Assembly (NCBI GenBank): GCA_021776025.1
Contig: JAJFGR010000018.1
Coordinates: 62,001 to 126,000, forward strand
Source of the DNA: Alphaproteobacteria bacterium
GTDB lineage: Bacteria; Pseudomonadota; Alphaproteobacteria; Micavibrionales; Micavibrionaceae
Direction of reading: 5' to 3'
DNA length: 64,000 nt
Positions 1 through 64,000 of this stretch are shown here, in pieces; within the stretch, counting starts at the first letter, position 1, and each line of letters starts with the position of its first letter. Under the pieces are notes generated by a model, which was not told the origin of the DNA, did not search any database, and worked only from the letters and a program-made list of their open reading frames with translations. The position numbers and the translations under genes were made by a program.

Positions 1-53
1 TCGGTGATCACGCGCAGGCCATTGGGAAGTGTTGTTGTTTGGATGTTGCTCAT
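1..53 (-). CDS. M16-family zinc peptidase, N-terminal fragment (runs off window)
   Basis: Only the first codons are visible, reading MSNIQTTTLPNGLRVITE. This matches the usual opening of M16 (mitochondrial-processing-peptidase-like) proteases, where a TTLPNGLRV strand starts the first domain. The zinc site HxxEH lies outside the window. Its ATG shares one base with the thrC stop codon (TAATG), so it is translationally coupled to thrC. A thrC-M16 pairing is common in Alphaproteobacteria. The family call is by motif only. Confidence 0.7.
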   Translation of the reverse strand, partial: MSNIQTTTLPNGLRVIT

Positions 54-1489
54 TATGCTGCGCTTTTCTTTGAAACATGGGAATGGGAGCGGACGAAATC
101 CTGCACTTTCGCCAAGTCGTTCGGCAGTGGTGTAAGCAATTCAGGGCACTCCATTAAATCACCCAGACGTTCAGGCAATTGCGGACGGCGGCCAATGGCT
201 TTTTCGACAGCATCAGGGAATTTGGCGGCGTGCGCACAGGCGAGAGTTACGACTGGAACGGATGGGTCACCTTGCATGCTCAGCGCCGCAGACAGGCCGA
301 CAGCCGTGTGCGGGTCAATCACTTGCGCGGTTTCATCGTAACAGGATTTAATCATCGCCAATGTTTGTTCATCATCGCAGCGATGGGCGCGGAAATCTTT
401 ACGGGCTTGATTCATCAGGGCATCGCTTAATTTAAATTTGCCGTTCTTTTTAAATTCGTTCATCAGCTCGGTCAGCTTCAGAGCATCGCGCCCGACAAGA
501 TCAAACAGATAGCGCTCGAAATTGCTGGAGATCTGAATATCCATGGAGGGGCTTAGCGAGGCTTCAACACCGCTCATTTTCATTTCGCCAGTTTCGAAAA
601 ATGTTGTGAGGATGTCGTTGCGATTTGAAGAGACCATCAGCGTTTCAATCGGTAGCCCCATTTGCCGGGCAACATGGGCGGCAAACACATTGCCGAAATT
701 CCCGGTGGGAACGCTGAAAGATACTTTGCGGTGAGGCGCGCCAAGAGCGAGCGCAGTTGTGAAGTAATAGACAATCTGCGCCATAATGCGCGCCCAGTTG
801 ATTGAATTAATGGCGGAGAGATTCATCTCGGCGCGAAACTTGGCATCGTTGAACATGGCTTTCACCAAAGCTTGGCAATCATCGAACGTGCCGTTGACGG
901 CGATGTTGTAAACATTATCGGCCTTGACAGTTGTCATCTGCTTGCGCTGCACATCCGAAACGCGCCCGGCCGGATGCAGGATGAAAATGTCGACATTTTC
1001 ACAAGATTTGCAGCCTTCAATCGCGGCGGAGCCGGTATCTCCCGAAGTTGCACCCACGATGGTGACGCGTTCTTTGCGTTTTTCCAGCACATGATCGAAC
1101 AGTCGCCCGAGCAATTGCAGAGCAACATCTTTAAACGCCAAGGTTGGTCCGCGGTGGAGCTCCATCATCCAGACATTTGGCGAAAGCTGGCTGAGCGGCG
1201 TGACAGCGGCATGGTCAAAGACATCCCCGGCATAGGTTTCGTGGACAATTTTGGTAAAGGCTGCGTGGTCAATTGAGGTGCCGATGAACGGCAGCATAAT
1301 TTGCGCGGCGACATCGACATAGCTTTGCCCGGCCATGCGCTCCAGCGTTTTGGTGTCAAAGGTTGGCCAGCTTTCAGGCACATAAAGACCGCCATCAGGC
1401 GCCAGCCCTTCAAGCAGAACTTCTTCGAAGTTTTTTGGCCCGGTATCCTTGGATGTTCCGTGCCCTCTGGTGGAAATATAACGCGTCAT
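53..1489 (-). CDS. thrC: Threonine synthase
   Basis: This PLP enzyme converts O-phosphohomoserine and water to threonine and phosphate, the last step of threonine synthesis in the cytoplasm. The 478-residue product opens MTRYISTRGHG, the standard N-terminus of the long-type enzyme. It has the PLP lysine in HRGPTLAFKD (K120) and the glycine-rich phosphate loop GATSGDTGSAA. An upstream in-frame ATG at 1525 would add 12 residues not expected in the family, so the start at 1489 is preferred. The stop overlaps the start of the downstream M16 peptidase by one base. Confidence 0.95.
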   Translation of the reverse strand: MTRYISTRGHGTSKDTGPKNFEEVLLEGLAPDGGLYVPESWPTFDTKTLERMAGQSYVDVAAQIMLPFIGTSIDHAAFTKIVHETYAGDVFDHAAVTPLSQLSPNVWMMELHRGPTLAFKDVALQLLGRLFDHVLEKRKERVTIVGATSGDTGSAAIEGCKSCENVDIFILHPAGRVSDVQRKQMTTVKADNVYNIAVNGTFDDCQALVKAMFNDAKFRAEMNLSAINSINWARIMAQIVYYFTTALALGAPHRKVSFSVPTGNFGNVFAAHVARQMGLPIETLMVSSNRNDILTTFFETGEMKMSGVEASLSPSMDIQISSNFERYLFDLVGRDALKLTELMNEFKKNGKFKLSDALMNQARKDFRAHRCDDEQTLAMIKSCYDETAQVIDPHTAVGLSAALSMQGDPSVPVVTLACAHAAKFPDAVEKAIGRRPQLPERLGDLMECPELLTPLPNDLAKVQDFVRSHSHVSKKSAA

Positions 1490-1553
1490 AATAGCGGTTT
1501 TATGAGGTTTTAAGGGGGGTGTCAATGTATCACCATTACGCTATAATTTTGAG

Positions 1554-1913
1554 ATGGAATTTGTGAACCGCGATGGTGAAATGATTTTAATAAAAAGCAG
1601 CCCTGGTGAGCTTAAAAAGCTTGCTGCTATCCTGTGCGCTGTCAGGCAATTTGATGATCACCTTATTATGCTTCACCCGGAAGAGACGGATATTATCATT
1701 TCCAGATTTGAAAATTTTGATGAAGATCAAATCAGCATGCCTCTTCAGCTTGTTTCCGTTCTGTGTAGCGCGATTAATCTGGGCGCACTGGGCATGGGAG
1801 AAGAGCGTTTTAAGAAATACTGCCCTTTAAAAATTTCAAAGAATGAGCTGGAAGACCTTTATAAAAAACTCTCCGAAGTGCACAATTTAAGCGTGGAATC
1901 GGGCTCATTTTAG
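1554..1913 (+). CDS. Hypothetical protein, 119 aa
   Basis: I do not recognise this family. The product is acidic and mostly helical, with no signal peptide or membrane segment. A TATAAT hexamer lies at 1542-1547, only seven bases before the first ATG, so this start would give a nearly leaderless mRNA. The next ATG at 1581 (MILIKSSPGELKK) follows a purine-rich stretch and is a plausible alternative. It is divergent from thrC and may be cotranscribed with the next gene, 45 bases downstream. Protein-like composition and lack of a competing frame support it as a real gene. Confidence 0.6.
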   Translation: MEFVNRDGEMILIKSSPGELKKLAAILCAVRQFDDHLIMLHPEETDIIISRFENFDEDQISMPLQLVSVLCSAINLGALGMGEERFKKYCPLKISKNELEDLYKKLSEVHNLSVESGSF

Positions 1914-1958
1914 CGATTTTTTAACATCTACCTTTTATTATAGAGGCGGGTGTAAAAT

Positions 1959-2828
1959 ATGATTGAGCCTTCTAATCTAGACAAAACTATCGATAAAATG
2001 GTGGGACATGCTTATGAGGGACATGTTTTGGGCCAAAAGAACGGCGTCAATGAATTTGCTGAATTTGGGGTCGAAAGTGCTCAAGATCTTAAGCAATTCA
2101 TCCTTAAAACCATGAATGATCCGGAAACACGCGGTTTTATTGCCAGTAAAGATGGTAGTTCTGTTTATCTTTATAATAATCGCGATAACGTTTTTATTGC
2201 AATAGAGCCCAAAAAAGGCGGAACAGCCTTTATTCCCAAAAACATGGAAGCTTCATTTGAGAAGGAACTTATCCGCGCAAAAATTGATCTCGGAGATAAT
2301 TTTCTTGAAGTAAAGGCCGGCGGGATTTCAGCTTTGCAAAACGCGTTTGGCGAGAAGTTCGGGCATGCCATGAAAATGGGACCGATGGCTCTGAGGCGCG
2401 CCTTTGATGTTGCGCGAGACGTTACGCCGCGCCTTGCAGGACGGCTTTTGAAAATTGCAGTCGGTATTGGCACAGCGGCAACATTCATGATAGGACGCGC
2501 CGAAGCGGCAGAGCTTCGTGAAAAAGCGCATGAAGCTATAGCCGAAGGCCATTTACCCCCGGAGGCGTTGGAGGATTTTGAAAAAATTTTGAAAGCGCAC
2601 CAATTACAGGTGAATGTGGATGTTTCAATAATTGGCAATGAAGTGGGCGTTCAAGAAGGGTTTGCGAAATTTGTTCGTACTTACGAAGATCATTTCAAGG
2701 CGCATCCTGAAATGCTTAAAAATCTGGAGCCGCCATCTTTGGCGGAGGATTTATTTGGTCAGGAAATGGATCAAAATGTGATGCCACAATGGGCGCAGAC
2801 ATACAGCGCCTCTATGGCCGAGCCTTAA
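1959..2828 (+). CDS. Hypothetical protein with one central hydrophobic segment
   Basis: This 289-residue protein is not recognised. An N-terminal soluble part (about 1-120) carries SKDGSSVYLYNNRDNVF and looks like a compact alpha/beta domain. A basic alpha region is followed by one hydrophobic stretch near residues 163-180 (IAVGIGTAATFMIG), then a charged helical C-terminus. The mid-protein hydrophobic segment and the preceding Arg-rich stretch could insert into a membrane. No enzymatic motif was seen. Its 3' end overlaps the 3' end of pdxT by 17 bases on the opposite strand. Confidence 0.6.
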   Translation: MIEPSNLDKTIDKMVGHAYEGHVLGQKNGVNEFAEFGVESAQDLKQFILKTMNDPETRGFIASKDGSSVYLYNNRDNVFIAIEPKKGGTAFIPKNMEASFEKELIRAKIDLGDNFLEVKAGGISALQNAFGEKFGHAMKMGPMALRRAFDVARDVTPRLAGRLLKIAVGIGTAATFMIGRAEAAELREKAHEAIAEGHLPPEALEDFEKILKAHQLQVNVDVSIIGNEVGVQEGFAKFVRTYEDHFKAHPEMLKNLEPPSLAEDLFGQEMDQNVMPQWAQTYSASMAEP

Positions 2829-3393
2829 GCATCTCCGCACTGACCATATTCACAAAGGTTTTGTGCATCGGTGAAGGAAAGTTAAATGTTAGCTCCGGGT
2901 GGAATGTTGTGGCCATGTTTTGGCCATGCGCAACCCAGACCGGATCGCCCTGATGGCTGGCTTTGATTTCAATATCGTTTGCCACATCTTTAATAACCGG
3001 CGCGCGGATGAAAGACACTTCATAGCCGTCAATTTCCGCCGTATGGCTGTCTAGCTGACGGCCATAGCCGTTGCGCTCTACCGTCATAGGAATAATTTCA
3101 AACGCTTTTTGTTCGGGGCTTGTTACCGTTTCAGCCAATAAAATCGAACCGGCGCAAATGCCCCAGACAGGTTTTTGAGCGAATTCCTTGCTGAGCGCAT
3201 CCCAAAGATCAAAACGTTCGATCAGTTTGAGCATCGTGGTGCTTTCGCCGCCAGGCAGAATAAAACCATCGACTTCGGCGAAATGTTTTGGGGTTTTGAC
3301 CGCCATAAAAGAAGCGCCCGCAGCTTCCACATGCGGACGATGTCTTTCAACGCAGCCCTGCAGGGCGAGGCATCCTATGACGGGTTTACTCAA
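2812..3393 (-). CDS. pdxT: Pyridoxal 5'-phosphate synthase glutaminase subunit PdxT
   Basis: PdxT hydrolyses glutamine and channels ammonia to PdxS for PLP synthesis. The 193-residue product starts LSKPVIGCLALQGCVERH from a TTG codon lying one base after the pdxS stop. No upstream ATG in this frame is credible, because the longer open frame is the shadow of pdxS. Class-I glutaminase features are present: the oxyanion motif LPGGEST near residue 47, the nucleophile Cys80 in WGICAG, and the C-terminal His-Glu pair in TTFHPEL. The gene overlaps the 3' end of the convergent upstream gene by 17 bases. Confidence 0.95.
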   Translation of the reverse strand: MSKPVIGCLALQGCVERHRPHVEAAGASFMAVKTPKHFAEVDGFILPGGESTTMLKLIERFDLWDALSKEFAQKPVWGICAGSILLAETVTSPEQKAFEIIPMTVERNGYGRQLDSHTAEIDGYEVSFIRAPVIKDVANDIEIKASHQGDPVWVAHGQNMATTFHPELTFNFPSPMHKTFVNMVSAEMLKARP

Positions 3394-3394
3394 T

Positions 3395-4279
3395 CTACCA
3401 GCCGCGGTTGGCCATGCGCATTGGCTCGTCAATCTCAGAAATTTCGGTGCCGCGCATGGCGACGCCGCCGAGTTCCTTTGACGCTTCAAGGACAATCGCC
3501 GGATCATCATAATGCGCGGTGGCTTTAACGATGGCTTTGGCGAATTTATCAGGGTTATCGGATTTGAAAATGCCGGAACCGACGAAAACAGTTTCTGCAC
3601 CAAGCTGCATACATAGCGCCGCATCGGCCGGGGTGGCAATGCCGCCAGCGGCGAAATTCGGCACAGGCAGCTTGCCCAGTTCGCGCACGATTTTGAGAAG
3701 CTCAAACGGCGCGCCAATGTCCTTGGCAAAACCCATAAGCTCGGCCTCATCCATGTTTGTGGCTTTTTTTATTTCGGCATTAATGCGGCGCATATGACGT
3801 ACGGCCTCAACAATATTTCCTGTGCCCGGCTCACCTTTGGTGCGCATCAGGGCCGCACCTTCGCCAATGCGGCGCAGCGCTTCACCAAGATTTTTGGCGC
3901 CGCAGACAAACGGCACTTTGAAACCATGCTTATTGATGTGGTATTGCTCATCCGCGGGTGTAAGAACTTCAGATTCATCGATGTAATCGACACCGATTTC
4001 CTGCAAAAGCTGGGCTTCGGCAAAATGGCCAATACGGCATTTCGCCATCACAGGAATGGAAGAAACCTTCATGATTTCCTCGATCAGCTCTGGCGGGCTC
4101 ATGCGGGCGACGCCGCCAGCCTTGCGGATATCAGAAGGAACACGTTCCAACGCCATCACGGCCACGGCGCCAGCATCTTCAGCGATCTTGGCCTGCTCAG
4201 CGGTGACAACGTCCATGATGACGCCGCCTTTAAGCATTTCGGCTAAACCTGTTTTTAAATCGATGATATTGGCACCCAT
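3395..4279 (-). CDS. pdxS: Pyridoxal 5'-phosphate synthase lyase subunit PdxS
   Basis: PdxS condenses ribose 5-phosphate, glyceraldehyde 3-phosphate and ammonia to PLP in a dodecamer with PdxT. The 294 residues match the family length. Visible catalytic residues are Asp23 (IMDVV), Lys80 ([11 protein letters not shown]) and Lys148 ([12 protein letters not shown]). It forms an operon with pdxT, one base apart. This DXP-independent route is less usual in Alphaproteobacteria, many of which use PdxA/PdxJ. Whether that route also exists in this genome cannot be seen here. Confidence 0.97.
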
Positions 4280-4445
4280 ATCCTTAAATCCTTATATTTT
4301 CCGCGGTTTATACGCAATTTTCATGAAGAGCCGTATTTATACATATATGGAATGGAAATGCAAAGATTCTCGTGGCATAGAATAATTATATTATTATGTA
4401 TAATAAATATTGATTTTTGATACGGCTCGTGTCATATTTCCGCGC

Positions 4446-5093
4446 ATGAGCGTTATTTCAGATCAGAATGCAATCACTATTTTTCAAACTATCTCGGAGC
4501 GTGCGTGGGCGCATGCCGGTGATAAACACCAAATGTTGTGCGATGTGCGGGCGGATAAAATCGCGCGAACACTCAGGGAAGAATTCGGCGTCGACAATGT
4601 GGAAAAAGCGTGGATACATGCCAAAATGCCGGACGGTTCCTTGGACCATCTCCAATGGCCTTTGGAGACCTATGATCTCGTTGATCGCAGTACACAAACG
4701 GAGCCCATAGAAGTCAATTTTCATGTCGCGCCACTTGTTAAAACCACAAGCGGGAAGGAGCTTATTTTTGACACCAAGCTCTTCAAGGATACCCCTCCAC
4801 AGCTGCAAACATGGAAAGAGGCTTTCCCGCCCATGGACAGCAAGTCCGAAGCATTTTTGGAAATCAGCAGCCCGGAAACTCTGTATTTTAAAGACGTTTT
4901 AAATCCCCAAACATCAAATGGCCATATCATGGCAGCATTTAGAAGGGCTTTGGAAACGGCTTGGGGGAACTATTATTTATGGACGGCGCCTGTGCAAAAA
5001 CATAGCACACGTCTAACGTCACATTGGCATGAGAAATTGCTTAATTCACCTCCAAATCTAGCTGATCCCGCTACGCTGGAGTTTACCTCTTAA
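4446..5093 (+). CDS. Hypothetical protein, 215 aa
   Basis: This family is not recognised. Beginning at MSVISDQNAITIFQTISERA, the protein is soluble, with mixed alpha/beta character and several Trp residues but no signal peptide or repeats. An in-frame start 36 bases upstream is possible. It is divergent from pdxS across an AT-rich gap of about 165 bases in which I see no clear motif. Its 3' end overlaps a small opposite-strand ORF by 11 bases. Confidence 0.6.
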   Translation: MSVISDQNAITIFQTISERAWAHAGDKHQMLCDVRADKIARTLREEFGVDNVEKAWIHAKMPDGSLDHLQWPLETYDLVDRSTQTEPIEVNFHVAPLVKTTSGKELIFDTKLFKDTPPQLQTWKEAFPPMDSKSEAFLEISSPETLYFKDVLNPQTSNGHIMAAFRRALETAWGNYYLWTAPVQKHSTRLTSHWHEKLLNSPPNLADPATLEFTS

Positions 5094-5235
5094 GGGGTTT
5101 CTCCATTAAGAGGCTCTCTTCATCCTCTTCACCCTCTTCGGGCAGACAACACGCACAGCCAGCGCCGTGAGGTTTTGGGGCGATGTGGGCACCGGTTAGC
5201 GGCGGCGGCTTCGGCTCTTTGTCTTGCGCGGTCAT
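5083..5235 (-). CDS. Possible small protein with a CxCC motif
   Basis: This 50-residue ORF begins MTAQDKEPKPPPLTGAH and contains GAGCACCLPEEGEEDEE, a CACC cluster followed by an acidic tail. The composition looks protein-like and could bind a metal, but no strong ribosome-binding site precedes the start. It is divergent from the 75-aa gene at 5285 and convergent with the gene ending at 5093. It may be spurious. Confidence 0.35.
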   Translation of the reverse strand: MTAQDKEPKPPPLTGAHIAPKPHGAGCACCLPEEGEEDEESLLMEKPLKR

Positions 5236-5284
5236 AGGTGTTTCTGATAAAGCAGATGGAAGAATAAATAAAGGATTTTCGACC

Positions 5285-5512
5285 ATGAGCGCCTTAAGCC
5301 TAAACGACGCAACCGAAGCGGTTTACACATCACTCGATAATGACAATGAGGATATTGATCTGCATATCGCCAATTTGAAAGATGCGATGAGCGCCGAAGG
5401 GCAAAAAGAGGCGGTGTTTAAAACCGAGCGGCTGGTTCAGGGCAACCGCGCGGGGCGCAAAATGATGCAGAGCTATTTCAAAAAACGCGGTGTGAAGGTG
5501 GCTTTTGAATAA
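5285..5512 (+). CDS. Small hypothetical protein, 75 aa
   Basis: The product (MSALSLNDATEAVYTSLDND...) is acidic at its N-terminus and basic and helical at its C-terminus (GNRAGRKMMQSYFKKRG). The ATG follows AAAGGA at suitable spacing, which decides this start over the earlier in-frame one. Its last codons overlap the TTG start of rluA by eight bases, so the two are probably cotranslated. I do not know its function. Confidence 0.65.
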   Translation: MSALSLNDATEAVYTSLDNDNEDIDLHIANLKDAMSAEGQKEAVFKTERLVQGNRAGRKMMQSYFKKRGVKVAFE

Positions 5513-6188
5513 GGCCCTTAAACTTCCCCCGCTCTTTTATGATCCGCCGTCAGAGCCATTAAACATTCTTTATCAAGATGACGATTTGCTGGTGCTTTCA
5601 AAGCCCAGCGGGCTGCTCAGCGTGCCGGGAAAGGCCGAGGATCAGCGCGACTGTTTAGAGACGCGGGCGATGTATGAAATTCCCGGGGCGCTGCTAACGC
5701 ACCGGCTGGATCTGGAAACCTCCGGGGTTTTTATGATGGCGAAAACCAAGGAAGCGCAAGCGCATATCAATAAACAATTTGAAGTACGCCAGACCGAAAA
5801 GCGTTACATAGCGCGTGTTTGGGGACATGTCGAAGAGAGCAGCGGGCATATAGATTTGCCGATGCGTTGTGATTGGGAGAACCGCCCGCGGCAAATGGTT
5901 TGCTATGAACATGGGCGGGGCGCGCAGACCGATTGGGAAGTTTTAGAGCGCGAAAGTGTTGATGGACAAGGCTTTACACGGATGCTGCTCAAACCCATAA
6001 CGGGCCGGTCACATCAACTCCGCGTGCATATGGAAGAGATTGGCCATCCGATTTTGGGGGAGGTTTTTTATGCGCATGACGAGGCGGAACATGCGGCGGA
6101 GCGGTTACAGCTCCACGCGGAGAGTTTGAGCGTTTTTCACCCGAGCAGCGGTGAAAAAATGACATTCACCGATCCCTGCCCGTTTTAA
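5505..6188 (+). CDS. rluA: RluA-family pseudouridine synthase (23S rRNA/tRNA)
   Basis: The enzyme isomerises uridine to pseudouridine in structured RNA. The 227 residues resemble E. coli RluA closely: ILYQDDDLLVLSKPSGLLSVPG near the N-terminus, the catalytic Asp69 in HRLDLETSG, then ARVWGH, and GRSHQLRVHM with HPILG. RluA itself modifies 23S rRNA U746 and tRNA U32, and that specificity is inferred from similarity. The start is a TTG overlapping the upstream 75-aa gene. The 3' end overlaps the convergent glycosylase gene by four bases. Confidence 0.9.
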   Translation: MNKALKLPPLFYDPPSEPLNILYQDDDLLVLSKPSGLLSVPGKAEDQRDCLETRAMYEIPGALLTHRLDLETSGVFMMAKTKEAQAHINKQFEVRQTEKRYIARVWGHVEESSGHIDLPMRCDWENRPRQMVCYEHGRGAQTDWEVLERESVDGQGFTRMLLKPITGRSHQLRVHMEEIGHPILGEVFYAHDEAEHAAERLQLHAESLSVFHPSSGEKMTFTDPCPF

Positions 6189-6766
6189 AGAGCGCTTTTT
6201 ACCGCGTCTTTGAGCGTGGGGAGGAGCTGCTCGGCGAACCACCGGTTTTTCTTCAGCCAGATATTATTGCGCGGGGATGGGTGCGGTAGGGGAATAATGG
6301 CGGGGCCATATTCTTGCCAGCTCTTCACCATTTCGGTGAGGTTTTTCTTTTGGCGCTCGCGTAAGTGCCATCTCTGCGCGTATTGGCCAATCACGAGTTT
6401 TAGTTTTATTTCCGGCATGGTGGAGAGCAGCGCGGCCTGCCATTTCGGGGCGCATTCTTTACGCGGAGGGAGATCGCCCGACTTACCCGTACCGGGATAG
6501 CAAAAGCCCATGGGGAGAATGCCAACACGGTCTGCATCATAAAAAATAGTTTCATCAATGCCCATCCATTCGCGCAGGCGATCGCCGGAAGAATCCGTGA
6601 AAGGCTTACCGCTTTTATGCACGCGAATACCCGGAGCTTGCGCGACAATGAGAATTTTTGTTTTCGGGGAAATTTGGAAGACGGGGCGCGGGCCAAGAGG
6701 GAGATGCTCTTCGCAAATGCGGCAGGCCCGCGCTTCACTGACTATATTTTTAAACTTGGTGTCCAT
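6185..6766 (-). CDS. Uracil-DNA glycosylase superfamily protein
   Basis: The 193-residue protein has the fold signature of the UDG superfamily (COG1573-like). It has an N-terminal CRICEEHLPLGPRP segment, the glycosylase motif ILIVAQAPGIRVHKSGKPF, and the C-terminal leucine-loop motif LPHPSPRNN. Cys residues at the N-terminus (CxxC) recall family-4 enzymes, but the full iron-sulfur set is not evident, so it may be one of the uncharacterised branches. The likely role is base excision of uracil or related lesions. It is convergent with rluA. Confidence 0.75.
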   Translation of the reverse strand: MDTKFKNIVSEARACRICEEHLPLGPRPVFQISPKTKILIVAQAPGIRVHKSGKPFTDSSGDRLREWMGIDETIFYDADRVGILPMGFCYPGTGKSGDLPPRKECAPKWQAALLSTMPEIKLKLVIGQYAQRWHLRERQKKNLTEMVKSWQEYGPAIIPLPHPSPRNNIWLKKNRWFAEQLLPTLKDAVKSAL

Positions 6767-6817
6767 TTTTAAAGATTATAACCATAGCCAACATTGTGCC
6801 AGCCATGGTTATTCATG

Positions 6818-7714
6818 TTATCCAAGAAAACGCCGGATGTGGTTGGCAATGACATCACCGTCTTCTTCCAGAGCGAAGTGACCCGTATCGAAAATGTTGA
6901 AATCGATATTCGTTAAATCACGCTTGTACGGATAGGCGCCATCATCAGGGAAGATTTGATCATTTTTGCCCCAGACGATAAGTGTTGGCGGTTGGTGGGT
7001 GCGCAGATATTCCTGCCAGCGTGGATAAAGCGGCGGATTGGTGCCGTAGCTGTGAAAGAGCGCAAGCTGGATATCCTGATTGCCGGGACGATCGAGAAGC
7101 GGTTGGACATGGCCCCAAGTATCGGGACTGATTTTGCTTTCGTCGCGCACGCCGGTTGTGTATTGCCATTTAGTTGCGTCGAGTGTCAGCAGACCTTTCA
7201 GGGCGTCAGCATTTGCTTCAGTTTTGTCAGCCCAGTATTTTTTGATGGGCTCCCAAAATCCATTATCCAAACCTTCATCATAGGCATTGCCATTTTGGAT
7301 AATGAGCGCATCAACTTTTTCAGGATGTTTGGTGGCAATCCGAAAACCTATCGGTGCGCCGTAATCCATCAGATAAAGGCTGTAGCTTTTCAGGCCGATC
7401 TGGTGGATGAATTTATCGACAATGTTTGCCAGATTATCAAAACTGTACTCGAACTCATCAACAGAGGGCATCGCGCTGTAGCCATAGCCCGGATAGTCAG
7501 GCGCAACGACGTGATATTTATCAGCCAGCGCCGGGATGAGGTTACGGAACATATGCGAAGATGTCGGGAAGCCGTGCAGTAAAAGCAATGTCGGGTTTTG
7601 GGGGTTTCCGGCTTCGCGGTAAAAAATATCCAACCCATCAATTTTGATTGTCTTATGACTCACCGCATTGATGGTTTCGCTTTCAGTGGTGGTTTTTTGT
7701 GTTTGAGTGCTCAT
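6818..7714 (-). CDS. Alpha/beta hydrolase, haloalkane dehalogenase/epoxide hydrolase type
   Basis: The 298-residue protein has the oxyanion motif [15 protein letters not shown], a nucleophile Asp117 in [10 protein letters not shown], an acid residue in [13 protein letters not shown] and the catalytic His279 in [11 protein letters not shown]. An aspartate nucleophile rather than serine places it with the haloalkane dehalogenase and epoxide hydrolase group. The substrate is unknown. It lies downstream of the YHS gene on the same strand, but a strong terminator separates them, so it probably has its own promoter near 7740. Confidence 0.85.
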
Positions 7715-7740
7715 GATCTTGGTCCTTTCATATTTTGTTT

Positions 7741-7785
7741 AAAAAAAGAAAGCCCGCGGGGGAGAGGAAGGTTGCGGGCTTTCTT
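7741..7785 (-). terminator. Rho-independent terminator of the YHS gene
   Basis: A perfect 12-bp stem (7746-7757 pairing with 7774-7785) encloses a 16-base loop and is followed on the minus strand by a run of seven T. It starts eight bases after the stop codon of the YHS protein gene. Confidence 0.9.
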
Positions 7786-7792
7786 AGGTGGG

Positions 7793-8245
7793 TTAAAGTT
7801 TAGACGCTGGTACGTCTTTAATTTTCACCCAATTCGCGTCGGCTTTGGAGATATTACCCGGAATGTCTTCTTTCCATTTTTTCTGAATGTCTTTATCCAG
7901 ATTGAGGTAAAGCGTGCCATTCACGACTTTCCAGACATTAGGGTCGCCGTTGAATTTCTTACCCACGGATGCACCGAAAGCGCAGTATCCGCCATAAGCC
8001 GGCAGGTATTGCGCCGGATTGGCTTCAAATGCTTTTCTGTTTTCGGCATTTGCGAACTGGTAGCTTATGCCGCCATGCTCGGCAACATTATGGCCGTTAC
8101 CGCGTGTTGGTTTACCCATGGTCTGGTAAGAAACAAGGTCGTAACCCTGCACACCCAGAAGGTTGATATTGGTGCTTCCCGCTTGTGCCAAATTTGGAAC
8201 AAGAAAGAGGGCCATTGCGAAGAAAGATAGAAGTAGTTTTTTCAT
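7793..8245 (-). CDS. Secreted YHS-domain protein
   Basis: The 150-residue protein has a signal peptide (MKKLLLSFFAMALFLVPNLAQA). The mature part carries the YHS pattern: LGVQGYDLVSY, then YQFANAENRKAFEANPAQYLPAYGGYCAFGASVGKKF. YHS domains are small metal-associated modules found in copper ATPases and periplasmic proteins. The conserved Cys in GGYCAFG is present. AAAGGA precedes the ATG. A perfect palindrome 33 bases upstream, next to the divergent TetR gene, suggests TetR control. Confidence 0.88.
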   Translation of the reverse strand: MKKLLLSFFAMALFLVPNLAQAGSTNINLLGVQGYDLVSYQTMGKPTRGNGHNVAEHGGISYQFANAENRKAFEANPAQYLPAYGGYCAFGASVGKKFNGDPNVWKVVNGTLYLNLDKDIQKKWKEDIPGNISKADANWVKIKDVPASKL

Positions 8246-8277
8246 TGTATTTTCCTTTTACGTTTTAAATTTCAACA

Positions 8278-8293
8278 GAAACAGATCTGTTTC
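8278..8293. promoter_or_regulatory. Perfect 16-bp palindrome, candidate TetR operator
   Basis: GAAACAGATCTGTTTC is an exact inverted repeat lying between the YHS gene and the divergent TetR regulator. Its position just upstream of the YHS start fits a repressor site. A partial copy (ACAGTTTAGTTTC) occurs near 8449-8461, just before the regulator's start, which would allow autoregulation. The link to the TetR protein is inferred from position only. Confidence 0.6.
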
Positions 8294-8475
8294 CTTATGT
8301 TTCGTTATTTAGGACGAATTGGTTACAGTGTCAAGAAATAAAAATAGAATATTTTAAATCTACTTTGTGTTTACTTATTGATATATAATAATTTTATATG
8401 TTGATTAAAGCCCTTGAAACCCGCGGAGAGTGTGTTATATTGGTGTATACAGTTTAGTTTCTTTATGAGGATAAT

Positions 8476-9042
8476 ATGCCCCGACCAAGCCGCCGTGACC
8501 ATTTAATCGAAACCGCCATTACGCTGTTTTGCGAGCATGGATACCATGCGACCGGCATTGACCGAATTTTGGCGGCGGCGGGCGTGTCGAAAAAAACTAT
8601 GTATGTGTATTTTCGTTCGAAAGAGGAGCTGATCTACGCAGCCTTGCGGCAATATGACGGGGTGTTTCGTAATAATTTTATGAAGGCGGTTGAGGCGGCA
8701 AGTGATACACCGAAAGGAAAGTTGCTGGCGATTTTTGATGTGGCTGAAGTGTGGTTTGGCGACAACCAATTTTTTGGCTGCATGTTTATCAATGCGGTCG
8801 GGGAGTATTCGGAAAAGGACTCGCCCGTGCGCGAAATCAGCAAGCAGTTTAAAAAATTGCTACGGTATTATGTGGTAAGCCTCGCGAAAGAGGCGGGCGC
8901 GGATGATGCGGATGAGCTGGCCGATGAATTATGTTTGCTGCTGGAAGGCGCGATTGTCACCGCGCAGGTTTCGGATGACACGAAGGCCGCAAGCATAGCG
9001 CGGAAGATGGCGGTACTGGCGATTGAGGATGCGGTGGGGTGA
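8476..9042 (+). CDS. TetR/AcrR-family transcriptional regulator
   Basis: The 188-residue protein opens with a classical TetR helix-turn-helix: LIETAITLFCEHGYHATGID, then ILAAAGVSKKTMYVYFRSKEELI (residues about 9-57). The C-terminal ligand domain contains FWFGDNQFFGC-like aromatic residues and a Cys, similar to the YjdC/NemR-like group with TetR_C domains. It is divergent from the YHS protein gene and presumably represses it or itself. The effector is unknown. Confidence 0.9.
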   Translation: MPRPSRRDHLIETAITLFCEHGYHATGIDRILAAAGVSKKTMYVYFRSKEELIYAALRQYDGVFRNNFMKAVEAASDTPKGKLLAIFDVAEVWFGDNQFFGCMFINAVGEYSEKDSPVREISKQFKKLLRYYVVSLAKEAGADDADELADELCLLLEGAIVTAQVSDDTKAASIARKMAVLAIEDAVG

Positions 9043-9163
9043 GCGGCGCGAAGGCGGCATTGCGCACCGGCGACGCTTAAGCCGGCCTTGTTTTTCTTGC
9101 CTTCTTGGCCGGTCGGGCCATATTATGAGGACCCCATATTAAAAAGCAAAGAGGAGACCAATC

Positions 9164-9406
9164 ATGAGTATTGCAGAACTTACAACTTTTCTAGGCTGGC
9201 TCAGTGTGATCAATATCGGCGTGCTGCTTTTTAGCACCACGATGGTTGTGCTGTTCCGCGATTTCGCCGCCAATATACACGCGAAAATGTTTTCTATTTC
9301 GAAGGATGACGTGCCGTTCGGCTATTTTCAATATTTGGCGCAGTATAAAACCTTGACCCTTATTTTCAACCTTGCGCCCTATGTTGCGCTCAAGGTGATG
9401 TTTTAG
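9164..9406 (+). CDS. DUF6868-type small membrane protein
   Basis: The 80-residue protein has two hydrophobic helices: TFLGWLSVINIGVLLFSTTMVVLF near the N-terminus and a C-terminal stretch LIFNLAPYVALKVMF. The pattern FLGW..VINIG....KTLTLIFNLAPYVAL matches the DUF6868 family as I recall it. A GAGGAG ribosome-binding site precedes the ATG. The function is unknown. Confidence 0.8.
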   Translation: MSIAELTTFLGWLSVINIGVLLFSTTMVVLFRDFAANIHAKMFSISKDDVPFGYFQYLAQYKTLTLIFNLAPYVALKVMF

Positions 9407-9485
9407 GGCGACGCGGGTCGAGCGGGAGATGGCCGGCGTAGAGGCGGCAGGCGCGGGCTTGGCGGATGATGGTCATGGGAATTTA

Positions 9486-10292
9486 TTAAGGAGAGTTTCG
9501 AAACTTTTCTTCAATTATATTATCAATATGCTGATATTTCGTGATGTTATTAAAATACTCATTGATCCCGACTAACTGCTTAAGAGTAGAATGCATTTCA
9601 TCTTCTTCTGGTTTCGATGAATTAATCTCCAGCTCTTTATCTCGAGCATAACCAAAAACCCTGAGAACATAAGCATGAAGAGTTATTAATCTCAAAATTT
9701 GATCTTTGTATTTGGAGTGCTCAACAGAGACGTGTTCATATTCCTCTAAATTAGAGTTGTGTACCTGATATTCTTCTACAAGTTTTACAATTGCCTTCGA
9801 AGAAACGTTATCTAAGAACGCAATATTATCTTTAAATACTTTAATGTCATCGATGGGTTTATCAGGAAGAATGTTTCCTCTATCAAGCATAAGGTATTTA
9901 AGGCACTCCTGACAGTAACTGCACAACTCGCTGGCTGCATCATGCATGTGCGCTTTCGCAGCTCTGCGTTGCCTTTCAATCAAATCGTCGTGATTGGACT
10001 TCATAATTAAACCCGTTACTAAAGCGCCCGCTAAGGCGATAAGGGCGGCAAAAAATGTTTGATAATGATAAAACCACCCTCCGTCATCTATAGGTATTTT
10101 GATAACAGACAGAATATGAATGTTTATTTGGCTTATTACTGAGATTACTGAGACTACTGAAACATTAATAAAATTTGTAACCATTGTCGCACTTACAATC
10201 GCAAAGTTTACAAAATCAAACATTTGTACGCTTGCTGCAACAGACAAGCTAATACCTAGAATAATTAAAAACACGTCGTAAAAGTCACGCAT
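9486..10292 (-). CDS. Hypothetical membrane protein, 268 aa
   Basis: The N-terminal third has two hydrophobic stretches (about residues 8-58) and a third near 80-98 (FFAALIALAGALVTGLIM). They are followed by a soluble helical domain with Cys-rich CSYCQEC and many charged residues. The gene is more AT-rich than its neighbours. It starts three bases after the guaA stop, and GGGAG within the end of guaA serves as ribosome-binding site, implying coupling. I recognise no family. Its composition suggests a later addition to the guaA operon. Confidence 0.65.
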   Translation of the reverse strand: MRDFYDVFLIILGISLSVAASVQMFDFVNFAIVSATMVTNFINVSVVSVISVISQINIHILSVIKIPIDDGGWFYHYQTFFAALIALAGALVTGLIMKSNHDDLIERQRRAAKAHMHDAASELCSYCQECLKYLMLDRGNILPDKPIDDIKVFKDNIAFLDNVSSKAIVKLVEEYQVHNSNLEEYEHVSVEHSKYKDQILRLITLHAYVLRVFGYARDKELEINSSKPEEDEMHSTLKQLVGINEYFNNITKYQHIDNIIEEKFRNSP

Positions 10293-10295
10293 TCA

Positions 10296-11900
10296 TCACT
10301 CCCACTCAATGGTGCCGGGTGGTTTGGAGGTGATGTCGTAAGTGACGCGGTTGATGCCGTGGACTTCGTTGATTATTCTTGTGCTGACGCGGCTTAAGAA
10401 TTCATGCTCAAACGGATAGTAATCGGCGGTCATGCCGTCGGTGGAGGTTACCGCTCTTAAAGCGCAGACGTAATCATATGTACGGCCATCGCCCATGACG
10501 CCGACGGAGCGGACGGGGAGGAGGACGACGAAGGCTTGCCAGATTTCATCATAGAGCCCGGCGTTTTTAATTTCATCGAGATAAACGGTATCGGCCTTGC
10601 GGAGGATTTCTAACTTCTCCCGCGTGATTTCACCGGGCATTCTTATTGCCAGACCCGGGCCGGGGAATGGGTGGCGGGCGATGAAGTCTTCGGGCATGCC
10701 GAGCGCTCTTCCCAGATCGCGGACTTCGTCTTTGAAAAGCTCGCGCATGGGCTCGACAAGTTTGAGATTCATGCGTTCCGGCAGGCCGCCGACATTATGG
10801 TGGGATTTAATTGTTACGGATGGGCCGCCGGTGAAGGAGACGGATTCAATAACGTCTGGATACAGCGTGCCTTGGGCGAGGAACGCGGCCGGCTCGCCAT
10901 CTTTGCCGACTTCCTTGGCGCATTTATCAAACACATCGATGAACAGGCCGCCGATGATTTTGCGTTTTGTTTCAGGGTCGGTGACGCCTTCGAGCTTGCC
11001 GATGAACAGATCTGCGGCTTCCTCATGGATGAGGGGGATGTGGTAGTGTTCGCGGAATAATTCAACGACTTGTTCGGATTCGCCAGCGCGCATCATGCCG
11101 GTATCGACATAGATGCAGGTGAGCTGATCGCCGATGGCTTCGTGCAAAAGGACAGCCGTGACGGAGCTGTCGACGCCGCCGGACAGGCCGCAGATGATTT
11201 TTTTATCGCCGACTGTTTGCCTAATTTTGGCGATGGATTCCTCGCGGAAATTTTGCATCGTCCAGTCGCCTTTGCAGCCGCAGACCTCGTGCGTGAAGTT
11301 TTTAAATAACTCAACGCCGTGGGGCGTGTGGACGACTTCCGGGTGGAATTGCACACCGTAGAATTGTTTGTCCTCATTCGCGATGACGGCGAAGGGTGCG
11401 CCTTCGGATTTTGCGATGATTTTGAAGCCTTCGGGGAGGCTGGAGACATGATCGCCGTGGGACATCCAGACCTGTTCATTCGCGCCGGCGTCCCACACGC
11501 CTGTGGTGAGGTCGGAATGGTCGGTGACATCAACATGGGCGCGGCCAAATTCTCCGCTGCCATCGCCGGGGGTGACTGTGCCGCCGAGCTGTTTGACCAT
11601 GGTTTGCTGGCCATAGCAGATGCCGAGGACCGGGACGCCCATTTCGAAAACAATATCGGGAGCGCGGGGCGCGTCTTTATCCAGAACGCTGCACGGACCG
11701 CCGGAAAGAATAATCCCCTTTGGGTTATAGGCTTTGATTTTGCTCTCATCGGCAGCGTTGAAGGGCCAGATTTCGCAATAAACGCCGCTTTCGCGGACGC
11801 GGCGGGCGATGAGCTGCGTGACCTGAGAGCCGAAGTCGAGGATGAGAATATGTTCGTGTGCAGTTTGGGTTTCAGGTTTCATAACAGGCTGTACAGACAT
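10296..11900 (-). CDS. guaA: GMP synthase (glutamine-hydrolysing)
   Basis: GuaA aminates XMP to GMP using glutamine and ATP. The N-terminal class-I glutaminase has Cys95 (VLGICYGQQ) and His186/Glu188 (FHPEV). The ATP pyrophosphatase domain has the P-loop LSGGVDSSV (about 239-247), and the C-terminal dimerisation domain ends with the conserved [10 protein letters not shown] second possible start is MKPETQ, six codons in. guaB lies about 8 kb away, so GMP synthesis is encoded at two loci here. Confidence 0.98.
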
Positions 11901-11970
11901 CGGTTCCTACTTTATAAATTTTAGACCTCAGTATTTAAGGTAAAAACCGCCAAACGTAAAGGTTAAAGAC

Positions 11971-12840
11971 GTGTCCCTATCAGACAAAGCGCCGAGCATT
12001 TCATTCGAATTTTTTCCGCCGAAAAGTGAAAAAGCAGCGGCGGCACTGTTGGACACTACTGCGGCGCTGGCGGAGTTATCGCCGAAATATATGACCGTGA
12101 CGTATGGCGCGGGGGGATCAACGCAAGACGGGACGGTGGATACGCTGAAACGAATGATGGAGCATGACATCCCGCTGGCGGCGCATCTGACCTTTATCAA
12201 TTCGCGCAAAGAAGAGTTGAAAGCCTATACTGACGGGTTGTGGGATATGGGTGTGCGGCACATTATTGCGCTGCGCGGGGATATGCCGAGCGACGGCGAT
12301 GTAAACTGGCCGCTGGAAACGGATGATGATTATTTTCAGTACACATCGGATTTTGTCGAAGGGCTTAAAAGCTGGAATGATTTTGAAATCTCTGTCGGGT
12401 GTTACCCGGAAAAGCACCCAGACGCGCCGTCAATGGATGCGGATTTGAAAGCGCTGAAATTGAAATGTGATGCGGGGGCGGACAGAGCGATTACGCAGTT
12501 TTTCTTTGATAATGATGTGTTTTACCGATTCGTTGATGAATGCGCGGCGGCGGGAATTAATACGCCGCTATGTCCGGGGCTGTTGCCCATTCATGATTTT
12601 AAAAGCATGTGCAAATTTGCCAAGCGCTGCCAGGCGCAGGTGCCGGATTGGCTGCATGAAAGGTTTGGAGCCGTGGAAAATGCCGAGGAAGCGGAGAAGA
12701 TTGCCACGGATTTATTGGTAATGCAGGCGCAGGATCTGGCGAAAAACGGAGTAGAGCATATGCATTTCTATACGCTGAATAAATCGGCCATAACAGCGGA
12801 GGCATGCGAAGCCTTAGGTTACAAGGCGAAAGCGGCGTAA
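11971..12840 (+). CDS. metF: 5,10-methylenetetrahydrofolate reductase
   Basis: MetF reduces methylene-THF to methyl-THF with FAD, supplying the methyl group for methionine. The 289 residues begin at a GTG codon with SISFEFFPPKSEKAAA, the typical first strand. They include MTVTYGAGGST, the HLTFIN strand, IIALRGDMPSD and the QFFFDND motif. The gene is followed 82 bases later by metE, so the pair makes methyl-THF and uses it. It is divergent from guaA. Confidence 0.97.
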   Translation: MSLSDKAPSISFEFFPPKSEKAAAALLDTTAALAELSPKYMTVTYGAGGSTQDGTVDTLKRMMEHDIPLAAHLTFINSRKEELKAYTDGLWDMGVRHIIALRGDMPSDGDVNWPLETDDDYFQYTSDFVEGLKSWNDFEISVGCYPEKHPDAPSMDADLKALKLKCDAGADRAITQFFFDNDVFYRFVDECAAAGINTPLCPGLLPIHDFKSMCKFAKRCQAQVPDWLHERFGAVENAEEAEKIATDLLVMQAQDLAKNGVEHMHFYTLNKSAITAEACEALGYKAKAA

Positions 12841-12922
12841 ATTAGGCAGAAAACAGCCATTGCAATGCAACATAAGGGTGGTTAATCTTCCCGTCATATA
12901 AAAAAATAAAGAGGATATACAA

Positions 12923-15259
12923 ATGGTTCTAGCGACAAATCTTGGTTTCCCCCGTATTGGCCCGATGAGAGAATTGAAAAAGGCGGTTGAGGCCTATTGG
13001 AAGGGCAAGAGCTCTATACAAGATCTCATGCAAGTTGGGGCAGATTTACGCGCAAAAAACTGGAAGCTGCAGCAAGAGGCTGGGCTGGATCACATACCCT
13101 CGAATGATTTTTCATTTTATGACCAGATTTTGGATATGACCACAACGCTGGGACTCATTCCATCGCGTTATGACTGGGATGGTGAATTTGCGTCTGTGGA
13201 TCTATCGTTTGCCATGGCGCGTGGTGCGCAAAAGGATGGCGTTGATGTGACGGCGATGGAAATGACCAAATGGTATGACACGAATTACCATTATATCGTG
13301 CCGGAATTTGAAGAAGGTATGGTGCCGAAATTATCACATACAAAAATATTTCAGGAGTTTGAGCAGGCAAAAGAACTTGGGATCCTGACACGGCCCGTTT
13401 TGATTGGTCCGGCGACTTATGTGTTTTTGGGTAAGCCGCACTATGAGGGCTTTAAACATGAAGAATTCGTGAAGAGCCTTATCCCGGTTTATAACGAGAT
13501 TCTGGCTGGTTTGGCGCAGCGCGGATGTGAATGGGTGCAGATTGACGAGCCGGTGTTTTCCCTCGACCTTTGTCCGATTGGGCAAGGCGTGATTAAAACC
13601 GCGTATGAAAAGCTTGAGAAGCCGGAAGGGCTTAAAGTTCTGGTGACAACGTATTTTGAGTCCTTAAAAGATAATGCCGAGCTGGCGTTTGACCTGCCGG
13701 TTGATGGTATTCATATTGATCTGTGCCGCGGCTCTGGCCGTGCGAACACCACCGCGAATGATGCAGACAAGGATGTTGAGCAAGCTTTGTCATTGATTGG
13801 CGATGAAAAAGTTTTATCGCTTGGCGTGGTTGACGGGCGCAATATTTGGAAAAACGATATAGCGGATTCACTGGCCAAAGTTGAGAAAGCGGTCCAGAAA
13901 TTGGGTAGAGAACGGGTGTTTATTGCCGGGAGCTGTTCATTACTGCACACGCCGGTAGATTTGAATTCGGAAGAGATGCTGGATGATGAGCTTAAAGGAT
14001 GGATGGCGTATGCAACGCAGAAGCTAGATGAGATTGCGGTGATTGCCAAAGGTGCAAACGCGGGCCGCGAGAATATTGCAGCGGCGCTTTCGGCCAGTAA
14101 TGCCGCGCAGGAAAGCCGCAAAGCATCAGCGAGGATTCACGACAAAGCCGTGGAAGAGCGTATTACCGGCATCAGCGATGAAATGAAAGAGCGGAAATCT
14201 CCGTTCGCCGAACGTCAGCAGGTGCAACATGCAGCTCTAAATATTCCGCTTTATCCGACGACAACGATTGGGTCTTTTCCACAGACAAAAGAAATTCGCA
14301 CGGCGCGCAGTGCGTTTAAGAAAGGCGAAATTGACGAGGCAGCGTATAAGGATGCGATGCACAGCGAGATTAAAGCCGTGGTTGATTTCCAACATGAATG
14401 CGATCTGGATATTCTGGTGCATGGTGAACCGGAGCGGAACGACATGGTTGAGTATTTCGGCGAGCAGCTGAGCGGTTTTGCGTTTTCAAAATATGGTTGG
14501 GTGCAGTCTTATGGTAGCCGCTGCGTGAAACCGCCGATTATTTTTGGTGATGTTTCGCGGCCCACGCCGATGACGGTTGAGTGGAGCACATACGCGCAAG
14601 AGCAAACCGAAAAGATTATGAAAGGCATGCTGACCGGACCGATTACGATTTTACAGTGGTCGTTTGTGCGTGATGATCAACCACGCAATGATACGGCGCG
14701 GCAAATTGCGCTGGCGATACGCGATGAGGTCGAAGATTTGGAAGCAGCCGGAATTAAAATGATTCAAATTGATGAAGCGGCGTTCCGTGAAGGTTTGCCG
14801 CTGCGCCGGGATGATTGGAAAGAATATCTCGACAATGCGGTGGAGAATTTCCGCCTGTCTTCTTGTGTGGTGGCGGATGAAACGCAGATCCATACGCATA
14901 TGTGTTATTCGGAGTTTAATGATGTGATCGACAGCATCGGCGCGATGGATGCGGATGTGATTTCGATTGAATGTTCACGCTCGCAAATGGAATTGCTCGA
15001 GGCGTTTGTGAATTACAAATATCCGAACGAAATTGGTCCGGGGGTTTATGATATTCACTCTCCACGCGTGCCCGATGCGCAAGAGATGGTTGATTTACTA
15101 GAGAAAGCGAAGGTCAACCTGGATGAGCGGCAGATCTGGGTGAACCCGGATTGCGGTTTAAAAACACGCGCGTGGCCGGAAACCAAAGAAGCGCTGAAGA
15201 ATATGGTGAGCGCGGCGAAGCAAATGCGGGAAAAGTCTAAGGCGGTGAAGGCGGCGTAA
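12923..15259 (+). CDS. metE: Cobalamin-independent methionine synthase
   Basis: MetE transfers methyl from 5-methyl-THF-polyglutamate to homocysteine. The 778 residues contain the two barrels of the family. Zinc/homocysteine ligands are visible in IHTHMCYSEF and WVNPDCGLKTR, with the substrate motif VHGEPERNDMVEYFGE. The N-terminus LGFPRIGPMRELKKA is typical. The gap to metF contains no B12 or SAM riboswitch that I can see. Confidence 0.98.
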   Translation: MVLATNLGFPRIGPMRELKKAVEAYWKGKSSIQDLMQVGADLRAKNWKLQQEAGLDHIPSNDFSFYDQILDMTTTLGLIPSRYDWDGEFASVDLSFAMARGAQKDGVDVTAMEMTKWYDTNYHYIVPEFEEGMVPKLSHTKIFQEFEQAKELGILTRPVLIGPATYVFLGKPHYEGFKHEEFVKSLIPVYNEILAGLAQRGCEWVQIDEPVFSLDLCPIGQGVIKTAYEKLEKPEGLKVLVTTYFESLKDNAELAFDLPVDGIHIDLCRGSGRANTTANDADKDVEQALSLIGDEKVLSLGVVDGRNIWKNDIADSLAKVEKAVQKLGRERVFIAGSCSLLHTPVDLNSEEMLDDELKGWMAYATQKLDEIAVIAKGANAGRENIAAALSASNAAQESRKASARIHDKAVEERITGISDEMKERKSPFAERQQVQHAALNIPLYPTTTIGSFPQTKEIRTARSAFKKGEIDEAAYKDAMHSEIKAVVDFQHECDLDILVHGEPERNDMVEYFGEQLSGFAFSKYGWVQSYGSRCVKPPIIFGDVSRPTPMTVEWSTYAQEQTEKIMKGMLTGPITILQWSFVRDDQPRNDTARQIALAIRDEVEDLEAAGIKMIQIDEAAFREGLPLRRDDWKEYLDNAVENFRLSSCVVADETQIHTHMCYSEFNDVIDSIGAMDADVISIECSRSQMELLEAFVNYKYPNEIGPGVYDIHSPRVPDAQEMVDLLEKAKVNLDERQIWVNPDCGLKTRAWPETKEALKNMVSAAKQMREKSKAVKAA

Positions 15260-15286
15260 CAAAAACACTATAAAAAGGGAAACCTT

Positions 15287-15862
15287 ATGAAACTATCTTT
15301 TAAAACTGTGCTGGCTCTGGGCTTAACGATTGCCTTTTCCGTTAGCTTTACTCTAGCGGTCACCAACCCAAAATTATTGATGGGTTATTTTGGTGGCGCC
15401 ACGGTTGTTACAGAGGATGGTCAGGTCAACAGCAATAATGTTACCAACACAAATATTGACGCAGGTACAACGACGACAATCAACAACACTATTAACCTGA
15501 CAAGCGACGGGTTTGCCATACCGGGTGCCCCTATTGTTCTTTATAACAAAGCACAGGAAGACACATCAGATACAGCCACACTTTCTGAGAAGGAAGAAAA
15601 GAAAATTGGACGGGGTACTAACCTGTACAAAGGTGATGGCGAGAGTTTTGTGAATGGTTCGTTTACACTGGGTGCGAATAGCTTTGAAGAAATTGACGGA
15701 ATTGATTTCGCCAATGTTTCTGTTTATCAGCTAAGCCCATCCAGCTTTAAGGTAAAAGCCGGATGGACGCAGGATTTCATCACGCGCTATGGCACATACC
15801 GTCTTGCCGTAGAAAAAGTTACAAGCGGGCATCTCAAGGCCGCCGCCTATAAAATTGACTAA
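15287..15862 (+). CDS. Hypothetical secreted protein, 191 aa
   Basis: The N-terminus (MKLSFKTVLALGLTIAFSV) is a signal peptide or single anchor. The following region is rich in Asn and Thr (NNVTNTNIDAGTTTTINNTI), as in low-complexity surface proteins. A C-terminal domain of about 90 residues ends FITRYGTYRLAVEKVTSGHLKAAAYKID. I recognise no family. It follows metE by 27 bases with its own GGAAACC-like site and may be read through from metE. Confidence 0.6.
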   Translation: MKLSFKTVLALGLTIAFSVSFTLAVTNPKLLMGYFGGATVVTEDGQVNSNNVTNTNIDAGTTTTINNTINLTSDGFAIPGAPIVLYNKAQEDTSDTATLSEKEEKKIGRGTNLYKGDGESFVNGSFTLGANSFEEIDGIDFANVSVYQLSPSSFKVKAGWTQDFITRYGTYRLAVEKVTSGHLKAAAYKID

Positions 15863-15921
15863 AGGTTTTTCGCAAGGGCGATTGTATTGCACGAGAAAAC
15901 CGCTGGTTTGGCTTTCCCTTT

Positions 15922-17031
15922 CTAGAATGTAAGGCGGTAATTCAGAGTAAAGCCATAATCGCGCTGCATTTGCGGGCCGTTGAGATCCTGATACAGCGGC
16001 AATGTCAGTTCTGCGCCGAATTGGTGCGTCTCTGAAGCGGCGCTATTTTCAACAAAATTTATACCAAAGCCTAGCAACAGACGTTCCCCGCCATAAAAAT
16101 CAGGATTTGCGGTTTGTACGGGGCCAGCAATTTGCGGATCACCTCCATCGATTTTGCCTCCAGTTTCGCCGGTAAGGCGCAAGGTGGCCGCAAAATTTTC
16201 GTGCCATTGATACCCTGCCCAACCGCTTAGCTTATGCTTATCGCCCAGTGCGTAATTCTGACTGTTTTCGCCGAGATGGATGCGGGCGTTATATTGCGCG
16301 CCCCAACCCCAGAGCCCTTGATGTGCGCTATAGGTGAGTGCGGGTTCAAAATCGTAGGTGCCGGAGCCGATTTGCATGGCGTAGGGCAAACGCACGCTTT
16401 GGAGCGCGCCCATTGGATTTAAGATTGTGCCCCTTTCTTTGACCGACCCTGTGGGCAGGCTTATGGCCGCTTTAGCTACAAGAGCATGATTATCGTTTTG
16501 CAAAAGCTGGAACAGGCCCGCAAATTTGGTATCGCCCAACCCTTGGCTGCGCGTTGTAAAATTTCCGATTTGGAGATCAGGATTGCCGCCGGCGAAGGTG
16601 ACATGATCCATATCCTTGTCGATATAATTGAGCATGCCCACCAGCGTGAGGTTATCCGTGAGGCCATACATCGCGCCAAGCATATGCATGTTCATGCTCA
16701 TTTCAGTGGGGACGATGCGGAGCGTGGCCGGGCCAACGCCTGTGACATTGGCAAAATCGCCTGAGATTTCCAGCGGAGAAAGCTCTTTTGTTCCATTGCG
16801 GTTGCCATCCATGCTCATGTGCATATAGCGATAAGACAGCATCCAGCCGCCTTTTTCATGAACATGATCGCCCATGATGGAAATCGGCGTCGTGGCGGCG
16901 CTGTGAATATGGACGGCGGAGTCTTCATCCGTAACCTGAACATGGTTTTGGTGATGGCCCTGTTGCGCCAGCGCGGGTGAAAAAATAAGGGTGGGCGCCA
17001 AGATGGCGCACAGTAGGAGTGCGGGTTTCAT
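15922..17031 (-). CDS. Outer-membrane beta-barrel protein, probably metal-resistance associated
   Basis: The 369-residue protein has a signal peptide ending SPALAQQG and a His/Met-rich N-terminal segment (GHHQNH, HMSMDGNRNG, MSMNMHML). It then shows alternating amphipathic strands and ends in the aromatic RDYGFTLNYRLTF typical of outer-membrane barrels. It resembles the transporter-like proteins often found beside copper efflux genes, but that assignment is tentative. The DUF2946 gene lies just upstream on the same strand, which fits a shared metal-related role. Confidence 0.65.
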   Translation of the reverse strand: MKPALLLCAILAPTLIFSPALAQQGHHQNHVQVTDEDSAVHIHSAATTPISIMGDHVHEKGGWMLSYRYMHMSMDGNRNGTKELSPLEISGDFANVTGVGPATLRIVPTEMSMNMHMLGAMYGLTDNLTLVGMLNYIDKDMDHVTFAGGNPDLQIGNFTTRSQGLGDTKFAGLFQLLQNDNHALVAKAAISLPTGSVKERGTILNPMGALQSVRLPYAMQIGSGTYDFEPALTYSAHQGLWGWGAQYNARIHLGENSQNYALGDKHKLSGWAGYQWHENFAATLRLTGETGGKIDGGDPQIAGPVQTANPDFYGGERLLLGFGINFVENSAASETHQFGAELTLPLYQDLNGPQMQRDYGFTLNYRLTF

Positions 17032-17073
17032 TGTTTAAGTATCCGTTGTTTAAAATTGAAAAATTAGGTGAGT

Positions 17074-17466
17074 TTAAACAGCGGAAAGTGGCGGCCCGCG
17101 CGGAGCATAGAGGTGGTTTGCGCTGACGAGGGCTATGGCCGCGCTGGTTGCAAGAATACCGGTTTGGCCCTGATGGAGGGCAAGAGATGGTTTCAAATCC
17201 GCCGTGGCCAGCGTTTTTATATTTTGTGTGGAGAAACAAAATGCGCAATCAGTGTCGAGATGCTCTGATTGTTTTTCTTCTTCGGTGACGCTGCCGTCTT
17301 CGTTCATTGTCATGATAATGACAGTGCCGTCGGATTTGCAGATTTCCATGGCGAAGGCATCGCCAGAAATAAATTTACAGGCCGGTGAAATGCCCGCGAG
17401 CAAAAAGGCCGCGATTAGGAGTGCGTTTAAAAATATACGAAAATGGGACTGCGTTTTGCGCTTCAT
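17074..17466 (-). CDS. DUF2946-family membrane protein
   Basis: The 130-residue protein starts MKRKTQSHFRIF, followed by a hydrophobic helix. It has the family pattern of a DUF2946 protein: an ICKSDG cysteine, the CAFC pair (DTDCAFCFS), a second hydrophobic stretch, and the closing APRGPPL. These proteins sit near copper-handling genes in many proteobacteria. It probably forms a unit with the downstream barrel gene. An upstream in-frame ATG at 17502 would lengthen it by 12 residues. Confidence 0.75.
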   Translation of the reverse strand: MKRKTQSHFRIFLNALLIAAFLLAGISPACKFISGDAFAMEICKSDGTVIIMTMNEDGSVTEEEKQSEHLDTDCAFCFSTQNIKTLATADLKPSLALHQGQTGILATSAAIALVSANHLYAPRGPPLSAV

Positions 17467-17516
17467 AAATTTCTGTTTAAGGCGAAAATGCGGCGCGGTC
17501 AAGCGGGGTTATTTTT

Positions 17517-18803
17517 TTATTTTCTTGTTAAAATCGCCGCGAAGAAACCATCGGTTTGGTGACGGTGGGGAGTGAGGCGCATATAAGGGCTACCGAGACC
17601 TTGGGATTCATCGAGGGGCGTAAGTTCGAATTCAGGGTTGCGGGCTAAGAAGCTTTCAATTTGCGTTTCGTTTTCATCAGGCAAAAGTGAACAGGTTGCG
17701 TAGACAAGACGGCCGCCGGGTTTGACGAGGGCGGAGGCTTTATCAAGAATTTCGCTTTGGATGGCTACAAGTTCCTCCAAGCCCGGGCCATAGGTGGCCC
17801 AGCGCATATCGGGGTTTCGGCGCCATGTTCCGGTGCCGGTGCAGGGCACATCGGTCAGGACAATATCGAATTTTTGCTTTTGGCGTTTTACCCATTTGCG
17901 CTGTTTCTCATCGGCGAGGCAGCGGACTTCGATAATGTCGGCAAGGCCAGATTTTTTGTAGCGCTGCTTGCCTTTATCCAGACGTTTTGGATCATTATCC
18001 ATGGCGACGATGCGGCCTTTTTTCTGCATAGCGGCGGCGAGAGCCAAAGTCTTGCCCCCTGCTCCTGCGCAATAATCCATGACCTGCATACCCGGGCGCG
18101 CGGCGCAGAGATAGGCGATCATTTGCGAGCCTTCGTCTTGAATAGAGACGTGGCCTTTCAGTAAAGCCTTGGTTTTGGCGAGGAATGATTTTTTCGTGCA
18201 GCGCAGGCCCCACGGTGAATACGGGGTTTCAGTAACCTCAACGTCGTCATTTTTAAGGGAGGCAATGGCTTTTTCACGGCTGGATGAAAAATTATTAACG
18301 CGCAGGTCAAGCGGCGCGGGGATGAGCATCGCGGCCATTTCTTCTTCGAAAGCATCGCCGAAATAGGCGCGGAGTTTTTCTTCATATTCAGGTGGGCACT
18401 CGACATTCACATTTGCGGGCATGTCGGGGTGATCAAATGAACGACCGGCGAGATGCTCAAAACGTTTTTGTTCTTTCTCATCGAGATTGGCAGGCGCGTA
18501 TTGCGAGCCATCGAAAAGGTCTTTCGTGCGGCCTTTATCGATTTGTTCACCCAGCGCCAGCCATGTGATGACGCGGTTACGAGGGGTGTCATCAGCGCCG
18601 GTTTTATCTAGCCACCAACCGAGGCGGGCGAAGCTCCTCGTCATGTTATAGACGCGCTCGGCGACCTCACTGCGGTCTTTGGAGCCGATATAGCGGCGCT
18701 GGCGCATATAATCGCCGACCACGCTATCCATGGGGATGCGGGTGTTTCCGTGGATTCTTTCTAGAATCTCAATTGTGGCCTGTATGCGGCTTGCGGGTTT
18801 CAT
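17517..18803 (-). CDS. RsmB/NOL1-type rRNA (cytosine-5) methyltransferase
   Basis: The 428-residue protein has an N-terminal NusB-like helical region (about 1-150). It is followed by a SAM methyltransferase with VMDYCAGAGGKTLAL (motif I), VAMDNDPKRLD, the catalytic-Cys motif TDVPCTGTGTWRRNPD and the second Cys motif YATCSLLPDENE. Both cysteines required for m5C methyltransferases are present. Substrate position (for example 16S C967 for RsmB) is inferred from the family only. Confidence 0.9.
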   Translation of the reverse strand: MKPASRIQATIEILERIHGNTRIPMDSVVGDYMRQRRYIGSKDRSEVAERVYNMTRSFARLGWWLDKTGADDTPRNRVITWLALGEQIDKGRTKDLFDGSQYAPANLDEKEQKRFEHLAGRSFDHPDMPANVNVECPPEYEEKLRAYFGDAFEEEMAAMLIPAPLDLRVNNFSSSREKAIASLKNDDVEVTETPYSPWGLRCTKKSFLAKTKALLKGHVSIQDEGSQMIAYLCAARPGMQVMDYCAGAGGKTLALAAAMQKKGRIVAMDNDPKRLDKGKQRYKKSGLADIIEVRCLADEKQRKWVKRQKQKFDIVLTDVPCTGTGTWRRNPDMRWATYGPGLEELVAIQSEILDKASALVKPGGRLVYATCSLLPDENETQIESFLARNPEFELTPLDESQGLGSPYMRLTPHRHQTDGFFAAILTRK

Positions 18804-18868
18804 GGAGGGGGTTGTAGCGCGTTATCGCCGATTTGTAACGTTTTTTATTTTTAAGCGAATTTAAAGGC

Positions 18869-18982
18869 ATGACAGACGAAGAGTTTAAAAAACTATGGAC
18901 GCGTGAAGCAGGCAACCAGCCGGGGCTCGTGCTTGAGATTTTGCCGCTGGGTGGGCTGAATGTAGGCGGAAAAGATATTTAG
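18869..18982 (+). CDS. Possible 37-residue ORF or gene remnant
   Basis: ATG at 18869 opens a 37-codon frame ending TAG at 18980-18982: MTDEEFKKLWTREAGNQ..., closing LEILPLGGLNVGGKDI. AAAGG lies only one base before the ATG, which is closer than ideal. The peptide looks like a real protein start with an acidic amphipathic helix. It could be a short protein or the truncated head of a larger gene whose rest was lost beside the decayed LysE gene. Confidence 0.35.
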   Translation: MTDEEFKKLWTREAGNQPGLVLEILPLGGLNVGGKDI

Positions 18983-18990
18983 CTTTTGTT

Positions 18991-19598
18991 TCATGAAAAA
19001 ATAACAAAAATCCCAACACCGGACAGCATTATTCCTGCAATTCTGTGCAACCAGAGCATGATGTGTTCATTCTTAAATTTTTGACTTATTTGTACTGCCA
19101 TAAGTGCATAAAAACTCAAGGCCGCTAGAAAAGCCGCAGCGATCACAATAGATGCTATGAATATATCTGAAAATGCGGCAGCCTCAAGATTCAAAAAAGC
19201 CGGTAAAAAACCAACGAAGAAAAGCAGCGCTTTAGGGTTTGAAGCGGAGATTAAAAAACCGCTGCTCACGAGCCACCAGCCTGTTTCCTTATAGGATAAT
19301 GCAATATTGCATTGATGAGAATCTCGCCAGCTTTGCACCCCGAGATAGATGAGATATAGCCCACCGATAATTTTGATGGCCGTAAAAACCGGAGCATATG
19401 TTTCCGCAAGAGCCGCAAGACCTAAAACATCGCCAAGAGTGAGAATATTAAATCACCAAGAACAATACCTGTAATAAAAAGAAAAACAGGTTTCAGCCCC
19501 TGTCCCAACGAACGCCCGATGGTCGCGAAAACGGCCGGACCGGGTGATAAACCGAGAATGATCGTCGCTAAAAATAAACCTATCATGGAGCTAAACAT
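18991..19598 (-). pseudogene. LysE/RhtB-family amino-acid exporter, frameshifted
   Basis: The first frame begins at 19598 (MFSSMIGLFLATIILGLSPG) and carries the family's GLSPGPAVFATIGRSLGQGL motif. It then hits a stop at 19422-19424 after 58 residues. A second frame picks up the exact continuation (LGLAALAETYAP, then the LYLIYLGVQSW helix) and runs to 18991. Restoring one base near 19449-19453 would give about 202 residues, the normal RhtB length. Either a single-base deletion inactivated the gene or the sequence contains an error. Confidence 0.85.
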
Positions 19599-19606
19599 GA
19601 TCTAGC

Positions 19607-21094
19607 TTAGCTGCTGCTGGTGCGGTAATTCGGGGCTTCGCGGGTGATGGTGACGTCGTGGACGTGGGATTCTTTATGACCTGCGCCTGTCATGCGCACA
19701 AATTCAGCCTTTTCCTTCATATCCGCAATCGTTTCACTACCAGTATAGCCCATAGCGGCGCGGAGGCCGCCGACCATTTGGTGAATGACAGTGCCGACGG
19801 GACCTTTATAAGGGACGCGGCCTTCGATCCCCTCGGGGACGAGTTTGTTCGATTGGGTGACGCCGCCCTGAAAATAGCGATCGGCGGAGCCTTTAACCAT
19901 TGCACCCACGGAGCCCATGCCGCGGTAGGATTTATAAGAGCGGCCTTGGTAGAGAATAACCTCGCCGGGGGCTTCGTCGGTTCCTGCGAACACGCCGCCC
20001 ATCATGGCCGCGTCTGCGCCAGCGGCGATGGCCTTGGCAAAGTCACCGGAATATTTGATACCGCCATCAGCGATGACGGGGATTTTCTTTTTCGAGGCTT
20101 CTTTGGCCACATCCATAATCGCGGTCAATTGCGGCACACCAACGCCCGCGACAACGCGGGTGGTGCAGATTGAACCGGGGCCAATGCCGACCTTAATTGA
20201 ATCTGCGCCCGCTTTGATGAGAGCAAGGGCCGCATCGCCTGTGGCGACGTTTCCGGCCATAATTTGCAGATCGGGATTATCACGTCTGATTTGGGAAACG
20301 GTATCGAGAACGCCGCGTGCATGGCCGTGGGCGGTATCAACGACAACAAGGTCGAGGCCTGCTTCAGCCAGCGCGGCGGCGCGCTCTACGCCGTTTACCG
20401 GGCCCGTGCCGACAGCGGCGCCAGCGCGCAAGCGGTCATGGGAGTCTTTGGTGGCGTGCGGGAAGGCCACGGATTTTTCGATATCTTTAACGGTGACAAG
20501 GCCGATACATTTTTCGGCATCATCGACGATGAGGAGTTTTTCAATGCGGTGTTTATGGAGGAGCTTTTTCGCTTCGTCCTTGGTGACCGAATTATAAGCC
20601 TTAACGATATTTTCTGATGTCATCAGCTCGCGAACCGGCTGATCCGGGTTTTCGGCAAAGCGGACATCGCGGTTGGTAAGAATGCCGACGAGACGGCCGG
20701 ACGTTTCAGTAACCGGGATGCCGGAGATGTAGTTTGTTCGCATGAGCATGAGTGCATCTTCGAGCGTAGCATCTGGCGAAATGGTGATGGGATCGACAAC
20801 CATGCCGGATTCAAAGCGCTTAACCTTACGCACTTCATTGGCTTGGGCTTCAATCTCCATATTGCGGTGGAGAATGCCAAGGCCGCCATTTTGGGCCATA
20901 GCGATGACCATTTGATGTTCTGTCACCGTATCCATCGCGGCAGAGAGAATGGGCATATGCAGGGAGATGGACCCCGTAAGCCGGGTTGCGGTATCAACCT
21001 CGGTTGGTTGCACTTCGGAGGCTCCGGGGACGAGCAAAACGTCATCGAAGGTTAGAGCTTCACGGATTTTTGTGGGATCTTTAATTTTGGCCAT
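19607..21094 (-). CDS. guaB: Inosine-5'-monophosphate dehydrogenase
   Basis: GuaB oxidises IMP to XMP with NAD, the committed step to GMP. The 495-residue product starts [24 protein letters not shown]. It contains two CBS domains (about 95-215), the phosphate and catalytic loop [15 protein letters not shown] with the nucleophilic Cys, and the flap and C-terminal [14 protein letters not shown] motifs. AAAGAG seven bases before the ATG at 21094 decides the start over the in-frame TTG two codons earlier. Confidence 0.98.
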
Positions 21095-21183
21095 TTGCAA
21101 ACTCTTTCGCGCTACTCTTCCAATTTCTTGGGGCGGTTAATTTGCAGGTGAGTTATAGCGGAAAATGCGGAAATGTAAAGAAA

Positions 21184-21852
21184 TTATTGTGCACCCCTAA
21201 AACCGGTGGCGATGAGATATTGCTCTGAGCTTTCTTTACGGCTGGCGGGGGGTTTTATGTGTTTGATGGTGGTGAAAGACTTTTTCATATCGGCCAAGAG
21301 CACATTTTGCGCGCCGCCTTGGCGAACCTTGGCAACAAAAATTCCTCCGGGCTTTAGAACTTCGGCTGCAAAATAATAAGCGGCTTCGACGACTGCCATA
21401 ATTTTTAAGTGATCGGTTTGTTTATGCCCGGTTGTGTTGGGCGCCATATCGGAGAGCACAACATCGACGAGACCATCAGAATTGTATTTTGACACCATGG
21501 CTTTGAGTTTGTCGGGCGCGTCATTATCCATGAAGTCCATTTGAATGAAATCCATATTCGGCATTTCATCCATTTCCAGCAGATCGATAGCGATAACTTG
21601 CGCATTTTTTGCGGTGGCGACCTGAGCCCAGCCGCCGGGGGCAGCGCCAAGATCGACGATGACTTGATCGGGTTTTAAAAAATCGAGCTTTTCATTGATT
21701 TCGAGAAGCTTATAGGCCGCGCGGCCGCGATAGCCGTCTTTTTCGGCCTTATCTATATACGGGTCGTTCAATTGGCGTTTAAGCCATTTTGTCGAAGAGG
21801 TTTTGCGCCCCTTGGCAGTTTTGACTTTTTCCTTAGCCTTGTTACGCGACAT
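21184..21852 (-). CDS. rlmE: 23S rRNA (uridine-2'-O)-methyltransferase RlmE
   Basis: RlmE (FtsJ/RrmJ) methylates the 2'-OH of U2552 in the 50S A-loop. The 222-residue protein has a Lys-rich N-terminus, the RGRAAYKLLEINEK segment, motif I VIVDLGAAPGGWAQ and the catalytic Asp in VLSDMAPNTTGH. A Lys in GIFVAKVRQGG completes the K-D-K-E tetrad set with the C-terminal RKESSEQYL. The gene begins one base before the upstream membrane-protein stop, implying coupling. Confidence 0.95.
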   Translation of the reverse strand: MSRNKAKEKVKTAKGRKTSSTKWLKRQLNDPYIDKAEKDGYRGRAAYKLLEINEKLDFLKPDQVIVDLGAAPGGWAQVATAKNAQVIAIDLLEMDEMPNMDFIQMDFMDNDAPDKLKAMVSKYNSDGLVDVVLSDMAPNTTGHKQTDHLKIMAVVEAAYYFAAEVLKPGGIFVAKVRQGGAQNVLLADMKKSFTTIKHIKPPASRKESSEQYLIATGFRGAQ

Positions 21853-21853
21853 A

Positions 21854-22198
21854 TTAAATCACCATCACAATCATCGAAGTAAACAAGGCGGCGAAAAAGA
21901 TTGAGATCGAGGCCGCCATGAAGATTGTTCCTTTCGTGCCCGGAGAATATATCGCCAGCACGATATACGCCACGTAAAAAATGCTGTAGGTGATTTGGCC
22001 GCGGCTGAGGACATCCATATTCCACCAGCCGGTGAAACCCCCGGCAAACCCAGTTGAAACCATCAGCTCGACCTGCAAGCGCATCATAACCATACAGCCG
22101 ATGAAAAAAGCGGCGGCCCATGCGCGGTGGTCTTTATGCAGGGCCAGCAACCCTATGGGGAGCCAAAGCACATCAATGTATTGAAGAATAAAGTTCAT
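21854..22198 (-). CDS. Hypothetical membrane protein, 114 aa
   Basis: Four hydrophobic segments are visible (about residues 5-20, 27-45, 66-84 and 91-113), so this is a small integral membrane protein. Its end is adjacent to the rlmE start, and the two are probably one transcription unit. I recognise no family. It is divergent from the M48 protease gene, from which it is separated by a short shared promoter region. Confidence 0.7.
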   Translation of the reverse strand: MNFILQYIDVLWLPIGLLALHKDHRAWAAAFFIGCMVMMRLQVELMVSTGFAGGFTGWWNMDVLSRGQITYSIFYVAYIVLAIYSPGTKGTIFMAASISIFFAALFTSMIVMVI

Positions 22199-22243
22199 GA
22201 CTTATATTTTTTTACAGACCATTATGTTTTTATGATGAGGCAA

Positions 22244-23629
22244 ATGAAGACAAAGTTCAAAAGAAAGATGATTCATTGTCACAGGCAGGCGCTTGGGCTG
22301 TGCCTAATGCTTTTGATTGCGCTCAGCCCTGTTCCACTTGGTGCGCAAGGCGGTTTGCCGCCGATTATCCGTGATACCGAGATTGAAGCTATTTTCAGAG
22401 AATGGGCGCGGCCGCTTTTGAAAACTTCACAGATCGGTGAAAATAATGTGCAGATTATTCTGGTGCAAAGCAATCAGATCAATGCGTTTGTCGCAGGCGG
22501 GGCGAATATTTTCTTTTATACCGGGCTGATCAAGAAAACAGACGGACCGGAGGAAATACTCGGCGTATTGGCGCACGAAATGGGGCACATTGCCGGGGGG
22601 CATTTGATTTTGACGCAAGATGCGCTGGAGCGCGCAACCTATGAAAGTATTCTCGGGACGGTTTTGGGGATTGGCGCGGCGCTTGTCACAGGTAATAGCG
22701 GGGCGGCCAGCGCGATTATTGCAGGATCTCAGAGTATCGCCGGACGGCGGTTTTTAGCCCATAGCCGGGTGAATGAATCCAGCGCTGATCAGGCGGCGTA
22801 TAGTTATCTTACCCGTGCGGACCTTAACCCATCGGGGCTTTCGAGCTTTTTTAAAAAGCTGGAGGATCAGGAGTTGCTGCCCTCCTCGCAGCAAAGTGAA
22901 TATATCCGCACCCACCCAATCACCCGCGACCGGGTTGAGGCAGTTGATGCGCTCATCGCCAAAACCCCGCTCAAAGACAAGAAAATGCACGCGCTTTGGA
23001 AAGAGCAGCATGCGCGCATGAAGGCCAAGTTGGTGGGCTTTATTAACCCGGAGCAAGCGGCGTGGAGCTATCCCAAGGAAGATCAATCGGTTGCAGGGCG
23101 ATATGCACGGACGATTGCGGCGTACCGGCTGAATGATATTCCCACCGCGCTGCGCGGCATTGATGAGCTGATCGCGCAGGAGCCGGAAAATCAGTATTTT
23201 CATGAACTTAAAGGACAAATGCTGGTTGATTTCAGCCGGATTGAAGAGGCCATCCCATCCTATCGCAAGGCGGTAAGCCTTATGTCTGATGGACCGTTAT
23301 TGCGCATTGCGCTGGCACATGCACTGGTTGAAAGCGGGGATAATCAAGCGCGGTTAAAAGAGGCGGTGACGCATCTGGACCGGGCTTTGATTGATGAAAA
23401 GCGTTCAACGCGAGTTCATCGGTTGCTGGCCACGGCGCATGGACGATTGGGCCATGAAAGTCTGGCAAAGCTGCATCTGGCCGAGGAAGCGGTTTTACAA
23501 CGGCGCCTGCCCTATGCGAAGGCTCAGGCTGAAAACGCGCTTAAGGGATTCCGCGTCGGAAGCCCGGAATGGATTAAAACCAAGGATGTTCTCAGCCATA
23601 TTACCAACTTGGAAGCCCAAAAAAATTGA
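22244..23629 (+). CDS. M48-family metalloprotease with TPR-like repeats (BepA/YfgC type)
   Basis: A signal peptide (LGLCLMLLIALSPVPLGAQG) precedes a zinc protease domain with HExxH in AHEMGHIAGGH. A further metal ligand is in the NESSADQAAYSYL segment. The C-terminal half is helical, with repeat motifs such as FHELKGQMLVDFSRIEEAI. BepA-like proteins act in the periplasm on outer-membrane protein and LPS assembly. GAGG just before ATG at 22244 favours this start. Other in-frame ATGs occur at 22232, 22235 and 22268. Confidence 0.9.
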   Translation: MKTKFKRKMIHCHRQALGLCLMLLIALSPVPLGAQGGLPPIIRDTEIEAIFREWARPLLKTSQIGENNVQIILVQSNQINAFVAGGANIFFYTGLIKKTDGPEEILGVLAHEMGHIAGGHLILTQDALERATYESILGTVLGIGAALVTGNSGAASAIIAGSQSIAGRRFLAHSRVNESSADQAAYSYLTRADLNPSGLSSFFKKLEDQELLPSSQQSEYIRTHPITRDRVEAVDALIAKTPLKDKKMHALWKEQHARMKAKLVGFINPEQAAWSYPKEDQSVAGRYARTIAAYRLNDIPTALRGIDELIAQEPENQYFHELKGQMLVDFSRIEEAIPSYRKAVSLMSDGPLLRIALAHALVESGDNQARLKEAVTHLDRALIDEKRSTRVHRLLATAHGRLGHESLAKLHLAEEAVLQRRLPYAKAQAENALKGFRVGSPEWIKTKDVLSHITNLEAQKN

Positions 23630-23731
23630 TGAAAATTCGTAACATTTTCGGGTTTTGGCACGAATTTAGTTTTAATAAGCCTTTTATGGGTTAAAATGAA
23701 ATTTGGCGGTAACAATCAATCAGGAGAGATT

Positions 23732-24493
23732 ATGATCAGCACATTCAAAAAAACAGCTTTGACCTGCACGGCACTGGCGACAATGGGAGCGATTCCAGCA
23801 TTGGCGCAGGATGCAGAGTTTTCTCCCGCGCAAAAAGAAGCCATGGGCGGGGTTATCAAAGAGTATTTGATGGAAAATCCGAAGGTGATTTTTGATGCGA
23901 TTGAAGCGTATCGCAACGAACAGGAAGAGCAGGCACAAAAACAAGCGGAAGAAAAAATCGGTGATAACATTGCTGCTCTTACCGACGCTGATGCGCCTTC
24001 AGTTGGTAACCCAAATGGCGATGTCACGGTCGTTGAATTCTTTGATTATAATTGCGGATATTGCAAACGTGCGCTGCCCGACATTCAGGCGGCGATTAAA
24101 GGTGATGATAATTTGCGGGTTGTTTTTAAAGAAATGCCAATTCTTGGACCAACATCAAAAACAGCAGCTGAGTGGGCCCTGGCGGCGCATAAACAGGGTA
24201 AATATTTTGAGTATCATATTGCATTGATGGAGCATAAAGGCCCGAAAGAAGAAGCGCAGCTGGCGAAGCTGGCGAAAGATTCGGGGCTGGATGTTGAGCA
24301 GATGAAAAAGGATCTCGACAGCGGTGAGATTGAAAAAGAACTCAATCAGGTGATGGAAGTTGCCCGTGAGATTGGGGTGAGCGGCACGCCGGCCTTTATC
24401 GTTGGCAAAACCTTTATTCCCGGTTATGTGGGTGAAGACGGCCTGAAACAAGCCATTGCGGATGAGCGCAAAAGAATGAAAGACGATGGCTAA
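23732..24493 (+). CDS. DsbA-family thiol:disulfide oxidoreductase, periplasmic
   Basis: The 253-residue protein starts after AGGAGA at MISTFKKTAL and has a signal peptide ending IPALAQ. A helical N-terminal segment (about 30-75) is followed by the thioredoxin-like domain with CGYC at Cys108/Cys111 (DYNCGYCKR) and the cis-Pro motif SGTPAFIVG. The layout matches Com1/DsbA-like oxidases. It heads a run with a second DsbA-like gene and a PCuAC copper chaperone. Confidence 0.92.
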   Translation: MISTFKKTALTCTALATMGAIPALAQDAEFSPAQKEAMGGVIKEYLMENPKVIFDAIEAYRNEQEEQAQKQAEEKIGDNIAALTDADAPSVGNPNGDVTVVEFFDYNCGYCKRALPDIQAAIKGDDNLRVVFKEMPILGPTSKTAAEWALAAHKQGKYFEYHIALMEHKGPKEEAQLAKLAKDSGLDVEQMKKDLDSGEIEKELNQVMEVAREIGVSGTPAFIVGKTFIPGYVGEDGLKQAIADERKRMKDDG

Positions 24494-24499
24494 ACAAAA

Positions 24500-25108
24500 A
24501 TGATTTTCCGGATTTTTATTGCGTTTATAGCGCTGCTTTGCATATATATTGGTTATGATTCTGGCGCGATTATGTGGAGCAAGCATTCCGCCAACAAAGC
24601 CGAAGAATGGCAAATTCAAGAAACGGCGGCGGCAGATATTACGATCGTTGAGTTTCTCGATTATAGCTGCCGGCATTGTCAGGATTTCCACCCGATCGTT
24701 ATGCGGAGTTTAGAGCGTGACGGTAAGGCTCGCTATATTATCAAACCTATTCCTTCCGAAGCTGACAGCACGGGAACCAAAGCAGCGCAGCTGGTTTATG
24801 CGGCCGGGCGGCAGGGTAAATTTTTTGAAGCGCATAATATTCTGATTGAAAATTTCCGGGTTGTTGATGATGAATATGCGCGCAAGGTGGCCGAACAGCT
24901 AGAGCTCAACGCAGAGCAATTGCTGCAAGATATGGCAGATCCGAAAATTGAAAAAATGTTGCAAAAAAATCTCAAAAACCTTAAAGGCATGCGCGGAAAT
25001 TACGTCCCGGCTCTGCTGGTCAATAACAGGGTTTTGTTTGAAGTCACCAGTATTCTTCCCACCAGCGATGAGCTTCTAGGCTTGTTTAATCGTGCCAGAA
25101 CGCTATAA
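24500..25108 (+). CDS. DsbA-family protein, second copy
   Basis: This 202-residue protein has an N-terminal hydrophobic segment (MIFRIFIAFIALLCIYIG) that is a signal anchor or signal peptide. Its thioredoxin-like domain has CRHC (Cys57/Cys60). The cis-Pro region reads YVPALLVNNR, with Val instead of the usual Thr before Pro, which in thioredoxin-fold proteins affects redox behaviour. It lies six bases after the first DsbA-like gene. Two different Dsb-like oxidases in one operon suggest division of labour with the copper chaperone downstream. Confidence 0.88.
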   Translation: MIFRIFIAFIALLCIYIGYDSGAIMWSKHSANKAEEWQIQETAAADITIVEFLDYSCRHCQDFHPIVMRSLERDGKARYIIKPIPSEADSTGTKAAQLVYAAGRQGKFFEAHNILIENFRVVDDEYARKVAEQLELNAEQLLQDMADPKIEKMLQKNLKNLKGMRGNYVPALLVNNRVLFEVTSILPTSDELLGLFNRARTL

Positions 25109-25146
25109 AGCTGTTAAGCAAGATTAACTTTTAAAGGCACTCGATT

Positions 25147-25620
25147 ATGATGAAATCTTTTATCCTTATTTTGGGGCTTTTTGTGGTGAGCATTGGCTTA
25201 CCAGCTATTGCACAGGAAGACGAAGAGGCGCCGTTGCAGCCGAACAAAGCGCTGCATATTGAGGACGGTTATGCCTATGCGACCACGTCAGTGCAAAAGA
25301 ACGGCGCGGCGTTTGTGACGATTACTAATGTCAGGGAAGAGCCAGCGCGGATTATTGGCGCTTCGAGTGATGTTGCCGAGAGCGTCCAGCTGCATACGCA
25401 TATCATGGATGGCGATGTGATGATGATGCGGCAAGTTGAGGGCTATGATATTCCGGCAGGGCAGACGGTGACATTAAAACCAACAGGGCATCATATTATG
25501 TTGATGGGGCTTAAGCATTCTTTAACCGCCGGGGAGAGTTTTCCGCTGACATTGATGAGTGAGCATAACGGTGAATTGACCGTGGATATCACGATAAAAA
25601 GCCCGGGGGCGGCGCCGTGA
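25147..25620 (+). CDS. PCuAC-family periplasmic copper chaperone
   Basis: The 157-residue protein has a signal peptide (FILILGLFVVSIGLPAIAQ) and the PCuAC domain. The His/Met copper motif is visible as QLHTHIMDGDVMMMRQ followed by GHHIMLMGL. These proteins deliver Cu(I) to cytochrome oxidase CuA sites. The DsbA-like genes just upstream fit metalloprotein maturation. Its TGA overlaps the GTG start of aroQ. Confidence 0.9.
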   Translation: MMKSFILILGLFVVSIGLPAIAQEDEEAPLQPNKALHIEDGYAYATTSVQKNGAAFVTITNVREEPARIIGASSDVAESVQLHTHIMDGDVMMMRQVEGYDIPAGQTVTLKPTGHHIMLMGLKHSLTAGESFPLTLMSEHNGELTVDITIKSPGAAP

Positions 25621-26045
25621 AAATTCTGATTTTAAATGGGCCAAATCTTAATATGCTGGGCGCCCGCGAGCCCGAGATTTATGGTGATCAGACCTTGGAC
25701 GATATTAAGGGCTTGTGCCTTGAGACAGCTGAAAAGCTTGGCCAAGCGATTGATTTTCGTCAATCCAACCATGAAGGCGAGTTGGTGGAGTGGATTCAAG
25801 GTGCGCGGGAAGGCTTTGATGGACTTGTCATAAATGCGGCCGGTTATACCCATACATCGGTGGCCATACATGATGCGCTTAAATTGCTGGATATCCCCGT
25901 TATTGAGGTACATTTATCGAACCCGAAAGAGCGGGAGGAATTCCGCCATACATCTTACGTAGAGCCCGTTGCAGCGGAAGTGATCGTCGGGCAGGGAGCA
26001 AAGGGATACGCGCTAGCCCTTGAAAAGCTCGGCGAACTCTTGTAA
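25617..26045 (+). CDS. aroQ: Type II 3-dehydroquinate dehydratase
   Basis: AroQ catalyses dehydroquinate to dehydroshikimate in the shikimate pathway. The 142-residue protein begins at GTG (overlapping the previous TGA). It has the family motifs LNGPNLNMLGAREPEIYG, NHEGELVEWI, the catalytic-lid INAAGYTHTSVAIHD and EVHLSNPKEREEFRH. The aroQ-accB-accC order is typical of proteobacteria. Confidence 0.97.
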   Translation: MKILILNGPNLNMLGAREPEIYGDQTLDDIKGLCLETAEKLGQAIDFRQSNHEGELVEWIQGAREGFDGLVINAAGYTHTSVAIHDALKLLDIPVIEVHLSNPKEREEFRHTSYVEPVAAEVIVGQGAKGYALALEKLGELL

Positions 26046-26085
26046 TCAGTAGCGTTAGACGTAAAAACAACAAAAAAACCTGCAC

Positions 26086-26538
26086 ATGAAAATTGATTCC
26101 AAAGCGATTAAAGAGCTGGCGGCCCTGCTGGAGGAGACCGGCCTTAATGAAATTGAGGTTAAGGATGATGACCAAGCCATCCGCGTGAGCAAAGGTGGCG
26201 GCACGGTTGTTTCCGGAGCGTCTGCCCCGGTATCAATGCCATCGGACCCGTCCGTACCGCAGCAGCCGAATGTGAGCGCGCCGGATACCACCGCGCATAG
26301 CCATCCGGGCGCAGTGACGTCCCCCATGGTCGGCACAGCCTATATGGCGGCGGAACCCGACGCAGCGGCTTTTGTAAGCAAAGGCGATAGTGTGAAGGCG
26401 GGTGACACGCTAATGATTATCGAAGCGATGAAAGTTATGAACCCGATCAAAGCTGAAAAAGGTGGCACCATCACGCAGATTTTGGCGGAAGATGGTCAGC
26501 CTGTAGAATTCGGCGATGTTTTGATGGTCATCGAGTAA
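26086..26538 (+). CDS. accB: Biotin carboxyl carrier protein of acetyl-CoA carboxylase
   Basis: The 150-residue protein has an N-terminal helical interaction segment, a Pro/Ala-rich linker (about 50-75) and the biotinyl domain with EAMKVMN, whose Lys is biotinylated. It carries carboxybiotin between AccC and the carboxyltransferase. accC follows ten bases later. Confidence 0.97.
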   Translation: MKIDSKAIKELAALLEETGLNEIEVKDDDQAIRVSKGGGTVVSGASAPVSMPSDPSVPQQPNVSAPDTTAHSHPGAVTSPMVGTAYMAAEPDAAAFVSKGDSVKAGDTLMIIEAMKVMNPIKAEKGGTITQILAEDGQPVEFGDVLMVIE

Positions 26539-26547
26539 GTTTCCCCC

Positions 26548-27894
26548 ATGTTTAAAAAAGTTCTCATAGCCAATCGCGGCGAAATTGCCCTACGGGTCAT
26601 ACGGGCCTGTAAGGAAATGGGCATAGAAACGGTGGCGGTGCATTCAACGGCGGATGCGAATTCGATGGCGGTGCGGTTGGCCGATGAATCGGTTTGTATT
26701 GGACCGCCCGCAAGTCAGGACAGCTATCTTAACATTCCAGCGATTTTGAGCGCGGCGGCGCTGACCGGCGCCGAAGCAGTGCATCCGGGGTATGGATTTT
26801 TATCAGAGAATGCGCAGTTTGCGCGGATGGTTGAAGAGCACGGTTTTGCCTTTATCGGCCCGACGCCCGAACATATAGAACAGATGGGCGACAAGGTGCG
26901 CGCGAAGCAAACGGTGAAAGCGCTGGGCTTGCCTGTCGTGCCGGGATCGGATGGTGGAGTTGATACCGCCGAAGACGGTTTGAAGGTTGCCAAGGATATG
27001 GGCCTGCCGGTAATTATCAAGGCAGCGTCTGGCGGCGGCGGTAAAGGTATGCAGGTTGTTGAAGATGAAGGCGATTTTGAAGAGCTTTTCAACCGCGCGC
27101 GAACAGAGGCGAAAGCGAATTTTGGTGATGATACGGTTTATATTGAGAAATTCCTGAAAGATCCCAAGCATATTGAAATTCAAGTGTTTGGCGATACGCA
27201 TGGGAACGCGATTCATTTGGGTGAGCGCGATTGCTCTGTCCAGCGGCGCCATCAGAAGCTGCTTGAAGAAGCGCCTTCGCCGGTTATTAGTGATGAGCTG
27301 CGCCAGGAGATTGGGTCTTTGGCGGCCAAGACAGTGCGGGAGATGGGCTATCGCGGCGCCGGGACGATTGAGTTTTTGTATGAAAACGGCGAATTTTATT
27401 TCATGGAGATGAACACGCGTATTCAGGTTGAACATCCGGTGACCGAGATGATTACGGGAATCGATTTAATTGCCGAACAAATTCGCGTGGCGGCGGGTGA
27501 GAAGCTGACGGTGAATAAAGACCGGCTGCGGTTTCGCGGGCATGCGATGGAGATTCGGATTAATGCAGAAGACCCCGACACGTTTATGCCTTCACCAGGA
27601 ACGATTACGCAGTTTCACGCACCGGGCGGGTTGGGCGTTCGTTTTGATAGCGCGATTTACCAAGGCTATGCGATTCCGCCTTATTACGATTCGATGATTG
27701 GCAAGCTGATTGTACATGGACGCAACCGCGAGGAATGTATTCGCCGGATGAAGCGCGCGATCCGCGAGACGATTGTTTCGGGTGTGAAGACTACCCTGCC
27801 CCTGCATGACTGGATTTTGAAGCAGGATGAATTCTTAAGCGGAGAATATTCGATTAAATGGCTGGAAGAAGCGCTGGCGGAGAAGCAGGGCTAG
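26548..27894 (+). CDS. accC: Biotin carboxylase subunit of acetyl-CoA carboxylase
   Basis: AccC carboxylates biotin on AccB using ATP and bicarbonate. The 448 residues start [20 protein letters not shown] and contain the ATP-grasp glycine loop ([14 protein letters not shown]), the [14 protein letters not shown] metal and ATP site, and the [12 protein letters not shown]-terminal motif. The length and all key motifs match the family. Confidence 0.98.
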
Positions 27895-27948
27895 CAACGG
27901 TTCACCGCGTTTTTTAGTTTTTCTCTACATTCCTGATATAATGAGCTT

Positions 27949-28623
27949 ATGCAGCTTGTTTTAACACCAGAGCTATTGATTGAAGCGTATAAGCAGGGAT
28001 TGTTCCCGATGGCTTACAGCGCCGATTCCCCCTATGTGCATTGGATTTGCCCGGAAGAGCGCGGGCAATTGTCGATTGGGGGCTTACATATATCAAAATC
28101 TATGAAAAAAGCTGTTTTGAAAAATACAAAACGAAACAATTCGTGTAATATTAGAATTAATACGGCGTTTGAAGAGGTGATGCGCAAATGTGCAGCGAAA
28201 AAAGACGACCGACCGGAAACATGGATTAATGAGCCGATTATTGAAGCCTATTGCAAGTTGCAGGCAAGCGGCTTTGCGCACAGCGTTGAATGCTGGAAGG
28301 GCGACAAGCTAGTTGGCGGGCTTTACGGCGTGGCGATTGGCGGGGCGTTTTTTGGCGAAAGTATGTTTAGCCGCGCGCGCGATGCCAGCAAAATTGCGCT
28401 GGTGCATCTTTGCGCAAGGCTGTGGAAGGCGGGATATGAAGTGCTTGATACGCAATTTGTGAATGATCATCTCAAACAGTTTGGCGTGTATGAGATTTCA
28501 CACGGCGCGTATATAGATGGCCTGCGCGGGGCGTTAAAACTGGAAACGGATTTTATGCTGGAGGGTTTGAGCGAGGCGGATTTAGTTCAAGATTATTTAA
28601 CCAACCGCGAACAAGGTGATTAA
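27949..28623 (+). CDS. aat: Leucyl/phenylalanyl-tRNA--protein transferase
   Basis: Aat adds Leu or Phe to N-terminal Lys/Arg of proteins, feeding them to the N-end rule. The 224-residue product opens with TPELLIEAYKQGLFPMAY and has WICPEERGQL and the transferase core with FGESMFSRARDASK. ClpS and ClpA, which recognise and degrade the products, are encoded about 5 kb downstream in this same window. Confidence 0.97.
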   Translation: MQLVLTPELLIEAYKQGLFPMAYSADSPYVHWICPEERGQLSIGGLHISKSMKKAVLKNTKRNNSCNIRINTAFEEVMRKCAAKKDDRPETWINEPIIEAYCKLQASGFAHSVECWKGDKLVGGLYGVAIGGAFFGESMFSRARDASKIALVHLCARLWKAGYEVLDTQFVNDHLKQFGVYEISHGAYIDGLRGALKLETDFMLEGLSEADLVQDYLTNREQGD

Positions 28624-28626
28624 GCT

Positions 28627-29148
28627 TTATTGCTCTATGGCTGGCTCAACTGGCGCTTCCTCGGCATCGAGAACGCCCTCGCCTTCACGGACTTCTTCCT
28701 TAGCAGCGGCTTCGGATTCCTGAGCTTTTATCTGTTCTTCACTTTGCAGACAATCAAGCACCCAGACATCATAGATGGGATGGTCCATCGCGGACAGGCC
28801 GGGGGATGAGGCAAACATCCAGCCGGAAAAAATCCATTCGGCTTTTTCTTCTTCCTCAGATTTTACCGGCGGAATTTCCCAAACCTGTAAAAACGCGGCG
28901 GATTCAGGCTGTTCGAATTCTGGGGCCTTACGGCAAGCCTGAACCTTAATATAGATTGAGCCGAATTTGATGGTACGACCAACATTGGCCTCAAACACTT
29001 GCGTGCGGGCGGTGATTTTATCGAGGGAGCGGAGTTTGACGATAGGATATTCTTCGGTCGCGCGGGCATATAGAGGCCCGGCAGCGGCAGCGCACAGTGC
29101 AAAAACAAACAGTGATAAAATTACGGCTTTATTGTGAGGTTTCTTCAT
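28627..29148 (-). CDS. DUF2155-family periplasmic protein
   Basis: From MKKPHNKAVILSLFVFALC, a signal peptide precedes the DUF2155 region: ITARTQVFEANVGRTIKFGSIYIKVQAC, then FSGWMFASSPGLSAMDHPIYDVWVLDC. This family is found mainly in Alphaproteobacteria, in this exact position between aat and mlaD/NDUFA12. The acidic C-terminal tail is unusual. The start overlaps the end of mlaD by about 20 bases. The function of the family is unknown. Confidence 0.88.
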   Translation of the reverse strand: MKKPHNKAVILSLFVFALCAAAAGPLYARATEEYPIVKLRSLDKITARTQVFEANVGRTIKFGSIYIKVQACRKAPEFEQPESAAFLQVWEIPPVKSEEEEKAEWIFSGWMFASSPGLSAMDHPIYDVWVLDCLQSEEQIKAQESEAAAKEEVREGEGVLDAEEAPVEPAIEQ

Positions 29149-29596
29149 CACTGCCTTGCTGGCTGAAGATAAATTGTCCCAAAAGCTGTTCAAGATTTTG
29201 TGGGGCCTGCGTATATTCAATAAGACCGCCTGGCTTTATGAACTCTTCATCGGCGCCTGGCTCCAGCGCAAGGAAGCGGCCACCAAGCAGGCTTTCGCTG
29301 CTGATCAGGGCGGCTGTATCAAGCGGCAGCTTTACCCCCTCGCCAACCTGAATATGAACGCGGGCAAGGTAGGTTTCCGGATCAAGGTCGACAGCGCCGA
29401 TAGAGCCAACTTTAACGCCGCTGATCTGCACGTCGTCGCCAGCCTGCAGGCCGCCGATACCGGAGAAATGCGCGGTCACTTCATAACCGCCGCTGCCCGC
29501 GCCGACATTGGCGAGCTTATAGCTGAAAACCAAGAAAATTGCGGCCACACCGATGACCAAAGCCCCAAGGGCGGTTTCAACAACACTACGTTTCAT
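29129..29596 (-). CDS. mlaD: Phospholipid transport MCE-domain protein MlaD
   Basis: The 155-residue protein has an N-terminal membrane anchor (LGALVIGVAAIFLVFSYKLA) followed by the MCE domain: YEVTAHFSGIGGLQAGDDVQISGVKVGSI. MlaD is the periplasmic substrate-binding subunit of the Mla phospholipid transport system. Other mla genes are not in the window, so the gene is split from the rest, as is usual in Alphaproteobacteria. Confidence 0.92.
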   Translation of the reverse strand: MKRSVVETALGALVIGVAAIFLVFSYKLANVGAGSGGYEVTAHFSGIGGLQAGDDVQISGVKVGSIGAVDLDPETYLARVHIQVGEGVKLPLDTAALISSESLLGGRFLALEPGADEEFIKPGGLIEYTQAPQNLEQLLGQFIFSQQGSDEETSQ

Positions 29597-29625
29597 ATCT
29601 GTTCGTTCCTTTTCTTATTCTCGTT

Positions 29626-30021
29626 TTATTCTGGTGGGCTCCAGGCTTTATAATCGCCTGTCGCCTTATCTCTTTGTCCGCCCTCAAGGATATGGCCTGG
29701 TGGGCGATAAGCTTGGTTGGTGCCGGTCATATTCGGCTGGTGCGGTTTTTGCCATGGACGGCGGAAACTTTCCGCGCCCTGCTCCGGCACTTCATCTGTT
29801 TGATAATGCAGCCAGCCGTGCCATTCCGGCGGGACCATGGAAGCTTCGGGCTTATCTTTATACATGACCCAGCGGCGATCCCGCTTATAGCCCTTGCGAG
29901 GCTGCGCGCGGTAATAGGTGTTGTCGAAAGAATCCTTACCCACGCATTCTTTACGCGTAAACGCGGTAAACATATTAATATGCGCAGGAGATAAAACTCC
30001 AAGAAAACTTAACAGGCCCAT
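29626..30021 (-). CDS. NADH:ubiquinone oxidoreductase accessory subunit NDUFA12-like
   Basis: The 131-residue protein matches the B17.2/NDUFA12 family: GKDSFDNTYYRAQPRKGYKRDRRWVMYKDKPEASMVPPEWHGWLH. This supernumerary complex I subunit is shared by mitochondria and Alphaproteobacteria. It is a strong marker of the lineage. It lies upstream of mlaD on the same strand, 29 bases away. Confidence 0.95.
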   Translation of the reverse strand: MGLLSFLGVLSPAHINMFTAFTRKECVGKDSFDNTYYRAQPRKGYKRDRRWVMYKDKPEASMVPPEWHGWLHYQTDEVPEQGAESFRRPWQKPHQPNMTGTNQAYRPPGHILEGGQRDKATGDYKAWSPPE

Positions 30022-30077
30022 TTATAAAACTCCTCAGATATGGTTTTATCACGAAAATAATGAAAGGACAGCCCCTT

Positions 30078-30539
30078 ATGAACTTAGCAGAGAAATTACA
30101 AACACTTGGGTATGATTTGCCGGAAGCGGCCGCACCGGCAGCTAATTATGTGCCGTATGTGGTAAGCGGCGGTCATGTTTATGTCGCCGGGCAGATTCCG
30201 TTTTTAAATGGAAAAAAGCTGCATATAGGGCGTTTGGGTGAAGATTTAAACATGGAAGACGGCGTGGAAGCGGCGCGAGCGTGCGCGCTAAACATACTGG
30301 CGCAGGCGAACGCAGCTGTGGATGAGGATTGGGCGAAGATTAAGCGGCTGGTGAAGCTGGGCGGATTTGTGAATTGCACGGCTGATTTTTACGACCACCC
30401 GAAAGTGGTGAACGGCGCGTCGGATTTGATGGTTGCGGTGATGGGTGAAGCAGGGAGACATGCGCGGTTTGCTGTGGGTGCGCCGTCTTTACCTTTTGGC
30501 GTGGCTGTTGAGATTGATGCGATTTTTGAACTGGCTTAA
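30078..30539 (+). CDS. RidA family (YjgF/UK114) protein
   Basis: The 153-residue protein starts MNLAEKLQTLGYDLPEA, which is preferred over an upstream in-frame start 18 bases earlier. It contains YVPYVVSGGHVYVAGQIPF and the segment LVKLGGFVNCTADFYDHPKV of the RidA fold. Members hydrolyse reactive enamine/imine intermediates, but this longer subgroup is less characterised. It overlaps the convergent fusion gene by four bases. Confidence 0.88.
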   Translation: MNLAEKLQTLGYDLPEAAAPAANYVPYVVSGGHVYVAGQIPFLNGKKLHIGRLGEDLNMEDGVEAARACALNILAQANAAVDEDWAKIKRLVKLGGFVNCTADFYDHPKVVNGASDLMVAVMGEAGRHARFAVGAPSLPFGVAVEIDAIFELA

Positions 30540-31378
30540 TCGCCTTTAGCGGCTTTAAACATTTCCAAGGCATGATTATGGCAGAGCTGCTTATAAACCG
30601 GCTCGCAAACCTGTTTATGGGTTTTAACCTGACTAGTGTCTTCATGGGACAGACCGTAATACACCTCGCCAATGCCGACGCTAGCGATCAACGCTTCGCC
30701 AATGCGGGTTGGTTGGGAAGAACAATAGAGAATACAATTTTCTAGATCAGATTTTCCAAGTTTTTCAGCAGCGTGGCGGATGGCCATGACTTCGGCGTGG
30801 GCGGTGGGATCTACACGTGAAGCACGGCCATTAGCACCAGTACCCAAGACTTTTCCGTCTTTTGTGGCAACAATCGCAGCATATGGGCCGCCTCTTTTTT
30901 CGCGCGCATTGTTTGCTGCAAGTTCTATCGTTTGATCCATTAATTCTTCAGACGTATAGTTAGTCACATGGCCTTCGACCGCCAATGGCGAGGGGTTAAG
31001 ACCCTGGCGTTTTAAAATGCGGTTGACGGTCTGGATGAGGCGCTGAGGCTCTACCGGTTTTTGAATGACTTTGGCAACGCCTAAAGAGCTAGCTTCCATG
31101 AGCAAATCGGCGGAATCGGAGGCGGTGACAATGACCACAGGAATTTTTAAACCCTTAGCTACAACGTATTTTACGAATTCGAAGCCGCCCTTCGGGGCCA
31201 TATTGACATCAACAAGTGCCATATCAATGTTGCGGTCTTCAATGACTTTGATCGCGGTTTCGCCATCAATGGCGCCGTAAGTGTTGAAATTTTGAGCCCG
31301 CAAAATGCCCATCATCATGTCACGGCTGACATCATTATCTTCGGCGACCAGAATATTAATAAAGCTTTGTTCGCTCAT
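30536..31378 (-). CDS. Response-regulator receiver domain fused to a degenerate deaminase domain
   Basis: Residues 1-125 form a CheY-like receiver: acidic pair E13/D14, phospho-acceptor Asp57 (ALVDVNM), VTASD switch and Lys107 (QKPVEP). Residues 142-280 align with guanine/nucleoside deaminases of the GuaD type: GGPYAAIVATKDG, then HAE at 194-196. The zinc motif PCxxC is replaced at 222-227 by QPTRIG, so both zinc cysteines are absent. Catalysis therefore looks lost or altered. No histidine kinase lies nearby. I know of no established function for this pairing. Confidence 0.85.
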   Translation of the reverse strand: MSEQSFINILVAEDNDVSRDMMMGILRAQNFNTYGAIDGETAIKVIEDRNIDMALVDVNMAPKGGFEFVKYVVAKGLKIPVVIVTASDSADLLMEASSLGVAKVIQKPVEPQRLIQTVNRILKRQGLNPSPLAVEGHVTNYTSEELMDQTIELAANNAREKRGGPYAAIVATKDGKVLGTGANGRASRVDPTAHAEVMAIRHAAEKLGKSDLENCILYCSSQPTRIGEALIASVGIGEVYYGLSHEDTSQVKTHKQVCEPVYKQLCHNHALEMFKAAKGD

Positions 31379-31458
31379 AAGTTTATTAAATCACATTTTG
31401 TGTGAAGAAAGAGTAGAAAAGTGCAAGAAAACGCGTGGAGGACTGTTATAGTTTCGAT

Positions 31459-32139
31459 ATGAAGAGAAAAAATGAAATTGGCAGTGTGCTTTTTATGATT
31501 TTGATCGCTGTGGCGCTGTTTGGCGCACTGAGCTATACGGTGGCAAATATGATGCGCAGCGGTAGCCCGGATGCTATTGGCGAGCAGCAGGCGAGTATTC
31601 TGGTAGATGAAATATTGGCGACCTCGCGGCAATATCGTCAAGCGGTGCAAACTTTAAAAATATCCAACGGTTGTGAGGATGAAGATATCAGCTTTGAGGC
31701 TACAGGGCTGGCCGGATATGTGCATGCGCCAGTTGCAACAGATGATTGTAAAGTTTTTCACTCCAGTGGCGGCGGTATTTCTTATACTGCGCCGAGTGCA
31801 GATTTGGCGACAGCCGTGGACTGGGTCTTTTCCGGCGCTCATGCCGTTTCTGGCGTCGGATCGGATTGCGGGAATGCAGATTGTACAGAGTTAATTGTTT
31901 TACTAGGCGGTTTGAATAAAAAAGTTTGTCTTTCACTTAATGAAAAGCTGGGCGTAACCCTGACCGCAGGAGATGGACCGAGTGACGCCGGCGCCCCAGG
32001 CACGGCGTTTACTGACACTTATACAACCGGCGTACAGATGGGTGATGAAGATGCGAATTTAACGGGGCAACCAGCGGCGTGTTTTAAAGATTCAGATGAC
32101 AATACCTATCATTTTTATCAAACGCTGATCGCGCGTTAA
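31459..32139 (+). CDS. Pilin-like secreted protein A (paralogue of 37584-38336)
   Basis: The 226-residue protein opens MKRKNEIGSVLFMILIAVAL, a short basic leader followed by one hydrophobic helix as in class III or TadE-like pilins, but without a conserved Glu5. The remainder is extracytoplasmic with Cys residues, a VFHSSGGGISY strand and a C-terminal YHFYQTLIAR. The same features occur in the protein at 37584. Alternative start GTG at 31435 would add eight residues. No secretion ATPase or prepilin peptidase lies nearby. Confidence 0.6.
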   Translation: MKRKNEIGSVLFMILIAVALFGALSYTVANMMRSGSPDAIGEQQASILVDEILATSRQYRQAVQTLKISNGCEDEDISFEATGLAGYVHAPVATDDCKVFHSSGGGISYTAPSADLATAVDWVFSGAHAVSGVGSDCGNADCTELIVLLGGLNKKVCLSLNEKLGVTLTAGDGPSDAGAPGTAFTDTYTTGVQMGDEDANLTGQPAACFKDSDDNTYHFYQTLIAR

Positions 32140-34460
32140 TCGGCCGGCTGCGCGGTAACGTCTTTGCTTTTTGAAGCTTTCGGTTTTTTAGGTTTTTTCT
32201 CAGCCTTATAATCAAAGACCATTTCATCGTCTTTCAGATCGACCAACACCCGCCCGCCATTTTCAAGTTTACCGAACAGGATTTCCTCGGCCAGTGGGCG
32301 TTTGATTTTTTCCTGAATGATACGGGCCAGTGGACGCGCGCCCATAGAAGGATCGTAGCCCTCTTTAGCCAAATGTATACGGGCCTTATCGGAAAGTTCG
32401 ATCGTGATGTTTTTATCGGCCAATTTCCCTTCGAGCTGGATAACGAATTTGTCGACAACCTTTTCAACCGTTTGCATGGAGAGGTTCTGAAACGGCACGA
32501 TGGCATCGAGGCGATTGCGGAATTCGGGTGAGAAGGTTTTGGTGATGGCTTCGTTATCGGCGTAGCTGTCCTGCCCGTCGCCAACTTCACGGCCAAAGCC
32601 GATGGGCGTTTTTGCCATATCGGACGCGCCGGCATTGGTGGTCATGATCAGGATGACGTTGCGGAAATCGATGGTCTTGCCGTTATTGTCAGTGAGTTTG
32701 CCGTAGTCCATGACCTGCAGCAAAATATTGAACAGGTCGGGGTGGGCTTTTTCAATTTCATCAAGCAAAAGCACGCAATGGGGGTGCTGGTCGATTTTAT
32801 CGGTCATGAGGCCGCCTTGTTCGAACCCGACATAACCCGGCGGCGTACCGATGAGGCGGGAGACAGAGTGGCGCTCCATATATTCAGACATATCAAAACG
32901 GGTAAGCTCGATGCCCATAGTTTTGGCGAGCTGGCGGGCGACTTCGGTTTTACCAACGCCGGTGGGGCCGGAGAAGAGATAGGAGCCGATGGGTTTTTCA
33001 TCTTCGCGCAGGCCCGCGCGGGCCATTTTGATTGAATCGACGAGAATGTCGATTGCTGCATCCTGATCATAAACCATGGTTTTGAGGTCGCGCTCCAGCG
33101 TTTGCAGGGCATCACGGTCATTTTTAGTCATGGACGCAGTTGGAATGCGGGCGATGGCGGCGACTACGCCTTCGATATCCTCGCGGTGAATTTCAGTTTT
33201 GCGTTTATCGGCAGGAACCAGCATTTGCGCCGCGCCAACCTCGTCAATAATGTCGATGGCTTTATCGGGGAGTTTGCGATCGCCGATATATTTGGCGGAA
33301 AGTTCGACAGCAGATTTGATCGCATTATCGGTATATTCAATGCCGTGATATTTCTCGTAATAAGGTTTAAGGCCCATGAGGATTTTAATGGCATCTTCAA
33401 CGGAGGGTTCGTGCACATCGATTTTTTGGAAGCGTCTGACGAGGGCCCGGTCTTTTTCAAAATGATTGCGGTATTCTTTATAAGTTGTGGAGCCAACACA
33501 TTTAAGCGAGCCATTTGATAAGGCAGGTTTGAGCAAGTTTGAGGCATCCATCGCACCGCCGGAAGTTGCACCCGCGCCGATGATGGTGTGGATTTCATCG
33601 ATGAACAGGACGGCTCCATCGATTTCTTCCAGCTCTTTCAGCACCATTTTCAGGCGCTCTTCAAAGTCGCCTCGATAGCGGGTTCCAGCGAGTAGCGCGC
33701 CCATATCGAGAGAATAGATGGTGGCGTCGAAGAGGACTTCGGGCACATCGCGTTCGATGATTTTTTTGGCGAGGCCTTCGGCGATGGCGGTTTTTCCAAC
33801 GCCGGGATCGCCGACATAAAGCGGGTTGTTTTTCGAGCGGCGGCAAAGCACCTGGATGGTGCGGTTCACTTCTTCCTCGCGACCTATCAAGATATCGATT
33901 TTACCGTCTTTAGCTTTTTCATTGAGATTGACGCAATATGCATCGAGGGCTTCGGCGCTGGTTTTGACTTCTTTAATGCTGTCGGCATCGGTGCCGCGCG
34001 CGGTGCGGTCGGTGTCGTTTTGCGTGGGGACTTTGGCGATGCCGTGGGAAATATAGTTCACTGCATCGAAGCGGGTCATGTCCTTTTCCTGCAAGAAGAA
34101 TACGGCGTGGCTTTCACGTTCAGAAAACAGTGCGACCAAAACATTGGCGCCGGTGACTTCTTCGCGGCCAGAGGATTGCACATGGATGGCGGCGCGTTGC
34201 AACACGCGCTGGAAGGCGGTGGTGGGTTTAGATTCCTCGGCATCTGTATTCGTGAGATAGGTGAGTTCATTTTCAATATAAGCGCTGAGCTGATCGCGCA
34301 AATCGGCAATGGAGATGCCGCAGGAGCGCAGCACGGCCATGGCGTCCTGATCATCGGTCAAAGCGTGCAGGAGATGTTCCAGCGTGGCGTATTCGTGGTG
34401 GTAGGTATTTGCCACCGCGAGCGCTTTATGGAGGGTTTGCTCTAAGTTCTTTGAAAGCAT
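32136..34460 (-). CDS. clpA: ATP-dependent Clp protease ATP-binding subunit ClpA
   Basis: ClpA unfolds substrates for ClpP. The 774-residue protein has the N-domain (two Clp repeats, about 1-145), the first AAA+ module with GDPGVGKTAIAEGLA, and the second with GPTGVGKTEVARQL. The DEIEKAH and GARPLARI C-terminal motifs are also present. A Lys-rich tail of about 25 residues follows. It lies downstream of clpS on the same strand. Confidence 0.97.
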   Translation of the reverse strand: MLSKNLEQTLHKALAVANTYHHEYATLEHLLHALTDDQDAMAVLRSCGISIADLRDQLSAYIENELTYLTNTDAEESKPTTAFQRVLQRAAIHVQSSGREEVTGANVLVALFSERESHAVFFLQEKDMTRFDAVNYISHGIAKVPTQNDTDRTARGTDADSIKEVKTSAEALDAYCVNLNEKAKDGKIDILIGREEEVNRTIQVLCRRSKNNPLYVGDPGVGKTAIAEGLAKKIIERDVPEVLFDATIYSLDMGALLAGTRYRGDFEERLKMVLKELEEIDGAVLFIDEIHTIIGAGATSGGAMDASNLLKPALSNGSLKCVGSTTYKEYRNHFEKDRALVRRFQKIDVHEPSVEDAIKILMGLKPYYEKYHGIEYTDNAIKSAVELSAKYIGDRKLPDKAIDIIDEVGAAQMLVPADKRKTEIHREDIEGVVAAIARIPTASMTKNDRDALQTLERDLKTMVYDQDAAIDILVDSIKMARAGLREDEKPIGSYLFSGPTGVGKTEVARQLAKTMGIELTRFDMSEYMERHSVSRLIGTPPGYVGFEQGGLMTDKIDQHPHCVLLLDEIEKAHPDLFNILLQVMDYGKLTDNNGKTIDFRNVILIMTTNAGASDMAKTPIGFGREVGDGQDSYADNEAITKTFSPEFRNRLDAIVPFQNLSMQTVEKVVDKFVIQLEGKLADKNITIELSDKARIHLAKEGYDPSMGARPLARIIQEKIKRPLAEEILFGKLENGGRVLVDLKDDEMVFDYKAEKKPKKPKASKSKDVTAQPAD

Positions 34461-34525
34461 TCGTCGGTCATCCTTGCTTATTCAATGGTCAGTGTACACG
34501 AAGACAAAAGAAACGGGTAGAGCCG

Positions 34526-34900
34526 TTACTCCTTCTCCATTGTGCATTGGAGCGGTTGTTCATTGGCGCGGGCGAAATCCATGACCTGGGCCACTTTGGT
34601 TTCAGCAATTTCGTAGGTGAAGACGCCGCAAATGCCGACGCCGCGGCGATGGACATGCAGCATAACTTCAGTGGCTTCGGCGCGGTTTTTGGCAAAGAAT
34701 TTTTCAACGACATGGACGACGAATTCCATCGGCGTGTAATCATCGTTTAGCAGGAGGACCTTATACATGGCCGGTTTTTTGGTTTTTGGCCGGGTTTTGA
34801 GCATCAGGCCGGTCTCTTCGGCTTCTTGGCCGTCGCCATCTATGCCGCCATCATCCATATCCCCCGGGCCCTGATCGTTAAAATCAGGATCGTCGTTCAT
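34526..34900 (-). CDS. clpS: Clp protease adapter ClpS
   Basis: ClpS delivers N-degron proteins to ClpA. The core contains [17 protein letters not shown], the [22 protein letters not shown] signature with the hydrophobic pocket residues, and Asp residues for the N-degron amine. A long acidic N-terminal extension ([11 protein letters not shown]...) precedes the core. Starts at 34900, 34912 or 34936 are all possible, and no strong ribosome-binding site decides. clpA follows 65 bases downstream. Confidence 0.95.
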
Positions 34901-35182
34901 ATAAGGCGTTTCATTTATAAGCATAAGCTTAAGCATTTACAGACTTTCGTTGCTATATGGCTACTTTATGATTTTAGCATAAAAGGCTCAAGAAATAATA
35001 TAGTCACTTTCCTTTGCTTTTGTAGGGTGTTGCTTCGCATCTAAAGTAGCAATTGTACTCTCGAAGCAACGCCGAAGGTGTTGTTCGATTTTAAATATAT
35101 GCGAACAAAGCTTCGCCTTGCTTCGCGGTCGCTCGCGCCTACTGCAAAAACAAAAAGCTAGCGACTATAGATCTTAGAGGGT
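34901..35182. other. Intergenic region between clpS and the phasin gene
   Basis: This gap of about 280 bases holds no gene I can support. It includes a perfect 9-bp inverted repeat (GTTGCTTCG at 35029-35037, CGAAGCAAC at 35062-35070) with a 24-base loop, and several GCTTCG repeats. The clpS promoter must lie in the right half of this AT-rich stretch, but I cannot point to clear hexamers. Confidence 0.5.
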
Positions 35183-35878
35183 TTAAGGCAAGAAAAAGCC
35201 CCGCTTGATCAAGCCAGCAGGGCTTTGTAATTTTGGAGGAAATGTATTAAGCCGCCATTTGCTTATTGGCTTTGGCCATTGCTTATTGGCTTTGGCCATT
35301 GCTTTTGTCATTTGCTCGTTCAAAGGTTCTGAAGCTTCGCTGAGGACTTTTACGCCTATTTCAGAAAGCTGAGTTGCGCCAGTCATGAACTGGTCAAAAT
35401 TTTCCTGGGCGATTTTGTTTTGCGCTTCGGCATATTCGTTAATTGTTTTTGAGCTCATCAACTGTTTGGTATATTCAGCCTGCTTTTCGCCCGCGCTTTG
35501 GGCGATTGAAGCCGCTGTTTTCATCCATGCTTCAAATCCTTTAGCGAAAATTTCGCCTGATTTTACAAACGCTTCAACGCCTTCACGGCTTGAATTTGCA
35601 GCATCTTTCATTGTTTCCTGCATCGTTTCCTGGCCCAATTGATCAAATTGGAATGGTTGTTTGGTCATGATATTCTCCATTTCTTTCAAAAAAGGCTGCG
35701 GCATTGTTGGTATTTGCGCCGGGGCCGGTTTTTTATTTGCTGTTCTTGTTGCTGCTTTCGCCTTGGTGGGTGCCTTTTTAACGGCAAGCTTCGCCGAAGC
35801 TTTTGCAGATTTCTTACGCGCTGCCGGTTTCTTCGTAGCCTTAGCAGGTGTTTTTGTCGATTTTTTCTTAACAGCCAT
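35183..35878 (-). CDS. Phasin-family protein with altered C-terminus
   Basis: Phasins coat polyhydroxyalkanoate granules. The product starts MAVKKKST after AAAGGA. It has a Lys/Ala-rich tail-like N-terminus (about 1-55) and a helical phasin region with FVKSGEIFAKGFEAWMKTAASIAQS. A 20-bp tandem duplication (35261-35300) shifts the frame near the end. Without it the protein would end MTKAMAKANKQMAA at a TAA at 35247-35249. With it the frame runs on 33 codons past KANKQ, through the terminator, to 35183. Confidence 0.85.
   Translation of the reverse strand: MAVKKKSTKTPAKATKKPAARKKSAKASAKLAVKKAPTKAKAATRTANKKPAPAQIPTMPQPFLKEMENIMTKQPFQFDQLGQETMQETMKDAANSSREGVEAFVKSGEIFAKGFEAWMKTAASIAQSAGEKQAEYTKQLMSSKTINEYAEAQNKIAQENFDQFMTGATQLSEIGVKVLSEASEPLNEQMTKAMAKANKQWPKPISKWRLNTFPPKLQSPAGLIKRGFFLP
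35193..35226 (-). terminator. Intrinsic terminator of the phasin gene, now inside the extended frame
   Basis: AAAGCCC pairs with GGGGCTTT around a GCTTGATCAAGC inner palindrome, followed on the minus strand by T-rich sequence. It lies about 20 bases after the predicted original phasin stop, the expected place. The duplicated gene reads through it, which supports the duplication being recent. Confidence 0.75.
35261..35300. repeat. Perfect 20-bp tandem duplication at the 3' end of the phasin gene
   Basis: GCTTATTGGCTTTGGCCATT occurs twice, at 35261-35280 and 35281-35300. Twenty is not a multiple of three, so the phasin reading frame changes downstream. Confidence 0.97.
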
Positions 35879-35950
35879 AATCATATCCTTTAATTTATGT
35901 TGCTGTGCATCATAGAGCAGTTTTAAAAAATTACAACTTTAAGATGCTAC

Positions 35951-35970
35951 TTTTGTGCGTCGCAACAAAA
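35951..35970. promoter_or_regulatory. Candidate PhaR-type operator, site 1
   Basis: TTTTGTGCGTCGCAACAAAA contains TGC-N3-GCA and is a near-palindrome lying about 70 bases upstream of the phasin start. TGC/GCA dyads are the known recognition pattern of the polyhydroxyalkanoate repressor PhaR, which controls phasin genes in Alphaproteobacteria. PhaR itself is not in the window. Confidence 0.6.
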
Positions 35971-36008
35971 TCAATTTAACATAGGTTTTTTGGTCCTGTC
36001 AACAGTTT

Positions 36009-36028
36009 TTTTGCTGCGACGCACAAAA
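36009..36028. promoter_or_regulatory. Candidate PhaR-type operator, site 2
   Basis: The complement of this 20-mer differs from site 1 at a single base, so the two sites form a long inverted pair separated by 38 bases. The location between the phasin and the divergent carboxypeptidase gene allows control of one or both. Confidence 0.6.
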
Positions 36029-36098
36029 CATAATTTACGCCGTCAGCAGGAAAGTTTCCCACATCTGGAATTGGACAAAATTGATAAAAAATTATACG

Positions 36099-37577
36099 AT
36101 GTTAGGGTTAGGCTGTATTGTTTTAGCTGGCAATTCAGTCTTCATATTCCTTTTGTACCGAGCGCAGGCGACAGTGAACAACAACAGAGCGAACAGCAAT
36201 TTTTTTGTTTTTTCGGGCTTTTCGGCTCTGGTAAAGCAAGCCGTAATTTTCAGTTTTATTATCGGACTTGGTCTGTTTGGCTCTATGAACAGCGCCGAAG
36301 CCAAAGGAAACCCGCGATATGCCTCTATCGTGATGGATGCAGATACCGGGCTGATCCTTCACCAGCGCTATGCGAATAAATCGCTTCACCCGGCTTCACT
36401 GACGAAAATTATGACGCTTTTGATGGTTTTTGAGGGGCTGGAAAATGGTAAAATAAGTTTGAATGACCGGGTGCGTTTTTCAAAAAAAGCCACGGGCGTG
36501 GTTCCCAGTAAACTTGGGCTGCCTGCCGGATCGAGCATACGGGTGCAGGACGCCATTTATATTCTTGTGACCAAATCAGCCAATGACGTTGCTGTCGCGC
36601 TGGCGGAACATGTTGCAGGATCTGAACGGAATTTTGCCCTGCGCATGACAAAGCGCGCCCGCGACATTGGAATGAGCCGCACTACATTTAAAAATGCGTC
36701 AGGTCTGCACGATAAAGGGCAGGTCAGCACGGCGCGGGATATGGCGAAGCTGGCGCGTTATGTGATCCGCGTTCACCCTGATTATTATCGATATTTTTCC
36801 CGCAAAAATTTTACCTATCAGGGTAAAAGCTATCGCAATCATAATCGGTTGATGGATTCGTACCAAGGGATGGACGGGATGAAAACCGGCTATATTGCTG
36901 CATCAGGTTTTAATCTCGTAGCATCCGCTGTGCGCGGCAACCGACGGATTATCGGGGTGGTATTTGGTGGGCGTAGTTCGAATTCACGCAATGCCCATAT
37001 GAAAGAACTGCTGAATATGGGTTTTGGCAAGATCAAAAATCTACGCGTTGCCAAAGCGCAGGTTCCGGTTCCACAGCGCAAGCCGGCGATTGCACAAGCC
37101 TATGCGGCGATGAATTCTCAGCAAGATCAAGGCACGCTTACCAAGCAAGACAGGATCGCAAGTATTAGCCCGGCGGTTGGCGAAGGCTTTGAGCGGCTTA
37201 TTGGCGAAGGAGATTATGACCCGGCGGCGTCGAAACGTATTGAGACAGGGTTGATGGCGATTGCCGCACACACAGGTGACAGCAAAATACAGCCGAAAAT
37301 TATTCCGGTGGCAAAGCGCCCGGTTTTTATTAATGCAAAATCTCCGTGGTCTGTGCAGATTGGGGCCTTTACCAGCCGGGCTGCCACGGATAAGGCCATT
37401 CAAAAAACATTACGAGCCTTACCTCGGCAATATTCAGACGGCCAGCCCTTAATTGCACCGTTGAAAACCGCAGATGGCTGGCTGTTCCGTGCGCGCTTGA
37501 GCGGTTATACCAAAGATGAAGCTTTAGCGGCGTGTAATTATATTCGCGATTGTCTGCCCGTCGCCCCACAAAATTAA
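36099..37577 (+). CDS. D-alanyl-D-alanine carboxypeptidase (S11) with SPOR domain
   Basis: This low-molecular-weight penicillin-binding protein trims peptidoglycan stem peptides. The catalytic motifs are SLTK (Ser100 from this start), SAN in KSANDVAVAL and KTG in GMKTGYIAASG. The C-terminus (about 410-490) is a SPOR domain (WSVQIGAFTSRAATDKAI), which binds denuded glycan at the septum. The signal peptide is FSFIIGLGLFGSMNSAEA. The start is uncertain. A GTG at 36174 would place this signal peptide nearer the N-terminus and is plausible. Confidence 0.92.
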   Translation: MLGLGCIVLAGNSVFIFLLYRAQATVNNNRANSNFFVFSGFSALVKQAVIFSFIIGLGLFGSMNSAEAKGNPRYASIVMDADTGLILHQRYANKSLHPASLTKIMTLLMVFEGLENGKISLNDRVRFSKKATGVVPSKLGLPAGSSIRVQDAIYILVTKSANDVAVALAEHVAGSERNFALRMTKRARDIGMSRTTFKNASGLHDKGQVSTARDMAKLARYVIRVHPDYYRYFSRKNFTYQGKSYRNHNRLMDSYQGMDGMKTGYIAASGFNLVASAVRGNRRIIGVVFGGRSSNSRNAHMKELLNMGFGKIKNLRVAKAQVPVPQRKPAIAQAYAAMNSQQDQGTLTKQDRIASISPAVGEGFERLIGEGDYDPAASKRIETGLMAIAAHTGDSKIQPKIIPVAKRPVFINAKSPWSVQIGAFTSRAATDKAIQKTLRALPRQYSDGQPLIAPLKTADGWLFRARLSGYTKDEALAACNYIRDCLPVAPQN

Positions 37578-37583
37578 AACATT

Positions 37584-38336
37584 ATGATAGAAGCCTCTTC
37601 CCCGCTTAAACGATCCTCCGAGAACGGTAATGTTTTGTTCATCATTTTGATGGCGGTGGTTTTGCTTGGCTTACTAACAGCCGTTATTCAAATGACCAAC
37701 CGGCCGGAAGGATCGAACATCGATAGCGAGACGCTGGTGATCCGGGCTAGCGAAGTACAGCGTTATGCTTCTGAGCTTGAGCGCGCGGTGACGTTTATCA
37801 TGCAAAATGGGAAATCCGAAGCGGATATCAGATTTGCGCACCCGGATGCGCATTCGGACTATGGAGATTTGAGCGCGGACGTTGATCCGTCTGATCAGGT
37901 TTTTCATGTTGCCGGCGGCGGGGCGGAATATCGCGATGCACCGGATGATATTAATGATGGCAGCGCTTGGGAATTTTACGCCGGCACGCATATTCCCGGA
38001 ATGGGTACGGCCAGCCGCACCGAGTTGATTGCGGTGCTGCCGAATGTGAGCCAAGCTTTTTGCGACAAGATCAATGCAATTAACGGGCAAACGGGACCGC
38101 CGGCGGACACGGGGGCGGGCGCGGCATCGGGCGCTGATCCCGGAGCATGTTTAGCGGTTGGCGCATTGGGACGGTTTGACGATGCGCAGCAATTTTACAC
38201 CACGATTAATACCACAGATGAGACAACATTTGAGCAAGACTCGAATACGGCGGCAGCGCGACCAGCCCCGCAAGCCTGCGTCGTGTGCGCGATCGGGCCA
38301 GCCAATCATTTCTATCACGTTTTATTAGTGCGATAA
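37584..38336 (+). CDS. Pilin-like secreted protein B (paralogue of 31459-32139)
   Basis: The 250-residue protein has a basic leader, then NGNVLFIILMAVVLLGLLTAVI, and an extracytoplasmic body. Shared with protein A are the hydrophobic start pattern, VFHVAGGGAEY, a W-F-G-H-G-G series ending TELIAVL, a Cys-N pair, and the C-terminal NHFYHVLLVR. It lies six bases after the carboxypeptidase gene, so it is probably in the same operon. The function is unknown. A minor pilin or pseudopilin-like subunit is one possibility. Confidence 0.6.
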   Translation: MIEASSPLKRSSENGNVLFIILMAVVLLGLLTAVIQMTNRPEGSNIDSETLVIRASEVQRYASELERAVTFIMQNGKSEADIRFAHPDAHSDYGDLSADVDPSDQVFHVAGGGAEYRDAPDDINDGSAWEFYAGTHIPGMGTASRTELIAVLPNVSQAFCDKINAINGQTGPPADTGAGAASGADPGACLAVGALGRFDDAQQFYTTINTTDETTFEQDSNTAAARPAPQACVVCAIGPANHFYHVLLVR

Positions 38337-38338
38337 GT

Positions 38339-38917
38339 TTACTGGTCCGTTATGCGGGTAATTTTTGGAGCTGGCGTGGCCAGTTCGTTTGTTTCGCGCG
38401 TGAGTGGCATAATATAATCAAAGGCGGCGATGACCTGCTTTGTCCGAATATCGACGATGCGGGCACTCACATCCATTTCAATGCGGCGGCGTTTATAGGT
38501 TCCGGCCAAGATAAAGTCCGGTGCACCTGTAGAAGCCGGAGGCTTTAGATAGTTTGTATCGGCGCTGGTGGCCACGCCGGACAGATCGGTTTTATAGCCC
38601 AGATGAGAAAGCCGAATGCCGATATGTTCGGGCAACATTTTGCTGAGCTCTGAAGACATGCCGGGTTGGTCGACATCATTAAAGGGCTCAACAATAATGA
38701 GGTCGTTATAACGATTAATATAGGTGCTGGCTTGTTGCACAAGATAATCAGCAGCCGCGTTACTTTGCTCGGTGTAATTTGTTTTGACTTGCGGGAAAAT
38801 ACCGTGAGCAGCCGTATTTAAAACCGCGGCTGTGCAGCCACTGCCAATCATGAGGGCGGCGCAAGCGCAGCTTATAGCCTTGAGTGCAGAGCGGCGCGCC
38901 TTAATCATTATATTCAC
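38339..38917 (-). CDS. FlgO-like lipoprotein
   Basis: A signal with a lipobox-like Cys (LMIGSGCTAA) precedes a FlgO-type domain: ADYLVQQASTYINRYNDLIIVEPFNDVD, then the IGIRLSHLGYKTDL and FILAGTYKRRRIEMDVSARIVDI strands. FlgO proteins belong to the flagellar H-ring of some bacteria, but related lipoproteins occur without flagella. No flagellar gene is in this window. The start overlaps the upstream lipoprotein gene. An ATG at 38908 is an alternative. Confidence 0.7.
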   Translation of the reverse strand: MNIMIKARRSALKAISCACAALMIGSGCTAAVLNTAAHGIFPQVKTNYTEQSNAAADYLVQQASTYINRYNDLIIVEPFNDVDQPGMSSELSKMLPEHIGIRLSHLGYKTDLSGVATSADTNYLKPPASTGAPDFILAGTYKRRRIEMDVSARIVDIRTKQVIAAFDYIMPLTRETNELATPAPKITRITDQ

Positions 38918-39506
38918 CGTACATTTCAGCCGGGTGCATCGTCACCGGCGCAGTAACTGGGTGAAAAAACCCTGCCGATTTTGCGCCATAGAGCGGCAGT
39001 TCGTAAAGCGCAGAAATGTTTTGAGCGAGCTCACCCTCAGCATCCAGCAAGCCAAGCGTCAGCTTCGTATATGGCTCGGCGCCTTCGGGAGCACCTTCTT
39101 CAAGTGGCTCGATAGCGATAGAATAAAATAATGCCGTTCCGGCATTGCTATCGCGGACGACGTTATGCCCTGCGGCGGATACTTCTTGGCGCAGCGCCAA
39201 ATCAAAAGCGGATTGTGAAGCGCTTACGCCCATATTGGTTATCAGGAAAACCGGGCCGGAAGGACGAATATTATTGGCTTTGGCGCGTAGTACCATATCT
39301 GCAGCCGCCTGACGCCAGCTTTCAATGACTTCTGCGTTTTTCTCGGCGCTATATTCATAGCCAATATTTCGGGCTTCGGGGCCGGGCGGGGATTTATATT
39401 CTTTGCCGTGATTGGTATAGCCCGATGGTATGTAGGTTGGGTCCCAAAACGGCTTACACCCGGTTAAGGCCAACACAAGCAAAGAAGAGAAAACGAAGAC
39501 GCGCAT
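38901..39506 (-). CDS. Hypothetical lipoprotein, 201 aa
   Basis: MRVFVFSSLLVLALTGCKPF is a clear lipoprotein signal with lipobox LTGC. The body is globular and mixed alpha/beta (FLITNMGVSASQSAFDLALRQEVSAAGHNVV) with no family I recognise. It resembles partners of FlgO-type proteins in size and position. An upstream in-frame start at 39542 would break the signal peptide and is rejected. It overlaps the FlgO-like gene by 17 bases. Confidence 0.7.
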   Translation of the reverse strand: MRVFVFSSLLVLALTGCKPFWDPTYIPSGYTNHGKEYKSPPGPEARNIGYEYSAEKNAEVIESWRQAAADMVLRAKANNIRPSGPVFLITNMGVSASQSAFDLALRQEVSAAGHNVVRDSNAGTALFYSIAIEPLEEGAPEGAEPYTKLTLGLLDAEGELAQNISALYELPLYGAKSAGFFHPVTAPVTMHPAEMYGEYND

Positions 39507-39601
39507 ATCTAAATCCTGATCATTTGAGAAGCAGCAAGGCATGGCGAGAAGCCATCTTATAATGAGAGTTTACCAACTCAGAGGCCATGCGTACAGAGCT
39601 T

Positions 39602-39820
39602 TTAGGACAGAGCCGTTTGCGCCTTGGTACGCCCCTGCTCGCTGAGCCATGTTATGAGGCGGGGATGTCCACCAAAGCACAGGGAGCGACAGTTTATATC
39701 GCCAGCCGCAATCGCGCGCTGTGCCTTTTTACGGCCATAGTTTTTGATAAGATCTTCGAAATACAGGGCCGCGTTCGGGGAGCCGAAATAGACTTCGAGG
39801 GTGAGAAAATCTGAAAGCAT
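39602..39820 (-). CDS. Small hypothetical protein behind a Fur-like promoter
   Basis: The 72-residue product begins MLSDFLTLEVYFGSPNAAL and contains two Cys (NCRSLCFGG) and a final helix. AAAGG lies eight bases before the ATG. A canonical promoter with a Fur-like box lies about 80-120 bases upstream, with a terminator-like hairpin between. This layout suggests iron-dependent expression with attenuation. The family is unknown to me. The two lipoprotein genes downstream could be in the same transcript. Confidence 0.55.
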   Translation of the reverse strand: MLSDFLTLEVYFGSPNAALYFEDLIKNYGRKKAQRAIAAGDINCRSLCFGGHPRLITWLSEQGRTKAQTALS

Positions 39821-39848
39821 GAAGGGTGCCTTTGTCGTTTATGGGGAG

Positions 39849-39891
39849 AAAAAACCACGTCCCCGAAAAGGGGGAATTTCCCGGGAACGTG
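39849..39891 (-). terminator. Terminator-like hairpin in the leader of the 72-aa gene
   Basis: A 10-bp stem with one G-U pair (39882-39891 with 39856-39865) and a 16-base loop is followed on the minus strand by six T. It could end hldE transcription or attenuate the Fur-linked promoter, which lies just upstream of it. Confidence 0.75.
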
Positions 39892-39897
39892 ATTGCT

Positions 39898-39939
39898 GAT
39901 ATTGATAGTCATTCTCAATTAAAAAGGGAGAGGTGTCAA
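39898..39939 (-). promoter_or_regulatory. Fur-type box over a sigma70-like promoter
   Basis: On the minus strand, TTGACA (39934-39939), a 17-base spacer and GAGAAT (39911-39916) form a promoter. Overlapping it, 39898-39916 reads GATATTGATAGTCATTCTC, matching the 19-base Fur consensus at 16 of 19 positions. Confidence 0.65.
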
Positions 39940-39981
39940 GTGGACGATAAAAATTTTGTACAGGAGAGAATTTTGAATATT

Positions 39982-41514
39982 TTAAGCGGCTTCGTTGCCT
40001 AATTTTTTGAGAGAGCCGGTGGTGGAGTGGCCATCATAAACGGGCATGATTTTGACCTCGCCGCCATAAGCTTTGACGGTTGGGGCTTCAGGAATTTGGC
40101 CCTCGGTATAGTCGCCGCCTTTAAAGTACACATCCGGTTTGAGCGATTCTAGCAGCGCGATGGCGGTGTTGTCGTCCCCTGCTTTTTCGGCACCAAAGAG
40201 CACGACCATATCGACGCTGCCCAGCGCAGCAAGCACTCCAGCGCGGGAAGTTTCATCATGGACCGGGCGGCCCTCGCCTTTTAAAACATGCACGGAGGAA
40301 TCTTGATTGAGACCAACGATGAGGCGATCGCAATGATCCCGCGTGTTGTTGAGATAAGAGGTATGGCCGAAATGCAAAATGTCGAAACAACCATTGGTGA
40401 ATCCTACTTTGAGGCCGCGGGCCTGCCAACGCTTGATGGTTTCTGCTGCTTCATTCCAACCTAGGACATCGCCTTTGCGGGCGCGGTCAGTTTTTGCGCG
40501 GTCTTTGCCGGTTTGGGTGAGAGCATCGCCATGGTCACTTTCGAGCGCGGCAGCAAGTTCATTATTACGGATGGCGGCGGTGCCGACTTTAGTGACAACG
40601 ATGGAGCCAGCGACATTGGCCAGCGCGGCGGCTTCAGCAAGGCTTCCGCCAGCGGCCAAGCTTGCTGCGATTGTGGCGATGACCGTGTCCCCTGCCCCGG
40701 AGACGTCGAACACTTCGATATCTGTTGTAGCGAGGTGGACAGGATCGTCGTTCTTTTGGATGACGCTCATACCATCGGCAGAGCGTGTGGCGATGACAGC
40801 CCCGATACCGCATTCCTTGATGAGGTTTTGCGCAGCGGTGATAACTTCTTCATCTGTTGAAACGGCGGCGCCTTTTGTGGCTTCGGAAAGTTCTTTTTTA
40901 TTCGGCGTGATGGCCGAGGCGCCGCGATAGATTGAAAAATCCTGCCCTTTGGGATCGACAATGACAGGAATGTTTTTTTCTTTGGCCGCTTCGATAATTG
41001 CGGTGATGACATCAGGGCGCAACAGTCCTTTATCGTAATCAGAAATGATGAGCGCTTGGACACCACCCAATGCTTTTTTGACCGCTTTTATAAGCTTATT
41101 TGCGGTGTCGCCGCTAATGGCGGTTTTGTTTTCAAAATCCGTGCGCAAGAGCTGTTGATGCCCAGCGAGAAAACGGGTTTTCACGGTGGTAGGGCGGGCT
41201 TTTTCGGCGATGAGGCCATCGGCTTTAAAACCCAGTTTTTTGATCTGCTGCTTGATTTCTCCAGCTTCATCATCATCGCCAATAACAGCGATAATCTGCG
41301 CCCCGGCCTCAAGACCGGCGAGATTGGCCAGCGCATTGCCTGCGCCGCCGAGCATACGCTCTTCGCGCTTGATGCTTAAAATAGGCACCGGGCTTTCTGG
41401 TGAGATTCGTTCGACAGCCCCGTAAACAAAGCGATCCAGCATAATATCACCAACCACCAAAACGGATGATTTTTTGATATTTTCAAGCACGCATTTTAGC
41501 GGGTTTTCAGCCAT
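39982..41514 (-). CDS. hldE: Bifunctional heptose 7-phosphate kinase/heptose 1-phosphate adenylyltransferase
   Basis: HldE makes ADP-heptose precursors for the LPS inner core. The N-terminal ribokinase domain (about 1-335) has the sugar motif LGGAGNALANLA and the anion hole VFDVSGAGDTVIA. The C-terminal nucleotidyltransferase has GFTNGCFDILHFGHTSYLN. The ATG at 41514, seven bases after GGAA, is preferred over the one at 41526. Confidence 0.96.
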   Translation of the reverse strand: MAENPLKCVLENIKKSSVLVVGDIMLDRFVYGAVERISPESPVPILSIKREERMLGGAGNALANLAGLEAGAQIIAVIGDDDEAGEIKQQIKKLGFKADGLIAEKARPTTVKTRFLAGHQQLLRTDFENKTAISGDTANKLIKAVKKALGGVQALIISDYDKGLLRPDVITAIIEAAKEKNIPVIVDPKGQDFSIYRGASAITPNKKELSEATKGAAVSTDEEVITAAQNLIKECGIGAVIATRSADGMSVIQKNDDPVHLATTDIEVFDVSGAGDTVIATIAASLAAGGSLAEAAALANVAGSIVVTKVGTAAIRNNELAAALESDHGDALTQTGKDRAKTDRARKGDVLGWNEAAETIKRWQARGLKVGFTNGCFDILHFGHTSYLNNTRDHCDRLIVGLNQDSSVHVLKGEGRPVHDETSRAGVLAALGSVDMVVLFGAEKAGDDNTAIALLESLKPDVYFKGGDYTEGQIPEAPTVKAYGGEVKIMPVYDGHSTTGSLKKLGNEAA

Positions 41515-41644
41515 AAAAGTTTCCATATTCTTATTTTGTTCTCATTTTTCCGTAATTTTTTATCTTATTATCCAGAAAACCCTGTTTTTATGCATGTTTG
41601 TTAGGAATTCGTCAATCTTTCTAGGGTTTAATGGTGGGGTTACG

Positions 41645-42640
41645 ATGTTTTACAAATACGGCTTGAAAAGAATAAAAACAGTATCAGAAGCCGACCAGAG
41701 AGGATTTGAGTCTATGAGTACGAGGGGAATTTTCAAAACAATCAAGAATACGCTTGAGCGCCGCCGTGTTGGTGAGCTGTTGGTTTCTAAAGGCCTGATT
41801 ACGCCTACAGAGCTCCGCTCTGCATTGCGTGAACAACAAGAAACAAGCACGCCGCTGGGTCAGGTTTTTCTGCAAAGCGCGGTGATTTCAAAAAGACAAC
41901 TGAGATTTATTTTGTGCAAACAAGCCGCGTTGCGCACATGCGCTGCGCTGGTGCTGTTTTTGATGTCTGTGAGCGCGACAACCCGTCAAGCCAATGCGGA
42001 TGTCATCAAGGATATACCGTCACAAATTAAGCTAGTGAGTGCGTCTGCAGAATTTACGCGCGTGGCCGCTTATCCAGCGATTTACGGTACAGATGAAAAA
42101 CGCTCAACAAGCATGAAAGCTTTCACCAAATGGACAGGTATGTTCAGCCGGTTTGATCGCCAATTGAAGCAAGAATCCTCATCTCGCGTTGTACGTGAGT
42201 GGCAGGAAAATCTTAAAGGCTTTCAGGGGCAGAGCATCAAAGCTATGGCGAATAAGGTTAATGATCTGGTGAATGAAAAACGTTACATCACCGATTCTAA
42301 AAACTGGGGTAAGTCTGATTACTGGGCGACGCCGGTTGAGTTTTTACAACGCGGCGGGGATTGTGAAGATTTTGCGATTATGAAATATACGGCGCTGCGC
42401 TCTCTGGGTGTGCCGGAAGAGCGGATGCGCGTGGCCATCGTTCAGGATTTGCAGAAGAATATACCGCACGCGGTTTTGGTGGTTTACACGGAAAACGGCG
42501 CGTATATTCTCGACAATCAGATTAAGCGATTGATTGATGCAGAACGCGGTTCACGCTACCGCCCGATTTATTCTATCAATCGTCAGGCTTGGTGGCTGCA
42601 CAGCGCACCAACGGCCACGATTATTGCCAGCGCGCGGTAA
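41645..42640 (+). CDS. LapG-like transglutaminase-type cysteine protease with GspE/MshE-type N-terminal repeats
   Basis: The C-terminal domain (about 125-331) is a bacterial transglutaminase-like cysteine proteinase. The triad is Cys240 (GGDCEDFAI), His275 (PHAVLVVY) and Asp290 (ILDNQ). LapG enzymes cleave surface adhesins in the periplasm when c-di-GMP falls. Before the membrane segment (about 96-112), residues 41-64 and 70-93 each follow the R/P-x-G-x6-G/A-x6-L-x3-L-x2-Q pattern of T2SSE_N/MshEN domains, some of which bind c-di-GMP. The start follows a GGGG site. Confidence 0.85.
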   Translation: MFYKYGLKRIKTVSEADQRGFESMSTRGIFKTIKNTLERRRVGELLVSKGLITPTELRSALREQQETSTPLGQVFLQSAVISKRQLRFILCKQAALRTCAALVLFLMSVSATTRQANADVIKDIPSQIKLVSASAEFTRVAAYPAIYGTDEKRSTSMKAFTKWTGMFSRFDRQLKQESSSRVVREWQENLKGFQGQSIKAMANKVNDLVNEKRYITDSKNWGKSDYWATPVEFLQRGGDCEDFAIMKYTALRSLGVPEERMRVAIVQDLQKNIPHAVLVVYTENGAYILDNQIKRLIDAERGSRYRPIYSINRQAWWLHSAPTATIIASAR

Positions 42641-42651
42641 CCTCTTCTGGT

Positions 42652-43158
42652 TTAAAGTTTTTCAAATCGCGCTTGTGTCGTATCTTTATGCACTGAGCCT
42701 GCTTCAAAGGTTTTTGCGTGCATACATATATAGATCCCAGAATCCATATTTTGCACCTGCGCCATTGCATAGCCTAAATTAAAACCCGCATCACTCATCG
42801 CAAACTCTTTCATTGGGATCATCGACCCGACCATTACAATGGTTTTGCCATGCTCTTTATCCAAAGTATTTAGGAGATAGTCCGCTGTGTCTGTCATAGC
42901 GGATGTTCCATGAACGATTATTATCTTCGTGGTTTTAGAATTCTGAATAGCGATTAGAATTTTTTCACGAATTTCTTCCGTTATATCATTTGAATCAAGC
43001 AAACAGATATTTTCGAAGCTTACATCGACATGTGGTTTAATTTTTGATGTAAAATAGTCCGGCACAACTGAACTGGTGCCCGGCTGGGGTGTTTCTGTAA
43101 CCGTATCATACGCTTTATCAATTGTACCGCCTGTGAGAATGAAATGTACGCTGTCCAT
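42652..43158 (-). CDS. Half-size asparaginase-like protein
   Basis: The 168-residue protein carries the asparaginase N-terminal signature ILTGGTIDK and the second motif IIVHGTSAMTDTA (usually HGTDTM). It stops where the C-terminal domain of type I/II asparaginases (about 320-330 residues) would begin. A stand-alone N-domain family exists, so this is not necessarily a truncation. Its ATG shares one base with the pyk stop (TAATG), implying coupling. Confidence 0.8.
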   Translation of the reverse strand: MDSVHFILTGGTIDKAYDTVTETPQPGTSSVVPDYFTSKIKPHVDVSFENICLLDSNDITEEIREKILIAIQNSKTTKIIIVHGTSAMTDTADYLLNTLDKEHGKTIVMVGSMIPMKEFAMSDAGFNLGYAMAQVQNMDSGIYICMHAKTFEAGSVHKDTTQARFEKL

Positions 43159-44591
43159 TATTCCACCTCGGCAATTCTCAAAATATTTGTGCTGCCCGAT
43201 ACACCGAAGGGGACGCCGGCGGTCATGATGAATCTCTCTCCTTTTTCGGCCAAGCCTTCTTCTTTTATAATTTGCACGGCATGGGGTACGGGGCCGGAGA
43301 ACTCGCCTTTAATTTCCGGGGTGCACACAGCGTGAACACCGTAAGACACAGCCAAACGGCGGGCAACTTTTTCATCCGGTGTGAGGCACAGAATTTGTAC
43401 ATCGGGGCGCTGACGCGCCATTCTTAAGGCTGTGGAGCCCGACATAGTATATGTGACGATGCAGGTGGCCTCGACATCTTGGGCCACATAAAAGGCGGCG
43501 GTGGTGATGGCATCGGACGGATCATCACCGATAGCATCGGGGCGCATGTCACCCATCATATCTTGATAAATTTCATCGCTTTCCGTGCGCTGGCAAATGC
43601 GGTTCATCATATCGACGCTGCGCAGCGGATGATCGCCGCTGGCGGTTTCCGCAGAAAGCATAACGGCATCGGCGCCATCATAAACAGCCGTGGCGACATC
43701 CGAGGCTTCGGCGCGGGTGGGGCGGGAAGATGTGATCATGGATTCCAGCATTTGCGTGGCAACGACAACGGGTTTACCGACAGAGCGGACATAGCGCACA
43801 ACATGTTTTTGTGTTGAGGGGACATCTTCGGGCGGGATTTCCACGCCGAGATCGCCGCGCGCGAGCATGACTCCATCGGCCAATTCGACGATGGCTTCGA
43901 GGTTTTCAATGGCGGCCGGTTTTTCGAGTTTGACCATGAGGGCGGCGCGGCCATCAATCAATTTGCGCGCTTCTTTAACATCGTCCGCGGTCTGGACAAA
44001 ACTTTGGGCGATCCAGTCGACGCCGAGGTCGAGGGCAAAGGCAATGTCTTTTTTATCTTTATCGGTGAGCGCGGGAATCGGCAGGAAGGTTTCAGGGACG
44101 TTAAAGCCTTTTTTATCCGACAGGGTACCAGCAGCGCGGATTTCCGCGATGAAATAGTCTTTACCTATTTCGCGAACACGGCAGCGGACCTTGCCGTCAT
44201 CTATAAAGAACAGGCCGTCTTTTTTCAGTGCAGAGAAGATTTCAGGGTGCGGCATATGCACGCGCGTTTCATCGCCGGGCGCGGAATCAGAATCGAAGCG
44301 GATCATTTGGCCGCGCTTTGTTTCGACAGAGCCGTTCTTGAATGTGCCGATTCGAAGTTTGGGACCTTGCATATCAGCGAGGATGCCGATGGGGCGGTTA
44401 ACTTTGGATTCAATTTCACGGATAATTTTGAAGAGCGCCGCGTGATCTTTATGTTCACCATGAGAAAAGTTCAGACGGAAAATATCGACGCCTGCTTCAA
44501 ACAATTCGCGAATCTTGTTTTTAGTATTTGAGGCCGGGCCGAGGGTGGCAAGAATTTTTGTCTGACGTGACCTCTTTACAGATGCGCCCAT
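43158..44591 (-). CDS. pyk: Pyruvate kinase
   Basis: This enzyme converts phosphoenolpyruvate and ADP to pyruvate and ATP. The 477 residues begin with KILATLGPAS. They contain FRLNFSHG, the catalytic Lys and Glu in MVKLEKPAAIENL, the metal site GVMLARGDLGVEIP and TRAEASDVATAVYDGADAVMLSAETA. The upstream methyltransferase gene ends three bases before its start. Confidence 0.97.
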   Translation of the reverse strand: MGASVKRSRQTKILATLGPASNTKNKIRELFEAGVDIFRLNFSHGEHKDHAALFKIIREIESKVNRPIGILADMQGPKLRIGTFKNGSVETKRGQMIRFDSDSAPGDETRVHMPHPEIFSALKKDGLFFIDDGKVRCRVREIGKDYFIAEIRAAGTLSDKKGFNVPETFLPIPALTDKDKKDIAFALDLGVDWIAQSFVQTADDVKEARKLIDGRAALMVKLEKPAAIENLEAIVELADGVMLARGDLGVEIPPEDVPSTQKHVVRYVRSVGKPVVVATQMLESMITSSRPTRAEASDVATAVYDGADAVMLSAETASGDHPLRSVDMMNRICQRTESDEIYQDMMGDMRPDAIGDDPSDAITTAAFYVAQDVEATCIVTYTMSGSTALRMARQRPDVQILCLTPDEKVARRLAVSYGVHAVCTPEIKGEFSGPVPHAVQIIKEEGLAEKGERFIMTAGVPFGVSGSTNILRIAEVE

Positions 44592-44593
44592 AT

Positions 44594-45493
44594 TTATTTG
44601 TCCTTCCTGAAATATTGAACGGTGATGTCCGGCGGCAGAATTGAAAGCAGTGGGACAAGACAGAATACGGCTGCGTATATAACGCGCGAGAGGATTATAT
44701 TCATTGTCTGATCGTAGAGGATTCTTTCCCAGAGCCCCTTGGTTGTAAGGGTTTCAAGGCGCTGTCTTTCGATTTCATGGAAGCCGTGACGCTGCGTTAG
44801 TTTTTCTAAAAGACTCGGAGAAAAATAGCTTAAGTGGGGAGACGGAAAATCTTTTTGCCACATGCGGTCCATCGGTTTTGACATGCCAAAGGTTTTTAAG
44901 ATTGTAGCCAGGCGATAAAAAATGCCGTTCTTATTCGGCAGATTTATTACTAAGATTCCATCGTCTTCCAAATGCTTATGACAGGCATCAAGCGCTTCAC
45001 CTACATCGGGCAAATGTTCAAAAACATCATTGAAAATAATGACGTCGAATTTTTTATCGGCCGGAACAATGCCGGGGAAGAATCCTTGCCAGAGTGTATG
45101 ATTCTCACGCATCGCCGGGGTGATGACGCAGGCATCGGGCTCAACACCATAGGTTTGCATCTTTTCGGTTTTTGCCAGATCCAAGAACCAGCCATAGGCA
45201 CAGCCGATGTCGAGAACGGATTGCTGACCAGCAGAAAATTGTGACTTAAGTGTTGTCAGAATTTTGGTGTAATTTTTTTCGCGCAGAGCCTTTAGTGCGA
45301 GAAAGCGGACGTCTTCATCGATTTTTTCGGCTGTATCGGGAGATTCGCCAATGACCACATCAAGCGTTGAAGATAAGAATCCGCAGGATTTACATTTTTG
45401 CATCCACGGGCCCAGATTCGTTTTTTGCGGGTTTTCGCACACGGCACAAGAATCGGCAGGCACATCTTTTTTGTGTTGCTGTAAATTTTCCAT
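44594..45493 (-). CDS. SAM-dependent methyltransferase with N-terminal zinc ribbon
   Basis: The N-terminus has two Cys pairs (CAVCENPQ and KCKSCGF) consistent with a zinc ribbon. Residues about 90-210 form a class I methyltransferase: VLDIGCAYGWFLDLA, then FDVIIFNDVFEHLPD and DDGILVINLPN. The pattern matches sugar or polyketide-type C-methyltransferases of the Methyltransf_23/13 type. A C-terminal hydrophobic segment (VIYAAVFCLVPLLSILPP) suggests membrane attachment. It lies upstream of pyk on the same strand. Confidence 0.8.
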   Translation of the reverse strand: MENLQQHKKDVPADSCAVCENPQKTNLGPWMQKCKSCGFLSSTLDVVIGESPDTAEKIDEDVRFLALKALREKNYTKILTTLKSQFSAGQQSVLDIGCAYGWFLDLAKTEKMQTYGVEPDACVITPAMRENHTLWQGFFPGIVPADKKFDVIIFNDVFEHLPDVGEALDACHKHLEDDGILVINLPNKNGIFYRLATILKTFGMSKPMDRMWQKDFPSPHLSYFSPSLLEKLTQRHGFHEIERQRLETLTTKGLWERILYDQTMNIILSRVIYAAVFCLVPLLSILPPDITVQYFRKDK

Positions 45494-45899
45494 GCCGGGG
45501 CCTTCATTTTTCTGTTTAAAAACAATGTTTTTAGAAGAGAATCATAGCATGTTGATAGTGTGAGTAACAGAGATGAAAACTGCTTGCTGGAAATGCTGGT
45601 TTCAGCGCAGAATGGTTTTATATCAATCAGGGTACTTACGAAATTTTATTTCAATTTTTGGTTTTTTCCACTTTTTTTTCGGGGGATAAGGGCCGGGATA
45701 TCTCTGTTAATTTGCTGAAAAACAACGATTTTGAAAATGATGAACACGCCTCTAGGAACATATACCCATTGCTGCACACCACGAGATGTAGTAGCTTATT
45801 TTTTAACAAACGCTACAGATTGTGTTTTCACACACTGTCTGCACCCCATAAAAATCTATCCTTTTTGGATACACAAAAAATTTAATAGGAGTAAGGCTC
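45494..45899. other. Intergenic region upstream of nrdA with a possible NrdR box
   Basis: No gene is supported in this gap of about 400 bases. Positions 45810-45825 read ACGCTACAGATTGTGT, matching the NrdR consensus ACACTATATATAGTGT at 12 of 16 positions. A weaker partner starts near 45776. AGGAGTAAGGCTC precedes the nrdA ATG as ribosome-binding site. No -35/-10 pair stands out. Confidence 0.45.
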
Positions 45900-47726
45900 A
45901 TGTTTGACGTTGCGCAAATGGAGAGGGGCAATCGCGTCCAGATTGATCGCTCTCGGGATGAAAATTTAACCGGTTTTGGGAAAGCCACTTTGGTTGACCG
46001 GTATCTTTTACCCGAGGAACAGCCTCAGGATTTATTCGCGCGCGTGTCCATGCATTATGGGGATGATAGCGAACATGCGCAACGTATCTATGATTACATG
46101 TCGAAATTGTGGTTTATGCCTTCGACGCCGATTCTTTCGAATGGCGGCACGAATCGCGGTTTGCCGATTTCATGTTTCCTGAACGAAACAAACGATTCTC
46201 TTGGCGATATTGTTGAGCTGTGGAATGAGAATGTCTGGCTGGCATCTTTGGGCGGCGGCATTGGATCATATTGGGGCAATGTGCGCTCTATTGGTGAGAA
46301 AGTTGGCCGCAATGGTAAGACAAGCGGGATTGTGCCGTTCATCCGCGTGATGGATAGTTTGACGCTGGCGATTTCTCAAGGCTCCTTGCGCCGCGGGTCT
46401 GCAGCTATTTATCTGCCCATATGGCACCCAGAGATTGAAGAATTTATTGAGCTTCGCCGCCCGACCGGTGGAGACCCGAACCGTAAAGCGCTGAATTTGC
46501 ATCACGGCGTTTTGGTGAATAATGCGTTTATGCATGCGGTTGAAAATGATGAAGAATTCGCGCTTAAATCGCCGAAAGATAACAGCGTTGTTGATAAGGT
46601 GAGCGCGCGTGATCTTTGGATCCGGTTGCTAACCGCGCGGGTTGAAACAGGCGAGCCGTATATTGTGTTTATCGATCATGTGAATGATCAAATTCCGGCG
46701 CACCATAAAATGGCGGGATTAAATGTGAAGATGTCTAATCTATGTTCGGAAATTACTTTGCCGACTGGACGCGACCATTTGGGCAATGACCGCACGGCCG
46801 TGTGCTGCCTCTCCTCGCTTAATCTTGAGAAATATGATGAGTGGCAGGATCATCCGACGTTCATTGAAGATGTGATGCGGTTCTTGGATAACGTGCTTAG
46901 CGATTTTATTGCCAAAGCGCCGGACAGTATGAAGCGTGCAAAATATGCCGCGATGCGTGAGCGCTCCGTTGGTTTGGGCGTGATGGGTTTCCATGGTTTC
47001 TTGCAAAGTAAGATGATTCCAATGGAAAGCGTGATGGCGAAAGTCTGGAACAGAAAGATGTTCCAACATATTCGCCGCGGCGCCGATGATGCGTCTGTGA
47101 AGCTGGCCGAAGAGCGCGGTGCGTGCCCCGATGCTGCAGATTACGGGATTAATGAGCGGTTTTCGAACAAGATGGCGATTGCGCCAACCGCTTCGATATC
47201 GATTATTTGCGGCGGGGCATCGCCGGGGATTGAGCCGAATGCAGCCAATGCCTATACGCATAAAACCTTGTCCGGATCTTTCCCAGTGAAGAACAGGTTT
47301 CTCGCCGAGATTTTGGAAGAAAAAGGCCAGAACAACGAAGATATATGGAGCTCAATCTTTACCAATGAGGGTAGCGTGCAACATCTTGATTTCCTTTCAG
47401 ACGAAGAAAAAGATGTGTTTAAGACCGCGTTTGAAATTGACCAGCGCTGGCTAATTGAACATGCCGGTGATCGGTCTGGGTATATTTGTCAGGCGCAGAG
47501 CCTGAACGTATTCCTGCCGGCCAATGTGCACAAAGCCGATCTGCATGGGCTGCATTTTGAAGCGTGGAAAAAAGGCGTGAAGAGCTTGTATTATTGCCGG
47601 TCAAAATCAATCCAGCGCGCGGAAAGCGGCGCATCATGGCAACGGGCGAAAGACGACGCGGCCAAAGAAGCGGAAAAAGAGAGCGAGAGCCAAGGCCAGT
47701 ATGAAGAGTGCCTTGCCTGTCAGTAA
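45900..47726 (+). CDS. nrdA: Ribonucleoside-diphosphate reductase class Ia, alpha subunit
   Basis: NrdA reduces ribonucleoside diphosphates. The 608-residue protein has the active-site Cys in ISCFLNE, the NxCxE catalytic motif in SNLCSEITLP, and the C-terminal thiol pair ECLACQ. It begins directly with the catalytic region and shows no N-terminal ATP-cone, so the dATP activity-control site is missing. Such short NrdA proteins are known in Alphaproteobacteria. nrdB lies 1.3 kb downstream with one gene between. Confidence 0.97.
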   Translation: MFDVAQMERGNRVQIDRSRDENLTGFGKATLVDRYLLPEEQPQDLFARVSMHYGDDSEHAQRIYDYMSKLWFMPSTPILSNGGTNRGLPISCFLNETNDSLGDIVELWNENVWLASLGGGIGSYWGNVRSIGEKVGRNGKTSGIVPFIRVMDSLTLAISQGSLRRGSAAIYLPIWHPEIEEFIELRRPTGGDPNRKALNLHHGVLVNNAFMHAVENDEEFALKSPKDNSVVDKVSARDLWIRLLTARVETGEPYIVFIDHVNDQIPAHHKMAGLNVKMSNLCSEITLPTGRDHLGNDRTAVCCLSSLNLEKYDEWQDHPTFIEDVMRFLDNVLSDFIAKAPDSMKRAKYAAMRERSVGLGVMGFHGFLQSKMIPMESVMAKVWNRKMFQHIRRGADDASVKLAEERGACPDAADYGINERFSNKMAIAPTASISIICGGASPGIEPNAANAYTHKTLSGSFPVKNRFLAEILEEKGQNNEDIWSSIFTNEGSVQHLDFLSDEEKDVFKTAFEIDQRWLIEHAGDRSGYICQAQSLNVFLPANVHKADLHGLHFEAWKKGVKSLYYCRSKSIQRAESGASWQRAKDDAAKEAEKESESQGQYEECLACQ

Positions 47727-47752
47727 GCAGAATTCATAAAAATTAAGTAGGG

Positions 47753-47779
47753 GGCCCGCAAAACCAGCGGGCCTTTTTT
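47753..47779 (+). terminator. Rho-independent terminator of nrdA
   Basis: A GGCCCGC/GCGGGCC stem (47753-47759 with 47767-47773) with a 7-base loop is followed by six T. It separates nrdA from the next gene. Confidence 0.9.
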
Positions 47780-47853
47780 ATGGGTAAATTTGACATTTAT
47801 TCGAAGGATCCTATATAAGTACGGTTTGTTTTAACATAATAAAAATATGAGCC

Positions 47854-48780
47854 ATGGTAGAACCTTTATCATCAGATGAATTCCCGCGCGCAGGTGCGGC
47901 CATACCTTTACCCGCCGAGACACCTCCTTCAGTCGCTGTAGAGATATTGAAATCTGCAAATATTGAGCTTGTTGAGCGCTTATTTTATCATTGGCGTGAT
48001 AATCCGCCGGATCTTAGACAGCTGGTGAGTGGGTGCTGCGACACTATAAAATTTTCAAATAAATCAAGTAGTCTGATTATGTCCGCGACAAAAATGGCGG
48101 CGGAAGAAAACAACAACCCCTATCACCACAACCACCATTTTCGTGAAGTGTTTGCGCTGACATTTATGCTTGGTCACCACGCTTCTCAGGACCTGACATT
48201 TACAGAGGAACGTTTTGCTCAATTGCTGACCGCAGCACTGATTCATGATTACAAGCATGATGGCCTGACAAATACTATTGATGGTGTGCACACCCCATTC
48301 AGGCTTGAGAAACAATCATTTGATGCGGCAAAAGAGCGTTTAGTAAAGGCCGGTGCAACGGCCGAAGATCTTACCGTTATTGAAGCCTTTATTTTGGGAA
48401 CAGATGCGAGCGCGCCAAAGGGTAATAAAGATTATGTTTCTCCTACCGACAGCATGAAAAATTACATGGATAATGGCGGCAAAAATCCTGAAGATTTACA
48501 TCAGAGTTTACGCGTGCTGCACGAAAGAAATTTAGTTGATACCGCGCTGTTATTACATGATGCCGATATTGGATCCAGCGCTGCCCTATCGCCAAAATTT
48601 AATGCGCTCCAAAGCGAAGAACTTAAGGTCGAATGGGGGCTGGATGAAGCTCCTGACCAAAAATTCTTTTTCAAACAAGTCTGTCGTGAACGTATGTTTT
48701 CCAGATCTGGAAAAGCGCTTTTGCAACCCTCAATGAATAAAGTTCTCGAAAGCTTCGGCATAGAACCACCGCACGCCTAA
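47854..48780 (+). CDS. HD/PDEase-like metal-dependent phosphohydrolase
   Basis: The 308-residue protein has the metal motifs of class I cyclic-nucleotide phosphodiesterases: NPYHHNHHFREVF (His92-95 region), then ALIHDYKHDGLTN (His131, Asp132, His135) and LLLHDADIGSS (His235, Asp236). The spacing YHxxxH...HDxxHxGxxN is closer to eukaryotic PDEs than to ordinary bacterial HD domains. The substrate is unknown. It sits between nrdA and nrdB behind its own promoter, so a nucleotide-related role is a reasonable guess only. Confidence 0.75.
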   Translation: MVEPLSSDEFPRAGAAIPLPAETPPSVAVEILKSANIELVERLFYHWRDNPPDLRQLVSGCCDTIKFSNKSSSLIMSATKMAAEENNNPYHHNHHFREVFALTFMLGHHASQDLTFTEERFAQLLTAALIHDYKHDGLTNTIDGVHTPFRLEKQSFDAAKERLVKAGATAEDLTVIEAFILGTDASAPKGNKDYVSPTDSMKNYMDNGGKNPEDLHQSLRVLHERNLVDTALLLHDADIGSSAALSPKFNALQSEELKVEWGLDEAPDQKFFFKQVCRERMFSRSGKALLQPSMNKVLESFGIEPPHA

Positions 48781-48795
48781 TTCGGCGTTTTTTTG
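48773..48795 (+). terminator. Weak terminator after the PDE-like gene
   Basis: A 5-bp ACGCC/GGCGT stem with a 6-base loop is followed by seven T. It overlaps the stop codon of the PDE-like gene. Confidence 0.5.
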
Positions 48796-48823
48796 TGAAA
48801 AAATCACTAATTTTTCTTGAAAA

Positions 48824-48871
48824 ACACAATATATGGTGGTTTAATAGGTTTATTGTCACAATATGCGGTCA
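48824..48871. promoter_or_regulatory. Pair of NrdR-like boxes upstream of nrdB
   Basis: Box 1 at 48824-48839 reads ACACAATATATGGTGG and box 2 at 48856-48871 reads TCACAATATGCGGTCA. Both match the NrdR consensus ACAC-AT-rich-GTGT pattern. They are 32 bases apart, about three helical turns, as found for NrdR-controlled ribonucleotide reductase genes. The NrdR gene is not in this window. Confidence 0.6.
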
Positions 48872-49027
48872 TGCTCTTTTTGCAGTTTTGTTGCCGTTCC
48901 TTACGAAAACTTATCCCCGCTATCCCCGTTGTTTTTTCGGGTTTTTCGCGGAATGACTCGGAAAATTGCAGAAGAACTCTACACTTAACGTCACAAGAAT
49001 CACTGTTTAAATGAGGAGACACGCCCC

Positions 49028-50110
49028 ATGTGCGCGCAAGAAGTTATCGACGACCGGAAAAATACCAAAGGCAAGCTTATGGAAGAGCGCCATCTTTATA
49101 AGCCATTTTTATATCCGTGGTGTTATGAAGCATGGTTGACACAGCAGCGCGTTCACTGGCTGCCGGAAGAAGTGCCGATGGCCGAAGATGTGCGCGATTG
49201 GAAAAAAACACTTACCGAATCCGAAAAAAATCTGATGACGCAGATTTTCCGGTTCTTCACCCAGGCCGATGTGGAAGTGAATAATTGTTACATGAAGCAT
49301 TATTCCCAGGTGTTTGGCCCGGTGGAAGTGCAGATGATGCTCTCGGCATTTTCGAATATTGAGACAGTGCACATTGCGGCCTATTCGCACTTGCTGGACA
49401 CGCTGGGGATGCCGGAAACCGAATATTCCGCGTTCCTTGATTATAAGGAAATGAAAGATAAATTCGATTATATGCAAGATGTTTCCATGCAATCGCGGCG
49501 CGATATTGCCAAGACGATGGCGATGTTTGGCGCGTTTACCGAAGGGCTAGCGCTGTTTGCATCTTTTGCGATTTTGATGAACTTCCCGCGCTTTAACAAG
49601 ATGAAAGGGATGGGTCAGATTATTACATGGTCTGTGCGTGATGAAACGCTGCATTGCTTGTCGATGATCAAACTGTTCAACACTTTCATCAGTGAAAATC
49701 AAGATATCTGGGATGACGAGCTTCGCGCGGAGATTCAGGAATGCTGCGAAATTACGGTTGAGCATGAAGATGCATTTATTGATCTGTGTTTTGAAATGGG
49801 CGAGATCGAAGGGATGAAACCCGAAGATGTAAAACAATATATTCGCTATATCGGGGATCGGCGTTTGCAACAACTCCATATGGAACCAATTTACGGTGTC
49901 ACAGAAAACCCGCTGCCGTGGATGGATGAGATGCTCAATGGCGCGGAGCACACGAACTTTTTCGAAAACCGCGCAACGGAATATTCCAAAGCTTCGACCG
50001 AAGGCACATGGGAAGAAGTCTTTAGCGAAGATATTTTTGCCGGAAATTACGGCAAGAAACCTTCGCCTGATGCATCGAATGATGGTGGAAGCGAAACCGA
50101 AGCCGCATAA
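49028..50110 (+). CDS. nrdB: Ribonucleoside-diphosphate reductase class Ia, beta subunit
   Basis: NrdB holds the diiron-tyrosyl radical. The 360-residue protein has the ferritin-like helices with FFTQADVEVNNCYMKHYSQVF, then FSNIETVHIAAYSHLLDTLG and WSVRDETLHCLSMIKLF with the EH ligands. The C-terminal tail (ending GGSETEAA) is of the type that docks with NrdA. It shows no ATP-cone either. A purine-rich GAGGAG precedes the ATG. Confidence 0.97.
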   Translation: MCAQEVIDDRKNTKGKLMEERHLYKPFLYPWCYEAWLTQQRVHWLPEEVPMAEDVRDWKKTLTESEKNLMTQIFRFFTQADVEVNNCYMKHYSQVFGPVEVQMMLSAFSNIETVHIAAYSHLLDTLGMPETEYSAFLDYKEMKDKFDYMQDVSMQSRRDIAKTMAMFGAFTEGLALFASFAILMNFPRFNKMKGMGQIITWSVRDETLHCLSMIKLFNTFISENQDIWDDELRAEIQECCEITVEHEDAFIDLCFEMGEIEGMKPEDVKQYIRYIGDRRLQQLHMEPIYGVTENPLPWMDEMLNGAEHTNFFENRATEYSKASTEGTWEEVFSEDIFAGNYGKKPSPDASNDGGSETEAA

Positions 50111-50140
50111 ACGAATTCACTGCGTAAGCCAAGAAAATGA

Positions 50141-50189
50141 AGTCGCCGAATTTTCCGTCTCAACCCGAGACCTTTCGGCGGCTTTTTTT
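50141..50189 (+). terminator. Rho-independent terminator of nrdB
   Basis: AGTCGCCGAA pairs with TTCGGCGGCT (10 bp, one G-U) around a 23-base loop and is followed by seven T. It ends twelve bases before the convergent ilvA stop. Confidence 0.85.
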
Positions 50190-50200
50190 GTGTTGTGTTA

Positions 50201-51445
50201 TTAAACGTCGCTGGAGGCTTTGACGCTAAAGCCTGCGTCTTCCAGAGTTTGAACGATATCTTGCACATGCTGCTTATCACGGGCTTCGATGACGACTTCT
50301 AGCTCTGCACGTTTTAGCGACACAGATTGCATCATGCGCTGGTGAATGACCTCGACCACGTTAGCGCCGGATTCACCGATAATGCGGGAAATGTCGGACA
50401 GTTGACCGGGCGTGTCGTCAATTTCGAAAGTCAGGCGCGTTATGCGCCCATCGCGGACAAGGCCGCGCAAAATGATTGTGGAGAGCAGGCGCGAGTCGAT
50501 ATTGCCGCCGCACACCACAAGGCCGATTTTTTTACCTTTATATTTGTCCGCATTCTTTTTGATATAGGCATAACCGGCAGCGGGCGCGCCTTCAATCACG
50601 AGTTTTTCATCGCTTAGAACATCAAAGATCCCTTCTTCGATTTCGTTTTCACTGGCCGTGACCATATCGGACACCAGAGCTTTTACTGTTTCAACATTAC
50701 TGGCGGCCGGTTTTTCGACCGCGATGCCTTCGGCGATTGTCGGCTCTCCGGGGACAAAGGGCCGATCATGAAATTCATTAACCATGCCGGGGAAATTCTC
50801 AGCCTGAACGCCGATCACCTCGATGTCCGGTTTCATGCCTTTAAGCGCTGTGGCCACGCCGCTAATAAGCCCGCCGCCGCCAACGGGGACAAAGACCACA
50901 TCGAGGTCTGGCACATCTTCAAGCATCTCAATGCCCAGTGTGCCCTGCCCGGCCGCGATTAGCGGGTCATCAAACGGGTGAATATAGGTATAGCCGTGCT
51001 CTTTAATAAGGCGCTGAACTTCCTCAGCCGAATCCACCAAATCTGCGCCATGGATCACAACTTTTGCGCCGAAATCTTCTGTGCGCTTAATCTTGTTAAA
51101 CGGCGTTCCTTCGGGCATGACGATAATGGTAGGGATATTCAGGCGCTGGGCATGGTAGGCAACGCCTTGAGCGTGATTGCCGCGAGATAGCGCGATAACG
51201 CCTTTTTTGCGTTGTTCTTCATTGAGGCTGAGCAGCTTATTCAGCGCGCCGCGCCCTTTGAAAGCGTTGGTATGCTGGAGGTTTTCGAGCTTCAGATAGA
51301 GGTCAATTCCGAGATGCGCGGAAAGCCGCGCGGCCTTAACGGTCGGCGTGCGGATTGTGGCGTCTTTAATGGCCTCATGAGCCTTTTTTACATCTTCAAA
51401 TGTCAGACCCGCGTTTTCAGGCACTTTTTTGCTCAACGGTTTCAT
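50201..51445 (-). CDS. ilvA: Threonine ammonia-lyase
   Basis: This enzyme deaminates threonine to 2-oxobutanoate, the first step of isoleucine synthesis. The 414 residues include the PLP Lys in HTNAFKGRGAL, the glycine loop PVGGGGLISG and the serine-rich SRGNHAQGVAYH. A C-terminal ACT-like domain (about 335-414, RLTFEIDDTPGQLSDISRIIG) suggests allosteric control, as in the single-ACT form. It is convergent with nrdB. Confidence 0.95.
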   Translation of the reverse strand: MKPLSKKVPENAGLTFEDVKKAHEAIKDATIRTPTVKAARLSAHLGIDLYLKLENLQHTNAFKGRGALNKLLSLNEEQRKKGVIALSRGNHAQGVAYHAQRLNIPTIIVMPEGTPFNKIKRTEDFGAKVVIHGADLVDSAEEVQRLIKEHGYTYIHPFDDPLIAAGQGTLGIEMLEDVPDLDVVFVPVGGGGLISGVATALKGMKPDIEVIGVQAENFPGMVNEFHDRPFVPGEPTIAEGIAVEKPAASNVETVKALVSDMVTASENEIEEGIFDVLSDEKLVIEGAPAAGYAYIKKNADKYKGKKIGLVVCGGNIDSRLLSTIILRGLVRDGRITRLTFEIDDTPGQLSDISRIIGESGANVVEVIHQRMMQSVSLKRAELEVVIEARDKQHVQDIVQTLEDAGFSVKASSDV

Positions 51446-51722
51446 AATATTTTTACCCTTTTCAAGCGAAGAACAATAGGAGTAGCGGCGTGCAAAGGCC
51501 AGTGTTTTTTGTGTTCAAGAGCGAAAAGACATGGCGGGAGGCCGCAAAATTTGCTATTATTCACTTAACAGGTACATAAGGAAATCTCCTTGATCTCAAT
51601 TTTACCTTTTCAAAATATCGATCCTTCAGGCGCTTATTCGCAGACCGCCCCGCTTCATTTGCACTCCTCACATTTCAAGTTTTTTCAACCCACCGCTAAC
51701 CCCAACGGAAGGACCCCTTCAC

Positions 51723-52466
51723 ATGTCAAAAAAATCTCGCAAAAGCCGTAATAGCAATAAAGAGAATAATATCGTCCATACCGCGTTTGATAACAATGAC
51801 TGGCACCCGATGGATGATGAAATAGATGGCCGGCGAGATCAAAAATATGTAAAGAATATAAAACCGCGATCGGATGGGCAGGCGGCGCTGATGCAAGCGA
51901 TTGATGATTATGCGTTGACGATGGCGATTGGCCCGGCGGGAACGGGGAAGACGTATCTTGCGATTGCCAAAGCCGCTGAAGCCCTTGAAAAAGGTCAGGT
52001 TGAGCGGATTATCCTTTCGCGCCCAGCGATGGAAGCGGGCGAGTCGATTGGGTTTCTCCCCGGAGATATGGCGGAGAAAATGGCGCCATATTTACGGCCG
52101 CTTTATGACAGTTTAGGTGACCGGATGGGCGGTAAAAAAGTTCGTCAGTATCTGGAGGACGGCACAATTGAAATTGCCCCGATAGGCTTTATGCGTGGAC
52201 GGACGCTGAATAATGCCTTCGTTGTGATTGATGAAGCGCAGAACTGCACTTATGGGCAGATGAAGATGATTTTATCGCGGCTGGGCTGGCATTCGACGAT
52301 GGTTGTTACTGGCGATCCGGGGCAGTCAGATTTGCTGGATGGGATGAGTGGTTTGGCCAATATTTCGGACAGGCTGGACGCGCTGGATAATATTGCAGTT
52401 TGCCGCTTAGGCGATAGCGATATTGTTCGCCATCCCCTTGTGGCGGATATGTTAGGTGTGATTTAG
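51723..52466 (+). CDS. phoH: PhoH-family ATPase
   Basis: The 247-residue protein has Walker A GPAGTGKTYLA, the PhoH motifs LSRPAMEAGESIGFLPGDM and KVRQYLEDGTIEIAP. Walker B is VVIDEAQNCTYGQMK, with VVTGDPGQSD. PhoH proteins are RNA-associated ATPases linked to phosphate starvation and RNA quality control. The family assignment is firm, the role less so. The N-terminal segment (about 1-45) is Ser/Lys/Asn-rich and variable. Confidence 0.93.
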   Translation: MSKKSRKSRNSNKENNIVHTAFDNNDWHPMDDEIDGRRDQKYVKNIKPRSDGQAALMQAIDDYALTMAIGPAGTGKTYLAIAKAAEALEKGQVERIILSRPAMEAGESIGFLPGDMAEKMAPYLRPLYDSLGDRMGGKKVRQYLEDGTIEIAPIGFMRGRTLNNAFVVIDEAQNCTYGQMKMILSRLGWHSTMVVTGDPGQSDLLDGMSGLANISDRLDALDNIAVCRLGDSDIVRHPLVADMLGVI

Positions 52467-52493
52467 GAATTTAATCCTTATTTAAGTATAATT

Positions 52494-52519
52494 AAGCCCG
52501 GTTCAATGCCGGGCTTTTT
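52494..52519 (+). terminator. Rho-independent terminator of phoH
   Basis: A perfect 8-bp stem AAGCCCGG/CCGGGCTT (52494-52501, 52509-52516) encloses a 7-base loop and is followed by T residues. Confidence 0.92.
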
Positions 52520-52578
52520 ACGAAATATTAACCCGCGTGCGGCATTATTATTAATGCAAAGACACAAGGGTTCATAAA

Positions 52579-53112
52579 ATGCATACAGATACAGTGGAGC
52601 ACTCCACGCATAAAGACGGGGGGACAGATCTCCCGCAAGCCACGCATTCCATTCATATTGTTACGGCAGAGATAGGCAGCGAAGGCGGCCCCGCCTACAA
52701 TTATATCGTTTTTCGCGACCACACAGGCGCCGACAAGGTGATGATGAATGGTTTGGCGATTGAGCGTAAAGATTCAGACGTGCGTGCGCTGCGCGGCGTG
52801 ATGGCGCCGCCGAATGAAGGCGGTCTGCCGCAGGAGCATTTTAAAGTGGTTAATGAAACAGAAGTGTTTCGCGGCCCGGTGAAAGACTATTTGCGCAAAA
52901 TGGCGATGGCGGTTGAGGCCCTGCATTTCATCAACGCGCAGAATTTGAATTATCGCCCGGAAGATACGAATGGCGATAGCCCGAATTCCGTTGCCCATAC
53001 GCTGGTGAAAGCGATGGAATTGGAATTCCCGGAAGAAACGTCCGCATTTTGGGCGCCGGGTCATGAAAGAATTATTTTACCGAAAAACTGGAGATCAAAT
53101 TATGCAGCCTGA
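52579..53112 (+). CDS. Hypothetical protein, 177 aa
   Basis: The product opens MHTDTVEHSTHKDGG and is mixed alpha/beta (HSIHIVTAEIGSEGGPAYNYIVFRD). It has a charged middle and a helical C-terminus, with no signal peptide. I recognise no family. The small downstream gene overlaps its end by 11 bases, so the two form an operon. Confidence 0.6.
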   Translation: MHTDTVEHSTHKDGGTDLPQATHSIHIVTAEIGSEGGPAYNYIVFRDHTGADKVMMNGLAIERKDSDVRALRGVMAPPNEGGLPQEHFKVVNETEVFRGPVKDYLRKMAMAVEALHFINAQNLNYRPEDTNGDSPNSVAHTLVKAMELEFPEETSAFWAPGHERIILPKNWRSNYAA

Positions 53113-53299
53113 GTTAGATACAACGGATCCTGAAGTACTTGCCTTTGCAAGCGTTATTCAAAATGCGCCGACCCTTGCAACGCTGGATGTTAGCCAAGAG
53201 GTTCTTCCAGGGAATTTCTCGGATCGCGATCCCGTATTAGCACAAAACGATTCAACGCTGGAGAATGTACACAACATTACGCCGCCGACAATCGCATAA
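53102..53299 (+). CDS. Small acidic hypothetical protein, 65 aa
   Basis: It starts MQPELDTTDPEVLAFASVIQ with GGAG upstream of the ATG. It is acidic and probably disordered at the C-terminus (DSTLENVHNITPPTIA). It overlaps the preceding gene and is followed by a terminator, so it appears to be the last gene of a two-gene unit. Function unknown. Confidence 0.6.
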   Translation: MQPELDTTDPEVLAFASVIQNAPTLATLDVSQEVLPGNFSDRDPVLAQNDSTLENVHNITPPTIA

Positions 53300-53322
53300 A
53301 TAAATTTACCACGGAAAACGTT

Positions 53323-53351
53323 GCAGGCTCGCTTTGGCGGGCCTGTTTTTT
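53323..53351 (+). terminator. Rho-independent terminator after the two-gene unit
   Basis: CAGGC pairs with GCCTG, with an inner CGC/GCG stem, and is followed by six T. Confidence 0.8.
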
Positions 53352-53380
53352 CATGCGGGTATTTCTGTTAGAATTCATCA

Positions 53381-54031
53381 ATGGGCCGATTAGAAGAAAA
53401 TTCCTATATGCGTTTGTCCGACCCTTCATTGTGGGGGGTGATTTTTGGGAATGCGGTTTCGATTTATCTGGCTGTAACCCAAGACTGGCCGCTGGCGCAG
53501 ATTATGTGGATTTATTGGGGGCAAAGCGTGATTATCGGCGTGATGAATGTCATTCGCATGCTTTCTCTCAAAGATTTTACAACCAAGGGCATGACGCAAA
53601 ACGGATCGCCCGTGCCGGAAACGCAGGCGGCGAAACGCGGCATTGCGATGTTTTTTGCTCTTCATTACGGGTTTTTTCATTTTGGATATGCGGCGTTTTT
53701 GTGGGCGGAACAACCACTGAATGCTCTGAGTATGAATGAGGCCTTCTTAATGATGTTGGCGCTCAGCATGTTTGTAGGCAGCCATTCTTTTTCATTGATG
53801 CATAATTGGAAGGCCGACTTTCGCCAAAGTAAACCCAATCTCGGGACGTTAATGTTTTATCCTTACCTGCGGATTATCCCGATGCATCTGGCAATTATTT
53901 TCGGCGGGTTTCTTGATTTTCTAGGCCTGATAATTTTCATGGTTCTGAAAACATTTGCCGATGCGGGCACGCATATGGTGGAGCATTATCTATTTCAAAA
54001 GCCGGGATCTGCTCTACATATGAAAGAGTAG
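53381..54031 (+). CDS. DUF6498-like membrane protein
   Basis: The 216-residue protein has about five hydrophobic segments and the pattern MWIYWGQSVIIGVMNVIRM, HYGFFHFGYAAFL and FADAGTHMVEHYLF. These features match my recollection of DUF6498-containing membrane proteins. The conserved His residues (HYGFFHFGY, GTHMVEH) could bind metal, but no function is established. It is convergent with the P-loop kinase gene, two bases apart. Confidence 0.7.
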   Translation: MGRLEENSYMRLSDPSLWGVIFGNAVSIYLAVTQDWPLAQIMWIYWGQSVIIGVMNVIRMLSLKDFTTKGMTQNGSPVPETQAAKRGIAMFFALHYGFFHFGYAAFLWAEQPLNALSMNEAFLMMLALSMFVGSHSFSLMHNWKADFRQSKPNLGTLMFYPYLRIIPMHLAIIFGGFLDFLGLIIFMVLKTFADAGTHMVEHYLFQKPGSALHMKE

Positions 54032-54033
54032 CG

Positions 54034-54603
54034 CTATGGCGCTTTGCCCCAATCTGGATGGGTGAGCATGATACATTTGAAATACGGTTCCTTACCCGTT
54101 TGGGGGAAGCGCGTGACCTTTGCTAGATCTTGGATACGCTTTGCATCGACGACGTTTTCGGCCTCGCGATCGCGGGCTTCATGGCGGCGCAAACATTCAG
54201 ACAGCGGCACGCGGAAACACACATAAACCACGCGGTGGGTGGGATCGAGACGCGCATGCATTTCTATGCGCTCTTTGGGGACCAAATTGACCTGATCCCA
54301 GATAAAGGATTTCGGTTTTTTGGTGAATTTTTCGATTTGTTTTTTAAGGTCTTTGCAGGCATCCGGATAGCAGGCCTTGAAAGCCTGCGCGTAATTCAGT
54401 TTTTTCTTTTTGGCGTAATTTTCGACATAGGCATCGGTGGAGGCGATGGGGAGTTTTTGCGGGTGATTTGCTGCCCAGCCGCTTTTACCACTGCCCGGGA
54501 GTCCGACGAGGACATAGGCGATGGGTTTATCACCTTTATTGGTTTCAAAGGTGGGGTAGGCGGCGTTTTTGGCCTCAGCATCGCTCATACTGAATTTGCT
54601 CAT
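54034..54603 (-). CDS. P-loop kinase-like NTPase
   Basis: From MSKFSMSDAE, the 189-residue protein has Walker A VLVGLPGSGKSGWA and a following STDAYVENYA segment. A Walker B-like FIWDQVN and a lid with RVPLSECLRRHEARDRE follow. This is the layout of polynucleotide-kinase/zeta-toxin-like or RNA-ligase-associated kinases. No antitoxin is obvious nearby. The longer frame to 54732 would overlap the upstream lipoprotein gene and is rejected. Confidence 0.75.
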   Translation of the reverse strand: MSKFSMSDAEAKNAAYPTFETNKGDKPIAYVLVGLPGSGKSGWAANHPQKLPIASTDAYVENYAKKKKLNYAQAFKACYPDACKDLKKQIEKFTKKPKSFIWDQVNLVPKERIEMHARLDPTHRVVYVCFRVPLSECLRRHEARDREAENVVDAKRIQDLAKVTRFPQTGKEPYFKCIMLTHPDWGKAP

Positions 54604-54607
54604 AGCA

Positions 54608-54829
54608 TTATCGTCCTCGAAAAAGCGGGTCGTTTTCGAGATAGTCACGGCAATCAAGATTGCGGCCCCGGACTTCGTCTTTAAGGACCGTTTTGCCGGT
54701 GGTTTCGGCGCGGTAGCACAGCGTGTGGTCACTGAGCTTGGCGGGATCTTGCGAGACTGTTGGCGTGCGGTAACCTTCGCAGGCGGTGAGGGCCAGAAGC
54801 GAGATTAAAAAGATGTATTTCATGGTCAT
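54608..54829 (-). CDS. Small lipoprotein, 73 aa
   Basis: MTMKYIFLISLLALTACEGY gives a lipobox LTAC after a short signal. The mature part is about 58 residues with two further Cys (HTLCYRAE, NLDCRDY). AAGG five bases before the ATG decides the start. It lies in tandem between the PhnA-like gene and the kinase gene. Function unknown. Confidence 0.7.
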   Translation of the reverse strand: MTMKYIFLISLLALTACEGYRTPTVSQDPAKLSDHTLCYRAETTGKTVLKDEVRGRNLDCRDYLENDPLFRGR

Positions 54830-54830
54830 T

Positions 54831-55184
54831 TCAACCTTCCGTGATTTTTTTAACAACCGAGGACTTTAACCCCATCGGTCCGAACCCCGGAACCTTACCA
54901 TCAATGTCATGGCCGCTGACCTGCTCGTTTTCAGGGACAAGGCGGATGTTCTTGACCTTTGTGCCGACCTTAATCGCGCTGCCTCCGACTTTCAAATCCT
55001 TGGCGATGGTCACGGAATCGCCGTCTTTAAGCTCATTGCCGACGGAATCGCGGATGGTTTTGGCGCTCTCTTCATCTCCGGCGGCTGACCATTCATGCGC
55101 GCATTCGGGGCAGATCAGCAGATCGCGATCTTCATACGTGTAGGCTGAGCTGCATTTGGGGCATGGGGGAAGATTTTGCGTCAT
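54831..55184 (-). CDS. PhnA/YjdM-family zinc-ribbon protein
   Basis: The 117-residue protein has an N-terminal zinc ribbon ([14 protein letters not shown]...ICPECAHEW) followed by the PhnA domain: [19 protein letters not shown], then [10 protein letters not shown] and [11 protein letters not shown]. The name PhnA is historical. No phosphonate function is implied by the neighbours. Confidence 0.92.
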
Positions 55185-55285
55185 AATAGGAGTTTTGCAT
55201 CAATGGGGCACCCCTGCAAGCTGCGGAGAAACACAACTATGCACCTTTGCTAACTTTTTGCTAATTTTTGCCTGCTAGAATAATC

Positions 55286-56191
55286 ATGGAAAAATGCATA
55301 AAACCTTATGGGACGGTACTTTTGAGTGAAAATTACGAAAAATTTGCCCAAGAAACATATGAAACGGTTTACAACGCTGTGCAGCAAAGCTTGGCCACTG
55401 CAAAGAACGCGCCAATCCTGATGGTTAGCGGCGAAGGTCACTATGACTTTTTGAGCGAAATCATTACGAACATGTGGACGGATGATGCTGAAGAAACCCC
55501 TGCCCATGCGGCAGCTTATACGCATATTTCTGCGATCAGGGCCGCAGCAGACCTGGTGGGGCGCGAAAATGTTGTTGTCAGCTTCGAACAAGACCCAAAA
55601 TCAATAGAGAACATATTATCAAACCTTAATCGTGACCGGGTGCCCGATTTCTTTTTGGAACCCCAAGCATCACAACTGGCTTTCATATATGCTTACAAAA
55701 ACGGTTTTAACATTGTCGGTACAGATGCTGGATATAGAGGCGCAATAGAGCGTGCTGACGGTAATGTAGAGGAAATTATCATGGACCCGCAGCGTTATGC
55801 AATGGAACATGCCGCAATTTCTGCGCAGGCTGGCAACGCTCGAATTGTGGTGCATATTGGCGGCGCAGCCCATATAAAAACATTGCAGGGCTATCCGCCC
55901 GATTCTGACTTCAGCGATCCTGATAATGTACCGACGCCGGTGGATAATCCATTTGATAGTGTCTATGGCTGCGTTGTTTATTTTAATAATGACGACGAAT
56001 TTAAAAAAGAAACCGAAGACACCAGCTTTTACAGGAACCCGGAAAATGCAATTCAAATTGATGCGCCGGGAAAAATGGATAGTCGTGATCGTAAAGATGT
56101 TGGAAAGCGGATCGATGACGCTGCCGCAACTATGCGAAGCGAAGCGACGACGGTTGATATAATGACGACGCCTTCCAGGCCAAAAATTTAA
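55286..56191 (+). CDS. Hypothetical protein, 301 aa
   Basis: Starting MEKCIKPYGTVLLSENYEK, the protein has an N-terminal helical part with MVSGEGHYDFLSEI, a central alpha/beta region, and RIVVHIGGAAHIKTLQGYP near residue 195. The latter two motifs, with an Asp in VGTDAGYRGAIERA, recall ChaN/TraB-like folds with paired His-containing strands, but I cannot make a firm assignment. The last 60 residues look disordered. No signal peptide. Confidence 0.6.
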   Translation: MEKCIKPYGTVLLSENYEKFAQETYETVYNAVQQSLATAKNAPILMVSGEGHYDFLSEIITNMWTDDAEETPAHAAAYTHISAIRAAADLVGRENVVVSFEQDPKSIENILSNLNRDRVPDFFLEPQASQLAFIYAYKNGFNIVGTDAGYRGAIERADGNVEEIIMDPQRYAMEHAAISAQAGNARIVVHIGGAAHIKTLQGYPPDSDFSDPDNVPTPVDNPFDSVYGCVVYFNNDDEFKKETEDTSFYRNPENAIQIDAPGKMDSRDRKDVGKRIDDAAATMRSEATTVDIMTTPSRPKI

Positions 56192-56220
56192 TTATTTCTT
56201 AGAGCCAGTTTTATTACTCT

Positions 56221-56466
56221 TTATTCTGACGGAAGCTTTACATCCGCGTCGCGCCAGCGGCGCATGTTGCCTTGGCATTCGAGAGCGCCATTATCGACAA
56301 GGATATAGAGCGCTTCCGCGATTTCTTTGCCTGAATCAGCATGCGGCGTAATCCCTGCGCCCGGCATCGCATCATAGACTTTGGAGATTAGAGCCGCGAT
56401 TTTGGTGAACTCCACGCTGGCGGCTTCCATGATCAGGGCATCGATTTTTTCGGGTGCGTTGGTCAT
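56221..56466 (-). CDS. Small hypothetical protein, 81 aa
   Basis: The product (MTNAPEKIDALIMEAASVEF...) is a helical soluble protein. It overlaps the upstream 62-aa gene by four bases (ATGA), so the two are coupled. I recognise no family. The coherent overlap supports both as real. Confidence 0.6.
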   Translation of the reverse strand: MTNAPEKIDALIMEAASVEFTKIAALISKVYDAMPGAGITPHADSGKEIAEALYILVDNGALECQGNMRRWRDADVKLPSE

Positions 56467-56651
56467 GCGGCGTCAAAGCGCTCTTTTGCGTCGGCGAACC
56501 ATTTGGCGATGTCCGCAGGGGTCGCGGCGGCGTTTTTCATCATATAATCCATGTGCTCGGCCATGTAATGCGCCTGCACGAGCTTGGTCCAGCCTTCGAA
56601 GTCCTCGGCGCTGAATTCGGTATCGCATTGGTCACAGGAGAGTGTTTTCAT
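56463..56651 (-). CDS. Small CxxC protein, 62 aa
   Basis: The product begins MKTLSCDQCDTEFSAEDFEG, with a CxxC pair and later His residues (AHYMAEHMDYMM) that could complete a zinc site, as in a zinc-finger-like DUF1059-type protein. AGGAACC lies before the ATG. It heads a two-gene unit and is upstream of a structured region on the other strand. Confidence 0.6.
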   Translation of the reverse strand: MKTLSCDQCDTEFSAEDFEGWTKLVQAHYMAEHMDYMMKNAAATPADIAKWFADAKERFDAA

Positions 56652-56723
56652 AGGCTGGTTCCTTTTTAGGGTTAAGCGACTAATCCCCGCTACCCACAGA
56701 GCTTAAAGAGAATTTTATCATAA

Positions 56724-56987
56724 AACCACACCAGAACTGGTATTATGTGGTTCTGTCCCTCAAGGAGGGGTTGTAAGAGGCCGTGAGCCTCGGGGTTAGC
56801 CTCACAAGCTGGCTTAAGGGAGAAAAGCATTTGGAACCGAACCCCCTGCGAAAGCAGCAAAGGTAAAGGTCCACCTTAGTCGCTATCTTCCGCTTCAAAA
56901 TACCAAGCGCTTGGTATGGAGATAGCCTGAGCAACCGGGCGATATAATTAGTTGGTTTTTAATTAAACCATGCGCATGGTATTTTTT
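56724..56987 (+). ncRNA. Structured leader RNA with terminator/antiterminator-like hairpins
   Basis: Within about 260 bases there are at least seven hairpins on the plus strand. They are 56724-56752 (7 bp), 56757-56769, 56777-56791, 56792-56845 (6 bp closing a long loop), 56846-56857 with a GAAA tetraloop, 56860-56877 and 56882-56926 with an inner 18-bp palindrome. The end has two mutually exclusive stems: 56953-56970 and a terminator-like 56967-56980 followed by six T. A 28-codon ORF follows. It matches no riboswitch, tmRNA, RNase P or SRP signature I know. Confidence 0.5.
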
Positions 56988-56998
56988 GGAGAAATCCA

Positions 56999-57085
56999 AT
57001 GATTTCCATGAAAATAAAAATTAGACTGAACCTTTGGCAGTTTATGCTTCTTATGAAGTTTCTGCTTTTGATCTTTTTAATTTAA
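56999..57085 (+). CDS. 28-residue hydrophobic peptide ORF behind the structured leader
   Basis: The ATG at 56999 follows GGAG by seven bases, a good ribosome-binding site. The frame reads MISMKIKIRLNLWQFMLLMK and then FLLLIFLI before TAA: a short basic head and a membrane-spanning hydrophobic tail. This is typical of small membrane peptides, including type I toxin proteins. A hairpin at 57090 follows. The peptide is not in any family I recognise, and its reality rests on the leader, ribosome-binding site and terminator together. Confidence 0.4.
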   Translation: MISMKIKIRLNLWQFMLLMKFLLLIFLI

Positions 57086-57089
57086 GGCG

Positions 57090-57110
57090 AAGGGGGGCTA
57101 ACGCCCCCTT
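57090..57110. terminator. GC-rich hairpin, possibly bidirectional terminator
   Basis: An AAGGGG/CCCCTT stem with an inner GC pair lies between the peptide ORF and the end of thiC. It could end both transcripts. The plus-strand tail (AGCTATTTT) is only partly T-rich. Confidence 0.6.
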
Positions 57111-57117
57111 AGCTATT

Positions 57118-58926
<1,809 letters not shown>

Positions 58927-59256
58927 TTATAGGTAATAGGTATCAGGATCCATATCGCGGATCTCAAGTGTTACTGCGCATTCTGGCGAAACAGTTTCTT
59001 TCATCACGGTATGCAGAGCATCACCGAATTTCTTTTTCGTCGGTCCATCGCGACCCGCTAGGATTAAAAGCGTTGCATGAAGCATTTGACCATTCAAACC
59101 TTTATCTCCAACCACAGCGTGATTGAGAAGCGTTGCACGGGTTTTTAAGCGCGCGCGTTCAACGCCTTGTTCGACCAATGCTTCGTGCATATCTGGAAGT
59201 AATTGCGGGATTTGTGCTTCAAGAGATTGAGAATATTCAACAATAATATGGGGCAT
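58927..59256 (-). CDS. CHMI/tautomerase-family protein
   Basis: The 109-residue protein starts MPHIIVEYSQSLEAQIP with the Pro1 nucleophile of the tautomerase superfamily. It has HATLLILAGRDGPTKKKFGDAL and fits 5-carboxymethyl-2-hydroxymuconate isomerase-like proteins. It lies between the TPP riboswitch and thiC, which is unexpected for an aromatic-degradation enzyme and suggests some other role near thiamin synthesis. Confidence 0.85.
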   Translation of the reverse strand: MPHIIVEYSQSLEAQIPQLLPDMHEALVEQGVERARLKTRATLLNHAVVGDKGLNGQMLHATLLILAGRDGPTKKKFGDALHTVMKETVSPECAVTLEIRDMDPDTYYL

Positions 59257-59267
59257 GGTCTTTTCCT

Positions 59268-59336
59268 TTCCCTACGAGGGTGCTAGCCCTACAGGTTCGA
59301 GGCGTGTTTCTCAGCCACATTCAAGCAGCACCGCCA
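59268..59336 (-). promoter_or_regulatory. TPP (THI-box) riboswitch
   Basis: On the minus strand the region contains GGCTGAGA (59309-59316), CGAACCTG (59292-59299) and CGTAGGGA near 59270-59276. The closing stem is GGTGCT (59327-59332) with AGCACC (59279-59284). These are the conserved THI-box elements. It lies directly upstream of the tautomerase-thiC operon, so thiamin pyrophosphate is expected to switch the operon off. Confidence 0.92.
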
Positions 59337-59414
59337 AGGTTTTTGTATGGATGCAAAGTGGCAGAAATAAAAAGATATTTCAAGGCCATATAGGTTTCAT
59401 GTTAAAATGGTCTT

Positions 59415-60077
59415 ATGCGCGGATTACAGATTTTTATTGGCTTGGTTTTGGCTTTTTATATGCCTTCTTTTGCCTATGCGCAGGAAAGTTCAAACACCAT
59501 AGCCGGTTATTTGGTATCGGATAACAGCTATGGGGATAGCCCACCGTCCCTTGATGTTACGCCAATTTATCATGATCGCCAGCAGCGTATTCAGGATATT
59601 TATACGGGCATGGATTTTAATCCGGAAGATTTCTCCTTAAAATTTACGGATTATCCTTATGGGAATCAGAATGTTGATCTTAAAATGATTGTAGAATACG
59701 GCGTAGCGCTGGCGGATGAGGGTCCGCATGTTGAATTGCTTGATTGGAAAATGTGTGACGGCGCTTCTTATATTTTAGAGAACGTGCGAGAAACCTATAC
59801 ATTCCGGAAAGATAAGGGCGACGTTGAGAAGCCCTGCATGGTTTCTTTTGAAAAAGATGAGCTCATGCACGCCATTGCCAATCGTAGTGATTATCCCAGC
59901 CACACTGAAGATATTAAGCGGTGGCAAGATGTGGCGGAGCGGTGTTACCACGGCGATGATTTCAGCTGTATTACTGCGCTTTCCTATCGTTTTGAGTTTG
60001 TCGTTAAGGACCCTGAGCGTGCAGACCAGACGTACAAATTAAAACCCTTTCGTATTGTTCCGCCGAACGGGTGTTAG
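59415..60077 (+). CDS. Hypothetical secreted protein, 220 aa
   Basis: The signal peptide is MRGLQIFIGLVLAFYMPSFA followed by YAQE. The mature part has four Cys (KMCDGASY, KPCMVSF, RCYHGDDFSC) that could form disulfides, and the protein ends PNGC. No family is recognised. It is divergent from the riboswitch-controlled operon. Confidence 0.65.
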   Translation: MRGLQIFIGLVLAFYMPSFAYAQESSNTIAGYLVSDNSYGDSPPSLDVTPIYHDRQQRIQDIYTGMDFNPEDFSLKFTDYPYGNQNVDLKMIVEYGVALADEGPHVELLDWKMCDGASYILENVRETYTFRKDKGDVEKPCMVSFEKDELMHAIANRSDYPSHTEDIKRWQDVAERCYHGDDFSCITALSYRFEFVVKDPERADQTYKLKPFRIVPPNGC

Positions 60078-60120
60078 AAAAGCTTTGATCTTCACATAGC
60101 GCTGGCCTATATATCCCCTC

Positions 60121-60783
60121 ATGAACCCAAACATCAAAAAACGCCTGTTACGGACATTAATATTCAGCCTGATTGCCTTGGTCATTGGCGCAGGCGTGGG
60201 GTGGGTGCAGATCCAGATGCAAAGTGCGCGCGTAACAACGAAAGACGGCAAGCAGATGGAAACCGCGCTGCCGATGGCGGGGCTGCAGATTGGCGGGCCG
60301 TTTTCGCTGACTAATCATCTAGGCGCAGATGTCACCGAGAAAAATTATGAGGGACAATATAAGCTGATTTATTTCGGGTTTACGTACTGCCCAGCGATTT
60401 GCCCGACGGAATTGCAGAAAATCAGCCGGGTGATGAGCGCGCTGGAAGACAAGCATCCGGAAGCAGCCAAGACCATCCAACCTCTGTTTATTACTGTTGA
60501 TCCAGAGCGCGACAGAGTGCCGGTGATGCGCGAATATATCAGTTTGTTTCACAAACGCCTTGTCGGCCTGACCGGCACGGTGCCGCAGATTGATTTTATC
60601 AAGAAGAGTTACCGCATTTTTGCAACAAAAGTGCAGGATGAAACCCAGAATGATTACAGCGTTGATCACTCTTCTTTTATTTATTTGATGGGCCCGAATA
60701 ACGAACTGATGAGCATGTACCGGGTGAGCGACAGCGCCGATGATGTTTATGCGGATCTTATAGAGCGGCTGGGGCTGTCTTAG
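60121..60783 (+). CDS. SCO1/SenC-family copper chaperone
   Basis: The 220-residue protein has an N-terminal anchor (TLIFSLIALVIGAGVGWVQ) and the SCO fold. It shows CPAIC with Cys90/Cys94 (FTYCPAICPTEL) and the copper His in YSVDHSSFIYL. SCO proteins insert copper into cytochrome oxidase CuA. A PCuAC chaperone occurs at 25147 in the same window. It overlaps the SCP2 gene by four bases. Confidence 0.94.
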   Translation: MNPNIKKRLLRTLIFSLIALVIGAGVGWVQIQMQSARVTTKDGKQMETALPMAGLQIGGPFSLTNHLGADVTEKNYEGQYKLIYFGFTYCPAICPTELQKISRVMSALEDKHPEAAKTIQPLFITVDPERDRVPVMREYISLFHKRLVGLTGTVPQIDFIKKSYRIFATKVQDETQNDYSVDHSSFIYLMGPNNELMSMYRVSDSADDVYADLIERLGLS

Positions 60784-61085
60784 TCTTCCAGAATGGCATT
60801 GAGCTTCATAGCAAGACCCATAGAGCCTTTAACTTTTAGCTTGCCCATCATGAAGGCGATATTTGGGTCTTGGGTGCCCGCCAAAATTTCCTGAAATGCT
60901 GAGAGTGATGTTTCAAAGGTGACATCGGCTTCGGCTGCAGCATCATCTGAAATTTCCGGCGGGTTTTGAGTTGCATCGACGAAAATGCAGCCTTCATCAC
61001 CAAAATCGAATTTCACGCTGGCGTTCAAGCCTATGGCCATAGCCATTTTTTCTTTAATTTTCGACGTGATGGCTTCCAAAGACAT
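60780..61085 (-). CDS. SCP2 sterol-binding-domain protein
   Basis: The 101-residue protein is a stand-alone SCP2 domain: VKFDFGDEGCIFVDATQNPPEI, then DVTFETSLSAFQEILAGTQDPNIAFMMGKLKVKGSMG. Members bind lipids or acyl-CoA. The gene is convergent with the SCO gene. An acyl-CoA dehydrogenase gene ends the window on the same strand. Confidence 0.9.
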   Translation of the reverse strand: MSLEAITSKIKEKMAMAIGLNASVKFDFGDEGCIFVDATQNPPEISDDAAAEADVTFETSLSAFQEILAGTQDPNIAFMMGKLKVKGSMGLAMKLNAILED

Positions 61086-61230
61086 TTTATATTCCCCTCA
61101 TATGCTTTTGAACATTAACACTGCATAGACATAGATGAGTTTTTAAAGATTGTCTCCCCCAAAACGGAGTGCTAATCTTGATATCGCTTGTCTGTTAAAC
61201 ACTACTTTTTGGGCTTTCAGGATTAAAATT

Positions 61231-62901
61231 ATGCGCTGTGCTTCTTTTCGCCACACTTTCCGCTTATCGCTTCTGGCCGGTTTTTTATTGGGGACGATGT
61301 CCGTACCAGTGTATGCGGCAACCGAGGCAGACCCTGAGGTTTATTTTTACCCGTCTAAAGGCTGGAATATTCAAAAAATGGGCGGATCCTGCTCTATTTC
61401 AAGCCGTTTTAACAATGGTTTTGTTATCACTTTTGATGGTGATGAGCGCTGGATTTCAGGCATGAGCGTCGATTTTCAGCAAGATATTTTTCAAAATGGA
61501 AAAACATATGATGTGAAGCTCAGCGTTCCGGGCGTGAAAGATAAAAGCTTTAAAGCTTCGGGCGAATCCGGCAGCACGCTGGGGATTGGACTGCGAAAAC
61601 AAAAAGATTTTTATCAGGCTCTGCGGACATCGTCGGTGCTGGATTTGACACTGGATGACAATAATTTCCGTTTTTATCTGACTGGTTTTACTGGCTCTGC
61701 AGCGAATTTTGAGCGATGCATGGCGGGCGCGGTCATGGATAACCCGGAAAACAAGGCGGCAAAAACACTGGTACCGCGGTCAGAAGAAGATAAATTCATG
61801 ATCAATGAATCGATTGCGATGGAAGAGCGTGCCAAGAACCAAACGCAAGCGGTTGTCGAAATTTCACCTGAAAACCCACAGCCAGTTGTTCAGGAAATTC
61901 CTGTGAAGGAAGTGGTGAAGCTTGGCGATACGGTTGTGGAAGGCGATATAGCCAGCAACGGGAGCATTCTTGATACGGATGTTAAAGACCTTTTGGAAAA
62001 ACCGGGGATGATGGATCCACAGGACGTTGGGCGTAAACGCCTTTCAGAACAGCTGGCGGCGCAGATTGCCGATAATCCGGATTTGATTGAAGTGGATGAA
62101 CAGGCGCTGAGACTGCTAGAAACACGTAAGACTTTGGAGATGCCGCCGGGGATAGAGGATAGACCTTTAATTCCTGAAGCACCGCAAGAGACACCTAAGC
62201 CCGCCGAAAAAATCACCGCGATCGTTGAAAAAGAGGTCAAACCGCTCACGCCGATAGAAGAGAAGCCTGCGGATGTCGCGCTGGAGCCTTCCGCTGCTGA
62301 GGCCTTACTGGAGCCGGTTAAAGAAGAAATTGTCGAAGTGGCGGAGGTGCCGCCTGCCACTGCCGTGGCGCCGAAGCGTGAGACAATTAGAAAATCAACG
62401 CCGCCGATGAAAGTGAATAAGGAAGTGACGCGTAGCCAAGCCGATTTTACAAATCTTGAGCCAGCGGCGCCTGGACCAAATGTTAAGGAGCTGCGCAAGC
62501 AGGTGCTTAATCTGCAGGATATGGTTGATGGGCTTAAGACAGAGAACAGGGCGCTCAATGATGAGCTGAAGTCCTCTTTGAAAGAATCGGAAGATGAACG
62601 TTTGAGCATTTCTTCGGAAAACTGGAATTTAGAGCGCGCGACCATGCGGTTCAATGAAGCTGAACGGCAGCTCAAACGTATGGGTCAGCAATTGCAGCAA
62701 GAGCGCGCCAAGAATGATGTTGAAAAACGTGAGCTAGAAGCGATGCTGTTTGATCCGCAAGTGACTGATCAGGCACAGCTAGCACGGCTGGCTGATCTGG
62801 AAGAGAAGCTGATAGAAGCGGAAAAAGAGCTAGAAGACCAGCGTGAGCGCTATGAAGAGCAAATTCGTCAGCGCTGGGAAGCCGGCAAACCAGCACAATA
62901 A
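61231..62901 (+). CDS. Secreted protein with coiled-coil C-terminus, 556 aa
   Basis: AGGA eight bases before ATG 61231 and a signal peptide (RLSLLAGFLLGTMSVPVYA) set the start, rejecting the earlier in-frame codons. Residues about 30-170 form a beta-rich domain with Cys (MGGSCSISSRF). A long Pro/Glu-rich linker follows (about 200-420). The last 130 residues are a Glu/Lys-rich coiled coil (EKLIEAEKELEDQRERYEEQ). No family is recognised. The layout suggests an envelope scaffold or stalk protein. Confidence 0.7.
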   Translation: MRCASFRHTFRLSLLAGFLLGTMSVPVYAATEADPEVYFYPSKGWNIQKMGGSCSISSRFNNGFVITFDGDERWISGMSVDFQQDIFQNGKTYDVKLSVPGVKDKSFKASGESGSTLGIGLRKQKDFYQALRTSSVLDLTLDDNNFRFYLTGFTGSAANFERCMAGAVMDNPENKAAKTLVPRSEEDKFMINESIAMEERAKNQTQAVVEISPENPQPVVQEIPVKEVVKLGDTVVEGDIASNGSILDTDVKDLLEKPGMMDPQDVGRKRLSEQLAAQIADNPDLIEVDEQALRLLETRKTLEMPPGIEDRPLIPEAPQETPKPAEKITAIVEKEVKPLTPIEEKPADVALEPSAAEALLEPVKEEIVEVAEVPPATAVAPKRETIRKSTPPMKVNKEVTRSQADFTNLEPAAPGPNVKELRKQVLNLQDMVDGLKTENRALNDELKSSLKESEDERLSISSENWNLERATMRFNEAERQLKRMGQQLQQERAKNDVEKRELEAMLFDPQVTDQAQLARLADLEEKLIEAEKELEDQRERYEEQIRQRWEAGKPAQ

Positions 62902-62954
62902 TTTCAATTAAACTTTTATGGCAAAAAAACATTCATCTATGATAAATAGATCGA

Positions 62955-63581
62955 ATGTTTTTGGAAACGGCTTCAGCTTTAAGGAAGAATGTAACGGCGC
63001 ACCCCCGGGTTGCAAGCGCTTTGGCAGGTATTTTTGGCCTCGCGGCCATTGTCTCTGCGCCTTCAGTATATTACGGGCTGGATGCGCAAGGCCCGGAAAA
63101 AAATTTTAAAGCCGACGCGGTCATCGTTTTTGCCGGGGGAAGTGGGCGCATTGCGCGCGGCATTGAAATAGGGCGACAAGATGGTGAAAAAAAACTTAAG
63201 GTCTTTATTTCCGGCGCCAAGGAGGGGCAAAATTTAGCTACGGTTCTCAGCATGACCTATCCGAGGATTGTACCGCATCCTGATATTGGCGAGATTGAGC
63301 TTGGTGACAGAGCGCTTAATACTGTCGGCAATGCCCTTGAGGCGGAGAAGTGGCTTGAGCAAAACCCCGCGCTTAAAAATGTTATTTTTGTAACTTCTAA
63401 TTATCATCAGGCCAGAGCGAATTTGGAGCTGCAGCGGACCTTACAGGAAGATATTGAGGAGCGGTTTGAGAGCGTTAATAACGGCTTTAATTTTGTAGCG
63501 CGAGGTACAGAAATTTTGAAAACTTTTGCCAGTTTCCTTGGGTACCATGGCGACGGCCCGCATTTACGGGAACCGAATTAA
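62955..63581 (+). CDS. YdcF/ElyC/SanA-family protein
   Basis: The 208-residue protein has one membrane segment (about 20-40), followed by the DUF218 domain: ADAVIVFAGGSGRIARGIEI, LGDRALNTVGNALEAEKWL and IFVTSNYHQARANLEL. Members affect envelope precursor metabolism (ElyC, SanA) or bind S-adenosylmethionine (YdcF). Its stop overlaps the acyl-CoA dehydrogenase stop by four bases. Confidence 0.9.
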   Translation: MFLETASALRKNVTAHPRVASALAGIFGLAAIVSAPSVYYGLDAQGPEKNFKADAVIVFAGGSGRIARGIEIGRQDGEKKLKVFISGAKEGQNLATVLSMTYPRIVPHPDIGEIELGDRALNTVGNALEAEKWLEQNPALKNVIFVTSNYHQARANLELQRTLQEDIEERFESVNNGFNFVARGTEILKTFASFLGYHGDGPHLREPN

Positions 63582-64000
63582 AATGCGGCTTCGTCGAGTT
63601 CCATCAAGCTGCTTGCGCCCGCCATGACCATTTTGAAACGGCCATCGGCTTCGGGGAGCATGCGGGCCATAAAGAAGCGCGCGGTTTTGATTTTGCTCTC
63701 GTAGAATTCTTTGTCGCCTTCACCGCTTTCAAGTTTTTGCTGCGCGGCCTGAACAATTTTGCACCACATGAAGGCCAGCGCGACAAGGGCGAATTGGCGC
63801 AGGTAATCGGAGCTGGCAGCGCCGGCTTCGTCAGGATTTTTAAGGCCTTTTTGCGCGATTATTGCGGTGGATTGCTGAAGCTTTGCAAAAGATTTTGCAA
63901 GGGGGAAAATAAATTCCTGCAGCGATTCATCTGCTTGATTTGATTCAATAAATTGCTGCACCGGGTGGAAAAACCTGCGGAGCAAGCGACCAAAGCCGTG
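63578..64000 (-). CDS. Acyl-CoA dehydrogenase, C-terminal part (start outside window)
   Basis: The visible 140 residues read FHPVQQFIESNQADESLQEF, then a helical region LRQFALVALAFMWCKIVQAAQQ. The end (ARMLPEADGRFKMVMAGASS) matches the C-terminal extension of long acyl-CoA dehydrogenases of the FadE/AcdC type. The FAD-binding core is off the right edge. Confidence 0.75.
   Translation of the reverse strand, partial: HGFGRLLRRFFHPVQQFIESNQADESLQEFIFPLAKSFAKLQQSTAIIAQKGLKNPDEAGAASSDYLRQFALVALAFMWCKIVQAAQQKLESGEGDKEFYESKIKTARFFMARMLPEADGRFKMVMAGASSLMELDEAAF

Follow-up and report, generated by a model that had tools for sequence, protein, structure and literature searches.

A hairpin-rich intergenic stretch beside thiC in a member of the Micavibrionaceae: a candidate type I toxin-antitoxin-like unit

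Membrane-type toxins of type I toxin-antitoxin systems are described in PMC8309996 as peptides of fewer than 60 amino acids that are hydrophobic and helical and carry their cationic residues mostly at the C-terminus, with IbsC, ShoB and DinQ as exceptions to this last pattern. At divergent type I loci the antitoxin is complementary over 18-21 nt according to the excerpts of PMC3919570, where the ribosome-binding site of TisB is also reported to be inaccessible in its own structure. For AapA3 of H. pylori, the relevant part of PMC6733600 describes how, in the course of transcription, two successive, mutually exclusive metastable hairpins cover the ribosome-binding site.

Our analysis concerns an intergenic stretch of an alphaproteobacterial genome (56690-57115), bounded by thiC and a 62-aa gene, within a window of 64,000 nucleotides, by which we mean the whole stretch of DNA analysed. 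The original prediction offered two readings of it, a ligand-sensing attenuator or a type I toxin-antitoxin-like unit. We favour the second, and consider the stretch a candidate for a compact, divergent unit of this kind, with a probability of about 0.35. In the thiamine unit, a TPP riboswitch (59252-59345, minus strand, 59.4 bits) immediately precedes thiC and a gene at 58927-59256 that is CHMI-like (Pfam E 5.5e-15); the CHMI-like gene is an unusual-looking companion for such a unit. The features to which we refer are the following.

54831-55184: YjdM-like gene, the window's own copy
56221-56466, minus strand: 81-aa gene, next after the 62-aa gene
56463-56651, minus strand: 62-aa gene
56712-56935, minus strand: hairpin-rich left part, a candidate structured RNA (hypothetical antitoxin sRNA) by its fold z-score
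56882-56926: hairpin H1, a 9-bp basal stem and a 7-bp apical stem with P1 as its tip and a one-sided 8-nt internal loop; MFE -15.7 kcal/mol
56900-56917, either strand: P1, perfect 18-bp palindrome ATACCAAGCGCTTGGTAT, read from the sequence
56943-56948, plus strand: TATAAT, a -10-like hexamer with a poor -35, between P1 and P2
56953-56970, plus strand: hairpin A, TGGTTT(TTAATT)AAACCA, -4.4 kcal/mol, excludes P2
56967-56980, either strand: P2, palindrome ACCATGCGCATGGT, local -3.9 kcal/mol, followed by a run of six T (56982-56987)
56986-56999, plus strand: predicted hairpin C, TTGGA(GAAA)TCCAA, encloses GGAG and is flush with the AUG
56991-57006, plus strand: hairpin D, GAAATC(CAAT)GATTTC, -2.9 kcal/mol, over the start codon, excludes C
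56999-57085, plus strand: ORF of 28 codons plus TAA, MISMKIKIRLNLWQFMLLMKFLLLIFLI, N-terminal part basic, C-terminal part hydrophobic
57091-57110, plus strand: GC-rich hairpin with a T-rich tail, AGCTATTTTA, from the terminator scan; not above chance by count
57118-58914, minus strand: thiC, a vitamin B1 gene (Pfam ThiC_Rad_SAM, E 2.4e-188)

The stretch holds 12 perfect-hairpin centres (stem of at least 5, loop of 3-8, one counted per centre), whereas 1000 shuffles give 2.97 ± 1.77 and not one reaches 12, and it tops all 636 sliding segments of the 64 kb (mean 2.82); as the GC hairpin alone accounts for three overlapping centres, about 10 sites are separate. Direct reading and recomputation bear out the hairpin-rich stretch with a GAAA tetraloop that had been described (CTGC-GAAA-GCAG, 56846-56857). 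The runner-up, three overlapping segments at 48401-49026, reaches 11 centres, and this hairpin-dense spot matches no Rfam family at gathering score. At 48773-48824, a stretch of T and A runs covers the end of a 308-aa ORF and the DNA behind it, with centres that are mostly shifted copies of one another; it is probably the terminator of that ORF. The fold of 56724-57117 beats its shuffles on both strands (plus z -3.0, minus z -3.92; 0/120 for each), a two-strand excess that palindromes imply. When the region is shuffled 1000 times, a hydrophobic short ORF with a ribosome-binding site turns up in 3 cases, under a test (18-50 codons, mean hydropathy over 15 residues of 2.2 or more) whose cut-off was fixed after the peptide's value had been seen; across the whole window the same test picks out one ORF on the plus strand, the 28-codon ORF, and one on the minus strand. 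T-rich DNA tends towards hydrophobic peptides.

The hairpin and peptide unit is an orphan among the genomes, phages and plasmids searched. The covariance-model check proposed with the original prediction returned no known family on the plus or the minus strand: in Rfam 15 nothing in the stretch reached a gathering score, and relaxing the limit to E 10 brought seven chance-level matches (E at least 0.51), all far below gathering scores. By DNA similarity, 93 relatives (six of the same genus), searched along with the genome itself, yielded no credible match, the one hit of about 36 nt lying at another locus; a class draw of 385 genomes and a phylum draw of 398, each including our own, gave 15 hits (pieces of 19-43 nt) and 8 hits (19-38 nt) besides our own, respectively, none credible, the two draws overlapping and at most two candidates per genome being scored, which can miss weak matches. 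The strongest match of these searches (G131, 31 nt), the only one read individually, appears by eye to be coding DNA. Phage DNA gave one 45-nt match that is not credible (E 0.4), and plasmid DNA none. As for the peptide, whose frame had been expected to be conserved in related genomes, a search of 142 genomes at E up to 0.05 found no credible relative, the two matches besides its own falling within longer frames (296 and 304 codons); phages and plasmids gave none, and profile searches of NCBIfam and Pfam at E up to 10 gave 0 families each. Single-sequence covariance models, run with stricter filters that lose weak matches, recovered among 142 genomes of the order the genome itself and one further match for R1 (56880-57010), and the genome itself only for R2 (56724-56880). 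The further match (G036; E 0.94, 19.6 bits, or E 0.0016 when only that locus is searched) sits at the end of an apparent protein gene, has several pairs broken and was discarded. Two 18-19-mers of the left part found 1 and 0 matches in viral contigs, the one being coding DNA by eye.

The DNA downstream of thiC was read in 14 other genomes with a thiC match, of 56 searched (only 299 nt in G007), and the longest match of the element to these 14 loci is 14 nt (E up to 1). What occupies the slot varies among species of one genus. A SocA_Panacea antitoxin-like gene (E 1.2e-21) and another ORF lie between thiC and the 62-aa gene in G001, and a single ORF, by eye, between thiC and an 81-aa-like gene in G002; the slot holds a putAbiC/AbiP abortive infection gene in G030 (Pfam 4.2e-20, PADLOC 1.8e-14), an HTH_3 gene (7.4e-14) next to one for an M78 peptidase (ImmA-like, 1.3e-26) in G015, an AAA ATPase in G010 and a sub-threshold HEPN match in G021. 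The Pfam cut-off was reached by 4 of 9 hand-picked slot proteins from eight relatives (Panacea, putAbiC, M78 and AAA), and PADLOC gave one clear hit (AbiP/AbiC) and two weak ones (E 0.0047 and 0.0097) among six slot proteins. No defence gene was identified, mostly by eye without a family search, in G003, G006, G002, G005, G012, G034, G011 and G016; the last two have a YjdM-like gene further on (by eye). Downstream of thiC in G021 (L019 / L028) there is a second, shortened thiC 3' end, as after element insertion and duplication; a duplicate of this kind was sought elsewhere in our window and not found. The thiC 3' flank (L004, L014, L015, L019, L023 and L024) is a variable, partly defence-like slot, so the argument from location is suggestive, not strong.

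The main rival to the type I-like reading draws on the same searches: the stretch could be a hairpin-rich relic that no longer has a function, such as what is left of a small element once inserted into the thiC slot, with the ORF as a by-product of T-rich DNA. The lack of a credible match in the 93 relatives, the class and phylum draws, phages and plasmids speaks for it, as do slot contents that differ within one genus and a promoter that is not above chance (see below). On general reasoning, however, unselected perfect short hairpins should decay, yet 12 centres persist here, and the ribosome-binding site, ORF and terminator-like hairpin are all in working order. We consider a relic unlikely, if the least unlikely of the alternatives.

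The same parts figure in the type I-like reading. The ribosome-binding site GGAG (56988-56991), located 7 nt before the ATG at 56999, and the 28-codon ORF that follows it are in place as first described. The peptide has a best 15-residue hydropathy mean of 2.44 and shares the size and hydrophobicity of type I toxins (<60 aa, membrane-type); Lys/Arg occupy positions 5, 7, 9 and 20, three of the four charges lying near the N-terminus and the very C-terminus having none. The predicted unpaired probability of GGAG is 0.21-0.26 across five transcript models. The GC-rich hairpin reported behind the ORF corresponds to 57091-57110, the single site found by a terminator scan for which shuffles average 1.2, and on sequence grounds it likely ends the plus-strand unit as a terminator. 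A 10-codon frame (56970-57002, plus strand) starts at ATG 56970 and closes with a TGA that overlaps the ATG of the 28-codon ORF (ATGA), an arrangement that could allow translational coupling; by eye, no ribosome-binding site was seen before it.

The fold upstream of the ORF offers alternatives. The competing stem said to exclude the second palindrome is hairpin A, which overlaps the P2 core by 4 nt. In the prediction for 56728-57116, hairpins A and C are present and P2 is absent, whereas in the minimum-energy fold of 56880-57010 P1 is paired with P2 and hairpin D replaces C; since longer and shorter fragments fold differently, the alternative hairpins must lie near each other in energy. A long-distance pairing of 56792-56801 with 57096-57107 (-16 kcal/mol as a duplex) was discarded, as the fold loses 4.6 kcal/mol once four of its pairs are imposed. 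Switching between A/P2 and C/D could also make the stretch a cis-acting leader (attenuator, riboswitch or thermometer) that governs the 28-aa peptide with no antitoxin, to which the exclusive hairpins, the T6 run behind P2 and the predicted hidden ribosome-binding site would be suited. Of this, the ligand-sensing attenuator of the original prediction fares poorly, as no Rfam class matches and the terminator scan finds no terminator-grade site upstream of the ORF, P2 with its T6 falling below the criteria. In addition, thiC is convergent to the plus-strand ORF unit, there is no plus-strand metabolic gene directly behind the ORF, and 56724-56880 folds unremarkably as plus strand (z -0.42). We judge a cis-acting leader improbable.

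Of the palindromes, P1 was reread and recomputed as the perfect 18-bp palindrome first claimed. Its proposed counterpart at 56965-56982 stands in part: the 14-bp core (56967-56980) is perfect and is followed by the six T noted previously (56982-56987), but the 18-mer has one mismatched pair. P1 and P2 are identical at 15 of 18 positions and able to pair at 15 of 18 (3 mismatches), and relative to the P1 core P2 carries a symmetrical A-T to T-A swap that keeps the dyad in both. They are the only exact ACCAWGCGCWTGGT sites in the genome. In the type I-like unit P1 and P2 would act as pairing elements; they could instead be two operators in tandem, placed around a promoter with the TATAAT at 56943-56948 and bound, by analogy with TetR, by a repressor that recognises palindromes. 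Perfect dyads preserved by a paired swap would suit operators, and sites with at most 2 mismatches number 41 in the genome against 12 for a reversed control. Those placed are P1, P2 and two one-mismatch sites; both of the latter lie in open frames, however, and the genome has no further exact site. The exact P1 18-mer occurs 8 times in genome contigs (about 3.7 expected by our own arithmetic) and 0 times in viral contigs. Two of the eight (L033, L036) lie between evident genes, next to what by eye looks like promoter sequence, though shorter open frames cover them, and the other six fall inside long frames. An exact site exists in 5 of 142 other genomes, always within an open frame, the exact paired-palindrome pattern is found 0 times in viral contigs and 0 times in genome contigs, and Pfam detects a DNA-binding domain in neither of the two neighbouring genes (56463-56651 and 56221-56466). 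An operator pair seems slightly less probable than a leader.

The two halves of the stretch differ in the strand on which they fold. The left part (56712-56935) is more stable than its shuffles mainly on the minus strand (z -2.81, 0/250 as stable; plus z -1.55, 19/250), and the right part (56950-57116) on the plus strand (z -4.6, 0/250; minus z -2.41, 4/250). G-U pairs point the same way, with 9/70 on the minus and 4/69 on the plus strand of the left part, and 7/52 on the plus and 2/44 on the minus strand of the right part. The asymmetry was spotted post hoc, with the split made at the AT-rich middle, and with other cuts it keeps its direction less strongly: 56712-56880 gives minus z -2.14 (5/250) and plus z -0.56, 56986-57116 gives plus z -3.3 and minus z -1.57, and with 56736-56935 it is weaker (minus -1.88, 8/250; plus -0.74, 51/250). 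Segments of 120 nt favour the minus strand from 56700 and 56730 (-2.40 and -1.72, against plus -0.45 and 0.08) and the plus strand when starting between 56880 and 57000 (-2.6 to -4.2), but those from 56790, 56820 and 56850 favour plus as well (-1.05, -1.78 and -1.58, against -0.83, -0.32 and -0.95). Taken together, the folding suggests two divergent RNAs, not one long leader. A promoter scan found none above chance on either strand; with a sigma-70 matrix, the best plus-strand score, 8.1, belongs to the TATAAT at 56943-56948, where the best of the shuffles averages 8.4, and the hexamer is not evidence of a promoter. The total-duplex energy of the left minus-strand RNA with the right plus-strand RNA is equalled or exceeded by 188 of 300 shuffles, and the left part taken as plus strand gives a lower duplex score still (-87.9 vs -67.5); this test is driven by overall composition, and a short seed is hardly visible to it. 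That the structured part is instead the minus-strand 5' leader of the 62-aa and 81-aa genes (56463-56651, 56221-56466) is the least probable reading: the left part, immediately upstream of the 62-aa gene, does fold better on the minus strand than expected by chance, but the intergenic DNA beside the relatives of that gene in G001 and G004 matches over at most 15 nt (E up to 1), and this reading has no place for the terminator, the hairpin at the ribosome-binding site or the ORF on the plus strand.

A type I toxin-antitoxin-like unit would combine these features as follows. The plus-strand mRNA would start near 56955, where the DNA separating P1 from P2 is AT-rich, and be kept nearly silent by hairpins C and D; once opened, it would yield the membrane peptide. 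The left part, transcribed divergently, would be a structured RNA with P1 in its 5' part, which by pairing with P2 (15/18) just upstream of the ribosome-binding site would turn the peptide off. Housed in a variable slot, the unit might then arrest growth under stress or phage attack. The hairpin excess (0/1000 shuffles), the rarity of the ORF (3/1000), the predicted hidden ribosome-binding site, the strand and G-U asymmetry, the paired A-T/T-A swap that keeps the dyads and the 15/18 pairing of P1 with P2 all argue for this reading, as do the Panacea, putAbiC/AbiP and M78 + HTH_3 genes in the thiC slot of three relatives, and a layout and expression logic akin to those of the loci treated in the consulted parts of PMC3919570 and PMC6733600. 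Several observations argue against it. No RNA or peptide homologue was found, which leaves neither covariation nor frame conservation; there is no above-chance promoter, and the total-duplex energy is no better than in shuffles. The P1-P2 pairing has 3 mismatches, and because both are palindromic it could equally be a cis interaction. The asymmetry is post hoc, weaker with other cuts and not borne out by the segments from 56790, 56820 and 56850, T-rich DNA tends to yield hydrophobic peptides, and most relatives' slots hold genes not identified as defence. The type I option of the original prediction is accordingly upheld in its anatomy (a hydrophobic 28-aa peptide, a predicted hidden ribosome-binding site, exclusive hairpins and a slot that is partly antitoxin-like or abortive-infection), while membership is not established.

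It is a doubtful further step that the locus represents an undescribed family of divergent type I units, in which duplicated palindromes pair toxin mRNA with antitoxin RNA and which move via the thiC slot, into which defence genes are also taken up. Among the listed literature titles on thiC as an integration hotspot or defence island, none is about this site, and we make no claim of absence from print. If such a family exists, it would be a minimal membrane-peptide module under RNA control, of a kind that escapes sequence searches; its palindromes would be pairing elements that can stand in for one another, and it would pay to look downstream of thiC in this bacterial group for small defence modules that gene callers miss.

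Among known systems, the attenuators and riboswitches of Rfam resemble the unit in their alternative hairpins and T run, but the unit matches no family, has by the scan no hairpin of terminator grade ahead of the ORF and is not directly followed by a metabolic target. As far as the sources cited at the outset describe them, ShoB/OhsC, TisB/IstR and ZorO/OrzO of E. coli come closer, sharing with the unit a small hydrophobic peptide and a structured untranslated region; TisB has a hidden ribosome-binding site, as the unit is predicted to have, and to the divergent antitoxin RNAs of the E. coli loci a hypothetical RNA with a partner sequence of about 18 nt would correspond here. We found no sequence relation to these three pairs, and the unit's complementarity is 15/18 and palindromic. 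With AapA/IsoA of Helicobacter pylori, as presented in the part of PMC6733600 considered, the unit shares a pair of successive hairpins that exclude each other where the ORF begins, one of them over the ribosome-binding site, and it differs in that its predicted fold contains no long-distance 5'-3' lock; the antitoxin of AapA3 is the small antisense RNA IsoA3, and that of the unit would be the hypothetical left RNA. On paper, then, the unit would work like known type I loci, which makes it a candidate member of this class.
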